Positions 1-64,000 of a DNA stretch of 64,000 nucleotides are shown piece after piece. The DNA is from Thermomonas sp. GTDB lineage: Bacteria > Pseudomonadota > Gammaproteobacteria > Xanthomonadales > Xanthomonadaceae. A model generated the notes under the pieces. The model saw only the letters and a program-made list of their open reading frames with translations. It ran no database searches and was not told where the DNA came from. The first letter of the stretch is position 1. Each line of letters begins with the position of its first letter. The stretch spans positions 267,804 through 331,803 of the forward strand of contig NZ_JAMLIW010000002.1 of assembly GCF_023953935.1 (NCBI RefSeq). The letters run 5' to 3'. The translations under genes and the position numbers were made by a program.

Positions 1-33
1 CGCGAAGGCCGCTATGCGCGCGATGTGTATTGA
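1..33 (+). CDS. cysJ: Sulfite reductase flavoprotein alpha subunit, C-terminal end only
   Basis: Only the last ten codons and a TGA stop are in the window; the gene begins upstream. The peptide ends EGRYARDVY, which closely resembles the R-Y-x-R-D-V-Y ending of CysJ, the FAD/FMN subunit that passes NADPH electrons to the CysI hemoprotein. The next gene on the same strand is cysI, as expected for a cysJI pair. The identification rests on a very short tail plus context. Confidence 0.7.
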   Translation, partial: REGRYARDVY

Positions 34-44
34 GGGCCGTTATT

Positions 45-219
45 GGTGATTTGTGATTTGTGATTTGTGATTTGTGATTTGTGATTTGTGATTTGTGATT
101 TGTGATTTGTGATTGGTGATTGGTGATTGGTGATTCGTGATTCGTGATTCGTGATTCGTGATTCGTGATTCGTGATTCGTGATTGGTGATTGGTGATTGG
201 TGATTGGTGATTCGGGATT
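45..219. repeat. Array of 25 tandem heptamers (NGTGATT) between cysJ and cysI
   Basis: The stretch is 25 uninterrupted 7-bp units. In order they are one GGTGATT, nine TGTGATT, three GGTGATT, seven CGTGATT, four GGTGATT and one CGGGATT. The first base of the unit varies in homogeneous blocks, which suggests expansion by slippage or unequal exchange. It fills most of the cysJ-cysI gap and ends about 23 bp before the cysI start. Related units occur at 52130-52157 and 61288-61378. Open frames through the array (such as the ITNHESR heptapeptide on the minus strand) follow from a 7-bp repeat read in triplets and are not genes. Confidence 0.95.
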
Positions 220-242
220 GGGGCAAGAGGCAGAGGATCGTA

Positions 243-1950
243 ATGAGTCATCCATCCGTCGAAAAAATCAAACTTGAAAGTCGGCATCTGCGTGGCACCC
301 TGGCCGAAGGGCTGGTCGATGCCACCACCGGCTCGCTGTCGTTCGAAGACCAGCGCACCATCAAGTTCCACGGCAGCTACCAGCAGGACGACCGCGATCT
401 GCGCGACGAGCGCCGGCGCCAGAAGCTCGAGCCCGCCCACCAATTCATGGTGCGCATCCGCGCACCCGGCGGCGTGTTCAGCACCAGTCAGTGGCTGGCG
501 CTGGATCGCATCGCCACCGCCCACGGCAGCCATTCGCTGCGGGTCACCACCCGCCAGACCTTCCAGCTGCACGGCATCATCAAACGCGAGCTGAAAGCCG
601 CCATGCAGGCCATCCACGCTTCCGGGCTGGACACCATTTCCGCCTGCGGCGATGTCAACCGCAATGTGCTGGGCGCCAGCAATCCGCTGCTCTCCGGCCT
701 GCACGCACAGGTGCACGACTGGGCGCAGCGCCTGTCCGCGCACTTCAAGCCGAAAACGCAGGCCTACTACGAGGTGTGGCTGGACCAGCCGCCGGCGGAG
801 ACGATCGAAGACGAGCCGCTGTACGGCGATGCCTATCTGCCGCGCAAGTTCAAGATCGCCGTCGCGGTGCCGCCGCAGAATGACGTCGACGTGTTCGCCA
901 ACGACGTCGGCCTGATCGCCATCGTCGACGAGCGCGGCGAACTTGCGGGGTTCAACGTCGCCATCGGCGGCAGCATGGGCGCCAGCCACGGCATCCCCAG
1001 CCACTACCCGCGCGTGGCCAACGTCATCGGCTTTGTCACCCCGGACCAGGTGTTCGCCATCTGCGAGGCCGCGGTCACCGTGCAGCGCGATCTCGGCGAC
1101 CGCGTCGATCGCAAGCACGCGCGCTTCAAATACACCATCGACGACCACGGCAGCGCCAAAATCCAGGCGCTGATGGAAGAACGCGCCGGCTTCAAGCTCC
1201 AGCCGGCGCGCCCATACCACTTCGACCACAACGGCGACCGTTTCGGCTGGGTGGAAGCCGAAAACGGGCTGTGGCATCTGACCCTGTCGCTGCCCTCCGG
1301 GCGCGTCGCCGATTTACCCGACGGCCGCCCGCTGCTCACCGGAATGCGCGAAATCGCCGAGGTCCACAAAGGCCATTTCCGGATGACCTGCAACCAGAAC
1401 CTGATCATCGCCGGGGTGATGCCGGAAGACCGCGCCCTGATCGATGCGCTGGTCGCGCAATACCGGCTCGACCGCGAGAACAAGGCGCCCACCGCGCTGG
1501 CGCGCGCTGCCATCTCCTGCGTGGCGCTGCCCACTTGCGCATTGGCGATGGCCGAATCCGAGCGCTACCTGCCTGGCTTCCTCAAGCAGCTGGAGCCGCT
1601 GCTGGACAAGCACGGTCTGCGCGAGACGCCGATCCTGTTCCGGATGTCGGGCTGCCCGAACGGCTGCTCGCGCCCGTACCTGGCCGAGATCGCCCTGGTC
1701 GGCAAGGCGCCCGGTCGCTACAACCTGATGCTCGGCGGCGACCACCGCGGCCAGCGCATGAACACGCCGTATCTGGACAACGCCACCGAGGCGGACATTC
1801 TGGCCGCGCTCGGACCCGTTGCTGGCGCGCTACGCCGCCGAGCGCCAGCCCGGCGAACGCTTCGGTGATTTCCTGCACCGCACCGGTGTGGTGGCGTTGC
1901 CGTCCTATCCCACCCACGTCCGCGTCGCGCCCGACGAGGGCGCCGCCTGA
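243..1950 (+). CDS. cysI: Sulfite reductase hemoprotein beta subunit, with a +1 frameshift near the C terminus
   Basis: CysI reduces sulfite to sulfide with six electrons from CysJ, using siroheme coupled to a [4Fe-4S] cluster. The four cluster cysteines are visible as C426-x5-C432 and C471-x3-C475. The start at 243 is preceded by a GAGG ribosome binding site. The open frame stops early at 1868, but shifting by one base at the CCC run (1815-1817) restores a normal ending ([17 protein letters not shown] and onward) to a TGA at 1948-1950, giving about 568 residues, the usual family length. The lesion is therefore one extra base after all cofactor ligands. It is either a recent mutation or a sequencing error; I favour the latter because pilY1 and truA show similar lesions. 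Confidence 0.9.
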
Positions 1951-1974
1951 CCCTTTCGCATTTCACCTGTCGCC

Positions 1975-2691
1975 ATGCCCACCTACCATCCCGCCACCAT
2001 CACGTCCGCGGAACTGGACGAGGCCAACCGCCTGCTGGGCGCGCTCGACGCCGAGCATCGCATCGCCTGGGCGCAGCGCCACCTTCCGGGGGTCCACGCG
2101 CTGTCCACCAGTTTCGGCGTGCAATCCGCCGTCACCCTGCATCTGACCACGCGGCTGCTGCCCGACATCGCGGTGATCCTGATCGACACCGGCTACCTGT
2201 TTCCGGAAACCTACCGCTACGCCGACCACCTGACCCAGCTGCTCGGCCTCAACCTGAAGGTGTACCGCCCCGACGTCGGCAACGCCTGGATGGAAGCGCG
2301 GCTGGGCAAGCTCTGGGAAAACGGCAGCGAAGGCATCCAGCGCTACAACCAACTGCACAAGGTCGAACCGATGCAGCGTGCGCTCGACGAACTTGGCGTA
2401 GGTTGCTGGCACGCCGGGCTGCGCCGCGAACAGGCCTCCACCCGCAAGCACATCCACTTCCTCGAACTGAAGGACGGCCGCTTCAAACTCCATCCGATCG
2501 CCGACTGGAGCGATCTCGGGATCGGCAGCTACATCCTCCGCCACGGCTTGCCCGAGCACCCGCTGCTGCACCAGGGCTATGTCTCGGTGGGCGATGTCCA
2601 CACCACCCGCCCGCTGCAGCCCGGCATGAGCCCCAAGCAGACCCGCTTCTTCGGCCTGCGCCGCGAATGCGGACTGCATTTCGACCTGTAG
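1975..2691 (+). CDS. cysH: Phosphoadenosine phosphosulfate (PAPS) reductase
   Basis: CysH is a 238-residue thioredoxin-dependent cytoplasmic enzyme that reduces PAPS to sulfite and PAP, the step before CysJI. The catalytic cysteine is in the C-terminal ECGLH motif (C232), and the N-terminal half carries the LSTSFGVQS nucleotide-binding loop. I do not see the extra paired cysteines that hold an iron-sulfur cluster in APS reductases, so PAPS is the more likely substrate. It starts 24 bp after the restored cysI stop and probably shares its transcript. The ribosome binding site is weak, which fits translational coupling. Confidence 0.92.
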   Translation: MPTYHPATITSAELDEANRLLGALDAEHRIAWAQRHLPGVHALSTSFGVQSAVTLHLTTRLLPDIAVILIDTGYLFPETYRYADHLTQLLGLNLKVYRPDVGNAWMEARLGKLWENGSEGIQRYNQLHKVEPMQRALDELGVGCWHAGLRREQASTRKHIHFLELKDGRFKLHPIADWSDLGIGSYILRHGLPEHPLLHQGYVSVGDVHTTRPLQPGMSPKQTRFFGLRRECGLHFDL

Positions 2692-2802
2692 GGCCACGCG
2701 GCACCCTGCGGCGAAGCCTGGGCGGGCATCGGTTCGATCGAAGCGGCGCTGCGGTCGATGCGCAACGCCGGCGCCGAGGCGCGTCGTTCAATCCTGCGCG
2801 CT

Positions 2803-3786
2803 TCAATCCGGATTCGTCGCACCTTTCGCCTGCCAGCGCGGCGGATCCGGCCACAGCGGCGGCAGGTTGCCTTCGAGGATGTTGCGCAGGTCACGGCCGT
2901 CGATCTGTGGTGCCAGCGCGTGCAGCAGGGTCAGCGCGTATTCGCGCAACACCCGTCCGCGCGGCACGATCGCCCAGGTGATGCACTCGGGCAATTCCAC
3001 CGGCGCCGGCAGCACCCGCAGGTCATCGTCCTTGCGTCCGCCCACCGCCATCTCGGCCAGCAGGCCCGCGCCCAGCCCGGTGCGAACGTAGGCTTCGATG
3101 AGGTTCGCATCGCGCGCGGTCATCGCGATCTGCGGCGTCACGCCGGCGGCGGCGAAGGTGCGCTGCAGGGAGGACTCCGGCTGGTTGGAGGATTCGTAGG
3201 AAATCAGCGGATAGCGCGCCAGGTCGGCCACCTTCAGCGGCCCGTCCAGACGCGCCAGCGGGTGGGGCTTGGGCACCAGCAGCACCCGCTGCCAGCGAAA
3301 CAGCGGAATCGCCAGGCCGTTGGTCTCCGGCACGCGGCCGGCGCTGCTGACCAGCGCGAAATCGGATTCATCGAGCTTGGCCAGCACCTCGGCATCCCCG
3401 GCGACAAACAGGTCCACGCTGACTTCGGGGTAGCGCCGCGTCACATCCGCGATGACCTTGGGCAGCACGTAGCGGGCTTGGGTGTGGGTGGTGGCCAGGC
3501 GCAGCCGACCGCGGTATTCGCCGCGCTCGTTGGCGGCATAGCTGCGGATGTTGGCGGCCTCGGCGAGGATCCGGCGCGCGTGCTCGATCACCTTGACGCC
3601 GGCCGGCGCCACGCCCAGCAGGCTGCGCCCCTTGCGCCGGAACAGCTGGAAACCCAGCTCGTCCTCCAGCTGCTTGAGCTGCTTGGACAGGCCCGGCTGG
3701 GTGGCGTGCACGCGCTCGGCGGCGAGGGTGATGTTGAAGCCGGAATCGGCGATCGCGACGAGATAGCGCAGTTGGGTCAGGGTCAT
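2803..3786 (-). CDS. cysB: LysR-family transcriptional activator of sulfur assimilation
   Basis: This 327-residue LysR-type regulator has an N-terminal winged helix-turn-helix (about residues 1-60, with the TQPGLSKQLKQLE recognition region) and a C-terminal inducer-binding domain. The TTHTQARYVLP stretch just after the linker is characteristic of CysB/Cbl proteins, which sense O- or N-acetylserine and activate the cys genes. It is divergent from cysG and convergent with cysH, placing it inside the regulon it would control. Orthology to CysB rather than Cbl is an inference from context. Confidence 0.88.
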   Translation of the reverse strand: MTLTQLRYLVAIADSGFNITLAAERVHATQPGLSKQLKQLEDELGFQLFRRKGRSLLGVAPAGVKVIEHARRILAEAANIRSYAANERGEYRGRLRLATTHTQARYVLPKVIADVTRRYPEVSVDLFVAGDAEVLAKLDESDFALVSSAGRVPETNGLAIPLFRWQRVLLVPKPHPLARLDGPLKVADLARYPLISYESSNQPESSLQRTFAAAGVTPQIAMTARDANLIEAYVRTGLGAGLLAEMAVGGRKDDDLRVLPAPVELPECITWAIVPRGRVLREYALTLLHALAPQIDGRDLRNILEGNLPPLWPDPPRWQAKGATNPD

Positions 3787-3874
3787 GGCGGCGGGTTCCG
3801 AGGAAGTAATTCATCGCTTTATCTGCATGTAGCGATGAATTATACATGGCTCTGAAAGCATTTCCAGACAGGCC

Positions 3875-3893
3875 TTATGCCGTGACAGCATAA
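3875..3893. promoter_or_regulatory. Small inverted repeat in the cysB-cysG divergent intergenic region
   Basis: TTATGC and GCATAA flank a 7-bp spacer in the only intergenic space between divergent cysB and cysG. The surrounding 160 bp is clearly AT-richer than its flanks, as expected for divergent promoters. The dyad could be an operator, possibly for CysB itself, but CysB sites are degenerate and I cannot assign it by eye. Confidence 0.25.
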
Positions 3894-3947
3894 AACGAAA
3901 TCCTGCCACCATTTCCCCATCTGCGGAAAGCGGCCTAGTTTGGGCGC

Positions 3948-5405
3948 ATGTCGCCAGCCGCCGCTCCGCCACTGTTCCCCCTGTTTGTCGACCTGCGCCA
4001 GCGCCGCGTGCTGGTGGTCGGGGGCGGCGCCGTGGCCGCCCGCAAAGTCGCCGCGCTGCTCGCCTCCGGGGCCGACGTCGCGCTCGTTGCTCCCGGGCTG
4101 GACCCGGCGCTGGAAGCGCTGGTCAGCACCGGGGAGATCACTCATCTGGGCGACGCATTCCAACCCGAGCAGCTCGACGCGGCCTGGCTGGTCGTCGCCG
4201 CCACTGACGCGCCCGAGGTGAACCGGGCGGTGGCCGACGCGGCGCTGGCGCGCCAGCGTTGGGTCAACGTGGTCGACGACGCGCAGCTGGCCAGCGCCCA
4301 GCTTCCGGCGCGGGTGCAGCGCGGCCCGCTGCAGATCGCCATTTCCAGCGGCGGCGCCGCGCCGATGCTGGCACGGCACCTGCGCGAACGGCTCGAACTC
4401 CAGTTCGACGACAGCTTCGGCGCGTTGGCGCAGCTGTTCATCGAAGTGCGTGACCGAATCCGTACCCGGCTTCCCGAGCTCCCGGCGCGCCGCGATTTCT
4501 TCCAGCAGGTCCTGTCCGGGCCTGTGCCAGCGCTGCTGCGGCGCGGTGATGCGGACGGCGCTCGCCACCACCTCACGGCGCTGCTGCAAGCCGCGCCGGC
4601 CGGCCGACGCGGCCGCGTGGCGCTGGTGGGCGCCGGCCCCGGCGATCCCGGCCTGCTCACCCTGCGCGCCCTGCGCCTGCTCAACGAGGCCGACGTGATC
4701 CTGCACGATCGCCTGGTCAGCGCCGAGGTGCTGGCGCTGGCGCGGCGTGATGCCGATCGCCTGGCAGTCGGCAAGCGCGTGGGCGAAGACCACGACGCCA
4801 CCCAGCGCCGCATCCACGCATTGATGGTCGAACGGGCGCTGGCCGGCCAGCGCGTGGTGCGGCTGAAGGGCGGCGATCCGTTCGTGTTCGGCCGCGGTGG
4901 CGAAGAGCTGCAGGCGCTGCGCGCGCACGGCATCGACTGCGAAGTCGTGCCCGGCATCACCGCCGCCGTTGCCTGCGCCGCTTACGCGGGCATCCCGCTG
5001 ACCCACCGCGACCATGCCCGCGCGCTGCAACTGCTCACCGCCAGCACCCGCAGCGGCGAAGCCGAACACGATTGGCGGGCATTGGCCCGATCCGGCCAGA
5101 CACTGGCCTTCTACATGGGCATGTCCGGACTGTCGCGGCTGCGCGATCGCCTGCTCGACCACGGCCTGCCCGCCTCGACGCCGGCCGCCCTGATCGAAAA
5201 CGGCAGCCTGCCGCAGCAGCGGGTGCTGGTCGCGCCGTTGTCCGAATTGCCACAGCTCGCGCAGGCGCACGCCGTGCAGGCGCCGGCGCTGTTGATCATT
5301 GGTGAAGTCGCCGCACTGGCGACCTCGCTGCATTGGTTCGGCAAGTCGCCCATCACTTCCGCCAGCCAGCGATGTTGCAACAGCGACCTCGCCCGCGCCG
5401 CCTGA
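3948..5405 (+). CDS. cysG: Siroheme synthase: precorrin-2 dehydrogenase/ferrochelatase fused to uroporphyrinogen-III methyltransferase
   Basis: This trifunctional enzyme turns uroporphyrinogen III into siroheme, the cofactor of CysI. The N-terminal Rossmann part begins with the NAD-binding [13 protein letters not shown] motif at residue 21 and covers dehydrogenase and chelatase activity. The C-terminal methyltransferase starts with the GAGPGDPG S-adenosylmethionine loop near residue 228 and carries the family motifs [16 protein letters not shown] and PGITAA. Its length (485 residues) is normal for the full fusion. It lies 30 bp before the cysK-type gene and divergent from cysB, so cofactor and sulfide-using enzymes are expressed together. 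Confidence 0.95.
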
Positions 5406-5434
5406 ATCCCGTTTTCCGCAAAGGACCCATCGCA

Positions 5435-6394
5435 ATGGCCATCTACGACAGCATCCTCGACACCGTCGGCAACACCCCGATCATCAAACTCCAGCGCCTC
5501 GCACCGAAACACGCGACGGTCTACGTCAAAGCCGAATCGTTCAACCCCGGCGGCTCGGTCAAGGACCGCCTCGGCCTGGGCATCATCCTCGATGCCGAGC
5601 GCCGCGGCCTGCTCAAGCCCGGCGACACGATCGTCGAGGCCACCTCCGGCAACACCGGGATTGCCTTGGCGATGATCGCCGCCGCGCGCGGCTACAAGTT
5701 CGTCGCGGTGATGACCGAGACCTTCTCGATCGAACGCCGCAAGGCCATGCGCGCCTATGGCGCCAAGGTCATCCTCACCCCGGCCTCCGCCCGCGGCGTG
5801 GGCATGGTGGAAAAGGCCCGGGAACTGTCTGAAAAACACGGCTGGTTCTGGGCCAGCCAGTTCACCAATCCCGCCAATCCGGCCTACCACCGCCAGACCA
5901 CGGCGGCGGAAATCCTGCGCGATTTCGCCGGCAAGCGGTTGGATTATTTCGTCAGCGGCTGGGGCAGCGGCGGCACCCTCACCGGCGTCGGCGAGGTATT
6001 GAAACTGGCGCGGCCCGACACCCGCGTGGTTGGCACCGAGCCAGCCGGCGCGGCGTTGCTCAAGGGCGAGGCTTGGAACCCGCACAAGATCCAGGGCTGG
6101 ACGCCGGACTTCGTGCCCGAGGTCATCAACCGCAAGGCCTATGACGAACTGCGCACGATCACCGACGAGGAAGCCTTCGCCACCGCGCGCCGGTTGGCCG
6201 CCGAGGAAGGCATCTTCGTCGGCATTTCCTCCGGCGCCACCGCCGCCACCGCGCTGAAGATCGCCGAAACCGCGCCGGAAGGCAGCGTGCTGCTGGCAAT
6301 GCTGCCCGACACCGGCGAACGCTATTTCTCCTCTCCGCTGTGGTCCGTGCTCAACGAGGGCAGCGACGACGAGTGGCTGGCCGCACAGGGCTGA
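5435..6394 (+). CDS. cysK: Cysteine synthase (O-acetylserine sulfhydrylase), PLP-dependent
   Basis: The protein (319 residues) condenses O-acetylserine with sulfide to give cysteine, the end point of the surrounding pathway. The PLP lysine is K43 in PGGSVKDR, and the phosphate and substrate loops TSGNTG (70-75) and GISSGA are present. The start at 5435 is supported by an upstream AAAGGA. A CysM-type enzyme using thiosulfate is possible, since the two families overlap in sequence; the sulfite-reduction neighbours favour a sulfide user. A hairpin terminator follows. Confidence 0.88.
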   Translation: MAIYDSILDTVGNTPIIKLQRLAPKHATVYVKAESFNPGGSVKDRLGLGIILDAERRGLLKPGDTIVEATSGNTGIALAMIAAARGYKFVAVMTETFSIERRKAMRAYGAKVILTPASARGVGMVEKARELSEKHGWFWASQFTNPANPAYHRQTTAAEILRDFAGKRLDYFVSGWGSGGTLTGVGEVLKLARPDTRVVGTEPAGAALLKGEAWNPHKIQGWTPDFVPEVINRKAYDELRTITDEEAFATARRLAAEEGIFVGISSGATAATALKIAETAPEGSVLLAMLPDTGERYFSSPLWSVLNEGSDDEWLAAQG

Positions 6395-6422
6395 GCTTCG
6401 TTTTCACGCACGCACAAACGCG

Positions 6423-6446
6423 GTGCCGGCCAGGGATGGCCGGCAT
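6423..6446. terminator. Hairpin between convergent cysK and the 6489-6836 gene
   Basis: A perfect 9-bp GC-rich stem (TGCCGGCCA paired with TGGCCGGCA around a GGGA loop) lies 30 bp beyond the cysK stop and about 43 bp beyond the end of the opposing gene. There is no U-tract on either strand. The position between convergent genes suggests a bidirectional transcription stop. Confidence 0.5.
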
Positions 6447-6488
6447 GCGCGTGGGGCACGCGCTGCTCCGGCTTGGCATCTTGAACCG

Positions 6489-6836
6489 TCAGGGCGCAGT
6501 TGCGGGCAGTTTCGCCACGACCTCGTACGGTGTTCCGCTCGCAGAGTCTGGCCCCACCACGAGACGCACCCGATCACCGACCGCCAGCGGGCCGCCACTG
6601 ACGACTTCGGCATCCACGCGTGAACCATCCGGCAGGCGGACCGAGACCGTCGCAACGGCACGCCCGGATGCCGACACTGTGCCGGCACCGACCGCCTCGA
6701 CTCGCCCGTGGAGCGGCTGAAAGTCCGAAGTGGCCCAACGATAGACCGCGATGGCGCCGAGTATGACGATCGCGAGCACGACCAGGATTTGCGTGCGCGA
6801 TCCACGTTCTTCCAGCTTCGTGAACTTGTCTGGCAT
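6489..6836 (-). CDS. Small membrane-anchored protein of unknown function
   Basis: The gene is not recognised. The 115-residue product has a short charged N terminus, one transmembrane segment at about residues 17-34 (rich in V, L, I, A), then a hydrophilic domain of about 75 residues containing GRVEAVG, GRAVATVSVRLPDG and GDRVRLVVG. That pattern is plausible for a small beta-barrel such as an OB-like fold. Topology suggests a cytoplasmic N terminus and periplasmic domain. I chose the ATG at 6836 because the longer frame upstream reads as low-quality sequence. It lies downstream of ispG on the same strand, 148 bp away. Confidence 0.6.
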   Translation of the reverse strand: MPDKFTKLEERGSRTQILVVLAIVILGAIAVYRWATSDFQPLHGRVEAVGAGTVSASGRAVATVSVRLPDGSRVDAEVVSGGPLAVGDRVRLVVGPDSASGTPYEVVAKLPATAP

Positions 6837-6984
6837 GGATACGGACGCCTGCGTCGGGGTCAGCCGGAGAATAGGACATTGGAACGGGACATTGCCTCTC
6901 GTCCAAGCATGCTCGACCCCGGAACCATCGCGCAAGTGCGTGCACCGCGCGGCGTACGGCAATGCGGCATGACTCGATATTGCC

Positions 6985-8238
<1,254 letters not shown>

Positions 8239-8430
8239 GCCGACATTTTAGCGGTTGCCGCAGACGAGCGGCGTCAGGCTCGCATGGTGCCTGGTCGGCT
8301 TCGCCGCCAGATTGGCAGATGGGCAGGTTCGGCTTGGGTCGAGTGGAGCGCGCCGGTCAAATGCCTCCGCGAAATCCTGACGGGCTTGCTTTGGGCAGAG
8401 TCCGAGCCGCTGAGCCAACCACTGACGCCG

Positions 8431-8537
8431 CTTGGCTTGAACCCATTTCGGCTCGCCGCGCGAACTCCGCTTCCGGCTACGACGCGCGGCCGCGCGCCAT
8501 CCATGGCGCGCTCGAACCGAAATGGGTTCAAGCCAAG
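8431..8537. repeat. 107-bp interrupted palindrome in the gene-free 8239-8644 region
   Basis: Arms of 25 bp (8431-8455 and 8513-8537) match as inverted repeats at 24 of 25 positions, and the interior contains further self-complementary GC-rich segments (CGCGCGG near 8483, GCGCGC near 8506). The whole 8239-8644 stretch between ispG and the insertion sequence holds no credible gene; open frames there have no recognisable composition or start signals. The element could be a small non-autonomous repeat or a strong RNA hairpin. Confidence 0.75.
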
Positions 8538-8706
8538 CCCGTGATTTTCTTGCGCCATCGGCTCAAGCCAAGCCCAAGCCACTCCAGAGCCAGCCCCGCA
8601 CCACACCGGCTTTCCGCTGACGCCAATACGCGTGATTGCGGCTAGGGTTCACCCCCGTTTTCACGGACACTTACGAGAAGGCCGATCGAGGCCATGAGGA
8701 GTGTTC

Positions 8707-9006
8707 ATGTCAATGCGAAGGAAGTTCAGCGAGGAGTTCAAGCGTGGCGCGGTTGAGCAGGCCAGCCGGCCTGGCGTCAGTTGTGCCCAAGTGGCGCGGG
8801 AGCTGGGGATTCGGGACAACCTGCTGACGCGCTGGAAGCGGGAAGCCCAGAGCCAGGGCAAGACCGCATTCGGTGGCACCGGGACGCCCCGGGACGAGGA
8901 AGTGGCGCGTCTCAAACGCGAACTGGCCCGGGTGCAGAAGGAGCGGGATTTTTTGCGCGAAGCGGCGACGTTCTTTGCCAAGGGATCGTCCCGAGGTATC
9001 GGGTGA
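8707..9006 (+). CDS. IS3-family OrfA, helix-turn-helix transposase subunit
   Basis: The 99-residue product begins [16 protein letters not shown] (after an initial MS), the usual OrfA start, and contains a helix-turn-helix ([22 protein letters not shown], split over two helices) for binding the terminal repeats. A leucine-zipper-like heptad ([19 protein letters not shown]) follows and would dimerise the protein. An AGGAG sits 6 bp before the ATG at 8707. Its stop codon overlaps the GTG of orfB (GTGA). Confidence 0.9.
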
Positions 9007-9863
9007 TCGAACGTTGCCGCGATGAGTTTCCGATTCGACTGATGTGCCGCTGCCTGAAGGTATCGGCCAGCGGCTACTACGACTGGAGCAAGCGCTTGCC
9101 CAGCGACCGACAGTGCGACAACCAGCGCCTGCTTGGCCGCATCCGCGAACTGCATGAAGACAGCCGGGGGACGTTGGGTGCTGGCCGGATGCAGGAGGAT
9201 CTTGCCGAGGAAGGCGAGACGGCAAGCCTGAACCGGGTGGCACGGATCATGGCTGCTGACGGACTGCAAGGCTGGCCGCGTCCGAAGCGGCGTGGTCAGC
9301 GCGGGAGCCCCGCGCTGACGCCTCTGGGTGTGCGCAACCACCTAGAACGGGACTTCACTGCGCTGGAACCGGAGACCAAATGGGTCACCGACATCACCGA
9401 ACTCAAGACCGGCCAAGGCAAGCTGTACCTGTGCATCGTGCTGGACCTGTTCGACCAGCGCGTCGTGGGCTGGTCGATGCATCACCGGCAGGACCGACAG
9501 ATGGTGATCCGGGCCGTGCAAATGGCGGTCTGGCAGCGTCAGGAAAGCTATCCGGTGATCTTGCATTCCGACCGCGGCAGCCAGTTCCGAAGCGGCGATT
9601 ACCAGCGCTATCTGGCGGCCAACAATCTGGTGTGCTCGATGAGTGCCGTGGGTCATTGCGGCGACAACGCCGCCTGCGAGGGCTTCTTCGGCCTGCTCAA
9701 GCGCGAGCGCGTCTACCGCACGAAGTACCCGACACTCGATGCTGCAAGGGCGGATGTGTTCGAATATATCGAACGACGCCATAACCCAAGGATGCGACGC
9801 AGAGTCATCAGACAAGACCAGAAGTTTTCAGCTCTTTCCAAACCGTCCGTGATTTCGGGGTAG
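9003..9863 (+). CDS. IS3-family OrfB, DDE transposase catalytic domain
   Basis: This is the RNase-H-like integrase domain that catalyses transposition, probably active as an OrfAB fusion made by -1 frameshifting at 8949-8955. The DDE triad is visible as D in VTDITEL, D in LHSDRGSQF and E in [12 protein letters not shown], with the usual 35-residue spacing between the second D and the E. An HTH_21-type region ([20 protein letters not shown]) opens the protein. If translated alone it would begin at the GTG at 9003, giving 286 residues. No internal stop is seen. Confidence 0.92.
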
Positions 9864-9881
9864 AACCCCTACGATGCCTCC

Positions 9882-11312
9882 ATGCCCGCAGCCGCCGCCA
9901 GCCTCACACCCAGCCAGCTCAACACCCTCGCGCGCGAGCTGCTCGAAGGCAGCTTCCCGGCGGTGCTGGTGGAAGGTGAAATCGGCAACCTCGCCCGCCC
10001 GGCCTCCGGGCATCTCTATTTCACCCTCAAGGATGCCCGCGCGGCGGTGCGCTGCGCGCTGTTCAAGCCCAAGAGCCAATGGCTGAAGTTCGTCCCCAGG
10101 GAAGGCATGCAGGTGCTGGTGCGCGGACGGCTGACACTGTACGAACCGCGCGGCGACTACCAGCTGCTGCTGGACACCATGGAGGAGGCCGGCGAAGGCG
10201 CGCTGCGGCGGGCGTTCGAGGAACTCAAGCAACGGCTCGACGCCGAGGGTCTGTTCGACCCCGCGCGCAAACGCGCCCTGCCCACCTTCCCGCGTCGGAT
10301 CGGGGTGCTCACCTCGCCGTCCGGGGCGGTGATCCGCGACATCCTCAGCGTGCTGCGGCGGCGCTTCCCGCTGCTGGAGGTCGAGCTGCTGCCGGTGCCG
10401 GTGCAGGGCACTGCCGCGGCCGCGCAGATCCGCGCGCTGCTGGCGCGCGCCGATGCCAGCGGCCGTTATGACGTGTTGGTGCTGGCCCGCGGCGGCGGCT
10501 CGCTGGAAGACCTGTGGGCCTTCAATGACGAAGCGCTGGCGCGGGCGGTGGCGGCGTGCGCCACGCCGGTGATTTCCGCGATTGGCCATGAAACCGACTT
10601 CTCGCTGACCGACTTTGCCGCCGACCTGCGCGCGCCCACGCCATCGGCCGCCGCCGAGCTGCTGGCCCCGGACGCGATCGAACTGCACGCGCGGCTGGAG
10701 CACCTGCAGCGCCGCCTGCTTGCCCAGCACGAGTCCGGCCTGCGCGAACGCGCCCAGCGCGCCGACCGCGCCTTCCTGCGCTTGCACGCGCAGCGCCCGC
10801 AGGCGCGACTGGAGGCGCAGCGCCAGCGCCTGGTTCACGCGCAGCTGCGACTGGCCGGTACCCTGGCGCAGCGCCTGCAGCAAGGGTCCGGAACCCTGCG
10901 AACTTTGGTCGCGCAGCTGCGCGCCGGCCATCCGCGCCGGCGTGCCGAACAGCTGCGCGGACAGTTCCAGGCCTTGGTCGCACGCCTGCGCGCCAACCAT
11001 CCGCGCCAGCAAGTCGAACGCCAACGCGAACGCCTGTCGGCGCTGGCCGGTCGGCCGCGCGCGCTCCTGATCCAGTCCCTGCAAAACGACGTGCTCCATC
11101 TCGGCGGCCTGGCGCGCTCACTGCATGCCATCAGCCCGCTGGCCACCGTGGATCGCGGCTACAGCATCCTGCAGCGGGAAGATGGCTCGATCATTCGTTC
11201 GGTCGCCGGCGTGGCCATCGGGGAACGCGCCAGCGCGCGCGTCGGGGACGGTGACTTGCAGCTGCAGGTCACCGGCATCCTGCCCAAGCGCGGGACCGGC
11301 AACGCGACCTGA
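9882..11312 (+). CDS. xseA: Exodeoxyribonuclease VII large subunit
   Basis: XseA is the catalytic subunit of exonuclease VII, which degrades single-stranded DNA with XseB. The 476-residue protein has an N-terminal OB-fold (residues about 6-105, with [18 protein letters not shown]), the catalytic core with [31 protein letters not shown] and [11 protein letters not shown], and a long helical, Arg/Gln/Leu-rich C-terminal region typical of the coiled-coil part. The start is only 13 bp beyond the IS3 element, so any native promoter has been displaced and expression probably starts inside the IS or upstream of it. Confidence 0.95.
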
Positions 11313-11383
11313 GAGGCGCATGCGTCGCAGCCGTCGCCACGAAAAGTCACGCTTGAACCAACCGCTCGAATGTGCCATATGAA

Positions 11384-14260
11384 TCAGCCGTCCAATCCAG
11401 ACAGGGCCAGCGGCACAGGGCGTCCGAACAGGAAGCCTTGGGCGTGGGTACAGCCCAGCTCGATCAGGGTTTGCCGCTGACCCTCGGTTTCCACGCCCTC
11501 GGCGATCAGTTCGATGTTCAGACTGCCGGCCAGCGCGATGATCGCGCGAATCACCGCAATGCTTTCGTGGCGCACATTGCCCTCAAGTCCGGATACGAAG
11601 CTGCGGTCGATCTTGAGGCTGGCGATCGGGAACCGGTGCAGGTAGGACAGCGCGGAGAACCCGGTGCCGAAATCGTCGAGCTGGGCCAGGATGCCGTGCC
11701 GGCGCAGCACGTCCAGGCATTCGCGGGTGCGTGGCGCGTCATCGAGCAGGGCCACCTCGGTGATTTCCACGCGCAGCCGATCCGGCCCCAGGCCGGCCCC
11801 CTCGATCAATCCGAGCAGACGACTGGAAAAATCCGCCGCGCGGAAATGCCGCGGCGACACGTTGATCGCGACATAGCCGGGCAGGGAATGACTGGCGATG
11901 TCGGAGATCACCCGGGCATACATCAGCCAATCGACCTGTTCGATCAGGCCGCTGTCCTCACCGATGTCCAGAAACTGGCCCGGCAGCAGCAGGCCCAGCT
12001 GCTCGTGCTGCCAGCGCAGCAGCGCCTCGTGGCCGAAGACTTCGCCGCTGCGGATGTCCACGATCGGCTGGTAGTGCGGCAGGAACTGCTCGGACTGGAT
12101 CGCGCGCCGCATGTCCGCTTCGAGGTCGAGGCTGCGGGTTGCCTCGCGGTGCATTTCCTCGTCGAACATCGCGCAGCGATCGCGCCCGTCCTGCTTGGCC
12201 CGGTACATGGCGGCGTCGGCGTCGCGCAGCATCTCCTCGCCGCTGTGGTAGCGCGGATGCCAGACCGCGATGCCGATGCTGGCACTGGGAAACAGCTCGC
12301 GCCCGGCCACCCAGACCGGGGCCGACAGCGCGGCGAGCACGCGGTGCGCCAGCTCCTCGGCCTTGCCTGGGTTCTCGAGGCGTTCGGCGAGAATCGCGAA
12401 CTCGTCGCCGCCCAGCCGCGCAACGACGTCGCTGCCGCGCACGCAGCCGACGATCCGCCGGCCAGCCTCGACCAGCAATTCGTCGCCGACCGCATGGCCG
12501 ACGCTGTCATTGACCAGCTTGAAGCGGTCCAGGTCCATGAACAGGACCGCGAAGCAGGCCTCCGGGTCGCGCGCCGCCGAGGAAATCGCCCGTCCCAGCC
12601 GATCCAGCAGCTGCAGGCGATTGGGCAGCCCGGTCAGCGCATCGTGCATCGCCTGGTGGATGAGCTTGCGCTCGGCGCGCATGCGCTCGCTGATCTGCTC
12701 GACCAGTTCGACGTTGGCCTCCGCCAGCTCGCGGGTGCGCTCGCTGACGCGCTGTTCCAGCCCGGCGTGGGCCTGGACCAGGCGATCCTGCGCCTGCTTG
12801 CGCTGGAGGCTGCTGCCGATGTGCATGGCCACGAAGGTCAGCAGGTCCTGGTCGCCGGCGCTGAACTTCACGTCACCCGAATAGCTTTGCACCGCGATCA
12901 CGCCGACCACCTGATCCCCGTGCAGCAGCGGCACGCCCAGCCAGTAGGCCGCGTGGGTGCCGTGGGTGCGCACCTTGCCCTCGGCTTCCAGCTCGCCGAT
13001 CCGCTCCCGGTCGGCCAGCAGCGGCTGGCCCGTCCTGAGCACGTATTCGGTCAGCCCATCGGCCAGCTTGCGCGGCTTGCGATCCGGGTCGCGTTCGTCC
13101 ACCGAATACGGGAACTCGAGCATGCTGCCGTCCTCGGACAGCATGGCGATGTAGAAATTGCGCGCATACAGCAGCCCGCTGACGATGTCATGGACCTCGG
13201 CATGGAAATGGCCGAGGCTCTCGCTGGTCATCGACAGCTCGGCGATCCGGTACAGGGCGCGCTGGATGTCCTGCACGCGCTTGCGTTCGATGATCTCGGC
13301 CTGCAATTCGTCATTGGCGCGCTGCAAATCAGCGGTGCGCTCGGCCACCCGCGACTCGAGCTGTTTGCGGGTCTGCCGCCGTTCCAGCGCGGTCAGGACG
13401 TGCTGGGCCACGAAGGCCAGCAGGATGCGATCGTCTTCGCTGTAGACGTTTGCCTTGCGATAGTTCTGCACGACCAGCGCGCCCATGACCCGCTCGTCGC
13501 GGCTCATCGGCACCCCCAGCCAGTCGGCGCTGTCCGGGCCGTTTTCCGGCTGGTCTGGAATGCCGAACATCTCGCGCAACATCGTCGACGGCCCGCGCAG
13601 GGTCTCGCCGCTGCGCAGCAGGTGCATGGTCAGGGTGTTGCCTTCCTCGGTGACCTGGATCTCCTGTTCGGGATCGTTGACCCAAGGGTCGAGTTGGTCG
13701 ACGAAATACAGGAAGCGCATCACCTGCCGGCGATCGTCGTACAGCACGATGTAGAAATTGTCGGCGTACATCAGCTCGCCGATGATCGAATGCACCTTGC
13801 GCAGCATCACCTGCAGGTCGAGCGCGCTGCCGGCCAGATCGGCGATCTCGAACAGGGCCTGGCGCAGTTGCTCGGAGCGCTGCAGGGATTCGATCTGCTG
13901 CGTAGCCAGCACCGCCAGCACCGCCTGGTCCACCAGCTGGCGGGCGCTCTCCGGCCAATACTGCGCAATCCCCTCGGGCCAGTCTCGGGGATGGCTGGCC
14001 ACCACGTTCAGGATGATGCCTTCGGGGCCGGTCCAGCCCAGCCGCAGCGCCCCGGCCGAGGCCGGTTCGCCGGTGACGCCGATATCGCTGCCGGTTCCCA
14101 GCGCCGGATGCTGCCAGGACAAACGCACCCGCGCCCCGACCGGCAGGGTCTGAGCCAGGCGATCGGCCACGCCGCCCAGCACCCCGCGCCGTTGCCGCAC
14201 GGCGGCTTCCCTGGACGGCGGTGGCGCAGCGTGTGAAAAGGCGTTCATCGTCCGCGTCAT
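11384..14260 (-). CDS. Cyclic di-GMP signalling protein: two GAF domains, GGDEF and EAL
   Basis: The 958-residue protein has no membrane segment. Two GAF-type sensory domains occupy roughly residues 105-235 and 300-440, each with the YADNFYIVLYDD/YARNFYIAMLSE pattern and a WLGVP core, joined by helical linkers. The GGDEF motif is exact (617-621) and preceded at the correct distance by an RxxD inhibitory site (608-611). The EAL domain has E745 in HEALLRW, NVSPRHF, ITEVALLDD, DDFGTG (862-867) and the C-terminal EGVET, so both synthesis and hydrolysis of cyclic di-GMP look possible. The ligands of the GAF domains cannot be told. The start could also be the in-frame ATG at 14248. Confidence 0.9.
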   Translation of the reverse strand: MTRTMNAFSHAAPPPSREAAVRQRRGVLGGVADRLAQTLPVGARVRLSWQHPALGTGSDIGVTGEPASAGALRLGWTGPEGIILNVVASHPRDWPEGIAQYWPESARQLVDQAVLAVLATQQIESLQRSEQLRQALFEIADLAGSALDLQVMLRKVHSIIGELMYADNFYIVLYDDRRQVMRFLYFVDQLDPWVNDPEQEIQVTEEGNTLTMHLLRSGETLRGPSTMLREMFGIPDQPENGPDSADWLGVPMSRDERVMGALVVQNYRKANVYSEDDRILLAFVAQHVLTALERRQTRKQLESRVAERTADLQRANDELQAEIIERKRVQDIQRALYRIAELSMTSESLGHFHAEVHDIVSGLLYARNFYIAMLSEDGSMLEFPYSVDERDPDRKPRKLADGLTEYVLRTGQPLLADRERIGELEAEGKVRTHGTHAAYWLGVPLLHGDQVVGVIAVQSYSGDVKFSAGDQDLLTFVAMHIGSSLQRKQAQDRLVQAHAGLEQRVSERTRELAEANVELVEQISERMRAERKLIHQAMHDALTGLPNRLQLLDRLGRAISSAARDPEACFAVLFMDLDRFKLVNDSVGHAVGDELLVEAGRRIVGCVRGSDVVARLGGDEFAILAERLENPGKAEELAHRVLAALSAPVWVAGRELFPSASIGIAVWHPRYHSGEEMLRDADAAMYRAKQDGRDRCAMFDEEMHREATRSLDLEADMRRAIQSEQFLPHYQPIVDIRSGEVFGHEALLRWQHEQLGLLLPGQFLDIGEDSGLIEQVDWLMYARVISDIASHSLPGYVAINVSPRHFRAADFSSRLLGLIEGAGLGPDRLRVEITEVALLDDAPRTRECLDVLRRHGILAQLDDFGTGFSALSYLHRFPIASLKIDRSFVSGLEGNVRHESIAVIRAIIALAGSLNIELIAEGVETEGQRQTLIELGCTHAQGFLFGRPVPLALSGLDG

Positions 14261-14419
14261 ATTGCCTGCAAGCCGGGGGTGGCGCCATCCTTGCCACTGC
14301 TCGGACAACCCCAACCGACATACTGGTGCGTTTGTCGAAGTATGCACCTTGCCATCCACCGCGTGGAAATTTCGCGACGCCCCTTCCAGAACGCCGGTTC
14401 CGCGCATAGTCTGGTGCCG

Positions 14420-14971
14420 ATGGACGTGCCCGAGGCCAGCGACGAGGACCTGATGGCGGCTTGGGTGGCCGGGACCGCCGGGGCCTTCGAACAGCTCTAC
14501 GCGCGCTACCGGCAACGGCTGTATCGACACCTGCTGCGGCACCTGCGCGACAACGCGTTGACCGATGAGCTGTTCCAGGATGTCTGGCAAAAAATCATCG
14601 CCGCGCGCGCGCAATGGCGGCCGGAGGGCAGCTTCGCCAGCTGGCTGTTCGCCATCGCCCATCACCGATTGAGTGATCACTGGCGGCGCAGCGCGCACCG
14701 CCCGCCGGCACCGAGCGATGCCGACGAACGGCTGGCGCAGATCGCCGATCCCGACACGCCCGAACGCGCGCTGTCCGAATTCGAACGCCGCCGTCAGCTG
14801 CAGCTGGCCCTGGATGGCCTGCCCGGCGAGCAGCGCGAGGTGCTGCTGCTGCGGCTCGAACAGGAACTGTCGCTGGATGAAATCGGTGCCATCGTCGGCG
14901 CCGGCCGGGAAACCGTCAAATCCCGGCTGCGCTACGGCATGGACAAACTGCGTGCGAGGCTGGCGCCATGA
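14420..14971 (+). CDS. ECF-type RNA polymerase sigma factor
   Basis: The 183-residue protein has sigma region 2 (ELFQDVWQKIIAARAQW with GSFASWLFAIAHHRLSDHWRR, contacting the -10 element and polymerase) and region 4 (LPGEQREVLLLRLEQELSLDEIGAIVG, split into helices, for -35 recognition). Regions 1 and 3 are absent, as in extracytoplasmic-function sigma factors. The ATG at 14420 was chosen because conserved sequence begins there; about 47 codons of open frame upstream are not family-like. It overlaps the next gene by 4 bp (ATGA), indicating a sigma/anti-sigma pair, and is divergent from the GGDEF-EAL gene. Confidence 0.9.
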   Translation: MDVPEASDEDLMAAWVAGTAGAFEQLYARYRQRLYRHLLRHLRDNALTDELFQDVWQKIIAARAQWRPEGSFASWLFAIAHHRLSDHWRRSAHRPPAPSDADERLAQIADPDTPERALSEFERRRQLQLALDGLPGEQREVLLLRLEQELSLDEIGAIVGAGRETVKSRLRYGMDKLRARLAP

Positions 14972-16023
14972 ACCGCTTCCCGCCCGAACCGCTGGATGCC
15001 GAGGAGCGCGCATTGGCGGCGCAGCTGCCGCGCCTGCGTGGCCGCGGCGAACCGGCGCCGGAACTGGACGCGCGCATTCTGGCCGCTGCCCGCACCGCGC
15101 CGCCGGAAGCTGGCCACCGCAGCCCGCGGCAGCCGCGCCATTGGCAGATGCCGGCCGCGCTGGCCGCCTCGCTCTGCCTGGCGGTCGGGCTGGCCTGGCA
15201 GCTGCGGCAGGCGCCGAGCCGGCACGCGCAGATGGACGCCGCGCGGCCGGTCGCCACGGCACCGGAGGCGGCAGTCGCTGCACCACCCACACCACCCGCA
15301 CTCCCAGCCCCGACCGCCGTGCCGGCGCCGGCGATCAGCCCGATGGTCGCGCCCGCGCAGGAAGCCGGCACCCGGCGCCTGTCCGCTCCGGCGGCGCCCG
15401 AGGCCGCGCCTGCCCGCTCGTCAGCTGCGTCCGTGGATGCAGCAGCAGCGCCGCCTCAGCCGCGTCCCGAAGCGGTCGCGCAGGAGGCCCTCGCGGCGCC
15501 ATCGGTCACCGAAAAATCCGGAACCGGGCATCCCGCACCCGCGCCAGCAGCTCCGCCGGCTCCGGTCGCACCGCCGCCGCCTGCGGCCCCGATCAACGCA
15601 TTTCCAGCCGAGGCCGATGCGAATGAAGCCCCGCGCAGCGTGCGCCAAACGCACGGAGGCGCAGACCGGCGCCGGGCAATGGCAACAGAAGCGGCACCTG
15701 CGCCCAAAGCGCTCACCGCGCCCTCGCCAGCGCCAGCCGCCGCGGCGCGCCCGGCCGCCACGACCACGCCGCCGGCACAGGCCGCGGCTGCGGCCAGCGC
15801 CGCACGCACCGCGGCGGAAACCGAGGACGCCGACGCCGACCTGCCGCCCGCGACGATGGATTCGCCCTCGGCGCGCGAAGCCTGGCTGCGCCGGATCGCC
15901 GAGCTTGCCCACGCGGGGCGCATGGATGAGGCACGCGCCAGTCTCGCCGAGTTCCGCAGACGCTATCCGAATGAGCGAATCCCCGCAGTGCTGAAGGGGC
16001 TGGAGCAGGAGACACCGCGTTGA
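14968..16023 (+). CDS. Probable anti-sigma factor with Pro/Ala-rich periplasmic region
   Basis: The 351-residue product has a charged cytoplasmic N terminus (about 60 residues), one transmembrane segment near 62-76 (PAALAASLCLAVGLAW) and about 200 residues that are mostly Ala and Pro. A short folded C-terminal part follows (REAWLRRIAELAHAGRMDEARASLAEFRRRYP divided over two helices), resembling a TPR-like pair. Coupling to the sigma gene by an ATGA overlap suggests it holds that sigma factor at the membrane. No classical zinc anti-sigma H-x3-C-x2-C motif is seen, so the role rests on context and topology. Confidence 0.65.
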   Translation: MNRFPPEPLDAEERALAAQLPRLRGRGEPAPELDARILAAARTAPPEAGHRSPRQPRHWQMPAALAASLCLAVGLAWQLRQAPSRHAQMDAARPVATAPEAAVAAPPTPPALPAPTAVPAPAISPMVAPAQEAGTRRLSAPAAPEAAPARSSAASVDAAAAPPQPRPEAVAQEALAAPSVTEKSGTGHPAPAPAAPPAPVAPPPPAAPINAFPAEADANEAPRSVRQTHGGADRRRAMATEAAPAPKALTAPSPAPAAAARPAATTTPPAQAAAAASAARTAAETEDADADLPPATMDSPSAREAWLRRIAELAHAGRMDEARASLAEFRRRYPNERIPAVLKGLEQETPR

Positions 16024-16096
16024 TCCGACAGCGAAGCCTGCACCCGGCCTGACCTGGATCGGCCCGGCGCGCCTGCCGAACCGCTAAAATGCGCGG

Positions 16097-17887
16097 ATGA
16101 ACTCTCGAACCCAGGCGTCGCCCAAGGCGCCGATCGGCGCATTGCGCGCGCTGTGGCCGTTCATGCGCCGCCACTCCGGGCTGTTCATGGCCTGGCTGCT
16201 GGCGCTGGCCTGCTCCTCGACCGCCACCTTGAGCCTGCCGATCGCCTTTCGGCAGATGATCGACAAGGGCTTCAGCAGCGGCGCCAACATCGACCGCGTG
16301 TTCGGCTTCGTGCTGATCGTCATCGTGGTGCTGGCACTGGCCACCGCAGCGCGCTATTTCTTCGTCACCCTGCTCGGTGAAAAGGTCGTCGCCGACCTGC
16401 GCACCGGCCTGTATTCGCATCTGCTCGAACTGGACGCCGGTTTTTACGACCGCAGCCGCAGCGGCGAACTGGTCTCGCGCCTGACCGCCGACGCCGAACT
16501 GCTGCGCAGCGTCATTGCTTCCAGCATGTCGGTGGCCCTGCGCAGCTGTGTCACCGTAATCGGCTCGCTGGTGATGCTGTTCGTCACCAGCCCCAAGCTC
16601 GCCGCCTGGGCGCTGGTCGGCATCCCCTGCGCGGTAGTTCCAATCGTGATGGGCGCGCGCCGGATCCAGAAAACCTCACGTGCCAGCCAGGACCGGATCG
16701 CCGACGCCAACGCGCTGGCCACCGAAGCGCTGGGCGCCGTGCGCACGGTTCAGGCCGACGCCCGCGAAGGCTACGAGGGCCAGCGCTACGCCAGCGCAAT
16801 GGCGGTAGCGGTGGCCACGGCGCGGCGCCGGATCGGCGCCCAGGCGATCGTCACCGGGGTCGCCATCACCCTGATTTTCGGTGCCGTGATCGTGGTGCTG
16901 TGGTCGGGCGCGCACGATGTCATCAGCGGCAAGCTCAGCGCCGGCCTGCTCGGCCAATTCGTGATGTACGCAATGCTCGGCGGCGGTTCGGTCGGCGCCC
17001 TGGCGGAAGTCTGGAACGAATTGCAGAAGGCCGCCGGCGGCATGGGCCGGATCCATGAGTTGCTCGACGAGGCGCCGGCGATCGCCGCCCCCGCCGATCC
17101 CAGCCCGCTGCCTATTCCGCTGCGCGGCGAGATCCACTTCGACAACGTCACCTTCCACTACCCGCAGCGGCCCGATCAGGCCGCGCTGCAAGACTTCAGC
17201 CTGCGCGTGCGCCCCGGCGAGACGGTGGCGCTGGTGGGGCCGTCGGGCGCCGGCAAGAGCACGGTGATTTCAATGCTGCTGCGCTTCCATGACCCCGCAA
17301 TCGGCGCGATCACGCTGGACGGCACCGACATCCGCCGCTTCGACCCGGCCCAGCTGCGCGGCGCGATCGCCCTGGTCGCGCAGGCGCCAGTGATCTTCGC
17401 CGCCAGCGCCGCCGACAACATCCGCTACGGGCGGCTGGAGGCCAGCGCCGCCGAGGTGCGCGGCGCCGCCGATTCGGCCAAGGCCAGCGAATTCCTCGAC
17501 GCGCTGCCGGAGGGCTTCGACAGCGAACTGGGCGAGCGCGGCACCCGCCTGTCGGGCGGCCAGCAGCAGCGCATCGCGATCGCCCGCGCCCTGCTCAAGA
17601 ATGCGCCGATCCTGCTGCTCGACGAGGCCACTTCGGCGCTCGACGCGCAGAGCGAACGCGCGGTGCAGGAAGCGCTGGAAAACCTGATGCAAGGCCGCAC
17701 CACGCTGGTAGTGGCGCACCGCCTCGCTACCGTGCTCAAGGCCGACCGGATCGTGGTGATGGACCACGGCCGGGTGGTCGCCGAGGGCAGCCACGCGCAG
17801 CTGTTGGCCCAGGGCGGGCTGTACGCCGAACTGGCGAAACTGCAATTCCTCGACGCGACCGCCGCGCCCGCACCGGCTACTGCATGA
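16097..17887 (+). CDS. MsbA-like ABC exporter, fused membrane and ATPase domains
   Basis: The 596-residue half-transporter has six predicted membrane helices in its first ~320 residues and an ATPase domain with Walker [10 protein letters not shown] (381-389), signature LSGGQQQ (485-491) and Walker [12 protein letters not shown] (aspartate at 509). It would act as an inner-membrane homodimer. It belongs to the lipid/multidrug exporter group near MsbA; the substrate is not readable and no lipid A biosynthesis gene is next to it. The last 11 bp overlap the end of convergent hbdH. Confidence 0.88.
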
Positions 17888-18695
17888 ACCAGCCGTGGCT
17901 GACCACCAGTGATTGACCGGTCAGCGCATTGCTTGGCCAGGCGGCAAAGGTCAGCGCCGCCTGCGCGACGTCATCGACGGTGGTGAACTGACCATCCACG
18001 GTGTCCTTCAACATCACCTTCTTGATCACGTCCTCTTCGCTGATCCCCAGCTCCTGCGCCTGCTCGGGGATCTGCTTCTCCACCAGCGGCGTGCGCACGA
18101 AGCCCGGGCAGATGACGTTGCTGCGGATGTTGTGCGCGGCGCCTTCTTTCGCAATCACCTTGGCCAGACCTTCCAGCCCGTGCTTGGCGGCGACGTAGGG
18201 GCTCTTGAGCTTCGAGGCTTCCTTCGAATGCACCGAGCCCATGAAGATGATGCTGCCGCCGCGGCCGGAGGCGATCATCTGCCGCACCGCCGCGCGTGAG
18301 GTCAAAAAGCCGCCGTCCAGATGCACCGCGATGAGCTTCTTCCAGTCCGAGAACCTGAAGTCCTGGATCGGCGCGACGATCTGGATGCCGGCATTGCTGA
18401 CCAGGATATCGACCGGGCCCAGCGCCTGCTCCACCTGCGCGAAACCGGCCTCGACTGCGGCCTCGTCGGTCACGTCCATCGCCACGCCCAGCGTGCGCAC
18501 GCCCTTCTTCGCGATCTCGTCGGCGGTGGCTTGCGCGATCTCCTGCTTGAGATCGGCGATGACCACGTCGGCGCCGGCGTCGGCATAGACCTCGGCGATG
18601 CGCTTGCCGAGGCCGCTGGCAGCGCCGGTGACCAGGGCCAGCTTGCCCTTCAGGCTGAGCAGGTGGCTGGCGTGGACTTCGATGTTCTGGCTCAT
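17877..18695 (-). CDS. hbdH: 3-hydroxybutyrate dehydrogenase (short-chain dehydrogenase)
   Basis: The 272-residue short-chain dehydrogenase has the NAD-binding TGAASGLG (23-30), NAG (101-103) and the catalytic triad S154, Y167 and K171. [11 protein letters not shown] and the C-terminal [11 protein letters not shown] ending match D-3-hydroxybutyrate dehydrogenases, which interconvert 3-hydroxybutyrate and acetoacetate. The adjacent patatin-like gene is a frequent partner in this group and may release fatty acids or hydroxyacids. Assignment to this substrate within the large SDR family is by similarity. Confidence 0.82.
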
Positions 18696-18738
18696 GGGGG
18701 TTGTCCTGTACTGCGGGGGAATGGGTGCGGCGGAACGG

Positions 18739-19893
18739 TCACTCGCCGTAGCGACGCTCGGAGTGCGTGGCCTGGTGGTCGATGACGCAGAAACCGCCCG
18801 CGCACGGCGGCCGGTGGGCGTCGAGCAGGGCCAGCGAGCCCTGCATGTCGCTCATGCCCGCCACCCAGTGCTCACGCATCGACTGCGCGGAAAATTCGTA
18901 ATCCTTGTTCTGGGATTCGAAGGGCTTGGGTCGGTGGATGACGTGAACGAGGGTGACCGCCGGCATCTGGCTGGCTTGCAGCAGCGCCCGCACCTCGGGG
19001 CGGGCACGCCGGTCTTTCGGCAACAGCTCGGCCATCCGGTGCAGATCGTGCCGCAGCTGGTGGCGCTCGCGCACCAGATCGCTGACCAGGCGCGTGCGGC
19101 TGGAAAAACGGATGTCCTTCTGGCGCTCGGCCACCGCCTCGAGGTCCTCCGGAAGCGCGCCGCGCGCGCTGAACAAATCGACCTGGAAGATCGTCGCGCG
19201 CCCGTCCGCCCGACCCTTGAGCTGTTCCATCACCCGCGCCAACGGCGTGTTCGAAACCAGCCCGCCATCCCAATAGTGACGACCGTCGATCGCGATCGCC
19301 GGAAACCCGGGCGGCAGCGCACCGCTGGCCATCACGTGTTCGGGGCGGATGCGGATGCTGCGGTTGTCGAAATGCACCAGGTTGCCGGTTTCCACATCCA
19401 CGGCATCCACCGAGAAATGCACCGCACCGTCGTTGATGCGATCGAAATCGACCAGCTCGAGCAGGGTTTCGCGCAGCGGCTGGGTGTCGTACACGCTGGC
19501 CGGCGGGTGTGGCCACCATTCCCACCACGGGCGCGGGCTGAAGAACCCCGGAACGCCCATCCAGACGCCCCACAGCGCGGCGCCGGTATTCATCCACGGC
19601 CGCAGGAGGGCATCCGGGTGTTTGACCGCAGGCTCGACGAACGGCAGGCTCACGCGCTCCCAGAACGCGTGCAGCCGCTCGACCCGGCGCGTAGGCGGAT
19701 TGCCGACGATCAGCGCGGCGTTGATCGCGCCGATCGACACCCCGGCCACCCAGTCGATGTCGCCGCTGCGCGCCGCCAGCGCCTCGAACGCACCGGCCTG
19801 ATAGGCCCCCAGCGCGCCGCCGCCTTGCAGCACCAGTGCGGTGAAGGGCCGATCGGTTGCCGCCGGCGGGTGACTTGCCTTGATCCTTGGCAT
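18739..19893 (-). CDS. Patatin-like phospholipase (DUF3734 type)
   Basis: The 384-residue serine hydrolase has the patatin oxyanion loop [11 protein letters not shown] (from residue 24), the nucleophile S53 in GVSIG and the DGG dyad aspartate near residue 208 (YWDGGLVSN). The C-terminal third, with RKP-like [11 protein letters not shown], matches the extension called DUF3734. No signal peptide is seen, so it is probably cytoplasmic or peripheral. It lies 43 bp upstream of hbdH on the same strand and likely shares its transcript, suggesting a role in lipid or polyhydroxybutyrate turnover, an inference from context. Confidence 0.85.
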
Positions 19894-19963
19894 GAATGAA
19901 TGTTTGCGAATCGGACCCGTTCAAGTTAGCGCGGCGTGCGCCGCGAACGCGTGAACGTCCGCG

Positions 19964-20605
19964 TCACTTCTGCTTCCAGGCCCCGCCCACCTGGTACCAC
20001 CAGCCCGGGCGCGCGCTGCTGATCCACTGCTTGGCGAACACGCCGCGAATCTGGGCTTCCCACTCGGGGTGGCCGTTGGCGACCGCGACTTCACGGTAAA
20101 CCGCCTTGCGGTCGCGATTGTCGTCGGCCACCGCCGCGTTCATCGCCACCCGATCCTTGAGTTCGATCTTCGACGGATCGCGCACGGTGATCAGCCCGTC
20201 GTCGGTAAAGCCCAGCGCACCGCTGTCGAACCCGGCACGCAGGGTGGCGCCGAAGCGGGCCTCCATGCGCGCCTGGATCGCCTGGATGGTCGGCGTCTTG
20301 ATGGTGATGTCCGGCGCCGACTGCGCCTGCGCGCTGCCGATGCCCAGCAGCATCCACGGATCGAAGCGTGCACCGGCGTTGGCGCCGCCAAAATCGAGCC
20401 GCCGCTGCAGCGCCATGCCGCCGCCCGCAGGCGCCGGCTCCTGCGCCGGTTCCTGCGCCGGCGGGGCGTTCGGATCGCTGATGACCTTCTCGACGAACTC
20501 ACGCGCGGCGTCGCGCGCCTCGGCCGCCGGGAAATAGACGTTGATCGTCACGCAGGCCGTCAGCAGCAGCCCGCTGGCCATCGGTATACCCATCCACTTG
20601 CGCAT
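19964..20605 (-). CDS. YdbL-like (DUF1318) lipoprotein
   Basis: The product is 213 residues. It opens with a lipoprotein signal peptide and lipobox L15-T16-A17-C18, followed by VTINVYFPAA. The C-terminal ~75 residues (DDNRDRKAVYREVA to PGWWYQVGGAWKQK) match the DUF1318 domain of E. coli YdbL. An Ala/Pro/Glu-rich linker lies between. The ATG at 20605 has a GGAG about 9 bp upstream, better than the ATG at 20638. It follows the ydbH-like gene in the same operon. In E. coli, ydbH, ynbE (lipoprotein) and ydbL are linked and act in phospholipid transport to the outer membrane; no separate ynbE is visible here. Confidence 0.8.
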   Translation of the reverse strand: MRKWMGIPMASGLLLTACVTINVYFPAAEARDAAREFVEKVISDPNAPPAQEPAQEPAPAGGGMALQRRLDFGGANAGARFDPWMLLGIGSAQAQSAPDITIKTPTIQAIQARMEARFGATLRAGFDSGALGFTDDGLITVRDPSKIELKDRVAMNAAVADDNRDRKAVYREVAVANGHPEWEAQIRGVFAKQWISSARPGWWYQVGGAWKQK

Positions 20606-20638
20606 CACATTCACTCCGTTCCGGCTGACTCGTTCCAT

Positions 20639-22669
20639 TCATTCAATGACCGGCGCTACCTCGCCCTTGCCCGCCGCCAGCAGTCGCTGCACCAGCGTCG
20701 TCCAATCAACGGCGCGATTGAAGCCGATCACGTCCAGCCGCGGCACGCCGCTGCCTTCGACAATAGTAAAGGCGTTTTCGTCCTGAGCCCCCGCTGAACC
20801 CGACAGCCCGCTCATCGTGCAGATCTGGTTTTCCAGCCGGCAGCCAATCCCCAGGCGGCGATAGCCGAAGTCCGAAAACAGCCCGATCAGCTGGCCCTGA
20901 AGGCTGGCCATGAACGAGGAATCGCCGACGCTGCCGATGTCCTGCACCGCGCGCTGGCTGATCCGCTGCTTGACCCCCGGCGCCGGATAGCTGGCGAAGC
21001 GGGCATCGAACGCCACCGGGGTCCAATCGACCAGGCGCAGGCCCTCGATCGATCCGTCCAGCCGGCCGGTGATCGTGCCAAAGCCCAGCACCTCGGTCAG
21101 CCGCGCCAGATCCAGGCCCTTCAGCGCGATGTCGGCGGTCAGGCTGGGCGCGGTGCCGAACGGGCGCTCCAGCGCCAGCTCCGAAAAGCGCACCGTGCCG
21201 TCGAACAAATGCAGGGTCAGGCCGCCGTCGAAATCGATGCGGTCGTTGGCGTAATGCGCGCTCGGAATCTCGCCGCCGAGCACGCCGGTGAACGCCGGCA
21301 GGCCCAGCGCCTTCGAGACTCGTCCGAAATCGATGCCTTCCAGCGCCATGCCGAAGCGGATGTCGGCGCCGGCATCCTCGCGCGCGGGACGGATCGCCAC
21401 ATCGCTCAGGGTCAGGCTGCCGCCCTGCATCGGCACGCGCCACGGCGCGCGCGAACGCAGGGTGCCGTCGCCGCTGCGCAGGGGAATTGCCGCGGCACCG
21501 AATTCCAGCCCGTAGAGTTCGCCCGCGGTCCACTGCAATTGGCTGTCCACCGGCGCCTCGGCCGAATAGCGCAAGTCGCCGCGCAGCCCGTCGAAGCCGA
21601 AGCGACCGGCCGGATCGTGGAGGCCGGCATCGCGCACGACGGCGGTCACTTCGACCAATGCGCCATCCTCGATGCGGGTGGTCATGTCGACGCCACCCCG
21701 CAATTCCACACCACTCAACCCGAGCACGCCCAGCCAGCCGGACAAGTAGCGCGGCGCCAACGGGCCGAGATCGCCGCTGTGCGCTTGCAGTTCGAGTTCC
21801 CGCACGTTGCCATCCGGCGCCAACCGCGCACGGCCGCTGCCGGCCAGCACGTCGCCATCGCGCCATTCGATCCGCGGCAGCCGCCAGCCCTCGGCGCCGG
21901 CACTGTCCGCCTCGATGTGCAGGCCGACCGGCGCCGGCGGCAGCGCGACATAGGTGGAGCCGACCAGGAACTCGCCGCCGTGCAGCACGCCTGCGACCGT
22001 CACCCGCGCGGCAGCGCTGCCCACGTAAGCCAGCTGGAAGTCGCCGCCCAGGCCTTCCCCGACGATGCTGCTGTCGGCATTCTGCAAGGCCGCCGCGTGC
22101 AGCCGCAGCGGCCCCGACACCCGCAGCGGCGCAGCGGCGGGCGCCACGATCGCCAGCCGTCCGTCCAGCGTGCCCTTGCCGAAGCTGGCCCCTTCCCACG
22201 CCTGCGCCAGCAGCGCCTGCGCCCAGACCAGCGGCACCCGCGTGAGTATCAGCGTGGTCAGATCGGGCGTCGCCGTGCGCCGCTCCAGCGCCAGCCGCGC
22301 CTGCCCCTGCGCCAGGGTGGCGGTAAGCGCATCCACGTCGAAATGGATCCCCAGCCGCAGCGCCGCAGCGCCGTCGCCGCGCAGCGCACCCTCGCACTGC
22401 CAGCCGTCCTCCGGCGTTCGCCGCAGCGGGCAGGTCCAAGTCAGGTCGCGAAAGTGGTAGCCCAGCGCCGGCGCATCGACGCGCCCCGCACGAATCCGCA
22501 ACTGCCCGCTGTCGGCGTTCTCGGCCCAGTCCAGGCGCACCTGCACCTGTTCCAGCGTCGCCACCGGCGTGTGCATCCGCGCGATCCGCGCCTGCGCCAC
22601 CCGCGCCTGCACGGCGGCCGGCGCCAGCAAGGCGGCGGCCAGACACAGGCACGGGATTGAACGACGCAT
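20639..22669 (-). CDS. YdbH-like AsmA-family intermembrane transport protein
   Basis: The 676-residue protein begins with a signal sequence or N-terminal anchor (residues 1-21) and continues as beta-strand-rich, weakly repetitive sequence without cysteine clusters or enzyme motifs. It ends with a conserved segment (LTEVLGFGTITGRLDGSIEGL and ENAFTIVEGSGVPRLDVIG, within a longer block) typical of YdbH. AsmA-like proteins form long hydrophobic grooves that carry phospholipids across the periplasm. The stop abuts the ydbL-like gene, supporting a functional pair. The exact subfamily is inferred from this linkage and the C-terminal block. Confidence 0.75.
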   Translation of the reverse strand: MRRSIPCLCLAAALLAPAAVQARVAQARIARMHTPVATLEQVQVRLDWAENADSGQLRIRAGRVDAPALGYHFRDLTWTCPLRRTPEDGWQCEGALRGDGAAALRLGIHFDVDALTATLAQGQARLALERRTATPDLTTLILTRVPLVWAQALLAQAWEGASFGKGTLDGRLAIVAPAAAPLRVSGPLRLHAAALQNADSSIVGEGLGGDFQLAYVGSAAARVTVAGVLHGGEFLVGSTYVALPPAPVGLHIEADSAGAEGWRLPRIEWRDGDVLAGSGRARLAPDGNVRELELQAHSGDLGPLAPRYLSGWLGVLGLSGVELRGGVDMTTRIEDGALVEVTAVVRDAGLHDPAGRFGFDGLRGDLRYSAEAPVDSQLQWTAGELYGLEFGAAAIPLRSGDGTLRSRAPWRVPMQGGSLTLSDVAIRPAREDAGADIRFGMALEGIDFGRVSKALGLPAFTGVLGGEIPSAHYANDRIDFDGGLTLHLFDGTVRFSELALERPFGTAPSLTADIALKGLDLARLTEVLGFGTITGRLDGSIEGLRLVDWTPVAFDARFASYPAPGVKQRISQRAVQDIGSVGDSSFMASLQGQLIGLFSDFGYRRLGIGCRLENQICTMSGLSGSAGAQDENAFTIVEGSGVPRLDVIGFNRAVDWTTLVQRLLAAGKGEVAPVIE

Positions 22670-22702
22670 CCGCGCAGGATACAAAGAGCCGAAGGTCCCG
22701 TG

Positions 22703-23389
22703 ATGAACACTTCCCCCTCTCCCGCCAGGCCACGCCTGCTGCTGGTCGAAGATGACCCGGTCAGCGCCGCCTTTCTGGCCGAAGGTGCGGCGCTGCTGGA
22801 ACTCGACGTGCAGCGCGCCGCCAACGTCGCCAGCGCGCGTGCGGCCGGCCGCGCGGACCGCTTCGATCTCCTGTTGATCGACGCCCATCTGCCGGACGGA
22901 CCGGGTGAAGATGTGCTGATGGCGCTGCGCGAAGCCGGCCAGGACGCGCCCGCACTGGCCCACACCGCCGCGCCGGATGCCGACTTGCGGCAGCGGCTGC
23001 ACGCCGCCGGATTCAGCGAAGTGCTGTGCAAGCCACTTCCGATAGCCGAGCTGCACGCCGCGCTGCGTCGGCATCTAGGTGCAGGCACTGCTCCCGTCTG
23101 GGACGATGCGGCGGCGTTGGCGGTGCTGGGCGGCAGACCTGAACAGGTCGCCGCGCTGCGCGGCATGTTCCTCGACGAATTGCCGGGACAGCGCGCGCGG
23201 ATCGCTGCGGCAGTCCAGCGCGGTGATGTCACCACGATCCGCGACGAACTGCACCGGCTGAGCGCCAGCTGCGGTTTCGTCGGTGCCACGCAGCTGGCCG
23301 CGGTGGTGCAGCGGCTGCGCGCCGCGCCGACGGACGCAGCGGTACTGGGCACGCTGGAAGCAGCCATCGATGTGCTGCTGGCGCAATAA
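22703..23389 (+). CDS. Response regulator receiver domain fused to an HPt domain
   Basis: The 228-residue protein has a receiver domain (residues about 11-122) with the acidic pocket E16-D17-D18, phospho-acceptor D60 and K110. A histidine phosphotransfer domain follows, with H184 in ELHRLSASCGFVGA. There is no DNA-binding or kinase domain, so it probably relays phosphate between other proteins. No kinase gene is adjacent, so it is an orphan in this window. A GTG one codon upstream (22700) is an alternative start. It is divergent from the ydbH-like gene. Confidence 0.85.
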   Translation: MNTSPSPARPRLLLVEDDPVSAAFLAEGAALLELDVQRAANVASARAAGRADRFDLLLIDAHLPDGPGEDVLMALREAGQDAPALAHTAAPDADLRQRLHAAGFSEVLCKPLPIAELHAALRRHLGAGTAPVWDDAAALAVLGGRPEQVAALRGMFLDELPGQRARIAAAVQRGDVTTIRDELHRLSASCGFVGATQLAAVVQRLRAAPTDAAVLGTLEAAIDVLLAQ

Positions 23390-23458
23390 GTCGCGCGCAG
23401 GGCGCGCTCCCACTGCAAGGATGCATCGCACCCTGTGGGAGCGCGCCCTGCCCGCGAC
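23390..23458. repeat. REP-like inverted repeat between convergent genes
   Basis: Arms of 24 bp (23390-23413 and 23435-23458) pair at 23 of 24 positions around a 21-bp loop. The arms contain CAGGGCGCGCTCCCAC, a form seen in xanthomonad repetitive palindromes. It begins directly after the stop of the REC-HPt gene and ends 26 bp before the end of convergent pgi, so it may also stop transcription from both sides. Confidence 0.8.
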
Positions 23459-23484
23459 AGATGCCAAACTGCCGAAGTGCGGGG

Positions 23485-24990
23485 TTACGGACGCCCGCGC
23501 AGTTGCGCCAGCAGCGCCCGCGTCACCGGGTCATCGGCGGCGCCCTGCCCTTCGATCGCCGGCAGCAGGCGGTCGGCCAGGGTCTTGCCCAGTTCCACCC
23601 CGAACTGGTCGAACGCGTTGATGCCCCACAGCACGGATTGCAGATAGACGCTGTGCTCGTACAGCACCACCAGCGCGCCCAGCGCCTCGGGCGTGAGCGC
23701 GTCGAGCAGCAGCAGGGTGCTTTGCCGGTTGCCGGGATGCCGAAGGTGCGGATCGTCGCTGTCCTTGCCGTTCGCCAGCGCCTCGGCCTGCGCCAGCAGG
23801 TTGGCCAGCTGGGCGGAATGGTTGGCGGCGTGCGGATGGTCGGCGCGGATCACGCCGATGAAGTCGACCGGCACCACCTGGGTGCCCTGATGCAGCGTCT
23901 GGAAGAAACTGTGCTGGGCATCGGAGCCCACCCGCCCCCACCACACCGGCACGGTGTCGGCCTCGACTGGCGTGCCGTCCAGCCGCACCGACTTGCCGAG
24001 GCTTTCCATCACCAGCTGCTGCAAGTGCGCGGGCAGCAGCCGCAGGCGCTCGTCGTAGGGCAGCACCGCCTGGGTCGCCGCACCCAGCGCATTGCGGTTC
24101 CACACCGCGGTCAGCGCGTGCCAGACCGGCAGGTTTTCGCGCAGCGGTGCGGACAGCGCGTGCGCATCCATCGCGGCGGCGCCGGCCAGCAGCGCCTCGA
24201 ACGCCTCCATCCCCAGCGCCAACGCGGCGGGAAAGCCCACCGCCGACCACAGCGAATAGCGGCCACCGACCCAATCCCACATCGGCAGACTGCGCGCGGG
24301 CGCGATGCCGAATCCGGCCACCCGCTGCGGCGCCGCGCTGACCGCGTACAGGCGCGCGTCGTCCTTGAGCCAGGCGCGCACGATGGCACCGTTGAGCAGG
24401 GTTTCGCGGGTGCCGAAACTCTTGGAGACAATCACCGCCGCACTGCGCTGCGGGTCCAGCCGCGCCAGCAGCCGCTGGGCGGCATGGCCGTCGAGATTGG
24501 ACAGGAAATGCACCCGGAAGCGGGCGTCGGGCGGCGCCAGCGCATCGACCAGCAGACGCGGGCCGAGGTCGGAGCCACCGATGCCGATGCTGATGATTTC
24601 GGTGACGGCGCTGTCGGCCAAGTGTGCGTACAGGCCACGCATCTGCGCCAGCGCCGCGCGCGCCTGGGCGTGCGCGCTGCGCGCCGGAGCCGTCATCGCA
24701 GCGTCGCCACGCAGCGCGGGATGCAAGGCGGCGCGGCCTTCGGTGGCATTGACCGCTTCGCCGCCGCACAGGCGCTGCAACGCACCGGCCAAGTCGGCAC
24801 GCTCGGCGATGGCAAACAGCGCATCGAGCGCCGTGCGGTCATAGCGCTGGCGGGCAAAATTGGCATACAGCGGGCCCGCCCGCAGCGCAAAATCGGTTGA
24901 ACGCGCCGGATCGTCCGCGATCAGCCGCGCAAGCGTCGTGCCGGAAAGCCGTCGGGCGTGTTCGTCCAGGCTTCCCAGCCGCCCGGTCAC
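23485..24990 (-). CDS. pgi: Glucose-6-phosphate isomerase
   Basis: Pgi interconverts glucose-6-phosphate and fructose-6-phosphate in glycolysis and gluconeogenesis. The two-SIS-domain fold is shown by [21 protein letters not shown] (phosphate binding) and the signature region [21 protein letters not shown] with catalytic His, while the C-terminal [15 protein letters not shown] carries the active-site Gln and Lys. The length of 501 residues fits the shorter xanthomonad form. It starts 2 bp after the panD stop, in the panC-panD-pgi order. Confidence 0.96.
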
Positions 24991-24992
24991 GC

Positions 24993-25373
24993 TCAGGCCG
25001 CCTGCTTGGCCGTCGAACGCGTGGTGTGGGTCAGCCGGTTGTCGGCATCGACATAGACCAGGGTGGGCTTGTACAGCGCGGCTTCCGCCTCGCCGAGCTG
25101 GCCGTAGGCGCAGATGATGATGAGATCACCGACCCGCGCCTTGTGCGCCGCCGCGCCGTTGATCGAAATCACCCCGCTGCCCTCGTCGGCGCGAATCGCG
25201 TAGGTGGAAAAACGCTCGCCGCTGGTGACGTCGTAGATGTCGATGCGCTCGTACTCGCGGATCCCGGCGATGTCCAGCAAACGCCCGTCGATCGCGCAGG
25301 AACCTTCGTAATGCAGCTCGGCGTGGGTGACGGTGGCGCGGTGGATCTTGGCTTTGAGCAGGGTCAACAACAT
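24993..25373 (-). CDS. panD: Aspartate 1-decarboxylase proenzyme
   Basis: PanD makes beta-alanine from aspartate for pantothenate synthesis. The 126-residue proenzyme self-cleaves between G24 and S25 (YEGSC) to make the catalytic pyruvoyl group; K9, Y22 and the [12 protein letters not shown] stretch around Tyr58 are conserved. The start at 25373 was chosen because [13 protein letters not shown] is the standard N terminus, although the frame continues 20 codons upstream. The product is used by the PanC encoded just upstream. Confidence 0.95.
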
Positions 25374-25509
25374 CGTGACATTCCGAAGCGGTGAACGCTG
25401 GAAGTATAGGCCGCAGATTGCGCACTGCAACATATGACCTCGCCACAGATGGCCTCGTCACGGATGGCCCCGCCCCGATGCGGCAGCGCCCAGTCGCCAA
25501 GCGCTCCAC

Positions 25510-26364
25510 TCAATCGGCGAGAGCGAATTCCAGGTTGTCGATCAACCGCGTCTTGCCGAGCCGGGCGGCGATCAGGGCGACGCGCGGGCCGGGCTGACCG
25601 TCGGCGGGTTCCTGCAACTCCGGAGTGCGCAGCACGGCGTAATCGGGCACGAAGCCGGCCGCGTGCAGGGTGGCCTGGGCTTCGGCTTCGACCTGCGCGC
25701 GCGGCGCGCCCTCCAGCGTCATTGTCCGCATCCGCAGCAGGACGCGGTGCAATTCCGGCGCGGTGGCGCGCTCGTCCGGCGACAGGTACTGGTTGCGCGA
25801 ACTCATCGCCAGACCGTCGTCCTCGCGCAGGATTTCCCCCGCCAGCAGCTCGATCGGAAACGCCAGATCCGCGACCAACCGCCGCACCACCAGCAGCTGC
25901 TGGTAATCCTTGCGCCCGAACGCGGCCACGTCCGGCTGCACCTGCTGGAACAAGCGAGCGACCACGGTACACACGCCATCGAAATGGCCGGGGCGGTGCG
26001 CGCCTTCCAGCACCTGGCTCAGGCCGGGGACGTGGATCCGGGCCGCCGCCGCCGGCCCGAACGGGTACATCGTCGTCAGATCCGGCAACCACAGAACATC
26101 ACAGCCCGCGGCCTGCAATCCGGCGGCGTCCGCTTCCGGCGTGCGCGGATAGCGGCTGTAGTCCTCACCGGGCCCGAACTGGGTGGGGTTGACGAACACG
26201 CTGGCCACCACCCGATCGGCGCGGGACCGCGCCAACGCGATCAGCGAATGATGTCCGGCGTGCAGATTGCCCATGGTCGGCACGAAGCCGACCCGCAAGC
26301 CTTCCCGCTTCCAAGCGGCAACGGCGGCGCGCAGCCGCGCAAGCTGGGTGATGGTTTCGATCAC
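25510..26364 (-). CDS. panC: Pantothenate synthetase
   Basis: PanC joins pantoate and beta-alanine with ATP to give pantothenate. The nucleotidyltransferase fold is shown by the HxGH-type motif in MGNLHAGHHSLI, VVARLFQQVQPDVAAFGRKDYQQL and the MSSRNQYLSP stretch; the length of 284 residues is normal. It leads panD and pgi on the minus strand with a 136-bp gap. The usual upstream partner panB is not in the window; pilE lies there instead. Confidence 0.96.
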   Translation of the reverse strand: MIETITQLARLRAAVAAWKREGLRVGFVPTMGNLHAGHHSLIALARSRADRVVASVFVNPTQFGPGEDYSRYPRTPEADAAGLQAAGCDVLWLPDLTTMYPFGPAAAARIHVPGLSQVLEGAHRPGHFDGVCTVVARLFQQVQPDVAAFGRKDYQQLLVVRRLVADLAFPIELLAGEILREDDGLAMSSRNQYLSPDERATAPELHRVLLRMRTMTLEGAPRAQVEAEAQATLHAAGFVPDYAVLRTPELQEPADGQPGPRVALIAARLGKTRLIDNLEFALAD

Positions 26365-26392
26365 GGAATGATTGGGCTGGACAGGAGGGAAC

Positions 26393-26422
26393 CAGGTTCA
26401 CTTCACGATGGAAATGAACCTG
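26393..26422 (-). terminator. Stem-loop just beyond pilE
   Basis: CAGGTTCA and TGAACCTG pair around a short inner stem (TTC/GAA) 13 bp after the pilE stop codon. There is no U-tract on the minus strand, so intrinsic termination would be weak; on the plus strand the stem is followed by CCCCTTTTG. It probably marks the end of the pilin operon. Confidence 0.4.
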
Positions 26423-26435
26423 CCCCTTTTGTTGC

Positions 26436-26846
26436 TTACCAGCAGCCCGCCGTTGACGGAGACTTGGTGCCGGCCTGATCGAGCGTCAGCGTTCCGCAGG
26501 AATCGCCGGATTGGGAACCCTTCGGCGCCGCCGTCAGGGTGTAGGCCCGGGCCGTCACAACCGGTGCCGGGATATTGTAGAAATCGGAGGTGATCTTGGG
26601 ATCACAGTTGGGAGCGCCGGCGAACCCGACATAGGTCATGTTGGTCGTGTAGAAACGCTCGAGCTGCTGGGCCAGGGCGGAGAGACAGCCCTCCGCCGCC
26701 ACCCGGCGCGTCCTGCGCACATGATCCACGTAGGAGGGATAGGCGATCGATGACAGGACGCCAATGATCGCCACCACCACCAACAACTCGATCAGGGTGA
26801 AACCCGCGCTGTGCCTCTGGGCCGGACGTTGCTTGGTCATGTCCAT
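26436..26846 (-). CDS. pilE: Type IV pilus minor pilin, PilE-like
   Basis: The 136-residue prepilin has a short positively charged leader cut by PilD between G15 and F16, followed by FTLIELLVVVAIIGVLSSIAYPSY, shown here only in part as FTLIEL, with the essential E20. Two cysteine pairs are possible in the C-terminal globular part (C near NCDP, DSCG and the ending AGCW). It is the last gene of the fimT-pilVWXY1E operon; its ATG overlaps the pilY1 stop by one base and an AGGAAGG lies 7 bp upstream. It is more likely a minor pilin than the main PilA subunit. Confidence 0.9.
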   Translation of the reverse strand: MDMTKQRPAQRHSAGFTLIELLVVVAIIGVLSSIAYPSYVDHVRRTRRVAAEGCLSALAQQLERFYTTNMTYVGFAGAPNCDPKITSDFYNIPAPVVTARAYTLTAAPKGSQSGDSCGTLTLDQAGTKSPSTAGCW

Positions 26847-29800
26847 CAATCCTTCCTGAATTCGCGCCACGACACCGTGCGCCAGACGCTGCGGTGGGTG
26901 CGGGTGGTCGCCAGACTGCCGGCCGAGCCCGTGACGATCATCTGCCCGTCGATGAAGATCGGCAGCGTCGGCATGCCCACCTACATCCACGGAGCCAACG
27001 CGCAACCCCGCCGACATTGTTGTCCGCCGTGCTGCCATCATTGTTGAGGTCGAACAGCGTGCCCAGGCTGGTTCCGGTGAACGCATCCACGGCATTGATG
27101 TAGCCCGACCCGGTGGCGTCACAGATATTGGTCTCCGGGATCATGCTCGCCGTCACCAAGGCGTTGGCAACCAGCTGCGCGTCCTGGATGATGCGCTCGC
27201 CGCCTGCGGGCAGGCTGACATACCAGCCCTTGGCCCCCGGGTTGAGGTCGGCCTTGGGCTCGAAGGTCCGCACCGGGTACCCGCTCTGGCTCGCACCCGT
27301 GTTGATGATCGTGCGCTTGACCAGATCCGAATATTGCAGCTGCGCGTCGGTGTCCTCGAATCCGTAGAGCCCCTGCATCAGCGGCGCCTTGTCGTTGGTA
27401 TCCGAAACCGTCATGAATCGACCGGTGCCGAAGAACACCCAGCGCTGGTAAGTGACGGGGTTGGTGGCAATCGTCACGCCGCCGGTAATCGGCTGCGGGG
27501 CGCCCGTGCCATCGGCGGACTTCGCCTGGAACAGCCGTTTGACGGTCCAGCTGGCCGGATTGGTCGCGGTCATGTCGAACTTCCAGACGTTGCCCAGAAG
27601 GTCGCCGGCATAGGCATAGGCGATCGACTTGCCATCCGCGCCCAGGATCGCCGTCGGTGCAAACAGCCCGTTGGGCTGGGAAGCACTGCCGGCACCGGTA
27701 TCGATTTCACGGATCACGGCGCCGGTCTGCGCATTGACGACCAGCAGCACCGCCTTGTTGTTGGTGCTGTTGACGCCGTTGCCGACCACCGCCGCGCGAC
27801 CTTGGTCGTCAGGGAGGTCTGGACCAGGGCCAGCGCCGGGCGTCCGGTCACCATGCCCATGTTGTTGCCGGCGGTCTCGGCGAGCTCCCAAAGCACATTG
27901 CTGGTCCCGAACGACGCCGGATTGGTGACATTCAACCCATACAAGCCCTTGCCGCCGCGACCGAGGGAACCGACGAGGTAGTTGGCGCTTGGCGTCAGCT
28001 TGCGATCCGTGACGGCAATCGGGCCATCCACGTACCAGCGATGGGAGTTTTCGTAGTCACCGCGGCTGAGCATGGAAAGATCAGCCATCTTGATCAAGCC
28101 GGGCACATAGGCGAACAGTTCCTTGCCGTCGGCGACATTGAAGGCGTGCATCATGCCGTCGTTGGCGCCCACGTACAGGGTCTGGGTGTCATCCACGTAG
28201 AACGGCGAGGAGTTGACGATATCGCCCAGTGAATTGTTGGGACGGTCGCGCAGCAGGCCGCCGTTGCGCTTCTCCTGACCAGCATCACTGCCCGGTGGTA
28301 ATTGGCGTTGTTCACGCCGGTCACCTGGAAGTTGACCGGGCCGCCGGTACGGGCCAGCGCGGTGGTCTGGGTCGAGGTCGGGAAGGTCCTGCCGGTGCCG
28401 CCCTCGCGGGTGAACACCTTGCGCACGTTGTAGTTCGGCACCGAACTGGCCCAGGCGAGCGAGGACGGCGTGTTGTTGGCATCCAGATTCCAAGCGTTGA
28501 TGGTGCCCGTCCACTTGCCGGCGATGTAGGCGGCATTGAAGACCTTGCCGCCGGAGCGGATCTGGAAGGCGCTGGTGGCCACATTGGAGGCCGCGCTGGT
28601 GCGCTGCGCGATCGTGGCCAGCGCCGACTGCAGGCCCTGGGTGAACTCGTCGGGGCTGGTGGCGGCCACGAAGGTGCCGTGCCCGTTGACCGCCGCGTGC
28701 AGCAGGTCGTCGATGCGGTCGTTGTCTTCCTTGTCGTTGGGATTGGGCCAGGCGGCGTTTTGCGGGACGTCATCCACCGAAGCCCAGCCGGTGCTGCCGG
28801 CCAGACCAATGGAAATGCTGAAGGTCACCATGTGCTGCCAGAACGCCGGGTCACCCAGCTTCGGGTGGCTGTCGTCGGTGGTGCTGGTCGGCACGTTGTT
28901 GGTCAGATCCGTGCGCAGGTCGCGCTTCCAGAAATACATGGCCACGTCGGCCAGGGTATTGCCGTCGCTGCTGTAAGGCGTCTTGGGCGTGTAGGTGTAG
29001 GTCTTGCCGCCCGGCCCGGTGATGGTCGAACCGTTGTTGTCGTCCTGCTCATTGACGGCGGTATAGCCGCTGTCGTTGTTCCAGTAGCCGTCGGTGGTCA
29101 GGATGGTGAAGTTCTGCCGGCAGCTGATCTGGTCTGCCTGCGGCTCGGGGCCGTAAGGTCCGGTGGCCGTCTGGTTCTCGAAATACTTGCCGGCCTGGTA
29201 GAGCCCCCCCTTCAGCGGGGTGCCGTTGTAGCCGATGATCGAGAACAGGGACGCATACCAGTCGTTGCGGTTGGTGGAGCCGTTGTCGTTGGCAAAACGC
29301 CCCTCGTCCTTGGTGACCGGAATCGGGTTGGAATGGTTGGGACCGCGCCCCCAGATGGTGCGGAACCCGACGCGCACGTCGCGCGTCAGCGGCGAGAACG
29401 CGGCGCTGGCGCCGGCCTTGGCCGCCTTGATGCGGGTGCGGTGGTAGGAAAACCACGTCGCATAGTTGCTGCGCTCATCGGCTTCGCTGCGGCCGGTCGG
29501 GGTCACCTGGGTGCAATCGCGCCATTGGTTGCCCGTATTCGTTCTGCAACCGCGGCCGTTCAGACCTCGATTGTAGTTGGGAGAAGATCCGGAACGCGCG
29601 CCGTACCAGCTGCGCACAATCACGCCGTCGGTGTGGATCTGGTAGCGGTAGTAGTTGTAGCCGTTGCTCAAATACGTTTCCGAAGTGTCCGTCAGATCTT
29701 TCGGCACGTAGAAGGTCTGCACGCCGCCGCAGACATTCGTGCCGACGCCTTCATCGGTGGTGGAATTGCTGTTGTAGTTGAACTGCCTGCAACTGCTGGT

Positions 29801-30211
29801 ATTGGACAAGTCGATCGTGCTGCCGCCCACCAGATTGAAGCTGCCATAGGCGGCGTAGTAGCTCGTGCCCCCGGTCATCCGGTTGCCGTCGGACTTGGTC
29901 CACGGCAGATAGTCGATGTTCGGGTTGTAGGACAGCGAATTGCGGGTATAGGTCAGGTTCTTGCTGATGACGCTGACTGCCGGCACGCTGTCGGGCATGT
30001 AGTTGAATGCCATCGACCCCGAGTCATCGAGGATGAACAGGATATTGGGCGGCACCCTGGCGCCGGCCGTCAGCGGATCGCCGGGGATGGGCACGGCAAG
30101 CGTCGCCGCCGTCACCGGCATCGACAGCAGGGTGGCCAGGCAGGCGAGCGGGAAGCTCCACCAGGAATAGCCGGTGCGGGATTTGGTGCGGGCCATGGTC
30201 TTCGTTTTCAT
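26846..30211 (-). CDS. pilY1: Type IV pilus tip adhesin/assembly protein PilY1, interrupted by frameshifts
   Basis: PilY1 sits at the pilus tip and controls extension, adhesion and calcium-dependent retraction. A signal peptide (about residues 16-37) is followed by a von Willebrand-like MIDAS motif ILDDSGSM, long variable N-terminal sequence, then the C-terminal propeller with LGDIVNSSP, FAYVPG, GADGKSIAYAYAGDLLGN and VWKFDM, and the ending SWREFRKD. The coding frame changes near 28285, near 27810 and twice within 26970-27005; the total span is a multiple of three (about 1,120 codons), close to the family length. Each fragment is well conserved, so single-base errors in the assembly or very recent inactivation fit better than old decay. 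Confidence 0.88.
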
Positions 30212-30218
30212 GACGAAC

Positions 30219-30755
30219 TCACAAGCGGGGCATGCTGTAGATGACATCGGTCTGCCGCGTGACAGCGGCGCGTTCCGGCTGGTTGTGGTGCCTTTGCGCG
30301 GTGATCCGGAACAACGGGCCGGTCTGCTGGCTGCTCGGGTTGGGGGTCACGCCCCCGCTCTCCTGGAACGCCTGGTTCCGGCCCAGGTACTGGATCCAGT
30401 ACTCGGTCCTCACCCCATTGAGAGTGGGGCCATTGACCCAGGCCGCGGTGCCATCCGCAGGCCCGGGCGCGAGAGGTCCACAAATGATTGACCCGGAAAT
30501 CGGACAATCCGTCGAGTTTTCCGGTGGGTCACTGGTGACGCCATTCTGCGGATCGCCCTGCAAGGTCAAAATGGCCTGCGCCAAGGCATTTTCGACGGCC
30601 TGGTCGGTCAGGCTGCGGTCGCGCAGATTGGCCGCCATGCGCTCCTGCATGACCGCGCTGCGCATGACCGCAATGCCCAGCACGGACATCACCACCAGCA
30701 GGATCAGCACGACCAGCAGGGAAACACCTTGTTGCTTTTTGGGCGATTTGTTCAT
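30219..30755 (-). CDS. pilX: Type IV pilus minor pilin PilX
   Basis: The 178-residue protein has a short basic leader (MNKSPKKQQG) followed by a hydrophobic helix VSLLVVLILLVVMSVLGIAV and MRSAVMQERMAANLRDRS, the pattern of PilX/PilX_N proteins. The Glu at position 5 of the mature helix, present in most pilins, is absent, as in GspK-like tip pilins. PilX, PilV, PilW and PilY1 form the priming complex at the pilus tip. It lies 7 bp before pilY1 and 14 bp after pilW. Confidence 0.88.
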   Translation of the reverse strand: MNKSPKKQQGVSLLVVLILLVVMSVLGIAVMRSAVMQERMAANLRDRSLTDQAVENALAQAILTLQGDPQNGVTSDPPENSTDCPISGSIICGPLAPGPADGTAAWVNGPTLNGVRTEYWIQYLGRNQAFQESGGVTPNPSSQQTGPLFRITAQRHHNQPERAAVTRQTDVIYSMPRL

Positions 30756-30769
30756 GGCACACCTGTGGC

Positions 30770-31657
30770 CTACGGAGTGCGGTTGCGGATTGCAACCGTG
30801 GCAGCAATGGTTCGATTCACCTGATTGGACTCACCCGGCGCATTGCCCGGAATGATGGCGCGGATGGGGATGAGCATGTTCACGGCATCCACGTTCTGGT
30901 AGCTGAATGAGCCTCCGGTGGCCGGCGCATACACGCTGGCATTGCCGCCTTGGGCCTGATGGAAGAGCAACGTCCACGGCTGGATGCCCACCGCGGCTTC
31001 CTGGTTGCCGGCGCCATCATTGAGATCCACGTACAGCGAGCTTCCGGTCGGGCCGCCGTTGGGCGCAACGGACCATGTGGTCGTGCGCAGACGGCCAATC
31101 GAGATGCTGGCCGGGGACGCGCCAACCGTATCGGCGGGATTGAACGGCAGCTTGGCGCTGAAATTGACCTGCTGACCGCTGATCGAGCCAACCGTCGCAA
31201 AGCCGGTCATCGACCCATTGCAGACCATCACGACATCGTTGACGTTGAAAATGTCCGAGGCCGCCGGTGACGCCTCCAGCAGGGTGACGCGATTGGCATC
31301 GCTGTTGTTCGGATCGACGCGATAGGCCATTTCATCGACCCCTACCGCGGTGAGGCTGGTGGCGGTTCCATCCAGCGGCGCGCGGAAGGCGGCGCTGTTG
31401 GCGTCCACGCCGCGCACCGACGATTCTCTGGTGCACGCCGTGGTTCCCGTGGAGCGGACATCCGCCGCCAGCATTTCATAGGCCACGCGGGCATTTTCCT
31501 GAACGCGGTTTTGTCCGTCGTTGGAATTGAAGGTCCGCAGGTTTCCCACGAACAGGACAAAAGCAGCGCCAAGAACGATCAGCCCCAGCATCAGGGCGAT
31601 CATCATTTCGATCAGGCTGAAGCCTTGGGCCGCGGCTTTGGAATGGAACCGGCTCAT
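30770..31657 (-). CDS. pilW: Type IV pilus minor pilin PilW
   Basis: The 295-residue prepilin has a cleavage site G12/F13 in QGFSLIEMMIALMLG with E17, followed by the hydrophobic N-terminal helix. The ENARVAYEMLAADVRSTG segment (helix continuation) is typical of PilW, the large minor pilin of the tip complex. Its start codon overlaps the pilV stop (31654-31657). The globular part contains a few cysteines (TACTRE, MVCNG) that could form disulfides. Confidence 0.9.
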   Translation of the reverse strand: MSRFHSKAAAQGFSLIEMMIALMLGLIVLGAAFVLFVGNLRTFNSNDGQNRVQENARVAYEMLAADVRSTGTTACTRESSVRGVDANSAAFRAPLDGTATSLTAVGVDEMAYRVDPNNSDANRVTLLEASPAASDIFNVNDVVMVCNGSMTGFATVGSISGQQVNFSAKLPFNPADTVGASPASISIGRLRTTTWSVAPNGGPTGSSLYVDLNDGAGNQEAAVGIQPWTLLFHQAQGGNASVYAPATGGSFSYQNVDAVNMLIPIRAIIPGNAPGESNQVNRTIAATVAIRNRTP

Positions 31658-32115
31658 AGTCTGGCCCTCGTGACCACCTGATTGGTCTGGCTACCACCCG
31701 CGCGCCGGTCATCCCACTGCACGGTGACGGTATAGACACCGCCTGCCTGCTCGATTTTCCCGCAGGTTCCAGGATCCGCGGGGTCATTCCCGATCGCGGT
31801 CTTGAGCTGGAGCGTCCACTGGTGGATGTCCCAGGATGCCAGCGACAGCCCGGCCGCGGGCACCGTGCCGCAGGAGGCCGTACCGTCGAAAACATAGCTC
31901 GCGGCATTGGTACGGTTGGCGCGCATGGCCTCGATGATGGAATTGCTGGCCATGACGGCCTGCGAGGATTCCAGCGAGCTTTGGCCGCCGCGCAGCGCCA
32001 GCGACTGCATCGCCGCCATGCCCATCAAGCCGAGGGCCAGCACCAGCACGGAGATCAGCACCTCGATCATGCTGATGCCACGCTGCGGGCGTGGCAAGGA
32101 AACCGGCATCTTCAT
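31654..32115 (-). CDS. pilV: Type IV pilus minor pilin PilV
   Basis: This 153-residue prepilin is cleaved after G13 in QRGISMIEVLISVLVLALG, with E18. The SSQAVMASNSIIEAMRANR region after the hydrophobic helix is characteristic of PilV. It overlaps fimT upstream and pilW downstream by 4 bp each, so the genes are translationally coupled. Two cysteines (SCGTV, GTCGK) may form a disulfide. Confidence 0.9.
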   Translation of the reverse strand: MKMPVSLPRPQRGISMIEVLISVLVLALGLMGMAAMQSLALRGGQSSLESSQAVMASNSIIEAMRANRTNAASYVFDGTASCGTVPAAGLSLASWDIHQWTLQLKTAIGNDPADPGTCGKIEQAGGVYTVTVQWDDRRAGGSQTNQVVTRARL

Positions 32116-32660
32116 GGACAGCTCCCTCCGCCGTTCTTGGGCGTACTCGTGGAGGCGCCGCCCAGGGCCACCGTGATTTCCCGCTGGTTTTCGCCGAGGT
32201 TGGCATCGGGAATGCAGACGACGACAACGCGGTCCGCCGCGGGCAGGCTGGAGTCAATCCGCCCGGAGGAACGGAACACGATGCCCGCCGCCGGCCCACT
32301 GACCTGCACATCCGCAGGCAGAGCCACTTCACGCAGGATTTCGTTTGCTTCGTTGAATACGACGAAACGCTGTGCGCTGGTGCTGCACGTGATACCGCCC
32401 GAGGAGACACAGGCCGTCACCCGGGCATTGGTGCGAATCGCCTCCGAGCGCGCCAGCTGCATGGTGCCCGCCACGTCCTCGGTCTGGCTCTTGAGACGAT
32501 TCCGCAGGATGATCGTGCGCATGTTGGGTACCGCCACCGCGCCAATCACGGCGATGACGGCGACCGTCACCATCAGCTCCACCAAGGTGAAGCCGCGCGC
32601 GGAGGCGCGTCCCGGCGACTTCCCTGGTGAATCCCACGGATTTTTATTGCGTTGCAACAT
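32112..32660 (-). CDS. fimT: Type IV pilus minor pilin FimT/GspH-like
   Basis: The 182-residue prepilin has an unusually long 23-residue leader ending ARG, cleavage before F24 and E28 in FTLVELMVTVAVIAV. The MQLARSEAIRTNARVTAC segment identifies the GspH/FimT family. It is the first gene of the minor pilin operon; the 137-bp gap between it and tpiA would hold the promoter. FimT in xanthomonads has been linked to DNA uptake, so a role in natural transformation is possible. Confidence 0.88.
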   Translation of the reverse strand: MLQRNKNPWDSPGKSPGRASARGFTLVELMVTVAVIAVIGAVAVPNMRTIILRNRLKSQTEDVAGTMQLARSEAIRTNARVTACVSSGGITCSTSAQRFVVFNEANEILREVALPADVQVSGPAAGIVFRSSGRIDSSLPAADRVVVVCIPDANLGENQREITVALGGASTSTPKNGGGSCP

Positions 32661-32797
32661 ACCGCCCCCATTTCAGGCACTTGGCACACTACCGGGGAGT
32701 ATGCACCAATGCCACGGATCGGCGACAGGCGGGCCGAACGCGGGCGTGAGCGGTCGGATGCGGCGGGAACGCGGCCCCGGCGTGGCCGGTGCTGGCG

Positions 32798-33541
32798 TCA
32801 GATCGCGCTGGCGATGGCGAGGAAGTCGGATGCCACCAGCGCAGCGCCGCCGATCAGGCCGCCGTCGATGTCGGGCTGGGCGAACAGGCTGGCGGCGTTG
32901 TCGGGTTTGACGCTGCCGCCGTACAGGATCGGCAGCGCAGCGGCGATGGCGGGATCACCGATGGCCACCTGGGCGCGGATGAAGGCGTGGACGGCCTGCG
33001 CCTGCTCCGGGCTGGCGGTACGCCCGGTGCCGATCGCCCAGACCGGCTCGTAGGCCACCACCGCGTTGGCGAACGCCGCCGCGCCGGCCAGTGCCAGCAC
33101 CGGTTGCAGCTGGCTGGCGATGACAGCTTCGGTTTGCCCGGCCTCGCGCGCTTCCAGGCTTTCGCCCACGCACAGGATCGGAACCACACCCGACGCATGG
33201 GCGGCCACGAACTTGCGCGCCACCAGTGCGCTGCTTTCCGCGTGGTACTGGCGGCGTTCGGAATGGCCGACCAGGGCATAGCGGGCGCCCATGTCGGCCA
33301 GCATCGCCGCCGCCACCTCGCCGGTGTAGGCGCCCTTGGCATGCTCGCTCACGTCCTGGGCACCGAATGCGACGCTACTGCCGGCGCAGCGCTGCGCGGC
33401 CTCGGCCAGATAGGGAAACGGCGGCAGCACGATCAATTCAACCCCGTCCGGCGCGGCGCTGATGATCTCCGACAGCAGCGACTGGACGAAAACGCGGCTG
33501 CCGTGCAGCTTCCAGTTTCCGGCGACGATCCTGCGACGCAT
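32798..33541 (-). CDS. tpiA: Triosephosphate isomerase
   Basis: TpiA interconverts dihydroxyacetone phosphate and glyceraldehyde-3-phosphate. The 247-residue TIM barrel has the catalytic lysine K11 in GNWK, the electrophilic His in VGHSERR, the catalytic Glu in AYEPVWAIGTG and the phosphate loop YGGSVK. The start at 33541 is the usual MRRxIVAGNWK beginning. In related genomes secG commonly follows tpiA; here the minor pilin operon does, suggesting a rearrangement. Confidence 0.97.
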   Translation of the reverse strand: MRRRIVAGNWKLHGSRVFVQSLLSEIISAAPDGVELIVLPPFPYLAEAAQRCAGSSVAFGAQDVSEHAKGAYTGEVAAAMLADMGARYALVGHSERRQYHAESSALVARKFVAAHASGVVPILCVGESLEAREAGQTEAVIASQLQPVLALAGAAAFANAVVAYEPVWAIGTGRTASPEQAQAVHAFIRAQVAIGDPAIAAALPILYGGSVKPDNAASLFAQPDIDGGLIGGAALVASDFLAIASAI

Positions 33542-33616
33542 GCAACGCTCCAATGATGGGGAAACCGAAGTCTAGCAAGCGCGGCCGGGCCGCAGTGGGA
33601 CCCCGGCGCCGGCGGG

Positions 33617-34570
33617 CTACATCAGCTTGATCTCGCGCAGCCGTTCTTCCAGATAGCCTTGGGCGGTGATCGGCTCGGGATAGCGGTTGGGATTGTCGGG
33701 CGTGATGCACGACGGCAGCGCGTCGATCAGGAAATCGGGGTTGGGGTGCAGGAAGAACGGCACCGAATAGCGCGGCTCGCGGGCCTTCGGCCCCGGCGGA
33801 TTGACCACGCGGTGGGTGGTCGATGGATAGACGTGGTTGGTCAGACGCTGCAGCATGTCGCCGATGTTCACCACAATCGTGTCGGCGTCAGCGGTGAACG
33901 GCACCCACTGCCCCTTGCGCGAGAGCACCTGCAGGCCTTCGGCGCTGGCGCCGACCAGCAGAGTGATCAGGTTGATGTCCTCGTGCGCGCCGGAGCGGAT
34001 GTTGGGCACGTCGCCGTCGGGAATCGGCGGATAGTGCAGCGGCCGCAGGATCGAGTTGCCGCTGTCGGTCTTGTCGGCAAACCAGTCCTCCGGCAGGCCG
34101 ATGTGCAGGGCCAGCGCGGACAGCACCTGCGATCCGAGCGCGTCCAGCGCTTGATAGAGGCCGTATCCGACTTCCCGGAACGCCGGCACTTCTTCGGGCC
34201 ACAGGTTGGGCGACATCACGCTGCGGTACTTCGAATCCTCCGGAATTTCGCGACCGATGTGCCAGAACTCCTTGAGGTCGAAATGCTGCGACCCCTTGGC
34301 GGTCTCGATTCCGAACGGCGTGTAGCCGCGCGCGCCGCCGCCGCCGGGCACGTGGTAGCGCCGTTTGGCTTCATCGGGCAGCGCAAAGAATTCGCGGAAT
34401 GCGGCATAGGCCGCATCAATTCGCGCCTGCGGGATGCCGTGGTTGCGGATGCCGGCAAAGCCCCATTCGCGGTAGGCCGCGCCGAGCGCATCGACGAAAG
34501 CCTGGCGATCTTCCGGGGAAGCCGGATGGGTGAAGCGACGGATGTCGAGGGTGGGGATTTGCGAAGTCAT
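33617..34570 (-). CDS. Isopenicillin N synthase-like 2-oxoglutarate/Fe(II) oxygenase
   Basis: The 317-residue protein is a non-haem iron oxygenase of the IPNS/2OG-FeII_Oxy group with a DIOX_N-like N-terminal domain. The iron facial triad is H196-x-D198 and H253, and R267-x-S269 (RYSVPFF) would bind 2-oxoglutarate. These residues are intact, so it should be active, but the substrate is unknown; family members act on amino acids, flavonoids and other small molecules. It lies between glmM and tpiA, with no biosynthetic cluster around it. Confidence 0.85.
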   Translation of the reverse strand: MTSQIPTLDIRRFTHPASPEDRQAFVDALGAAYREWGFAGIRNHGIPQARIDAAYAAFREFFALPDEAKRRYHVPGGGGARGYTPFGIETAKGSQHFDLKEFWHIGREIPEDSKYRSVMSPNLWPEEVPAFREVGYGLYQALDALGSQVLSALALHIGLPEDWFADKTDSGNSILRPLHYPPIPDGDVPNIRSGAHEDINLITLLVGASAEGLQVLSRKGQWVPFTADADTIVVNIGDMLQRLTNHVYPSTTHRVVNPPGPKAREPRYSVPFFLHPNPDFLIDALPSCITPDNPNRYPEPITAQGYLEERLREIKLM

Positions 34571-34622
34571 GGCGGACTCTCTTCTTTGCTCATCAGTTTC
34601 GCAACAGCGGGAATGACGAAGC

Positions 34623-35984
34623 TCAAGCCACCGCGGCGCGCACCGCATCGGCCAGCGCGGACAGGGTCGAATCGACCAGGGCGACATCGTCGGCCTCGAC
34701 CGTCACCCGCACCACCGGCTCGGTGCCGGACGGGCGCAGGAAGGCGCGGCCGCGCCCGGCCACGGCCTGCTGCGCCGCGGCCAATGCGGTCTTGACGCCG
34801 TCGGCTTCCACGGGCCGGCTGCCGGCGCCACAGCGCACGTTCACGGTTTTCTGCGGCACCTTGGCCAGCCCCGTCAGCGCGGCGTCGAGCGTGATGCCGC
34901 GCCGTTGCAGCACTTCCAGCACTTGCAGGGCGCTGACGATGCCGTCGCCGGTATTGCCGCGGTCCAGGCACAGGAGGTGCCCGCTGGCTTCGCCGCCGAG
35001 CACGCCGGCGTGCGCCAGCAGCAGCTGGTGGACGTGGCGGTCGCCGACGTTGGCGCGCAGGAACGGGATGCCGCGCGCCGCCAGCGCCTGCTCCAGCCCG
35101 TAATTGCTCATCAAGGTACCGACCACCGGCCCGCGCAGGCGGCCGCTGTCCTGCCAGTCGCAGGCCAGCAGGTAGAGCAGTCCGTCGCCGTCGCGCACCT
35201 GGCCCTTGGCATCGATCATCAGCACGCGGTCGCCATCACCGTCGAAGGCGATGCCGAGGTCGGCGCCGGTTTCAAGCACGCGCCGGGCCAGGTTTTCGGG
35301 GTGGGTCGATCCGACGCCATCGTTGATATTCAGGCCGTTCGGCTCAACCCCGATGGCCTCCACCGACGCCCCCAGTTCACGCAGTACCAGCGGGGCGAGC
35401 TGGTAGGTGGCGCCATTGGCGCAGTCGACGACGATGCGCAGGCCGTTGAGGTGGAACCCCTTGGGCACCGAATTCTTGCAGGCCTCGACGTAGCGGCCGA
35501 TGGCATCGCGAGTGCGCACGGCCTTGCCCAGCTGTTCGGAGGAGACGGTGTGGAATGGTTGTTCCAGCGCGGACTCGATCGCCAGTTCGGTGGCGTCATC
35601 GAGCTTCTCGCCCAGCGCCGAAAAGAACTTGATGCCGTTGTCGAAATGCGGGTTGTGGGAAGCGGAAATCACGATGCCGCCGTCGGCGCGCATCGAATGG
35701 GTCAGGTGGGCCACCGCCGGGGTGGGCATCGGCCCCATCAGCTGCACGTCCACGCCGGCCGCCACCAATCCGGCTTCCAGCGCGGCCTCGAACATGTAAT
35801 TGGAAATCCGGGTGTCCTTGCCGATCACCACCATCGGTTTGCGCCACTCCTGGCGCGCGCGCGCGGCCGCAGCCAGCGCGTGGCCATAGGCATTGCCCAG
35901 ACGCAGCACGAAATCGGCGGAAATCGCGCCTTCACCAACCCGGCCGCGGATGCCGTCGGTGCCGAAATACCGACGGCGGCTCAT
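34623..35984 (-). CDS. glmM: Phosphoglucosamine mutase
   Basis: GlmM converts glucosamine-6-phosphate to glucosamine-1-phosphate on the way to UDP-GlcNAc for peptidoglycan and lipid A. The catalytic phosphoserine is S109 in SASHNP, the metal-binding loop is DGDGDR, and the phosphate-binding FLRPSGTEP lies near the C terminus. The length of 453 residues is normal. Its start overlaps the accD stop by 4 bp (ATGA), placing it in a transcript with accD. Confidence 0.96.
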
Positions 35985-36871
35985 GCCGCGCTCCCACCGC
36001 TCGCCGGCGCCGGCTGCCGCAGCAGCAGCGCCAGCAGACGCGCCAGCCGCGTGCGCAGTTCGCGGCGATCGACGATCTGGTCCACGGTGCCGTGCTGGAG
36101 CAGGAATTCGCTGCGCTGGAAGCCTTCCGGCAGTTTTTCGCGCACGGTCTGTTCGATCACGCGCTGGCCGGCGAACCCGATCAGGGCGCCGGGTTCGGCC
36201 AGATTCAGATCGCCCAGCATGGCGAAGCTGGCCGACACGCCGCCGGTGGTGGGATGGGTGAGCACCACGATGTAGGGCAGCCCGGCTGCGCGCAGGCGCC
36301 CGAGCGCGGCGGCGGTCTTGGCCATCTGCATCAGCGAGAACAGGCTTTCCTGCATCCGCGCGCCGCCGCTGGCGGTGAAGCACACGAACGGGCAGCGCCG
36401 TTCCAGCGCCCGCTCGGCGCCGAGGGTGAAGCGCTCGCCGACCACCGAGCCCATCGAACCGCCCATGAAGGCGAAATCGAAGGCAGCGGCGACCAGCGGC
36501 TGCCCGGCCAGCGTGCCTTCCAGCACCACCAGCGCGTCGCGTTCGCCGGTTTTCTTCTGCGCGGCCTTGATGCGATCGGAATACTTTTTCTGGTCGCGGA
36601 ACTTGAGCACGTCGGTCGGGCCGAGGCCGGCGCCGATCTCGTTGCCTGCGCCGTCGTCCAGCAGGGCCGCCAGCCGCGCGCGGGCGCGGATCGGCATGTG
36701 GAAACCGCACTTGGGACAGACTTCGAGGTTCTCTTCAAGCTCGGGCCGGTACAGCGCGCTGCCGCAGCTGGCGCATTTCTCCCACACACCTTCGGGAACG
36801 CTGCGCTTGCGCTCGCTGCCGCCTTCGGTGCGGATGCCGGTACCGGGCATCAGTTTCTTCAGCCAACTCAT
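35981..36871 (-). CDS. accD: Acetyl-CoA carboxylase carboxyltransferase subunit beta
   Basis: AccD with AccA transfers CO2 from carboxybiotin to acetyl-CoA to give malonyl-CoA. The 296-residue protein has the N-terminal four-cysteine zinc ribbon (C33, C36, C52, C55) and the crotonase-type carboxyltransferase core with [11 protein letters not shown] and [12 protein letters not shown]. It follows trpA with a 39-bp gap and overlaps glmM. The trp-accD linkage is common in Gammaproteobacteria. Confidence 0.97.
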
Positions 36872-36910
36872 CGGATTCGATCTGCCTTGTTTGCAGCCGC
36901 GCGGCGAAGT

Positions 36911-37717
36911 CTAGCGCCCAACGCCGTCCAGCGCCGCCCGCAGGGGGCGAAGAAAGTTTCCCGCCTGCACCGCGGCAGTGGCCGGATCGGCCGCGTTCAT
37001 CGCGGACACCAGGGCGCTACCGACGACGACGCCATCGGCGTGCAATGCCACTGCGGCGGCACTGTCGGCATCGCGGATCCCGAACCCGGCAAACACCGGC
37101 ACCCGGGCCTGGCTTTGCACTTCGCGCAGATGCTGGCCGACGTCGGCCGCGTCCAACTGCGCCGCACCGGTGACGCCGGCATAACTGACGTAATAGAGAT
37201 AGCCCTGCGCCTGCTCGCACAGTCGCGCCATGCGCTCGGCCGGCGTGGTCGGTGCGGCCAGTGAAATCAGGGCCACACCGCGTTCGGACAAGGCCCGGCG
37301 ATACGCCCCCGCTTCTTCCGGCGGCAGATCGACCAGCAGCACGCCATCCACCCCGGCCTCGGCGGCATCCGCCGCGAAGGTGTCCATGCCGTGGATCTCG
37401 ATCGGGTTGAGATAGCCCATCAACACGACCGGCGTGGTGGCGTCGCGGGCGCGGAAATCGCGCACGCAATCGAGCACGTATCGCAAGCCCGCGCCACGTG
37501 CCAGCGCCCGTTCGGAGCTGCGCTGGATCACCGGGCCGTCGGCCATCGGGTCGGAAAACGGGACGCCCAGCTCGATCACGTCGGCGCCGGCCTGCACCAG
37601 TGCGTGCATGGCCGGCACGGTGGCGGCGAGCGCGGGATCGCCCGCCGTGATGAACGGCACCAAGCCCTTGCGGCCGGCCGCGCGCAGCGCGTCCAACCGC
37701 TGGTTCAAGCGGGTCAT
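36911..37717 (-). CDS. trpA: Tryptophan synthase alpha chain
   Basis: TrpA cleaves indole-3-glycerol phosphate to indole, which is channelled to TrpB. The 268-residue TIM barrel has the catalytic residues E49 in IELGVPFSDP and D60, and the phosphate-binding GFGIRD near the C terminus. Its ATG overlaps the stop of the preceding DUF3144-like gene by one base. A small gene separates it from trpB, which is unusual because trpBA are normally adjacent. Confidence 0.96.
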   Translation of the reverse strand: MTRLNQRLDALRAAGRKGLVPFITAGDPALAATVPAMHALVQAGADVIELGVPFSDPMADGPVIQRSSERALARGAGLRYVLDCVRDFRARDATTPVVLMGYLNPIEIHGMDTFAADAAEAGVDGVLLVDLPPEEAGAYRRALSERGVALISLAAPTTPAERMARLCEQAQGYLYYVSYAGVTGAAQLDAADVGQHLREVQSQARVPVFAGFGIRDADSAAAVALHADGVVVGSALVSAMNAADPATAAVQAGNFLRPLRAALDGVGR

Positions 37718-38166
37718 TACGCCGGATTGGTCGGCGGCGTCGGCTGGGCCGCGGCGACGTAGCCTTCGGCCGGGGTCTGGGCCGTCGCATCCTTCAGACG
37801 GCCGATCTGCACACCGGCAGCCGCGTACTCATCGGCCAGTTCGGATTCGCCGACGTCGATGCCGCGCTCCTCGCCGATGCCATCCAGATGCTGGTTGAGC
37901 ATCTTGCGATAGATGCCAGACATCTCATCGAGAAAATGTTTGCGCTCCTGGGCGGCGAAGATCGGTTTGACGACGGACAGGAAGTGGTGGGCGTTGAAAC
38001 GCGCCGCCGCGAACTGGATGGCAAGCCCCGGGCCGTTCGGGCCGACCTTCTGGGCCTGCTTGTCCGCAACGGCAAGGTATTCATTCACCGCCTCGATGAA
38101 CGCCGGGTCGATCTGGTTGTTCTGCTGGGCTGCGTCGGCGGGCTGCGCCTGATTGTCTTCGGCCAT
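37717..38166 (-). CDS. DUF3144-like small protein between trpB and trpA
   Basis: The 149-residue protein has an acidic, Asn/Gln-rich N terminus, a central helical block (FIEAVNEYLAVADKQAQK, then LAIQFAAARFNAHHF and FLDEMSGIYRKMLNQHL) and a Pro/Ala/Thr-rich tail. The AARFNA and YRKML pattern resembles DUF3144 proteins, which have no known function. It has no signal peptide or membrane segment. Translational coupling to trpA (1-bp overlap) is clear; a role in tryptophan synthesis is not implied by its sequence. Confidence 0.65.
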   Translation of the reverse strand: MAEDNQAQPADAAQQNNQIDPAFIEAVNEYLAVADKQAQKVGPNGPGLAIQFAAARFNAHHFLSVVKPIFAAQERKHFLDEMSGIYRKMLNQHLDGIGEERGIDVGESELADEYAAAGVQIGRLKDATAQTPAEGYVAAAQPTPPTNPA

Positions 38167-38273
38167 GGCCGGCTCCTGCGGGTTGTTCAGTGGTCAATCG
38201 CGTATTGTCGCGCAAATTCCGCCGGTCACCAAATGCGGGAACCGGCTGGAACCTGAATGCGGTGATCTACAGT

Positions 38274-39503
38274 TCAGAAACCTTCGCGCGCGGCGATGGT
38301 GTGCACGTCCTTGTCGCCGCGCCCGGACAGGTTGCACAGGACCAGCGCGTCCTTGGGCAGTTCGCGCGCCAGCTTGATCGCCTGCGCCACCGCGTGACTG
38401 GATTCCAGCGCCGGCAGGATGCCTTCGCTGCGGGTCAGGCGGTGGAAGGCCTCCATCGCCTCGGCATCCGTCACGCCGACGTATTCGGCGCGGCCGCTGT
38501 CCTTCAGGAACGCGTGTTCGGGGCCGACGCCAGGATAGTCCAGGCCCGCCGAGATCGAATGGGTTTCGGTGATCTGGCCGTCGTCATCGCAGATCACGTA
38601 GGTGCGGTTGCCATGCAGCACGCCGACCCGGCCCGCCGCCAGCGAGGCGGCGTGGCGGCCGGTTTCGATGCCCTCGCCGGCCGCCTCGGCGCCGACGATG
38701 CGCACGGAGGGATCGTTGAGGAAGGCATGGAATAAACCAATCGCATTGCTGCCGCCGCCGACGCAGGCGGTGATCGCATCCGGCACGCGGCCGTACTCGG
38801 CCAGCATCTGCGCCCGTGCCTCGCGGCCGACCACCGCGTTGAAGTCGCGCACCATGCGTGGATACGGATCCGGGCCGGCGACGGTGCCGATGATGTAGAA
38901 GGTGTCACGCACATTGGTCACCCAATCGCGCATCGCCTCGTTGAGCGCGTCCTTCAAGGTGGCGCTGCCGCTGGTCACCGGCACCACGGTCGCACCCAAG
39001 AGCTTCATCCGGTAGACGTTGATCTTCTGCCGTTCGATGTCGGTGGCACCCATGTAGACGACGCATTCCAGGCCCAGCCGGGTGGCCACGGTGGCGCTGG
39101 CGACGCCATGCTGGCCGGCGCCGGTTTCGGCGATGATCCGGGTCTTGCCCATGCGGCTGGCCAGCAGTGCCTGGCCGATGGTGTTGTTGATCTTGTGCGC
39201 GCCGGTGTGGTTCAGGTCTTCGCGCTTGAACAGGATTTGCGCACCGCCGACCTCGCGTGACAGGCGCTGGGCGTGGTAGATCGGACTGGGACGACCGACG
39301 TAGTGCCTGAGATCGTTCTCGAACGCGGTGATGAAGGCGGGGTCGGCGCGCGCGGCGTCGTAGGCGGCGGCCAGCTCCTGCAAGGGACCGATCAGGGTTT
39401 CGGCGACGAAGCGGCCGCCGTGGCGGCCGAAGTGGCCGCTGGCGTCGGGATACGCGTGATAGTCGATTGCCGCAGCGGGGGCCGGGGAGGAGGTGGAATT
39501 CAT
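38274..39503 (-). CDS. trpB: Tryptophan synthase beta chain
   Basis: TrpB condenses indole with serine using PLP. The 409-residue protein has the PLP lysine K104 in HTGAHKIN, the ETGAGQHG loop and the PLP phosphate-binding GGGSNAIG. The start at 39503 is preceded by GGAG at 9 bp; the in-frame ATG at 39518 is a weaker alternative. trpF lies 217 bp upstream; that gap holds no credible gene or attenuator that I can see. Confidence 0.96.
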
Positions 39504-39720
39504 CGGATGTCGCTCCATGGACTCATGGCCACCCGGCGGATGCACGGGCGCAAAGAGAAATCGAAATATGCGGGGGAACGACGCTGGTCGCGTCGCGCCT
39601 CGGACACGCGCCGCTGACGGGCTTATCGCACCGCCGCCGCAGGCACGCGCCGCCAGCGCCGCAGCGAGCGGCCGAAGGGTGCGGGTTGGCGATTCGGGGA
39701 TTTCATGGCGTGGCCATAGC

Positions 39721-40374
39721 CTACCCGATCGCGGTGGCATCCGCCGTCTGTACCGCTTCGACGAAGCGGCGCATCAGCACGCCGTCCTTGATGCCGGGGG
39801 CGGATTCGATGCCGCCGGCCACATCCACGCCCCACGGGCGCACGACGCGGATGGCCTCGCCCACGTTGTCTGGCGTCAGGCCGCCGGCCAGCAGCCAGGG
39901 CATGTCGAGATCGGCGGGAATGCTGGTCGCGTCCAGGCGCTGCCCGCTGCCGCCCGCCTGCCCCGGCGCATGGCCATCCAGCACGAAGCCTGCCGCATTC
40001 GGCCAGCGCCTGCGCAGCGTCTGCCCGTCCGGCGCCGCGCCGCCCATGCCCACGCCCTTCAGATACGGCAGGCCGAAGCGGCGGCAGAAGGCATCGTCTT
40101 CATCGCCGTGGAATTGCAGCAGCGTGGGTCGCGCCCGGGCGATGGCAGCGTGTATTTCGCCCGCACCGTTGTCCATGAACAGTGCCACCAGATCGACCAG
40201 CGGTGGCAGCGCCTGCCGCAGCGCACCGGCGTTCTCCGGCATCACGCAGCGCTTGCTGCGCGCGGCGAAGATCACGCCCACCGCGTCCACGCCCAGCTCG
40301 CCAGCCAAGCGCGCATCGCCCGGACGGGTCAGGCCGCAGAACTTGATGCGGGTGCGAAAGGGGGGACTGGTCAT
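39721..40374 (-). CDS. trpF: Phosphoribosylanthranilate isomerase
   Basis: TrpF performs the Amadori rearrangement of phosphoribosylanthranilate to CdRP. The 217-residue barrel has the catalytic cysteine C13 in IKFCGLTR and the catalytic aspartate in the [15 protein letters not shown] loop, with [10 protein letters not shown] binding phosphate. It is stand-alone and not fused to TrpC. It sits between a GFA-family gene and trpB, in the common truA-trpF-trpB order. Confidence 0.95.
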
Positions 40375-40395
40375 GCAAGGTCGCCGTTGCCGGAA

Positions 40396-40809
40396 TCAGG
40401 AAGGAAACGCATCGAACACAGGAAGGCGATCCAGATCGTGCTCCCACGCCGCCTTGCTGGCGACGAAGATGTGCGCGTCCGGCGCGGCGTTGAACGGAAC
40501 ATCGAGGGCGCCGGCCGGCACCACGATCATCTGTTCCATTGCATAAGGCAATCCCGAACCGCAGCTGACGCAGAAGCAGCGGGCATGGCGGGTCGCCGGC
40601 AGCCGGTAGAGGATCGCCCTGCCTTCTCCCGCCAACCAGCGCAGTGTTGCCGTCGCCGAGAACAGATTGGCCGCGTACGCGGAACCGGTGTCCTTGCGGC
40701 AATGCGCGCAGTGGCAGAGGTAGAAGTGGTCGAACCTGCCTTCGATCACGAAGCGCACCGCACCGCACAGACAGGAGCCGTGATGGCGCGTGGGCTGCAT
40801 TTCATTCAT
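40396..40809 (-). CDS. GFA-family (glutathione-dependent formaldehyde-activating/CENP-V-like) protein
   Basis: The 137-residue protein has the zinc-binding pattern of the GFA fold: SCLCGAVRF (C-x-C), [10 protein letters not shown] (C-x-C-x2-C) and FCVSCGSGL (C-x2-C), with the second metal site near the middle. The physiological substrate of such proteins is mostly unknown. Its start overlaps the truA stop by 8 bp and it ends 21 bp before trpF, so it is inserted in the usual truA-trpF spacing. Confidence 0.85.
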
Positions 40810-41570
40810 CGCCGCAAACCTCCTCCGGCAAGCCCCAGTGGCGCGGGTATTTCGGACCGAGGAAGAGCAATCCCGCCGCCGGTGCGGTTGGGCCGGCTTG
40901 GGTGCGATCGCGCTGTTCCAGCAGCTCAGCGATCCATTCAACCGGTCGTTCGCCGCAGCCCACCAGCAACAGCGAGCCGACGATGTTGCGCACCATGTGG
41001 TGCAGGAAGGCGTTGGCCTGCACGTCCACCACCACCTCATCGCCAGTACGGAGGATCGAAATATCCTGCAGATTGCGCCGCGCGTGGGTGGCCTGGCACT
41101 GGGCGCTGCGGAAACTCGAAAAATCCCGCTCGCCGAGCAGCGCCTGCGCCGCGCATTGCGTAGCGGCTGTAGCAGCAGCAGCGGCTCCCAACCCAGGAAC
41201 TGGCGCTGCAGCCGACGCCTGCGGGTGAATCGACCCAGCGGTAGCGGCGCCCGCGCAAGCACGCGCTGAATATTTTCCTGCTGCTGTACACCGCCAGCGT
41301 TGGCGGCAGGTTGGCGGTGGTGCCGAGGACCCAGCCGCGCTGGCTGCGCTCGACCTCGGTGTCGAAATGCACGACCTGGCAGCGCGCATGCACGCCGGCA
41401 TCGGTGCGCCCGGCACAGACGGTCGCGATCTGCGCATTCGCCACCCGCGAAAGCGCGGCTTCCAGCGTGGTCTGCAAACTCCCGTCCGGTGCCATGGACC
41501 CGGGCTGGCTCAAACGCTGCCAACCCGAGTAGCCACTGCCGTCGTATTCGATCCCCAGCGCGAAGCGCAT
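40802..41570 (-). CDS. truA: tRNA pseudouridine(38-40) synthase, frameshifted in the middle
   Basis: TruA converts uridines 38-40 of the tRNA anticodon arm to pseudouridine. The N-terminal part ([18 protein letters not shown], and the catalytic aspartate in [10 protein letters not shown]) and the C-terminal part ([40 protein letters not shown]) are conserved but lie in different frames. A middle segment containing FLGWEPL is in the third frame, so at least two indels lie between 41155 and 41240. The span is one base off a multiple of three. Without the shifts the protein would be about 256 residues, normal for TruA. Sequencing error is a strong alternative to real inactivation. Confidence 0.85.
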
Positions 41571-41587
41571 CGGCGTGGACGCCGTGC

Positions 41588-43588
41588 TCAACCCATGATT
41601 CGGGCCAGCATCTTGCCGGCCTTCTCGCTCACCGCATCGTCTTCGTCATTGAGCAATTCGGCGAGCAACTGCTGCGCGGAGGTGCGGTCGCCCATGTCGA
41701 GGAAGGCATCGACCAGCTTGAAGCGCTGCTCCGCGCTGGCGTGCGCCGGCGGCTCGTTGCCGGCGGCAGGGGTGGGCGCAGCGGGGGCCGTCGGTGGCGC
41801 CGGTTCCGGGTCGGAGACCCGCGCTGCATCGTGCGGTTCCTGGGCTCCGGAACGCGACACGGCGCCTTTCACGACCCAGCCTGAATGCCAAGCCGGGGCA
41901 TCGCTGCCGGAAGCAGCGGACGCCGGCGGTGTTCCCGGCGCTGGCGCGGCGGAGGGCTGCGGTGCCGGGGCGGCGTCCGCCTTGGCCTTTTGCTCACGCC
42001 GTTGGTCGAGCCGCTGCATGCTCGCGGCCAGGGCGTCGTGGTCGAAACTGCGGCGCGGCTTGGGCTCCGGCTCGGGCCGGTTGCGCTTGCTCAGGAACCA
42101 GACCAGCAGACCCAGCAGCAGGACGCCCACGCCGCCGCCGATGTAATACGGATTGATGTTCGAATGGGTGGCGGCGGCCTGTTCCGAGGCAGGCGTCGCC
42201 GGCGCGGCCGCCTGATTGGCCTGGGCCAGCTGGTGCTGCGCGGAGGCCAATTCGGTGTCCTTCATGGTCAGCAGGCGATGCTGCTCGTCCCGGATCCGTT
42301 CCAGTTCGGCCACGCGCTCCTTCAGTTCCCCGACTTCCGCGGTTTTCGCGGAAATCTCTTCGTCGCGCTGTGCCAACTCCTGTTGCAACATGCTGCCCCC
42401 ACCGCGATTGCCGGTTCCGGTATTTGCCCCCGCCGCGGGCGTGGTGCCCGTCGGCGGCACGATTTGCAGGCGTGCTTCGGTGCGCCGTGCGCCTGACGCC
42501 GCGGCCGTCCGCGCCGCTGCGGCGCCGGGGGCGGCAGCCGGTGCAACCGGCGGCGAAGCCGAGGCGGCCGGGGCCCGGTTCGCAGGCACCGTGCCTGCCA
42601 TCGCGACCGCATCCGGCTGCAGCACAGGCCGCTGCGACTGGCGCCAAGCCTGCATCTGCTGGCGCACCACCGCGCTGGCCTCGCCGGCGTCGATCTGCGC
42701 CACTTCGCCCCCTTCCGGGACCCGCAGCACGGCGCCCTGGCGCAGTAGATTGATGTTGTCGCTGATGAAGGCGTCGGGATTGGCGCGCAGCAGCGCCAGC
42801 ATGGTCTGGTCGAGGCTGAACGTGTTGCGCAATCCTAGGCTGCCGGCAATTGCGGACAGGGTTTCGCCGCGCTTGATCGGGCCGTACTGACTTGCGTCAT
42901 CGGCGGCTGCCGCCTCTGCGGTCGCGACTGCCGTCTCGGACGGTTCGGGTGCCGGCGCGGCCGGCGGCGGGGTGGACACATCGACCGCTGCCTCCGGAGC
43001 CGGCGCCTCCGCAGCGACCGGGGCAGGCGTTGCCGGCGCGCTGGCTTCAGGTTGTGGCGGCAGCGGCTCGGCCGTCACCGGGGCCGCGGCTGCTTCCGCG
43101 GTCGCTTCCGGCAGCGCCGGACGCTGGACGAGGTTCGGCGCCTCGACGGCGGCCATCTGCACGTCCGCCTGGGCAGCCGGCGCGCTGGCCGTGTTGGGCG
43201 CGTCCACCAGCGCCGAATACTCGCGCACCAGCTTGCCTTCGCCCCAATCGACCTCGATCAGGAAATTGACCATCGCCTGGTCAATCGGCTGGACGCTGGT
43301 GACCCGAATCACCGGATTGCCGCGCGCATCGCTGCCCAGACTGAACTGAAGGTCTGCGGCCGCGCCTGTGGGCGGCGGCAGGCCAATGCGGCGGAAGGTT
43401 TCCGGCGACGCCATCCGCGTGCGCAGCGCGGCCAGTTCGCCCGGCGTGGTTGAAATGATCGGGATTTCCGCCAGCAGCGGTTGATTGAGCCTGGACTTGA
43501 CCTTGATCTGGCCAAGGCCCAAGGCCCATGCATTGCCGGCTGCCAGCAACAGCGCGGCAATCGCTGCTTTGCGCAAGATTCCGATCAC
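41588..43588 (-). CDS. fimV: FimV-like peptidoglycan-binding pilus/polarity protein
   Basis: FimV is an inner-membrane hub for type IV pilus assembly and cell polarity. The 666-residue protein has a signal peptide (about 1-24), the conserved N-terminal [16 protein letters not shown] segment, a LysM domain (about 234-289, [14 protein letters not shown]), an Ala/Pro-rich stretch, a coiled coil with [15 protein letters not shown], one membrane helix (about 481-501) and the C-terminal FimV domain with TPR-like [17 protein letters not shown] chose the GTG at 43588 because GGAG lies 8 bp upstream and the signal peptide begins there. The cytoplasmic part is short compared with Pseudomonas FimV. Confidence 0.88.
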
Positions 43589-43750
43589 ATGGGCTCCATC
43601 ATCGCGACTGCGCGCCGACTCTAGCAGATTGTCGCGCATTTCCGACACAGCGCCAGCCCTGCGATGCAATGGCCATCACGATTCCGCAGCGTATGGGCGG
43701 CGGCATTGCACCCGACAGGCGCGATCACTTGAATCGCGCCTGAGCCCGCC

Positions 43751-44791
43751 TCAAGCCGCCGCGTCCTTCGGCTCCAGGCCCTCGGCCACCAGCAACTCGG
43801 CGATCTGCACGGCATTGAGCGCGGCGCCCTTGCGGATGTTGTCGGACACCACCCACAGGTCGAGCCCGCGCGGATGCGACAGGTCTTCGCGGATGCGGCC
43901 GACGAACACCGCATCCTTGCCGGAGGCGTGGGTCACCGGCGTGGGATAGCCACCCGGCTTGCGCTCATCGACCACTTCCACGCCCGGCGACTTCGCCAGC
44001 AGCGCGCGTGCCGCGTCGGCGGTGATCTTGTCGCGGGTCTCGATATGCACCGCCTCGGAATGCCCGTAGAACACCGGCACCCGCACCACGGTCGGATTCA
44101 CGCCGATGGTCGGATCGTCCAGGATCTTGCGGGTTTCCCAGACCAGCTTCATTTCTTCCTTGGTGAAGCCGTTGTCCTGGAAATCGTCGATCTGGGGAAT
44201 CAGGTTGAAGGCGATCTGGACCTGGAATTTCTTCGGCTCAATGTCCTGGAAATTGAGCAACTGGGCGGTCTGCCTGCCCAATTCCTCCATGCCGGACCGA
44301 CCCGCACCGGACGCCGATTGGTAGGTGGCGATATTGATCCGCTCGATGCCGTATTCGCGGTGGATCGGTGCCAGTGCCACCATCAACTGCATGGTCGAGC
44401 AATTGGGATTGGCGATGATCCCGCGCGGACGGTTCTTCGCCGCCTCCGGGTTCACTTCCGACACCACCAGCGGCACCTCGTCGTCGTAGCGGAAGGTCGA
44501 GGAATTGTCGATCACCACCGCGCCTTCGGCGGCGAATTTCGGCGCGTACTCCTTGCTGATCGCGCCGCCGGCGGAGAACAGGGCGATATCAATGGAGGCT
44601 GGATCGAACTCGGCCAGATCCTGCACCACCAGCTCGTCGTCACCGAAGGCGACCCGGCTGCCGGCCGAACGCTCGCTGGCGACCGCGACAACCGCACTGG
44701 CCGGGAAGCGGCGCTCGGCGAGGATCGACAACATGGTTTCACCGACCGCGCCGGTGGCGCCGACGACGGCCACCTTGTACTGATTGCTCAT
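43751..44791 (-). CDS. asd: Aspartate-semialdehyde dehydrogenase
   Basis: Asd reduces aspartyl phosphate to aspartate semialdehyde, the branch point to lysine, diaminopimelate, threonine and methionine. The 346-residue protein has the NADP loop GATGAVGE (11-18) and the catalytic cysteine C131 in NPNCSTMQL, with the catalytic His later in the chain. The start at 44791 gives the standard short N terminus. It lies between aroC and fimV on the minus strand. Confidence 0.95.
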   Translation of the reverse strand: MSNQYKVAVVGATGAVGETMLSILAERRFPASAVVAVASERSAGSRVAFGDDELVVQDLAEFDPASIDIALFSAGGAISKEYAPKFAAEGAVVIDNSSTFRYDDEVPLVVSEVNPEAAKNRPRGIIANPNCSTMQLMVALAPIHREYGIERINIATYQSASGAGRSGMEELGRQTAQLLNFQDIEPKKFQVQIAFNLIPQIDDFQDNGFTKEEMKLVWETRKILDDPTIGVNPTVVRVPVFYGHSEAVHIETRDKITADAARALLAKSPGVEVVDERKPGGYPTPVTHASGKDAVFVGRIREDLSHPRGLDLWVVSDNIRKGAALNAVQIAELLVAEGLEPKDAAA

Positions 44792-44899
44792 CTGATTGTT
44801 TGCCTTGTAGTTGCGGCGCAGACCGCGCCTGCATGTCAGGGGGTTCACACAATCCTTGCGGCGCGTCGCTGCCCAATGGGCCTGCTTGGCGATGCGCCG

Positions 44900-46057
44900 C
44901 TATCGTTTTGGATCAGGCATCGCGCTGGCGGCTGGAATCCTCGGCGTGATCTCGCCGACATCCCCGCACTGGGCGCGATGGCGCAGCGCCTGATCCATCA
45001 GCACCAGTGCCAGCATCGCCTCGCAAATCGGGGTGGCGCGGATGCCGACGCAGGGATCGTGGCGGCCGGTGGTGACGATCTCCACGTCGTTGCCGTCCAC
45101 GTCCAGCCCGGCCACCGGCAGGCGCAGGCTGGAGGTGGGCTTGAACGCCACCGACACCACGATCTGCTGGCCGCTGGAAATGCCGCCGAGGATTCCGCCG
45201 GCGTGATTGGACAGGAAGCCCATCGTGGTCATCACGTCACGATGTTCGCTGCCTGTTTGCGCCACGGCGTCGAAGCCGTCGCCGATCTCAACGCCCTTGA
45301 CCGCGTTGATCGACATCATCGCCGCCGCCAGCTCTGCATCGAGCTTGCCGTAGATCGGCTCGCCCCAGCCCGGCGGCACGCCATCGGCCACCACGGTGAC
45401 GCGCGCGCCGACCGAATCGCCGGACTTGCGCAGTGCGTCCATGTAGGTTTCGAGTTCCGGCACCTGCGCGGAATCCGGCCAGAAGAACGGGTTGGACTCG
45501 ATCGCATTGGCATCAAACCCGGTCGGCACGATCTGCCCGATCTGCGACATCCAACCGCGCACCGTCACCCCGCGCTGGGCCAGCCACTTCTTGGCGATCA
45601 CCGCCGCCGCCACCCGCATCGTGGTCTCGCGCGCACTGCTGCGGCCGCCACCGCGCGGATCGCGGATGCCGTACTTCTGCCAATAGGTGTAGTCGGCGTG
45701 ACCGGGCCGGAACTGCGCGGCGATCTTGGCGTAATCCTTGCTGCGCGCATCGGTATTGCGGATCAGCAGGGCAATCGGGGTGCCGGTGGTGATGCCCTCG
45801 TACACGCCCGAGAGAATTTCGACCGCGTCGGCCTCGTGCCGCGCCGAGGTGTGGCGGCTCTTGCCGGTTGCCCGCCGCGCCAGGTCATGGACGAAATCTT
45901 CCGGGGCGATGGCAATCCCCGGCGGGCAGCCGTCGAGCACGCAGCCGATCGCCGGCCCGTGCGATTCGCCGAAGGTGGTGACGCGCAGCAGCTGGCCGAA
46001 GGTGTTCAAGGAGGCATCCGGAGGCGGACGATAGCGCCCGATGGCGCACTGCAACAT
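44900..46057 (-). CDS. aroC: Chorismate synthase
   Basis: AroC converts EPSP to chorismate with reduced FMN, feeding the tryptophan genes downstream. Family signatures are [35 protein letters not shown] and [17 protein letters not shown]. The start is uncertain: the conserved sequence begins at [11 protein letters not shown], so a TTG at 46009 may be used instead of the ATG at 46057; neither has a clear ribosome binding site. The mature length of 369-385 residues is normal. Confidence 0.94.
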
Positions 46058-46209
46058 CCAGACGCGACTTTAGCGCATCCGCAGCCTTCGCGAGGGTGGT
46101 TGCGGCAATCTAGGCCAAACGCCCGGTTCGGCCGCCATGCCTTTTCGTTCCTTGGCCAACGGTGGGCCACTCTGGTTCAGGCGTGAAAGCGCAAGCCACG
46201 GCGCGACCG

Positions 46210-46215
46210 TATAAA
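46210..46215 (+). promoter_or_regulatory. Possible -10 element upstream of the ebo-like operon
   Basis: TATAAA, extended as TATAAAAT, lies 27-32 bp before the eboE-like start in the 184-bp gap after divergent aroC. No convincing -35 is seen at 16-18 bp spacing. It is the only plausible promoter core I see in this gap, and the following genes are packed closely enough to be read from it. Confidence 0.35.
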
Positions 46216-46241
46216 ATGGCCTGTCACAGACAGAATTCGCC

Positions 46242-47489
46242 ATGTCCGCGATCCAGCTCAGCTACAGCACGTTCGGATTGACCAATCTCGACTTTCTCGA
46301 TGCGATCGACGCCGTGGATCGCGCCGGATACGCCGGGATCGAGATTTCCTTCCACCGCGACCAGTTCAATCCGTTCAACATCGACGACGCTTATCTGGAC
46401 GCGGTGAAACAGCGGCTGGACGCGCGCCGGGTGCAGGCCTGCTGCGTGGCCACCGCCTCGCATTTCTTCGATCCGCACCGGCCCCACGAGCCCTCTCTGA
46501 TGGCGCTGGAGAAGGCCGCGCGGATGCGCCGGATCGATCTGGTCAAGCGCGGCATCCACGTCGCCCGCAAGCTGGGGGTGAACCTGGTCACCTTCGGCAG
46601 CGGCTTCATCCGCGACGACCACGTGGCCCATCCCGAGGTCGATCCGGGCGCGCTGCTGGTCGATTCGATCCGCGAATGCCTGCGCGAAATCCGCGACGAT
46701 GAGGACATCACCCTGCTGATCGAGCCCGAACCGGGCATGTACATCGAGACGATGGCGCAGGGGCTGGCCTTGCTGGATCAGGTCGGCTCGGAAAAATTCA
46801 AGCTGCACATCGACATCTGCCACGCCTATTGCTCGGAAACCAATTACCTCGAAGCGCTGCGGCTGGCCGCGCCGCAGGCGCGCTACCTGCATATTTCCGA
46901 CGCCCGCGAAGGCTACAACCTGAAGATCGTCCACGACCACGCCGAACTCGCGCCGGACCTGGACTTCGCCAGCGTGCTGGTGCACTTCCCGGACACCGCC
47001 GATTTCCTTCTGCTGGATCGTGAACACCCGATCCACTTCCCGCTCGAGGCGCCCACGCCCGCCCGCAAGGCGCGGATCGAGGCGCTGCTGCAACGGGCCG
47101 GGGTGACGCGCGACCTGCAGGAGGTGCCGTATTCCAGCCTGTACGCCGGGGCCTCGCCGCTGGACGATGAAATTTTCACCTATCTGATCTCGATGCCGGG
47201 CCTGAGCTACGACGTGCTGGAGCGCGCGCGCCCGATCTGCGGCTATCTGCGCGGCGCGAAAAATGCGCCGCTGGTGGACAAGATGGTGGCCAATACCCTG
47301 ACCGGGATCGTGCATTTCCACGAAATCCCCGGCGAAGGCACGCTGGACCTGGCCGGCAGCTTCCGCGCGCTGGAGGAAGGCGGCTTCCAAGGCTTTGGCT
47401 CGGTCGAGCTCTATCACCACGTCGAGGGTTGGCAGCAGGCGCTGGACGCCAGTTATCGGCATCTGGCTGCGATCAACGGCGAGCGCTGA
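46242..47489 (+). CDS. Xylose-isomerase-like TIM barrel protein, EboE-like
   Basis: The 415-residue protein opens with IQLSYSTFGL and GYAGIEISFH, the start of the AP-endonuclease-2/sugar-isomerase barrel. Candidate metal and substrate residues sit at barrel positions: E161 and E163 (IEPEPGMY), D191 and H194 (HIDICHAY), H217, H358/H360 (VHFHEIPGEG) and E389 (SVELYHH). It resembles EboE, a metabolite-processing protein of the ebo operons found in cyanobacteria, some algal plastids and diverse bacteria. Its reaction is unknown. It is first in a five-gene cluster; the next gene starts 8 bp downstream. Confidence 0.75.
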   Translation: MSAIQLSYSTFGLTNLDFLDAIDAVDRAGYAGIEISFHRDQFNPFNIDDAYLDAVKQRLDARRVQACCVATASHFFDPHRPHEPSLMALEKAARMRRIDLVKRGIHVARKLGVNLVTFGSGFIRDDHVAHPEVDPGALLVDSIRECLREIRDDEDITLLIEPEPGMYIETMAQGLALLDQVGSEKFKLHIDICHAYCSETNYLEALRLAAPQARYLHISDAREGYNLKIVHDHAELAPDLDFASVLVHFPDTADFLLLDREHPIHFPLEAPTPARKARIEALLQRAGVTRDLQEVPYSSLYAGASPLDDEIFTYLISMPGLSYDVLERARPICGYLRGAKNAPLVDKMVANTLTGIVHFHEIPGEGTLDLAGSFRALEEGGFQGFGSVELYHHVEGWQQALDASYRHLAAINGER

Positions 47490-47497
47490 AGGCGGAC

Positions 47498-47989
47498 ATG
47501 GACGACAGGATCGACGTCGCATCCCTCGGCTGGCCCGCAGGGCTGGTAGGTGAACTCGACCACCGCCGGCTGAAGGCGCCCAGCGTCAAGCTGCGCTCGG
47601 CGCGGCGGGGCGAGCACGGCGACGTCACGTATTGCGTCGACCTGCGCATTCGTCATCCAAATGCCGACGAATATCTGACTTCGACCGAGCTGCATTCGGT
47701 CGAACATTTCCTGCTCGAAGGCTTCAGCCGGCTGCTGCCTGAGCACTTCGTCTCGGTCGGCCTGATGGGCTGCCAAACCGGCTTCTACCTCGGCTTCGTC
47801 AACGAAGGCCGCAGCGAGGTGCTGTGCGCTTGCCTGGTGCGCATTCTCGACGAGATGCAGTCGGCGACCGAAGTGCCTTACGCCAACATCGAACAATGCG
47901 GCCACTGGCGCAATCACAGCCTCGCCGACGCGCAGCGGGTGGCACGGGAGATCCTCGCCCGCCGCGCACACTGGCTGGACGCCGCATGA
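47498..47989 (+). CDS. luxS: LuxS-family S-ribosylhomocysteine lyase
   Basis: LuxS cleaves S-ribosylhomocysteine to homocysteine and DPD, the precursor of autoinducer-2. The 163-residue protein keeps the metal ligands H66 and H70 in HSVEH and C134 in QCG, the general base E69, the catalytic cysteine C92 in MGCQTGFY and the substrate arginine R50. The C92-C134 spacing (42) equals that of Bacillus LuxS, and ANIEQCG followed by HSLADA matches the C-terminal signature. The length fits the family. It lies 8 bp after the eboE-like gene and overlaps the cyclase gene by 4 bp, so it is part of this operon. No mtn/pfs nucleosidase gene is visible nearby. Confidence 0.88.
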   Translation: MDDRIDVASLGWPAGLVGELDHRRLKAPSVKLRSARRGEHGDVTYCVDLRIRHPNADEYLTSTELHSVEHFLLEGFSRLLPEHFVSVGLMGCQTGFYLGFVNEGRSEVLCACLVRILDEMQSATEVPYANIEQCGHWRNHSLADAQRVAREILARRAHWLDAA

Positions 47990-49137
47990 TTACCCGGGCC
48001 GACCGCTGGCAGGTGCGCACCCAGCGCCCGATTGCCTATGACGTGATCAAGGCAGCGGGCCTGTTCGATGCCGACAATCGCCGCCTGCTCGACTACGGCC
48101 GCTGCGACGGCGGCCGCCGCTTCGTGGTGGTCGATGCCAATGTCGACCGCTTGCACGGCAAGGCGATCCGAGACTGGTTTGCCCACCAAGGCATCGAAGC
48201 GCGGGTGGTGGTGTTCCCCGGCGGCGAGGAACACAAGACGATAGACCTCTACCAGGACATCCTGCGCGAACTCGACGGCTTCCCGATCCACCGCCGCGAT
48301 GAACCCATCATCGCCATTGGCGGCGGCGTGCTGACCGACGTGGTCGCCTTCGTCGCCGCCACCTACCGGCGCGGGATCCCGCACATCAAGGTGCCCACCA
48401 CCCTGATGGGCTACATCGACGCCGCGCTCGGGATCAAGGCCGGGATCAACTTCAACGGCAACAAGAACCGCCTCGGCAGCTTCGAGCCTCCCGCCGCGGT
48501 CCTGCTCGACAAGCACTTCCTGCGCACGCTGCCACCGCGCCACCTGCGCAACGGCGTCTGTGAAATCGTCAAGCTGGCGGTGGTCTGCGACGCCGACCTG
48601 TTCGAACGGCTCGAACGCGACGGCGCGCGCTGCATCGAAACCGCATTCCTGGATGCCGCCGGCGACGCCATTCTCGACGCCGCGATCCAGGGCATGCTCA
48701 CCGAACTGGAACCGAACCTGCACGAGGACCAGCTGGCGCGCAAGGTCGATTTCGGCCACAGCTTCAGCTATGGGCTGGAAACGCGCCACGAACAGCACCT
48801 GCTGCACGGCGAGGCGGTGCTGCTGGACGTGCTGGTCTCGACCGAACTCGCGCTGAGCCGCGGCCTGCTGGGGCAACGCCAGGCCGAGCGCGTGTTCGGG
48901 CTGGTCGCAAGCCTCGGCATCGACCTCAATCCCGGCGTCCTCGATGCCGAGGTGATGTGGCAGTCCCTGCTCGACCGCATCGAACACCGCAATGGGTTGC
49001 AGCGCGTGCCGGTACCCAACGGAATTGGTAGTTGCACCTTCCTCAACGACATCGCCCGCCGCGAGCTCGACGCCGCGGTGCCGGCCCTGCACGCCCGCCT
49101 CAAGGTGACCCATGAACCAAGCCGTGAACGTCGATAG
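47986..49137 (+). CDS. Sugar-phosphate cyclase of the dehydroquinate synthase family, EboD-like
   Basis: The 383-residue protein has the DHQS fold: NAD-binding GGGVLTD (112-118), the PTTL motif and the zinc ligands E193 (CEIVK), H258 (DFGHSF) and H274 (LLHGEA). Where shikimate-pathway AroB has a VGGKTGVN loop, this protein has ALGIKAGINFNG (K151), and it lacks AroB-type flanks. It therefore groups better with sedoheptulose-7-phosphate cyclase-like enzymes such as EboD than with AroB. Likely substrates are heptulose phosphates, but this cannot be settled by eye. It overlaps luxS (ATGA) and ubiG (26 bp). Confidence 0.78.
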   Translation: MITRADRWQVRTQRPIAYDVIKAAGLFDADNRRLLDYGRCDGGRRFVVVDANVDRLHGKAIRDWFAHQGIEARVVVFPGGEEHKTIDLYQDILRELDGFPIHRRDEPIIAIGGGVLTDVVAFVAATYRRGIPHIKVPTTLMGYIDAALGIKAGINFNGNKNRLGSFEPPAAVLLDKHFLRTLPPRHLRNGVCEIVKLAVVCDADLFERLERDGARCIETAFLDAAGDAILDAAIQGMLTELEPNLHEDQLARKVDFGHSFSYGLETRHEQHLLHGEAVLLDVLVSTELALSRGLLGQRQAERVFGLVASLGIDLNPGVLDAEVMWQSLLDRIEHRNGLQRVPVPNGIGSCTFLNDIARRELDAAVPALHARLKVTHEPSRERR

Positions 49138-49825
49138 TTCCGAAGTCAGCAAATTCGACCGCGTCGCCCAACTCTGGTGGGACCCCACCGGCAAGATGGG
49201 CATGCTGCATGTCATCAATCCGCTGCGCAGCCAGTTCACCTTCGATCACGTCGAGACCATCAAGGGTGCGAAGGCGGTCGACGTCGGCTGCGGCGGCGGC
49301 ATCCTGACCGAAACCCTGGCCAAGGCCGGCGCGCAGGTGATCGGCATCGACCAGTCCGAAATGAGCCTCGCCGTGGCCCGCCAGCACGCCCAGAAAAGCG
49401 GCCTGTCGATCGACTACCGCCTGCAGCGGGTCGAGGAACTCGCTGAACTGGAAGCCGGCACGTTCGATGTCGTCACCTGCCTGGAAATGCTCGAACACGT
49501 GCCCGACCCGGCCGCGATCATCGCCGCCTGCGCGCGTCTGCTCAAGCCCGGTGGCCACGTGATCTTCTCGACCATCAACCGCAGCTTCAAGGCCTGGCTG
49601 TTCGCCATCGTCGGCGGCGAGTACGTGATGCGGATCCTGCCGAAGGGCACCCATCAGTACGAAAAACTGATCCGCCCGCGCGAGCTGCGGCAATGGGCGC
49701 AGGCCAGCGGCCTCACCCACCTGCGCAGCGCCAGCCTGATGTTCAATCCGCTGACCAAGCGCTTCAAGGTGGCCGAGGGCAAGGAAGACGTGAATTACAT
49801 GATGAGCTACGTCAAGCGGGCCTGA
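49112..49825 (+). CDS. ubiG: UbiG-type SAM-dependent O-methyltransferase
   Basis: UbiG performs both O-methylations of ubiquinone synthesis. The 237-residue protein has the UbiG-specific N terminus KFDRVAQLWWDP and LHVINPLR, the SAM motif VDVGCGGG (56-63), the CLEMLEHVPDP stretch and STINRS, so a genuine UbiG is likely. It begins inside the cyclase gene and ends 4 bp before the prenyltransferase gene, so it is expressed with the ebo-like genes. It could serve ubiquinone synthesis, the ebo pathway or both. Confidence 0.88.
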   Translation: MNQAVNVDSSEVSKFDRVAQLWWDPTGKMGMLHVINPLRSQFTFDHVETIKGAKAVDVGCGGGILTETLAKAGAQVIGIDQSEMSLAVARQHAQKSGLSIDYRLQRVEELAELEAGTFDVVTCLEMLEHVPDPAAIIAACARLLKPGGHVIFSTINRSFKAWLFAIVGGEYVMRILPKGTHQYEKLIRPRELRQWAQASGLTHLRSASLMFNPLTKRFKVAEGKEDVNYMMSYVKRA

Positions 49826-49829
49826 GCCG

Positions 49830-50726
49830 ATGCGCAGCTTCCTCGCCCTGTCGCGCTCCACCCACGGCGTGCTCGACATCGCCATGCCGGGCTTCGCCGC
49901 GCTGCTGTGGCTCGGGCACTTCCCGCGCTGGCCGGTGCTGCTGGTGGCGCTGCTGACCGCGCTGGCTGGCTATACCGCGCTGTACGCGCTCAACGACATC
50001 ATCGGGGTCAAGGTCGATCGCGAGAAATTCGCCGGTGCCGGCCCCAATGCCGGCTATTCGGTAGAAGCCTCGGATCTGCGCTATCCGATCGCGCAGGGCA
50101 AGCTCAGTCTCGGCAAGGGGATCGCCTGGTTCGCTGCGTGGTATGTGATCGCCCTGATCGGCGCGTACTGGCTCAATCCGCTGCTGATCTGGGTGGTGCT
50201 GGCCGCGCCGGTCCTGGAAACCGTCTACTGCCTGCTGTTCAAGGTCAGCTGGTGGCGGGTGCTGGTCAGCGGCGTGGTCAAGGCGCTGGGGCCGGTCGCC
50301 GCGGTGCTGGCCGTGGTGCCACGCCCGGACCCGGCCCTGCTGGGCCTGATGGTGGCTTGGCTGATGGCTTGGGAAATCGGCGGCCAGAACATTCCCGCCG
50401 ACTGGAACGACGTCGAAGAAGACCGCCGGGTCGGCGCGCGAACCATCCCGCTGGTGTTCGGCCCCAAAATCGCCGGCACGGTCGTGCTGATCGCCCTGCT
50501 GGCGACGTTGGCGCTGGGCTGGTTCCTGCCCTTGATGTCGCCGCTGGCGCTGGGCCTGCGTTTCCAGCTCGGCATGCTGGCGATCGGCGTGGTGCTGTTG
50601 CTGGCGCCCGGCTTCCAATTGTTCCGTTCGCACGAAGGCCGCCGCGCCGCGAAATTGTTCGACCGTGCCAGCCTGTATCCGCTTGCGTTGCTGGCGCTGG
50701 TGACGGTGTTCGTGCTGATCGATTGA
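49830..50726 (+). CDS. UbiA-family membrane prenyltransferase, EboC-like
   Basis: The 298-residue protein has about eight membrane helices and the two aspartate-rich loops of UbiA enzymes: N55-D56 with D63 (LNDIIGVKVDRE) and D191 onward (DWNDVEEDRR), which bind Mg-diphosphate of an isoprenoid donor. It is unlike UbiA proper in the first motif context (VEASDLRYPIAQGKLS follows), and its linkage to EboD- and EboE-like genes supports EboC. The acceptor is unknown. It ends 66 bp before pyrH. Confidence 0.78.
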   Translation: MRSFLALSRSTHGVLDIAMPGFAALLWLGHFPRWPVLLVALLTALAGYTALYALNDIIGVKVDREKFAGAGPNAGYSVEASDLRYPIAQGKLSLGKGIAWFAAWYVIALIGAYWLNPLLIWVVLAAPVLETVYCLLFKVSWWRVLVSGVVKALGPVAAVLAVVPRPDPALLGLMVAWLMAWEIGGQNIPADWNDVEEDRRVGARTIPLVFGPKIAGTVVLIALLATLALGWFLPLMSPLALGLRFQLGMLAIGVVLLLAPGFQLFRSHEGRRAAKLFDRASLYPLALLALVTVFVLID

Positions 50727-50792
50727 TCCGCGCGGGCGCCACGGCGCCGCTTTCCGCTAGAATTCGCGCGCCTTCCCACAATCCGGTGCCCC

Positions 50793-51509
50793 ATGTCCGA
50801 ACTCGCCTATCGCCGCGTGCTGTTGAAACTCTCCGGCGAGGCGTTGATGGGGGACGAGGACTACGGGATCGACCCCAAGGTCCTGACACGGCTCGGTCGC
50901 GAAGTCATCGAGGCCCATGAAGCCGGCGCTGAAATCGCGCTGGTGATCGGCGGTGGCAACATCTTTCGCGGCGCCGGACTTGCAGCCGGCGGCATGGATC
51001 GGGTGACCGGCGACCAGATGGGCATGCTGGCCACGGTGATCAATGCGCTGGCGATGCAGGATGCACTGGAGAAAGCCGGCGCCAAGTGCCGGGTGATGAG
51101 CGCGCTCAAGATCAACGACGTCTGCGAGGATTACATCCGCCGACGCGCCGTGCGTCATCTGGAAAAGGGCCGCATCACGATCTTCGCTGCCGGTACCGGC
51201 AACCCGTTCTTCACCACCGATTCCGGGGCGGCGCTGCGCGCGATCGAGATCGGAGCCGACCTGCTTCTCAAGGCCACCAAGGTCGACGGCGTCTACGACA
51301 AGGACCCGGAGAAGCACGCGGACGCCGTCAAGCTCGACAACCTGAGCTATGACGATGTGATCCGTCGCGACCTGCGGGTGATGGACACCGCTGCCTTCGC
51401 CCTGTGCCGTGACGCCAAGCTGCCCCTGCGGATCTTCGACATGGCCCAGCCCGGCGTGCTGCTGCGGATCCTGCGCGGCGAGGCGATCGGCACCCTGGTC
51501 GGCGGTTGA
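50793..51509 (+). CDS. pyrH: Uridylate kinase
   Basis: PyrH phosphorylates UMP to UDP. The 238-residue protein has the amino-acid-kinase motifs [20 protein letters not shown] and [10 protein letters not shown] and is normal in length. It begins a run of housekeeping genes. In most related genomes rpsB and tsf lie upstream of pyrH; here the ebo-like cluster does. A TAGAAT element (50758-50763) 29 bp upstream could be a -10, but no -35 is clear. Confidence 0.96.
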
Positions 51510-51525
51510 TTGGCTCCAACGCACT

Positions 51526-51531
51526 TATAAT
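51526..51531 (+). promoter_or_regulatory. Consensus -10 element upstream of frr
   Basis: A perfect TATAAT lies between pyrH and frr, 34 bp before the frr start. The best -35-like sequences (TTGATT at 51506-51511) are spaced slightly short at 14 bp. A promoter here would let frr and the downstream genes be read independently of pyrH. Confidence 0.4.
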
Positions 51532-51564
51532 GGCCCGTTTGCGGAATCCAAGGAGCGCGCGGCC

Positions 51565-52122
51565 ATGTTGAACGAGATCAAGAAAGACGCCCAGGCCCGC
51601 ATGGGCAAGAGCATCGAGACCCTGCGCCACAATCTCGTCAAGGTCCGGACCGGCCGCGCCAATACCGGGCTGGTCGACAGCATCAAGGTCCACTATTACG
51701 GCTCGGACATGCCGCTGGCGCAGGTCGCCAGCGTCTCGGTGTCCGACGCCCGCACGATCATGATCGTGCCGTGGGAGAAGCAGATGGTTGGCGCCGTTGA
51801 AAAGGCGATCCTTGCCTCCGATCTCGGGCTGACCCCGAACACCGCCGGCACCACCATCCGCCTCAACATCCCGGCCCTGACCGAAGAGCGCCGCCGCGAC
51901 CTCACCAAGGTCGTGCATGGCGAAGGCGAGGACGCCAAGGTGGCGATCCGCAACATCCGCCGCGACGCCAACCAGCAGGTCAAGGAACTGCTCAAGGACA
52001 AGCAGATCTCCGAGGACGAAAGCGCCCGCGCCGAGGCCGAGATCCAGAAGATCACCGATGCGGCGATCAAGGACGTGGACGAGGTCATCAAGGGCAAGGA
52101 AACCGAGTTGATGTCGGTGTGA
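51565..52122 (+). CDS. frr: Ribosome recycling factor
   Basis: Frr with EF-G splits post-termination ribosomes. The 185-residue protein has [27 protein letters not shown] and the C-terminal [14 protein letters not shown] typical of the family. AGGAG lies 10 bp before the start at 51565. It is followed by a short heptamer repeat before uppS. Confidence 0.97.
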
Positions 52123-52129
52123 GAGGAGC

Positions 52130-52157
52130 CGGGATTGGGGATTCGGGATTGGTGATT
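52130..52157. repeat. Short heptamer array between frr and uppS
   Basis: Four units of the NGNGATT family occur in tandem (CGGGATT, GGGGATT, CGGGATT, GGTGATT), followed by a degenerate GGTGAAA. They belong to the same family as the 25-unit array at 45-219 and start 8 bp after the frr stop. Confidence 0.85.
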
Positions 52158-52198
52158 GGTGAAAGCGATGCGAGCCGGACTTCGATGGGGATGTTTCC

Positions 52199-53002
52199 TT
52201 GACTGACGCTTTCGCAGCGCAAGAGGGCTTGCTGCCCGATGCTGCCGTGGGCAGTCCGGCTACCGGCGCGGTGCCACAGCACATCGCCATCATCATGGAC
52301 GGCAACGGTCGCTGGGCGCAGGCGCTACATCGGCCACGGCTGATCGGTCACCGTGCCGGCGCGCGCGCGGTCAAGCGCTGCGTGGAGTTCTGCCTGCGCC
52401 GCGGCGTCGGCGCACTGACCCTGTTCGCCTTCTCCAGCGAAAACTGGGAGCGACCGATCGATGAAGTCAGCGGCCTGATGAAGCTGTTCATCGGCGCGCT
52501 GGATCGCGAAGTCGACGAACTGCACCGGCTCGGCGTGCGTCTGCGCTTCATCGGCGAGCGCGAACGCTTCGCGGCCTCGATTCGCGAACGCATGCAGCAC
52601 GCGGAAACCCGAACCGCCGACAATGCGCGCCTGCACCTCAACATCGCAGCGAGCTACGGCGGCCGCCAGGACATCGCCCGCGCCGCTCGCGAATTGGCCG
52701 GTGAAGTCGCCGCCGGCCGCTTGCAGCCGGAACAGATCGATGCCGCCGCGCTGGCGCAGCGCGTGGCCCTGTCCGACCTGCCGCTGCCGGACCTGTTCAT
52801 CCGTACCGGCGGTGAATTGCGGATCAGCAATTTCCTGCTCTGGCAGCTTGCCTATACCGAACTGTGGTTCACCGACGCGCTGTGGCCGGACGTGGACGCC
52901 GCGCTGCTGCAAACCGCGCTGGATGATTTCGCTAGGCGCGAACGCCGCTTCGGCCTGACCAGTGCACAACTCCGACCCATGGGCGAAGGGAGCCAGGCAT
53001 GA
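52199..53002 (+). CDS. uppS: Undecaprenyl diphosphate synthase (cis-prenyltransferase)
   Basis: UppS makes undecaprenyl diphosphate, the lipid carrier for peptidoglycan and O-antigen. The 267-residue protein has the catalytic aspartate D34 in [18 protein letters not shown], and the C-terminal [19 protein letters not shown] signature. The start appears to be a TTG at 52199 with GGGGA 7 bp upstream; no in-frame ATG lies between it and the conserved core. It overlaps cdsA by 4 bp. Confidence 0.95.
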
Positions 53003-53850
53003 CCAAAACCCGCGTTCTGGCAGCGCTGGTCATGGCGCCGGCGGCGATCGCCGCGGTGCTGCTCCTGCCTACCGCCTGGCTGATGCTGGCGAGCGCACTG
53101 CTGTGCCTGTTCGCCCTGTGGGAATGGACCCGGCTGGTGGACATCGAGGACAACCTCGCCCGCTATGTCCTGCTGGCCTGCAATCTGGCGCTGATGGTGG
53201 CGCTGGTCTGGGGTTCGCGCTCGGCCCGGACCAGCGCGCTGCCGCTGTTCGAGGTGGTGGCCGTCCTCGGCGTGGCGTGGTGGCTGCTGGCGCTGCTGTG
53301 GCTGCTGCATTACGACTTCGCATCCAGACCCGGCGGCAACGCACGCATCAACAAGCTGATCGCGGGCACCGCCGCGGTGGTGCCCGCCTGGTGTGCGCTG
53401 GCGCTGATCCATCATCAGCAGCCCAACGGCCCGTTCTGGCTGCTGTTGGCGCTGCTGCTGGTGTGGGCCGCCGACACCGGCGCCTATTTCGCCGGTCGGC
53501 GCTTCGGCGGCCAGTGGTTCGGCGGCCGCAAGCTGGCGCCCAGGGTCAGCCCGAACAAGACCATCGAGGGCCTGCTCGGCGGTCTGGTCCTGTCCACCAT
53601 CGTCGCGGTCGCCGGAGCGTTGTTGCTGGATGTTCCCACCCACAAGCTGGCGGCGGTGATCGGCGTGGCGCTGGTGACGGTGGTGTTTTCCGTCATCGGC
53701 GATCTGTTCGAAAGCCTGCTCAAGCGGCACAGCGGGGTCAAGGATTCGGGCACCCTGATCCCCGGCCACGGCGGCGTGCTCGACCGGGTCGACAGCCTGC
53801 TCGCGGCGCTGCCGGTGTTTGCGGTCGGCAAGGCCTGGTTCGGATTCTGA
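52999..53850 (+). CDS. cdsA: Phosphatidate cytidylyltransferase
   Basis: CdsA makes CDP-diacylglycerol, the precursor of all major phospholipids. The 283-residue protein has about eight membrane helices and the family signature [12 protein letters not shown], then [25 protein letters not shown] (given here in two parts of the same C-terminal block: HSGVKDSG and GHGGVLDR). Its ATG overlaps the uppS stop (ATGA), and dxr begins 2 bp after its stop. Confidence 0.96.
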
Positions 53851-53852
53851 CG

Positions 53853-55022
53853 ATGCGCCGGATCGCCATCCTCGGGGCCACGGGCTCGATCGGAACCTCT
53901 GCGCTGGACGTGGTGGCTCGCCACCCGGATGCGCTGCGGGCGACCGTCCTGGCGGCTGGCACCCGGGTCGAAGAACTGCTGGCCCTGTGTCGCATCCACG
54001 CCCCGGAGCACGCGATCATCGGCGACGAACGCCTGTATCCGATCCTGCGCGACGGCCTGAGCGAGGCCGGGCTGGCTACCCAAGCCCACGCCGGCAGCGA
54101 CAGCATCGCCAGCCTCGCCGCCAGCTCGGCCTGCAACACCGTCGTCGCCGCGATCGTGGGCGCCGCCGGTCTGCCTTCGACCCTGGCCGCTGCGCGCGCC
54201 GGCAAGCGCCTGCTGCTGGCCAACAAGGAATCGCTGGTGCTCGCCGGTGAGCTGCTGATGCGCGAGGTGCGCTCGCTCGGGACCGAGGTGATCCCGATCG
54301 ACAGCGAACACAACGCCATCTTCCAGTGTCTGGCCGGTGGCGAAGCCAAGCCCGTCCGCCTCACCCTGACCGCCTCCGGCGGCCCGTTTCGCGGCCGCAG
54401 CCGCGCCGAGCTGGCCACGGTGACGCCTGCGCAGGCGCTGGCGCACCCGAAGTGGTCGATGGGGCCGAAAATTTCGATCGACTCGGCCACCTTGATGAAC
54501 AAGGGCCTCGAGGTCATCGAAGCCCACCACCTGTTCCATGTCCCATCCGAGCGCATCCGCGTGCTGGTACATCCGCAGTCGCTGGTGCACTCGATGGTGG
54601 ATTTCGCCGACGGCAGCACGCTGGCACAGCTGGGCTTGCCCGACATGCGCACCGCGCTGGCGGTCGGGCTGGCCTGGCCGCGCCGCATCGCCTCGGGCGT
54701 CCCGCCGCTGGATCTGCTCGCGCAGGGTGGGCAGCTGGAGTTCGAGCCTCCCGATCTCGATGCTTTCCCGTGCCTGGGTCTTGCCACCGCAGCGCTGGTC
54801 TCGGGCGGCACCGCTCCGGCCATTCTCAACGCGGCCAACGAGGAGGCCGTTTCAGCTTTCCTTCAGGGCCGGATCGGTTTTCTGGACATCCCCGATACGG
54901 TTGCCGCCACCCTGAATACCCTGCCCCAACACGCCGCGGATTCATTGGACGTGCTGTTCGACGCCGACCGCACGGCGCGGGTGACGGCGCGGGCGCGCAT
55001 CGAGGGACGACCCCGGCCATGA
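53853..55022 (+). CDS. dxr: 1-deoxy-D-xylulose 5-phosphate reductoisomerase
   Basis: Dxr (IspC) is the committed step of the methylerythritol phosphate pathway, NADPH-dependent conversion of DXP to MEP. The 389-residue protein has the NADPH loop GATGSIG (8-14), [13 protein letters not shown], the metal and substrate region [13 protein letters not shown], and [11 protein letters not shown] and [18 protein letters not shown]. It supplies isoprenoids used by UppS. The stop overlaps the rseP start (ATGA). Confidence 0.97.
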
Positions 55023-56377
55023 ACGAATTCTTCGGCTCGGTCTGGTGGCTGCTGGTCGCCCTTGGCGTGCTGGTGACTTTCCATGAGTACGGCCATTTCT
55101 GGGTGGCGCGTCGCTTCAAGGTCAAGGTGCTGCGGTTCTCGGTGGGTTTCGGCAAACCGCTGTGGACCTGGCACGGCAAGGACGGCACCGAATACGTGAT
55201 CGCCGCGATCCCGCTGGGCGGCTATGTGCGCATGCTCGACGAGCGCGAGGGTGACGTTTCGCCCAAGGAGTTGTCGCAGGCGTTCAACCGCAAGCCGGTC
55301 TTGCAGCGCATGGCGATCGCGGCGGCCGGGCCGTTGGCCAACCTGCTGCTGGCTTTCGGCTTGCTGTGGGCGATGCTGGTGATCGGCCGGCCGGATTACG
55401 CCCCGGTCGTCGGCCATGTCCAGGGCATCGCCGCCCAAGCCGGCCTGCATCCGGGCGACGTCATCACGAAGGTCGGCGAGCGCGCAACCCCGACCTGGAG
55501 CGAGCTGGGCATCGCCCTGTCGATCGCCGCTCTCGACCACAAGCCGGTGCCGCTGGGCGTGCGCCAGCCGAACGGGCAGGAATCCACCCGCGTGCTGCCA
55601 TTGCAGAACCTGCCGGCACAGCGTGACGAGACCCGCGCACTGGCCGACATCGGGCTCATCCCGCGCCACCTGCTGCTGCCGGCCGTGGTCGGCAGCGTGC
55701 GCGAGGGCAGCCCGGCCTGGGGCGTGCTGGCCGAGGGCGACCGGATCACCGCCATCGACGGCCAACCGGTGTCCAGTTTCGAGGACATCGCCCCGCTGGT
55801 GGCGCGACTGGGCGAAACCGGCCACCACGGCATGGTCGAAGTCGAGCGTGACGGCCAGCGGCTCGCCCTGGACCTGGCGCCACAGCGCTACATCGACGAT
55901 TCCGGGGCGCCCCACTGGATTCTGGGCATCACCGCCGCCAGCCCCGTGGAAGCCCCGCACGACGCGGTGCTGCGGCTGGGCGCGCTGGCCGCGATCCCGG
56001 CTGCCGCCCGGGAAACCCTGTTCCAGAGCCGGCAGATCGTGGAAATGATCGCCCGCGCCTTCAGCGGCCGGGTGGCGGTCGAGAACACCGTCTCCGGACC
56101 GCTGACGATCGCGCGTGCGGCCAATGACTTCGCGGCCCGCGGCCCGGCCTGGTTCCTGGAATTCCTCGCCCTGCTGTCGGTCAGCCTCGGTTTGCTGAAC
56201 CTGCTGCCGATCCCGGTCTTGGACGGGGGGCACCTCCTGTATTACCTTATCGAGCTGGCCGCCGGTCGCCCCTTGGGTGAACGCGCGCAGGCCGTGGGCC
56301 AATACATCGGTCTTGCGCTGATCGCAGGACTGATGGGCCTGGCTTTCTACAACGACATCCTGCACCTGGTGTCGTGA
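55019..56377 (+). CDS. rseP: Site-2 intramembrane metalloprotease RseP
   Basis: RseP cleaves the anti-sigma factor RseA during envelope stress and removes remnant signal peptides. The 452-residue protein has the zinc motif H22-E23-Y-G-H26 in the first membrane helix, two PDZ-like domains in the periplasmic loop (around [11 protein letters not shown] and [17 protein letters not shown]), and the second catalytic aspartate near 402 in PIPVLDGGH. Helices at both ends match the family topology. It is followed by bamA, the usual order. Confidence 0.96.
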
Positions 56378-56445
56378 TCCGCCCGCTTCGCGCCGCTCTC
56401 GGGCGGGGCTCCCGAATTTGCCGTATCTCAAACAGGATGTTTCGA

Positions 56446-58989
56446 ATGACCCGAGCTCCATCCCGCCGTCTTCTGGCCGTCGCGCTGGCCTCGGCGCTGT
56501 CGCTTCCGGCCTGGGCGCAATCGGCATCCCCGGCGTCCCCGGCGCCCGCGGCACCGGCACCGAATGCCGCGCTCACGCCGTTCACGATCGGGGACATCCG
56601 CATCGACGGCCTGCAGCGGATCGGCGCCGGTACCGTGTTCACCTACCTGCCGGTCGAACGCGGCGACACGCTGGACCAAGGCAAGGCCGCGGAGGCGCTG
56701 CGCGCGCTGTACAAGACCGGGTTCTTCGAGGACGTGCGGCTGGATCGCCAGGGCAACATCCTGGTGATCTCCGTGGTCGAACGCCCGGCGATCAACCGGC
56801 TGACCCTGACCGGCAACAAGGACATCAAGACCGAGGACCTGCTCAAGGGCCTGAAAGAGATCGGCTTGACCGAGGGCGATACCTTCAACCCGCTCAATCT
56901 CGACCGCGTGACGCAGGAACTCAACCGCCAGTACAACAACCGCGGCAAGTACAACGTCGAGATCATCCCTTCGATGGAGCGGCTGGACCGCAATCGCGTC
57001 AACCTGACCATCACCATCCGGGAAGGCAAGGCCGCGCAGATCCGCCACATCAACCTGATCGGCAACGACAGCTTTCCCACCGAGGACATCACCGAGAACT
57101 GGGAATCGCACACCACCAACTGGACGAGCTGGTACAAGCGCGATGACCAGTATTCGCGCGAGAAGCTGTCCGGCGACATCGAGCGCTTGACCGCGTGGTA
57201 TCTCAACCGCGGCTACATCGATTTCAGCCTTGATTCCACCCAGGTGTCGATCAGCGGTGACCGGCGGGAAATGTACATCACCGCCGGACTCACTGAAGGA
57301 GAAATCTACAATTTCTCCGAGACCACCGTCTCCGGCGACACCGTCCTGCCGAAGGAAGACATCCAGGCGATGATCGCATTCATTCGTCCCGGTGCTACCT
57401 TCTCACGCGCCGCGCTCGAGTTGGGGACGAAGGCAATTTCCCTGCGCCTCGCCAACATCGGCTACGCCTTCGCAAGGGTCAATCCGGTGCCGACCCTGGA
57501 CCGAGACAAGCGAACCGTTGCGATCGACTTCCAGATCCAGCCCGGGCCACGCGTGACGGTGCGCCGCATCATTTTCAAGGGCAACAGCCGCACCGCGGAC
57601 CCGGTACTTCGCCGCGAAATGCGCCAGTTCGAGGGCAGCTGGTATTCGCAGGCGGCGATCGATCGCGGCAAAACGCGCCTCGACCGCTTGGGCTATTTCG
57701 AGGAGGTCAGCGTCGAGAAAACTCCTGTCCCGGGAACGACCGACCAGGTTGACGTCACCTACACCGTCAAGGAGACGAATTCCGGCAGCATCTCGGCCGG
57801 CATCGGCTACTCGCAGCTGACTGGCGTGAACCTGTCCTTGATGATGTCGGAAGACAATTTCCTCGGCACCGGCAACCGCGTGTCGATCGCGCTGCAGCGC
57901 AGTACTTACCAGCGTCGCTACGATTTTTCATTCGTCAATCCCTATTTCACGGACGACGGCCTCTCGCTGGGCTACAACGTCTGGTGGCGGGAGTTCGACT
58001 ACTCGAGCTTCAACGTCGCGTCGTACTCGTCCAACAGCGGCGCCGTGCAGGTCCTGCTTGGCGTTCCGCTGAGTGAAAGCGACCGGGTGCAGCTGATGAT
58101 GGGCGTCGACTCCAACCAGATCAACGCCTATTCCGGCACCACGCCACCGCCGCTGCTGGACTATCTATATGCCATCGGCAAAAGGACTTTCGTCTCCTGG
58201 CGCGTAAACGGCGCCTGGTCGCGCGACACGCGCAACAATTACCTCACGCCCATTGTTGGCAGCACCCACTCGTTCAACGCCGAAATCACGCTCCCCGGTT
58301 CGACGGTCAGCTACTACAAGCTGCAATACGACTATTCGAGATATTGGCCGATCAACCCGAGCCTGGTTCTGAAAACCGCCGGCAGCGTCGGGTTCGGCGA
58401 TTCGTTCGGCAAGGATTACGCACGCAACGTCTGCTATAGCCTGCCACCGCCAACACCACCGCCCGATCCCAACAACCCACCGCCACCGCCCGACCCCAAC
58501 AACCCACCGCCGCCACCGCCACCGCTGCCTCCACCCAGCGATCCCTGCCTGACGACGTCTCCTGACTTCAGAAGGGTGGCCGTTGCCACCGGTTTGCCGT
58601 TCTTCGAGAACTTCTACGCCGGCGGCATCAATTCCAGTGGTCGCGTCCGCGGATTCATGGACAATACGCTTGGCCCGGTCTACACGACGCTCACCGGATA
58701 CCGGCAGCCTCTGGGCGGTTCGCTGCTGCTTGCCGGGTCGATCGAAGCCATCTTCCCGAAGCTGTTCGATTCGCCGCAGGCCCGCGTTTCCGCCTTCCTC
58801 GACGTCGGCAACGTCTACGACGGCTGGAAGAACTTCAAGGCCAACGAACTGCGCGCGTCGGTCGGCGTCGCCCTGCTCTGGCGCTCACCGATGGGTCCGA
58901 TCTCGATCAGCTACGCATTTCCGGTGCACACCCGTCCCGGTGACCAGATCGAGCGTCTGCAGTTCACCTTCGCGGGCGCTCAGCTCTGA
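56446..58989 (+). CDS. bamA: Outer-membrane protein assembly factor BamA with a polyproline loop
   Basis: BamA inserts beta-barrel proteins into the outer membrane. The 847-residue protein has a signal peptide (about 1-24, ending in AWAQ), five POTRA domains (about 45-445) and a C-terminal Omp85 barrel with the loop-6 motif V734-R735-G736-F737. Between SVGFGDSFGKDY and LPFFENFYAGG lies an unusual insertion flanked by C663 and C701, made largely of Pro with Asp-Pro-Asn-Asn repeats. By alignment with E. coli BamA this is an extracellular loop preceding loop 6, so the insert would be surface exposed and possibly disulfide-closed. The start at 56446 has AGG 9 bp upstream; the ATG at 56437 is too close to it. 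Confidence 0.96.
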   Translation: MTRAPSRRLLAVALASALSLPAWAQSASPASPAPAAPAPNAALTPFTIGDIRIDGLQRIGAGTVFTYLPVERGDTLDQGKAAEALRALYKTGFFEDVRLDRQGNILVISVVERPAINRLTLTGNKDIKTEDLLKGLKEIGLTEGDTFNPLNLDRVTQELNRQYNNRGKYNVEIIPSMERLDRNRVNLTITIREGKAAQIRHINLIGNDSFPTEDITENWESHTTNWTSWYKRDDQYSREKLSGDIERLTAWYLNRGYIDFSLDSTQVSISGDRREMYITAGLTEGEIYNFSETTVSGDTVLPKEDIQAMIAFIRPGATFSRAALELGTKAISLRLANIGYAFARVNPVPTLDRDKRTVAIDFQIQPGPRVTVRRIIFKGNSRTADPVLRREMRQFEGSWYSQAAIDRGKTRLDRLGYFEEVSVEKTPVPGTTDQVDVTYTVKETNSGSISAGIGYSQLTGVNLSLMMSEDNFLGTGNRVSIALQRSTYQRRYDFSFVNPYFTDDGLSLGYNVWWREFDYSSFNVASYSSNSGAVQVLLGVPLSESDRVQLMMGVDSNQINAYSGTTPPPLLDYLYAIGKRTFVSWRVNGAWSRDTRNNYLTPIVGSTHSFNAEITLPGSTVSYYKLQYDYSRYWPINPSLVLKTAGSVGFGDSFGKDYARNVCYSLPPPTPPPDPNNPPPPPDPNNPPPPPPPLPPPSDPCLTTSPDFRRVAVATGLPFFENFYAGGINSSGRVRGFMDNTLGPVYTTLTGYRQPLGGSLLLAGSIEAIFPKLFDSPQARVSAFLDVGNVYDGWKNFKANELRASVGVALLWRSPMGPISISYAFPVHTRPGDQIERLQFTFAGAQL
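58456..58509 (+). repeat. Two tandem 27-bp repeats encoding the BamA polyproline loop
   Basis: The two copies (58456-58482 and 58483-58509) differ at a single base (GAT versus GAC) and each encodes PPPDPNNPP. They are followed by a run of CCG/CCA proline codons to about 58538. In-frame tandem units of this kind can change copy number by slippage without breaking the gene. Confidence 0.9.
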
Positions 58990-59002
58990 CGCGCGTGTCC
59001 AG

Positions 59003-60022
59003 ATGAAATCCCCGGCGATCACCGCGTCCGGACTTGCCGAACGCTTCGGCTTGGACCTGCGCGGAGAAGACCGGGTAATCACCGGCGTCGCGACGCTTGC
59101 GTCCGCGACTCCGGACCAGCTTGGCTTCCTGGCCAATCCGCGCTACCGCGCCCAGCTCGGCACGACCCGCGCGGGGGTGGTCGTGCTGCGCGCCGCCGAC
59201 GCGGATCAGCATGCAGGGACCGCCTTGCTGGCAGACAACCCCTATGTCGCCTTCGCCAGGATCGCCGCGCTGTTTTCCGAACCAGCGCCGTCCGTGGCGG
59301 GCATCCACCCAAGCGCCGTCATCGACGCTTCGGCCCAGGTCGATCCCACGGCCTGCATCGGTGCTCACGTCAGCATCGGTGCACACAGCCGGATTGGTGC
59401 TGGCGCCGTGATCGGCCCGGGCTGCGTGATCGGCCCCGACTGCGAGGTGGGCGCAGACTGCCATTTGGTTGCGCGGGTCACCCTGGTCACCCGCATTCGG
59501 TTGGGTGAGCGCGTGCTGATCCATCCGGGCGCCGTGCTCGGCGCCGACGGCTTCGGCCTTGCGATGGATGCCGGGCGCTGGATCAAGGTGCCGCAATTGG
59601 GCGGCGTGCGGGTCGGCGACGATTGCGAGATCGGCGCCAACACCACCATCGACCGTGGCGCGCTGGAGGACACCGTGCTGGAAGAGGACGTGCGTCTGGA
59701 CAACCAGATCCAGATCGGCCACAACGTCCACATCGGCGCGCACACGGCGATGGCCGGATGCTCGGCGGTGGCCGGCAGTGCCCGCATTGGTCGCCGTTGC
59801 CTGATCGGCGGCGGCGCCGGCATCCTCGGGCATCTGGAACTGTGCGATGGTGTGGTCATCACCGCCATGTCGCTGGTGACTCATTCGATCCACGTTCCCG
59901 GCGAGTATTCCTCCGGGACCCCACTGATGGACAACCGCAGCTGGCGCAAGAATGCCGCGCGGTTCCGACAACTCGACCGCATCGCCCGTCGCAACGCTGG
60001 CGCTGCCAAGGAACCAGAATGA
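59003..60022 (+). CDS. lpxD: UDP-3-O-(3-hydroxyacyl)glucosamine N-acyltransferase
   Basis: LpxD adds the N-linked hydroxyacyl chain in lipid A synthesis. The 339-residue protein has an N-terminal uridine-binding domain (about 1-100) and a left-handed beta-helix of hexapeptide repeats (IGAHVSIGAHSRIG and so on), with the catalytic His in the IGHNVHIGAH region and a C-terminal helical extension. It lies 13 bp after bamA; its stop overlaps fabZ by 4 bp. Confidence 0.95.
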   Translation: MKSPAITASGLAERFGLDLRGEDRVITGVATLASATPDQLGFLANPRYRAQLGTTRAGVVVLRAADADQHAGTALLADNPYVAFARIAALFSEPAPSVAGIHPSAVIDASAQVDPTACIGAHVSIGAHSRIGAGAVIGPGCVIGPDCEVGADCHLVARVTLVTRIRLGERVLIHPGAVLGADGFGLAMDAGRWIKVPQLGGVRVGDDCEIGANTTIDRGALEDTVLEEDVRLDNQIQIGHNVHIGAHTAMAGCSAVAGSARIGRRCLIGGGAGILGHLELCDGVVITAMSLVTHSIHVPGEYSSGTPLMDNRSWRKNAARFRQLDRIARRNAGAAKEPE

Positions 60023-60486
60023 CCACGAATCCGCCCGATCTGTCCCTGCCGCTCGACATCGCCGGCATCCAGCACCTGCTGCCGCACCGCTACCCGTTCC
60101 TGCTGGTGGATCGCGTGGTCGCGCTCGAGCCGGAAAAACGCGTGCTGGCCTACAAGAACGTCAGCATCAACGAGCCGTTCTTCCAGGGTCACTTCCCCGG
60201 CAAACCCGTCATGCCCGGCGTGCTGGTGATCGAAGCGCTGGCGCAGGCCGGCGGCCTGCTGTCGCAGCTTTCGCGCAATCCGTCCGACCCGCTGACCGAA
60301 ACCTTCTACCTGGTCAAGGTCGACAACGCGAAGTTCAGCCGGATGGTGGGGCCGGGCGACCGCCTCGATCTCGATGTCGAACTCAAGCGTCGCATCCGCA
60401 ACATGGCGCAGTACCTCGGCATCGCGCGCGTGGACGGCCAGCAGGTCGCCTGTGCCGAGATCCTGTGCGCCGCGGCGCGCGGTTGA
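60019..60486 (+). CDS. fabZ: 3-hydroxyacyl-[acyl-carrier-protein] dehydratase
   Basis: FabZ dehydrates 3-hydroxyacyl-ACP in fatty acid elongation and competes with LpxA and LpxD for the same pool. The 155-residue hot-dog protein has the catalytic H58 in [14 protein letters not shown] and E72 in VIEALAQ. It overlaps lpxD (ATGA) and is followed by lpxA after 13 bp. Confidence 0.97.
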
Positions 60487-60499
60487 ACCTGCGCCTGCC

Positions 60500-61285
60500 A
60501 TGACCACCAGTCGCATCCATTCCAGCGCCGTGATTGCGGCCGATGCCACGCTGGGTACCGGCGTGCAGGTTGGCGCCTATGCGGTGATCGGTGCAGGGGT
60601 CGAGATCGGGGACAACACCCGCATTGGCGCGCATTGCACGATCGAAGGGCCGACCCGGATCGGACGCGACAACGTCTTCCATGGCCACGCCGCCATCGGT
60701 GGTGAGCCGCAGGACAAGAAGTACCGCGGTGAGCGGGTCGAGCTGGAGATCGGCGACGGCAACGTGATCCGCGAGTTCGTCACCATCAACCGTGGCACCG
60801 GCGACGGCGGCGGCATCACCCGCATCGGCCACCGCAACTGGATCCTCGCCTACAGCCACATCGCCCACGATTGCCGCGTCGGCGACGACTGCGTGTTCTC
60901 CAACAACGCCACGCTGGCCGGGCACGTCACCGTCGGCAACAACGTCATCCTCAGCGGCTTTGCCGGCGTCCATCAATTTTGCCGGATCGGCGATCACGCC
61001 TTCATCGGCATGGGGGCATTCGTCAACGGCGACGTGCCGCCCTTCCTGATGATCGCGCAGGAAAAATACGCACGCCCGCGCGGGATCAATGCCGAAGGCC
61101 TGAAACGACGCGGCTTCGACGGCGAACGCATCGCCGCGATCAAGCGCGCCTACCGTGCGCTGTACATGGGCGATGCCAAGCTCGACGAAGCCAAGGCCGA
61201 GCTGGCCGAGATCGCCAGCGGCAGCGACGACGTGCGCGCCTTCCTTGATTTCATCGAAGCCGGCGAGCGGCCGTTGTTGCGGTGA
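60500..61285 (+). CDS. lpxA: UDP-N-acetylglucosamine O-acyltransferase
   Basis: LpxA starts lipid A synthesis by acylating UDP-GlcNAc at O-3. The 261-residue protein has a hexapeptide beta-helix ([25 protein letters not shown]), the catalytic His in the [12 protein letters not shown] region, the [18 protein letters not shown] stretch that helps set acyl length, and a C-terminal helical domain. It is followed by the heptamer repeat region before lpxB. Confidence 0.97.
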
Positions 61286-61287
61286 TC

Positions 61288-61378
61288 CGGGATTGGTGAT
61301 TGGTGATTGGTGATTCGGAAGAGCAGAACGACGTGGACTCCACTTTTTCCAATCACGAATCACCAATCACGAATCACG
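61288..61378. repeat. Inverted pair of heptamer arrays between lpxA and lpxB
   Basis: The plus strand carries CGGGATT and three GGTGATT units at 61288-61315. After a 35-bp unrelated spacer come four units in the opposite orientation (AATCACG, AATCACC, AATCACG, AATCACG) at 61351-61378. The two arms can pair in RNA. The second array ends 5 bp before the lpxB ATG and occupies the ribosome-binding position, so no normal SD sequence precedes lpxB. Confidence 0.9.
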
Positions 61379-61383
61379 TTCAA

Positions 61384-62544
61384 ATGCGCTTCGCCCTCTG
61401 CGCCGGCGAAACCTCGGGTGACCAGCTCGGCGCCGGCCTGATCGACGCATTGCGCGAACGCTTCCCCGATGCGCAATTCGCCGGCATCGGCGGCAATGCG
61501 ATGCGCGCCGCTGGCATGGACACCTGGTTCGATGCCGGTGAACTGGCGGTGATGGGGCTGTTCGAAGTGCTGGCCCACCTGCCGCGCCTGCTGAAACTGC
61601 GCAGCGCCTTTCGCCAGCGCGTGCTGGGCTGGAAGCCGGATGTTTTCATCGGCATCGACGCCCCGGACTTCAACCTTGGCGTCGAGCGCTGGCTGAAGCA
61701 GCGCGGCGTGCGTACCGTGCACGACGTCAGTCCGTCGATCTGGGCCTGGCGACAGGGGCGCGCGGCGAAGATCGGCCAGAGCGCCGATCGCGTGCTCTGC
61801 CTGTTCCCGATGGAGCCGCCGATCTACGCGAAACACGGCGTGACTGCCGACTTCATCGGCCATCCGCTGGCCGACGCGATTCCCTTGCAGCCGGATCAGG
61901 CGGCGGCGCGCGCGGTGCTGGATGAACCTGTCGACGCTCCGCTGCTGGCCTTGCTGCCGGGCAGCCGCCTCGGCGAGATCCGCCGCATGCTGCCGGATTT
62001 TGCGGAAGCGGCGCGTCGCCTGGTCGCGGACATTCCGGGCCTGCGCGTGCTGGTGCCGGCGGCGAATGCGCAGTGCCGCGCTGCCATCGACGCCATTCTT
62101 GGCGATGCGCCCGGCTTTCGCGTCATCGACGGCCAGGCGCAACGGCTCATTATCGCCAGCGACTGCGTGCTGCTGGCCTCCGGGACGGCCGCGCTGGAAG
62201 CCATGCTGTGCAAGCGACCGATGGTGGTGGGGCATCGCATCGCGCCCCTGACCTATCACATCGTCAAGTTGTTCGGGCTGCTGAAATCCCGGCACGTCAG
62301 CCTGCCCAATGTGCTGGCCGGTGAAACGCTGGTGCCCGAGTTGCTGCAACACGACTGCACGCCGGACACGCTGCACGCCGCGCTGCTGCGCTGGTTCCGC
62401 GATGCCGATGCGGTGGCCGCGCTGCAGCCTAGATTCCTCGAGATCCATCAAACACTCCGCCGCGATGCGTCACAACGCGCCGCGGAGGCCGTGGTTGAAT
62501 TGCTCGGCTCCGCCCCCTCTCCCTCCGGGAGAGGGCTGGGGTGA
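61384..62544 (+). CDS. lpxB: Lipid-A-disaccharide synthase
   Basis: LpxB joins UDP-diacylglucosamine and lipid X to the lipid A disaccharide. The 386-residue GT19 protein has [46 protein letters not shown] and the C-terminal [17 protein letters not shown] chose the ATG at 61384 because family sequence starts there; the frame upstream runs through heptamer repeats. The last ~10 residues ([11 protein letters not shown]) are encoded by a palindromic repeat rather than family sequence. The stop overlaps the rnhB GTG (GTGA). Confidence 0.95.
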
Positions 62545-62618
62545 GGGTTCGGATGCCAAGCGACCACCGCACTGCCATACCCTCACCCCAACCCCTCTCC
62601 CGAGGGGAGAGGGGCTTT
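62511..62618. repeat. CCCTCTCCC/GGGAGAGGG palindromic repeat spanning the lpxB-rnhB junction
   Basis: Two copies of a repeat containing GAGAGGG and GGGGTGAGGG lie in inverted orientation (about 62511-62547 and 62577-62618), each with its own small CCCTC/GAGGG palindrome, and together can fold as one long hairpin. Similar elements occur widely in xanthomonad intergenic regions. Here the element is coding: it supplies the tail of LpxB and the first ~24 residues of RnhB. Confidence 0.85.
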
Positions 62619-63191
62619 GTGGCCGGTATCGACGAAGCCGGACGCGGCCCGCTGGCCGGGCCGGTGGTGGTGGCTGCAGTGGTCTTTTCAGCGGGGCGCA
62701 CACCGATCAACGGGCTGGACGATTCCAAAGCACTCAGCGCAAGGAAACGCGAGTCGTTGTACCCGCGCATCCTCGAACACGCGCTCGCCTGGAAGATCGT
62801 GTTTGTCGAAGCCGACGAAATCGATCGTCGCAATATCCTGCAGGCCACCCTGCACGGCATGCGCGAGGCGCTGCTGGGCGTGGCCCATGTCGCCACCTGC
62901 GCGCGCATCGACGGCAACCGCCTGCCCACGAACCTGCCCTGCCCCGCCGAAGCCTGGGTCGGCGGTGATGCCCGCGATCGCAGCATCATGGCCGCCTCGA
63001 TCCTCGCCAAGGTTGCCCGCGATGCGCGCATGCTGGAACTGCATGCGCAGTACCCGCAGTACGGCTTCGACCGTCACAAGGGCTACCCCAGCCCGGCCCA
63101 TCTGGCCGCCCTGCGCGAGTTCGGCCCCTGCCCGCAGCATCGGCGCAGCTTCGCGCCGGTACGCGCCGTCATCGAGGCATTCCGTTTGTAG
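62541..63191 (+). CDS. rnhB: Ribonuclease HII
   Basis: RnhB cuts RNA in RNA-DNA hybrids and removes misincorporated ribonucleotides. The protein is 216 residues from the GTG at 62541 (or 212 from the ATG at 62553). The acidic active site is D31-E32 in [12 protein letters not shown], the LDDSK aspartate and the aspartate in [14 protein letters not shown]. The first ~24 residues, including [11 protein letters not shown], are read from a palindromic repeat and are not part of the fold. The rnhB-dnaE order after lpxB is conserved in Gammaproteobacteria. Confidence 0.95.
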
Positions 63192-63309
63192 GAGCGCACC
63201 GAGGCCACAGGCCGAGGGACGCGAATGCATTGCCAATTTTCCGCAGCAGCACCGCGCCCCTGCGGTGCGCTCCAACAACAGATTCGCGCCCCTGCGGTGC
63301 GCTCCAACA
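63187..63309. repeat. REP-like repeats between rnhB and dnaE
   Basis: Two identical 25-bp copies (63253-63277 and 63285-63309) contain CTGCGGTGCGCTCCAACA. A third, partial copy in inverse orientation, starting TGTAGGAGCGCACCG, lies at 63187-63201, overlapping the last codons of rnhB. The inverse pair could form a large hairpin over the junction. The remaining bases up to 63404 hold no gene that I can see. Confidence 0.85.
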
Positions 63310-63404
63310 GGCGCTGCAGGGACATTTGGCTGCGTTCCCGGTTGTCAAGCCTTGTTCCGATCCCGATCGCGCCCTAACCTGCGGATTCAACCCGCGACAT
63401 CGCG

Positions 63405-64000
63405 ATGCCCGCACGTTTCGTCCACCTGCATCTGCACACCGAGTTCTCGCTCGTGGATTCGACCATCCGCGTGCCCGAGAAGCCCGACTACGCGCGCCCG
63501 GAAAAAGCCGGCGATCGCCCCAACCTGCTCAGCCGCGCGGTCGAGCTGCAATTGCCGGCGCTGGCCGTCACCGATCGCAACAACCTGTTCGCGCTGGTCA
63601 AGTTCTACAAGGCGGCCGAAAGCGTCGGCATCAAGCCGATCGCAGGTGCCGATGTGATGATCGCCGACGGCGGCAACGCGCCGTCGCTGCTGACCCTGCT
63701 GTGCCGCGATCATGATGGTTACCTGAGCCTGTCGCGCCTGCTCAGCCGGGCCTGGCTGGAAGGCCAGCGCGGCGATTGCGTGGCCATCGATCCGCAATGG
63801 CTGGCCGGCGACCACGCGGGCCTGTTCGCGATCGCCGGCCGCCACAGCCACGCCGGCCGGTTGGCGCTGGCCCACCGCCACGAGCAGGCCGAGGCCGCAC
63901 TGGTCGAATTGCGCACGGTGTTCGGCGAAGACCTGCATCTGGAGCTGACCCGTACCGGCCGCGATGGCGAGGAGGCCTTCAACCACTTCGCCCTGCACGC
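63405..64000 (+). CDS. dnaE: DNA polymerase III subunit alpha, N-terminal part
   Basis: DnaE is the replicative polymerase catalytic subunit; only the first 198 codons are in the window. The start MPARFVHLHLHTEFSLVDS contains the HxHxE-type PHP domain motif, and ALAVTDRNNLFALVKFYK, IKPIAGADV and LLTLLCRDHDGY continue it as in other DnaE proteins. The frame is open to the window end. The upstream lpxB-rnhB order supports the call. Confidence 0.95.
   Translation, partial: MPARFVHLHLHTEFSLVDSTIRVPEKPDYARPEKAGDRPNLLSRAVELQLPALAVTDRNNLFALVKFYKAAESVGIKPIAGADVMIADGGNAPSLLTLLCRDHDGYLSLSRLLSRAWLEGQRGDCVAIDPQWLAGDHAGLFAIAGRHSHAGRLALAHRHEQAEAALVELRTVFGEDLHLELTRTGRDGEEAFNHFALH

Follow-up and report, generated by a model that had tools for sequence, protein, structure and literature searches.

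The window analysed here, a stretch of 64,000 nucleotides from the genome of a Thermomonas sp. (G000), contains five genes that probably make up, judging from their sequences, a second and self-sufficient route to ubiquinone, or to a very close benzoquinone, in which the ring would be built from sugar. In its full form, which we hold to be likely with slightly less confidence, the proposal is that of a second, oxygen-independent route to ubiquinone, spread between Pseudomonadota and Chloroflexota and consisting of five enzymes. Two of these, a sedoheptulose-7-phosphate cyclase and a LuxS-type eliminase, would draw on the pentose-phosphate pool to assemble the entire tetrahydroxybenzene ring together with its methyl group, such that the whole chorismate-derived pathway could be replaced.

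Positions 46242-50726 of the window hold five tightly packed open reading frames on the plus strand, free of internal stops. In order, these encode a xylose-isomerase-like TIM barrel protein (46242-47489, 415 aa; AP_endonuc_2, PF01261, 122 bits), a LuxS-clade enzyme (47498-47989, 163 aa, with an inferred start; LuxS, PF02664, 100 bits), an enzyme of the sedoheptulose-7-phosphate cyclase type (47986-49137, 383 aa; DHQ_synthase, 122 bits, and DHQS_C, 65 bits), a UbiG O-methyltransferase (49112-49825, 237 aa; Methyltransf_11, 97 bits, and TIGR01983) and a UbiA-superfamily prenyltransferase (49830-50726, 298 aa; UbiA, PF01040, 98 bits), each Pfam match being above its own gathering score. The barrel gene and luxS are separated by 8 nt, luxS overlaps the cyclase gene (ATG at 47986) by 4 nt, the latter overlaps ubiG by 26 nt, and a 4-nt gap precedes the prenyltransferase gene. 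The open reading frames and the Pfam and NCBIfam matches thus confirm the arrangement described in the earlier note on this DNA. A promoter and terminator scan gave no signal above chance.

The five-gene order is also found in other Pseudomonadota and in Chloroflexota. Because it is conserved outside Thermomonas, a second phylum included, among proteins that are some 45-70% identical, sequence comparison indicates that the arrangement is not a product of chance. The earlier note had predicted a recurrent, distinct system that combines a cyclitol-forming type of cyclase with a prenyltransferase, and had named the lack of a second genome with this combination as the observation that would count against it; the order shared with other genomes bears the prediction out. 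In two other lineages (loci L027 and L029), the barrel is fused to LuxS, and in L027 the barrel-LuxS protein and the cyclase are present without an adjoining ubiG or prenyltransferase gene.

The best PDB match of the cyclase is ValA (4p53, 297 bits), followed by 5tpr (249 bits) and, at a distance, by the next structure (156 bits); by site counts, 34 positions resemble ValA and not 5tpr, and 13 resemble 5tpr and not ValA. Residues E193, H258 and H274, which we take to be the metal ligands, are invariant, the E/H/H ligand positions of the family being kept. In the phylogenetic tree, the cluster cyclases, ValA and 5tpr are separated from two EboD proteins and one 3-dehydroquinate (DHQ) synthase with 98/97 support, the reference branches being long; the cluster cyclases do not resolve as a single group relative to ValA and 5tpr, both of which are long-branched. 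The grouping with AroB that the earlier note had considered is accordingly not seen, and we reject an AroB paralogue given the score against the AroB model TIGR01357 (211.8 bits, below the cut-off of 305) and ValA as the best PDB match. At the sequence level, the closest enzyme is thus ValA, which synthesises 2-epi-5-epi-valiolone (EEV), and the exact product of the cluster cyclase is predicted from this similarity. The known EEV and C7-cyclitol pathways (validamycin with ValA, gadusol with EEVS and MT-Ox, mycosporines with DDG synthase) employ the same cyclase family but differ from the cluster, in which the cyclase is accompanied by LuxS, an isomerase-like barrel, UbiG and a prenyltransferase and in which, we propose, the cyclitol undergoes aromatisation and prenylation.

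The earlier note had further assigned the cluster to the ebo type, an identity that does not hold. The EboE model NF035939 matches nothing in G000 and does not figure among the barrel's hits at E 1e-3, the NCBIfam hits of the five cluster proteins include no model with an Ebo name, and a BLASTP comparison with two real ebo loci matched the cyclase alone (30%), with nothing for the barrel or, in the test for an EboC-type enzyme at E 0.01 against ORFs of at least 150 aa, for the prenyltransferase. EboA, EboB and EboF are not among the five cluster genes. In ebo/edb clusters (EboA-F), too, a cyclase is combined with a barrel of the xylose-isomerase type and an enzyme of the UbiA superfamily; however, as described in excerpts of the literature, they contain neither LuxS nor UbiG, and EboD sits on a different cyclase branch. 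We therefore reject an ebo variant on the EboE search in G000, the ebo-locus BLASTP and the position of EboD.

In the barrel protein, E161, D191, H194, H217 and E389, presumably metal-binding or catalytic, are invariant across 19 aligned sequences, including that of the window. The cluster LuxS shares with S-ribosylhomocysteinase the family, the metal ligands and the catalytic Cys and Glu: the HxxEH motif, Cys84 and Cys126 (H66, E69, H70, C92 and C134 in the window) are kept in all cluster members that have a letter at the respective position (26-27). In contrast, the substrate-binding residue Asp78, which is D in 59 of 59 ordinary LuxS proteins, has been replaced in all 27 cluster members, 25 of which have S at this position, one G and one C. 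The best NCBIfam LuxS score is 101 bits against a cut-off of 158, and the protein is below the equivalog cut-offs of all ten LuxS models listed. A quick LuxS tree, which carries a long-branch warning, places the 27 cluster members on one side. An apparent loss of Arg65 was dropped from consideration, as a single-residue gap decides which residue aligns there. The earlier suggestion that this LuxS recycles S-adenosylhomocysteine finds no support: it is the only LuxS copy of the window's genome, 18 of the 25 Thermomonas genomes have no match to it, Asp78 is replaced, and fusions with the barrel occur. The logic of LuxS catalysis is that of carbonyl shifts followed by a beta-elimination that leaves a methyl group; for the cluster enzyme, a cyclitol substrate is proposed.

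The cluster methyltransferase belongs to the UbiG family (262.6 bits against TIGR01983, the NCBIfam UbiG model, with a cut-off of 103), is separated in the tree from the canonical UbiG of Thermomonas with 100/100 support and, in G000 and its four sisters, is the sole UbiG-like match over 45.5 bits. In the prenyltransferase, N55, D56 and D63 as well as D191, N193, D194 and D198 are invariant in 18 aligned sequences. It scores 32.5 bits against the UbiA model, far under the cut-off of 275, so that a UbiA paralogue is rejected and the placement with UbiA, raised in the earlier note as a contrary outcome, is not observed. The PF01040 proteins found in G000 are three, namely the cluster prenyltransferase, heme O synthase and a motif-less former UbiA; no further UbiA-superfamily member and no other intact quinone-type prenyltransferase were found in this genome.

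Among 25 Thermomonas genomes, seven carry the cluster, and five of these (G000, G006, G011, G019 and G021; 95-99.98% complete), here denoted cluster-only, lack canonical UbiG, which is present in the other 20. None of the five has UbiA, UbiH/I/F or UbiE over the respective cut-offs, whereas 19, 19 and 18 of the 25 genomes do; in G000, UbiH, UbiI and UbiF have no match at E 1e-3. The other misses concern G015 (80% complete; UbiA), G005 (84%; hydroxylases and UbiE) and G023 (78%; UbiE), all of which retain UbiG, and no cluster-less genome among the 25 is without all four functions. The best UbiA score in G000 is 166 bits against the cut-off of 275. In both genomes examined, G000 and G011, the syntenic ubiA, which adjoins comF and bioB, has lost the motifs NDYADR..D and YDT..A.VDRDDD; the former UbiA is 85% identical between the two and, being conserved, may have some role. 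The extra UbiA-like gene is this syntenic motif-less ubiA in the same two genomes, and its identification as MqnP is rejected. A synteny search for a scar of ubiG deletion found no conserved neighbours in the stretches compared. The bc1 Rieske protein is kept in 25 of 25 genomes, and the 24 genomes examined for cytochrome b have it as an open frame 424-428 residues long, so that the five cluster-only genomes appear, from their gene content, to lack the textbook ubi genes and yet to possess a quinone-using respiratory chain. As far as MqnA/MqnD, MenG and the UbiA superfamily can show, a switch to menaquinone is rejected: MqnA/MqnD (PF02621) is found in 0 of 25 genomes, and G000 has no MenG over cut-off and no further UbiA-superfamily member. 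The five genomes form one clade (97/96) and therefore point to a single loss event; the p value for the pattern, 0.0004, takes no account of descent.

The route we propose would start with the conversion of sedoheptulose 7-phosphate by the cyclase to EEV (C7H12O6), the ring of which carries oxygen on four neighbouring carbons, followed by a carbon with OH and CH2OH and by a CH2. The barrel, as a keto-cyclitol isomerase/dehydratase acting on EEV jointly with LuxS, and LuxS, as a carbonyl-shifting eliminase by which the hydroxymethyl group on the ring becomes a methyl, would shift the carbonyl round the ring and take out two waters, yielding aromatic 5-methylbenzene-1,2,3,4-tetrol (C7H8O4). The prenyltransferase would then octaprenylate this tetrol at its sole free ring carbon, and UbiG would methylate both middle hydroxyls to give ubiquinol; the computed mass balance of these steps is that of ubiquinol-8. 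As the ring oxygens and the ring methyl would come with the sugar, 4-hydroxybenzoate, UbiA, UbiD, UbiE, the hydroxylases and O2 would not be needed, and one Thermomonas clade would depend on the sugar route alone, having lost the textbook one. Beyond the gene families, we infer the chemistry of every step, product included. In favour of the route we count the loss pattern in Thermomonas with its retained bc1 complex, the ValA-like cyclase, a LuxS that keeps its catalytic residues but not Asp78, the barrel-LuxS fusions, the mass balance and the presence of UbiM near the cluster in L014; the single loss event, the carriers with ubiquinone hydroxylases or MenG, the reduced set in L027 and the conserved former UbiA weigh against it. 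The canonical pathway (UbiC/A/D/I/G/H/E/F and variants) similarly combines a UbiG-family O-methyltransferase with a UbiA-superfamily prenyltransferase and would have the identical end product; it differs in that its ring derives from 4-hydroxybenzoate rather than, as proposed here, from sedoheptulose 7-phosphate, and the genome of the window has no UbiE, UbiH/I/F or intact UbiA.

Alternatively, the five genomes might owe their respiratory quinone to the cluster, with that quinone being other than ubiquinone, either in its pattern of methyl, methoxy and hydroxyl groups or in a ring skeleton made from a different sugar phosphate. The prenyltransferase, whose best NCBIfam model scores 59 bits, is far from UbiA, so the acceptor may differ, and the predicted cyclase product rests on similarity. 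We nevertheless consider this unlikely, given that UbiG is over the equivalog cut-off, that the five genomes share an identical cytochrome b Qo stretch with seven cluster-less siblings and G018, that the atoms add up to ubiquinol-8, and that an excerpt of PMC9558575 reports Q-8 in the genus, although this Q-8 is not tied to a cluster-only genome.

A little less likely still is a secondary metabolite, cyclitol or aromatic, that is prenylated and methylated and plays no part in respiration; the loss of the ubi genes would then be a coincidence, explained by the scavenging of quinones or by a pathway that has escaped recognition. Most other carriers do have a hydroxylase or MenG over cut-off: ubiquinone hydroxylases in G014, G018 and 7 of 19 other carriers, where the product may accordingly be an extra compound, and MenG in 9 of 10 Chloroflexota carriers; on the tree, moreover, the loss occurred just once. 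However, four functions were lost jointly in cluster carriers only, with bc1 retained, the cluster holds a UbiG above the equivalog cut-off, and G000 offers no other intact quinone-type prenyltransferase. Finally, it is highly improbable that an ordinary LuxS (S-adenosylhomocysteine recycling or autoinducer-2) and an ordinary UbiG (canonical ubiquinone) are incidentally co-located with the cyclase, as the retained LuxS catalytic His/Glu/Cys and the UbiG score would allow, in view of the gene order conserved in two phyla, the LuxS-barrel fusions, the universal replacement of Asp78 and the five genomes in which the cluster UbiG is accompanied by no UbiE or UbiH/I/F over cut-off.

To our knowledge, all routes to ubiquinone described to date begin with 4-hydroxybenzoate, the ring oxygens being added by hydroxylation. 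A sugar-derived ubiquinone ring, if true, would be without precedent and would extend the functions of LuxS beyond quorum sensing and methyl recycling; Chloroflexota and anaerobes could then make ubiquinone without O2, quinone predictions from ubi genes alone would need correcting, and a compact five-gene route would become available for coenzyme Q engineering.

In the literature, the five genes were found solely as uninterpreted table rows in an excerpt of PMC8756737: its Table A1 gives a gene row beside nirS of Chloroflexi SURF MAG 42 that reads xylose isomerase-like, LuxS, EEVS, UbiG and UbiA, in the identical order, but these are listed there as mere neighbours of the nitrite reductase, with no function proposed. 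Across the 23 loci compared, the families common to at least three comprise the cluster genes themselves, overlapping reading frames and genes that belong to the sister Thermomonas sites, with aroC adjoining the cluster in L018 too; apart from these sister neighbours, no extra conserved partners were detected at this threshold. In L014, UbiM, a ubiquinone hydroxylase, is encoded two genes past the cluster.

The five open reading frames that the earlier note had placed at 46242–50726 on the plus strand are confirmed and run without internal stops; two of their junctions have short gaps (8 and 4 nt) and two have overlaps (4 and 26 nt). Family scans assign them, in order, to a xylose isomerase-like barrel, LuxS, the DHQ synthase superfamily, UbiG and the UbiA superfamily of prenyltransferases. 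UbiG is the sole cluster protein above an NCBIfam cut-off (262.6 versus 103 bits); each of the other four falls short of the cut-off of all NCBIfam models among its listed matches. A divergent aroC lies directly upstream, and the downstream neighbor is, as read from the sequence, presumably pyrH. An aroC gene with 37% identity to that of the window also stands just before the cluster on a Chloroflexota contig (L018, 3151–4281). Elsewhere in the window, truA (40800–41591, minus strand) is split over two frames, with the N-terminal part running from 41591 and the C-terminal match in the frame of the ORF 40802–41437, either through an assembly error or because the gene is disrupted.

LuxS of the cluster clade was found in 7 of 60 relative genomes, all within the 25 of Thermomonas, and in 7 of 7 luxS lies between the barrel and cyclase genes, with ubiG next. 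A canonical UbiG, 46–51% identical to that of the window, is encoded in 20 of the 25 genomes, and all 5 without it are cluster carriers (G000, the 2.59-Mb genome of the window, G006, G011, G019 and G021; hereafter, the five). None of the five has UbiA, UbiH/I/F or UbiE over the cut-off, and these are present in 19, 19 and 18 of the 25 genomes, respectively. The other misses are UbiA in G015 (80% complete), the hydroxylases and UbiE in G005 (84%) and UbiE in G023 (78%), all three of them incomplete genomes with UbiG. The remaining Thermomonas carriers, G014 and G018, combine the cluster with all four canonical functions (UbiG, UbiA, UbiH/I/F and UbiE). In a cytochrome bc1 tree of 24 genomes (G023, with its contig cut, was omitted), where many other branches are weak, the five form one clade (97/96) with G014 as the sister (84/92). 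It is thus probable that both routes were present in an ancestor and that the textbook route was dropped in one lineage. The association between cluster and gene loss (p = 0.0004) ignores descent, the loss being a single event.

Each of the five contains a UbiA-like frame of 309 codons which, in G000 and G011, adjoins comF and bioB, as does ubiA in other Thermomonas loci. In these two genomes, the first aspartate motif, NDYADR..D, is replaced by DGYFGAVQD or DGYFGAVRD, and the second, YDT..A.VDRDDD, by CAT..A.AERDDD or CAT..A.AERNDD. Conservation between the two amounts to 85%, so the frame may have been repurposed for a new job. A search of G000 for the UbiA superfamily found three members, namely this former UbiA, heme O synthase (315 bits versus a cut-off of 210) and the cluster enzyme. 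The former UbiA frame of G000 (L141, contig C12, 9626–10546) overlaps a transporter gene that we take to be AtoE-like; such a gene is also present in L143 and absent from the ten canonical ubiA loci compared, the flanks of which are short.

Each of the 25 Thermomonas genomes has a bc1 Rieske protein over the cut-off. In 24 of the 24 examined, cytochrome b has an open frame of 424–428 residues, and along the Qo-site stretch the five match seven cluster-less siblings and G018 exactly. Ordinary menaquinone is unlikely to be the quinone of the five, given that MqnA/D of the futalosine route have no match in 25 of 25 Thermomonas genomes and that in G000 no MenG is over the cut-off and the superfamily search gave no further prenyltransferase. 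Q-8 has been reported at the level of the genus (PMC9558575), though we could link no such report to one of the five. The cluster very probably makes the respiratory quinone of these genomes, and that quinone is likely to be ubiquinone, made through 2-epi-5-epi-valiolone.

Among PDB entries, the cyclase best matches 2-epi-5-epi-valiolone synthase (ValA, 4p53; 297 bits), followed by 5tpr (249 bits), which is labeled 3-dehydroquinate synthase in the PDB listing and which we take to be the desmethyl-4-deoxygadusol synthase of Anabaena; the DHQ synthase that follows scores 156 bits. A tree of 31 rows groups the cluster cyclases with ValA and 5tpr, from which they are not cleanly separated, and sets this group apart from a DHQ synthase and two EboD proteins (support 98/97, with a long-branch warning). 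At the sites where ValA and 5tpr differ, the cluster cyclases are ValA-like at 34 and 5tpr-like at 13. The view of the cluster as an ebo variant is rejected given this placement of EboD, the lack of a match to the NCBIfam EboE model in G000, and BLASTP comparison (E 0.01) with the ORFs of the ebo loci in the 2 of 249 Pseudomonadota genomes that match this model, where the cyclase alone found a counterpart (30% identity). The accessible text of two ebo papers does not describe the cluster (PMC5133447; PMC9235831), and LuxS does not occur in that of the former.

The families and order of the genes, their distribution and the disappearance of the canonical genes are observed; we infer the cluster products, the order of steps and the roles of the barrel and LuxS as follows. 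Sedoheptulose 7-phosphate would lose phosphate to yield 2-epi-5-epi-valiolone (C7H12O6), and removal of two waters, redox-neutral overall, would give C7H8O4, which is the composition of 5-methylbenzene-1,2,3,4-tetrol. The four oxygens, the methyl and the one free carbon of this putative tetrol would match the substitution pattern of ubiquinol, and C7H8O4, an octaprenyl chain and two methyls add up to C49H76O4, ubiquinol-8. Conversion of CH2OH to CH3 would require a carbonyl shift to the position beside the branched carbon and then β-elimination. On S-ribosylhomocysteine, LuxS performs a carbonyl shift plus β-elimination that leaves a methyl ketone, and the superfamily of the barrel includes keto-inositol isomerases and dehydratases. 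Residues E161, D191, H194, H217 and E389 of the barrel are invariant across 19 aligned sequences.

In LuxS, Asp78 holds the homocysteine end of the substrate. This residue is invariant in 59 ordinary LuxS and is replaced in the 27 cluster members compared, by serine in 25, glycine in one and cysteine in one; the HxxEH motif and the equivalents of Cys84 and Cys126 are retained (26–27 members with letters at these positions). Glu57, Arg65 and Asp78 are cited as important to substrate binding in the accessible part of PMC2656534. A quick LuxS tree places the 27 cluster members together on one side, with a warning that long branches meet. In the UbiG tree, 24 cluster proteins are separated from 20 canonical ones with support of 100/100, and a warning of the long-branch type concerns L025 and L026.

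The earlier note had set as a check the recurrence of the gene order in other genomes, and it does recur: among the best 80 of 583 LuxS relatives in a named-species survey, 17 of the first 21 loci (L009–L012 and L014–L026), some cut by contig ends, have all five genes in the same order. L009 is the G011 contig and is thus counted in both surveys. Locus L013 is cut just after the cyclase start and L028 starts within luxS; in L027 (Desulforadius) and L029 (Zooshikella), barrel and LuxS are fused in one reading frame, followed by the cyclase in the former and by the contig end in the latter. The remaining 59 loci have luxS alone. The first 21 comprise 10 Chloroflexota, 10 Pseudomonadota (the betaproteobacterial one being the cut L013) and 1 Bacillota. 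Beyond the five, the families common to at least 3 of 23 loci are just sister Thermomonas-site genes or frames overlapping the five. In search listings from 5.39 million open-access papers, preprints excluded, we found no report of sugar-derived ubiquinone; in the accessible part of PMC8756737 (Table A1), the five genes appear in order as neighbors of nirS in a Chloroflexi MAG, with no function assigned.

UbiH-type hydroxylases are over the cut-off in 7 of 19 carrier genomes reached via named loci and in none of the 9 Chloroflexota carriers tested. UbiE/MenG is over the cut-off in 17 of 20, including 9 of 10 Chloroflexota carriers (L011, L012 and L017–L024), suggesting two quinone systems per cell. 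Hydroxylases over the cut-off are missing from two proteobacterial MAGs in which the cluster is diverged, in G319 (L025) together with UbiE/MenG, and in G320 (L026) with UbiE/MenG present; because their completeness is not given, they are only leads to a possible second loss or replacement. At L014 (7295–10376), the cluster is followed by a B12/radical-SAM protein and, as the second gene, the ubiquinone hydroxylase UbiM (537 bits versus a cut-off of 420). In Desulforadius tongensis (Bacillota; L027, 6705–9754), the fused barrel-LuxS and the cyclase stand with neither ubiG nor a prenyltransferase alongside, and this ring-building trio may make another product.
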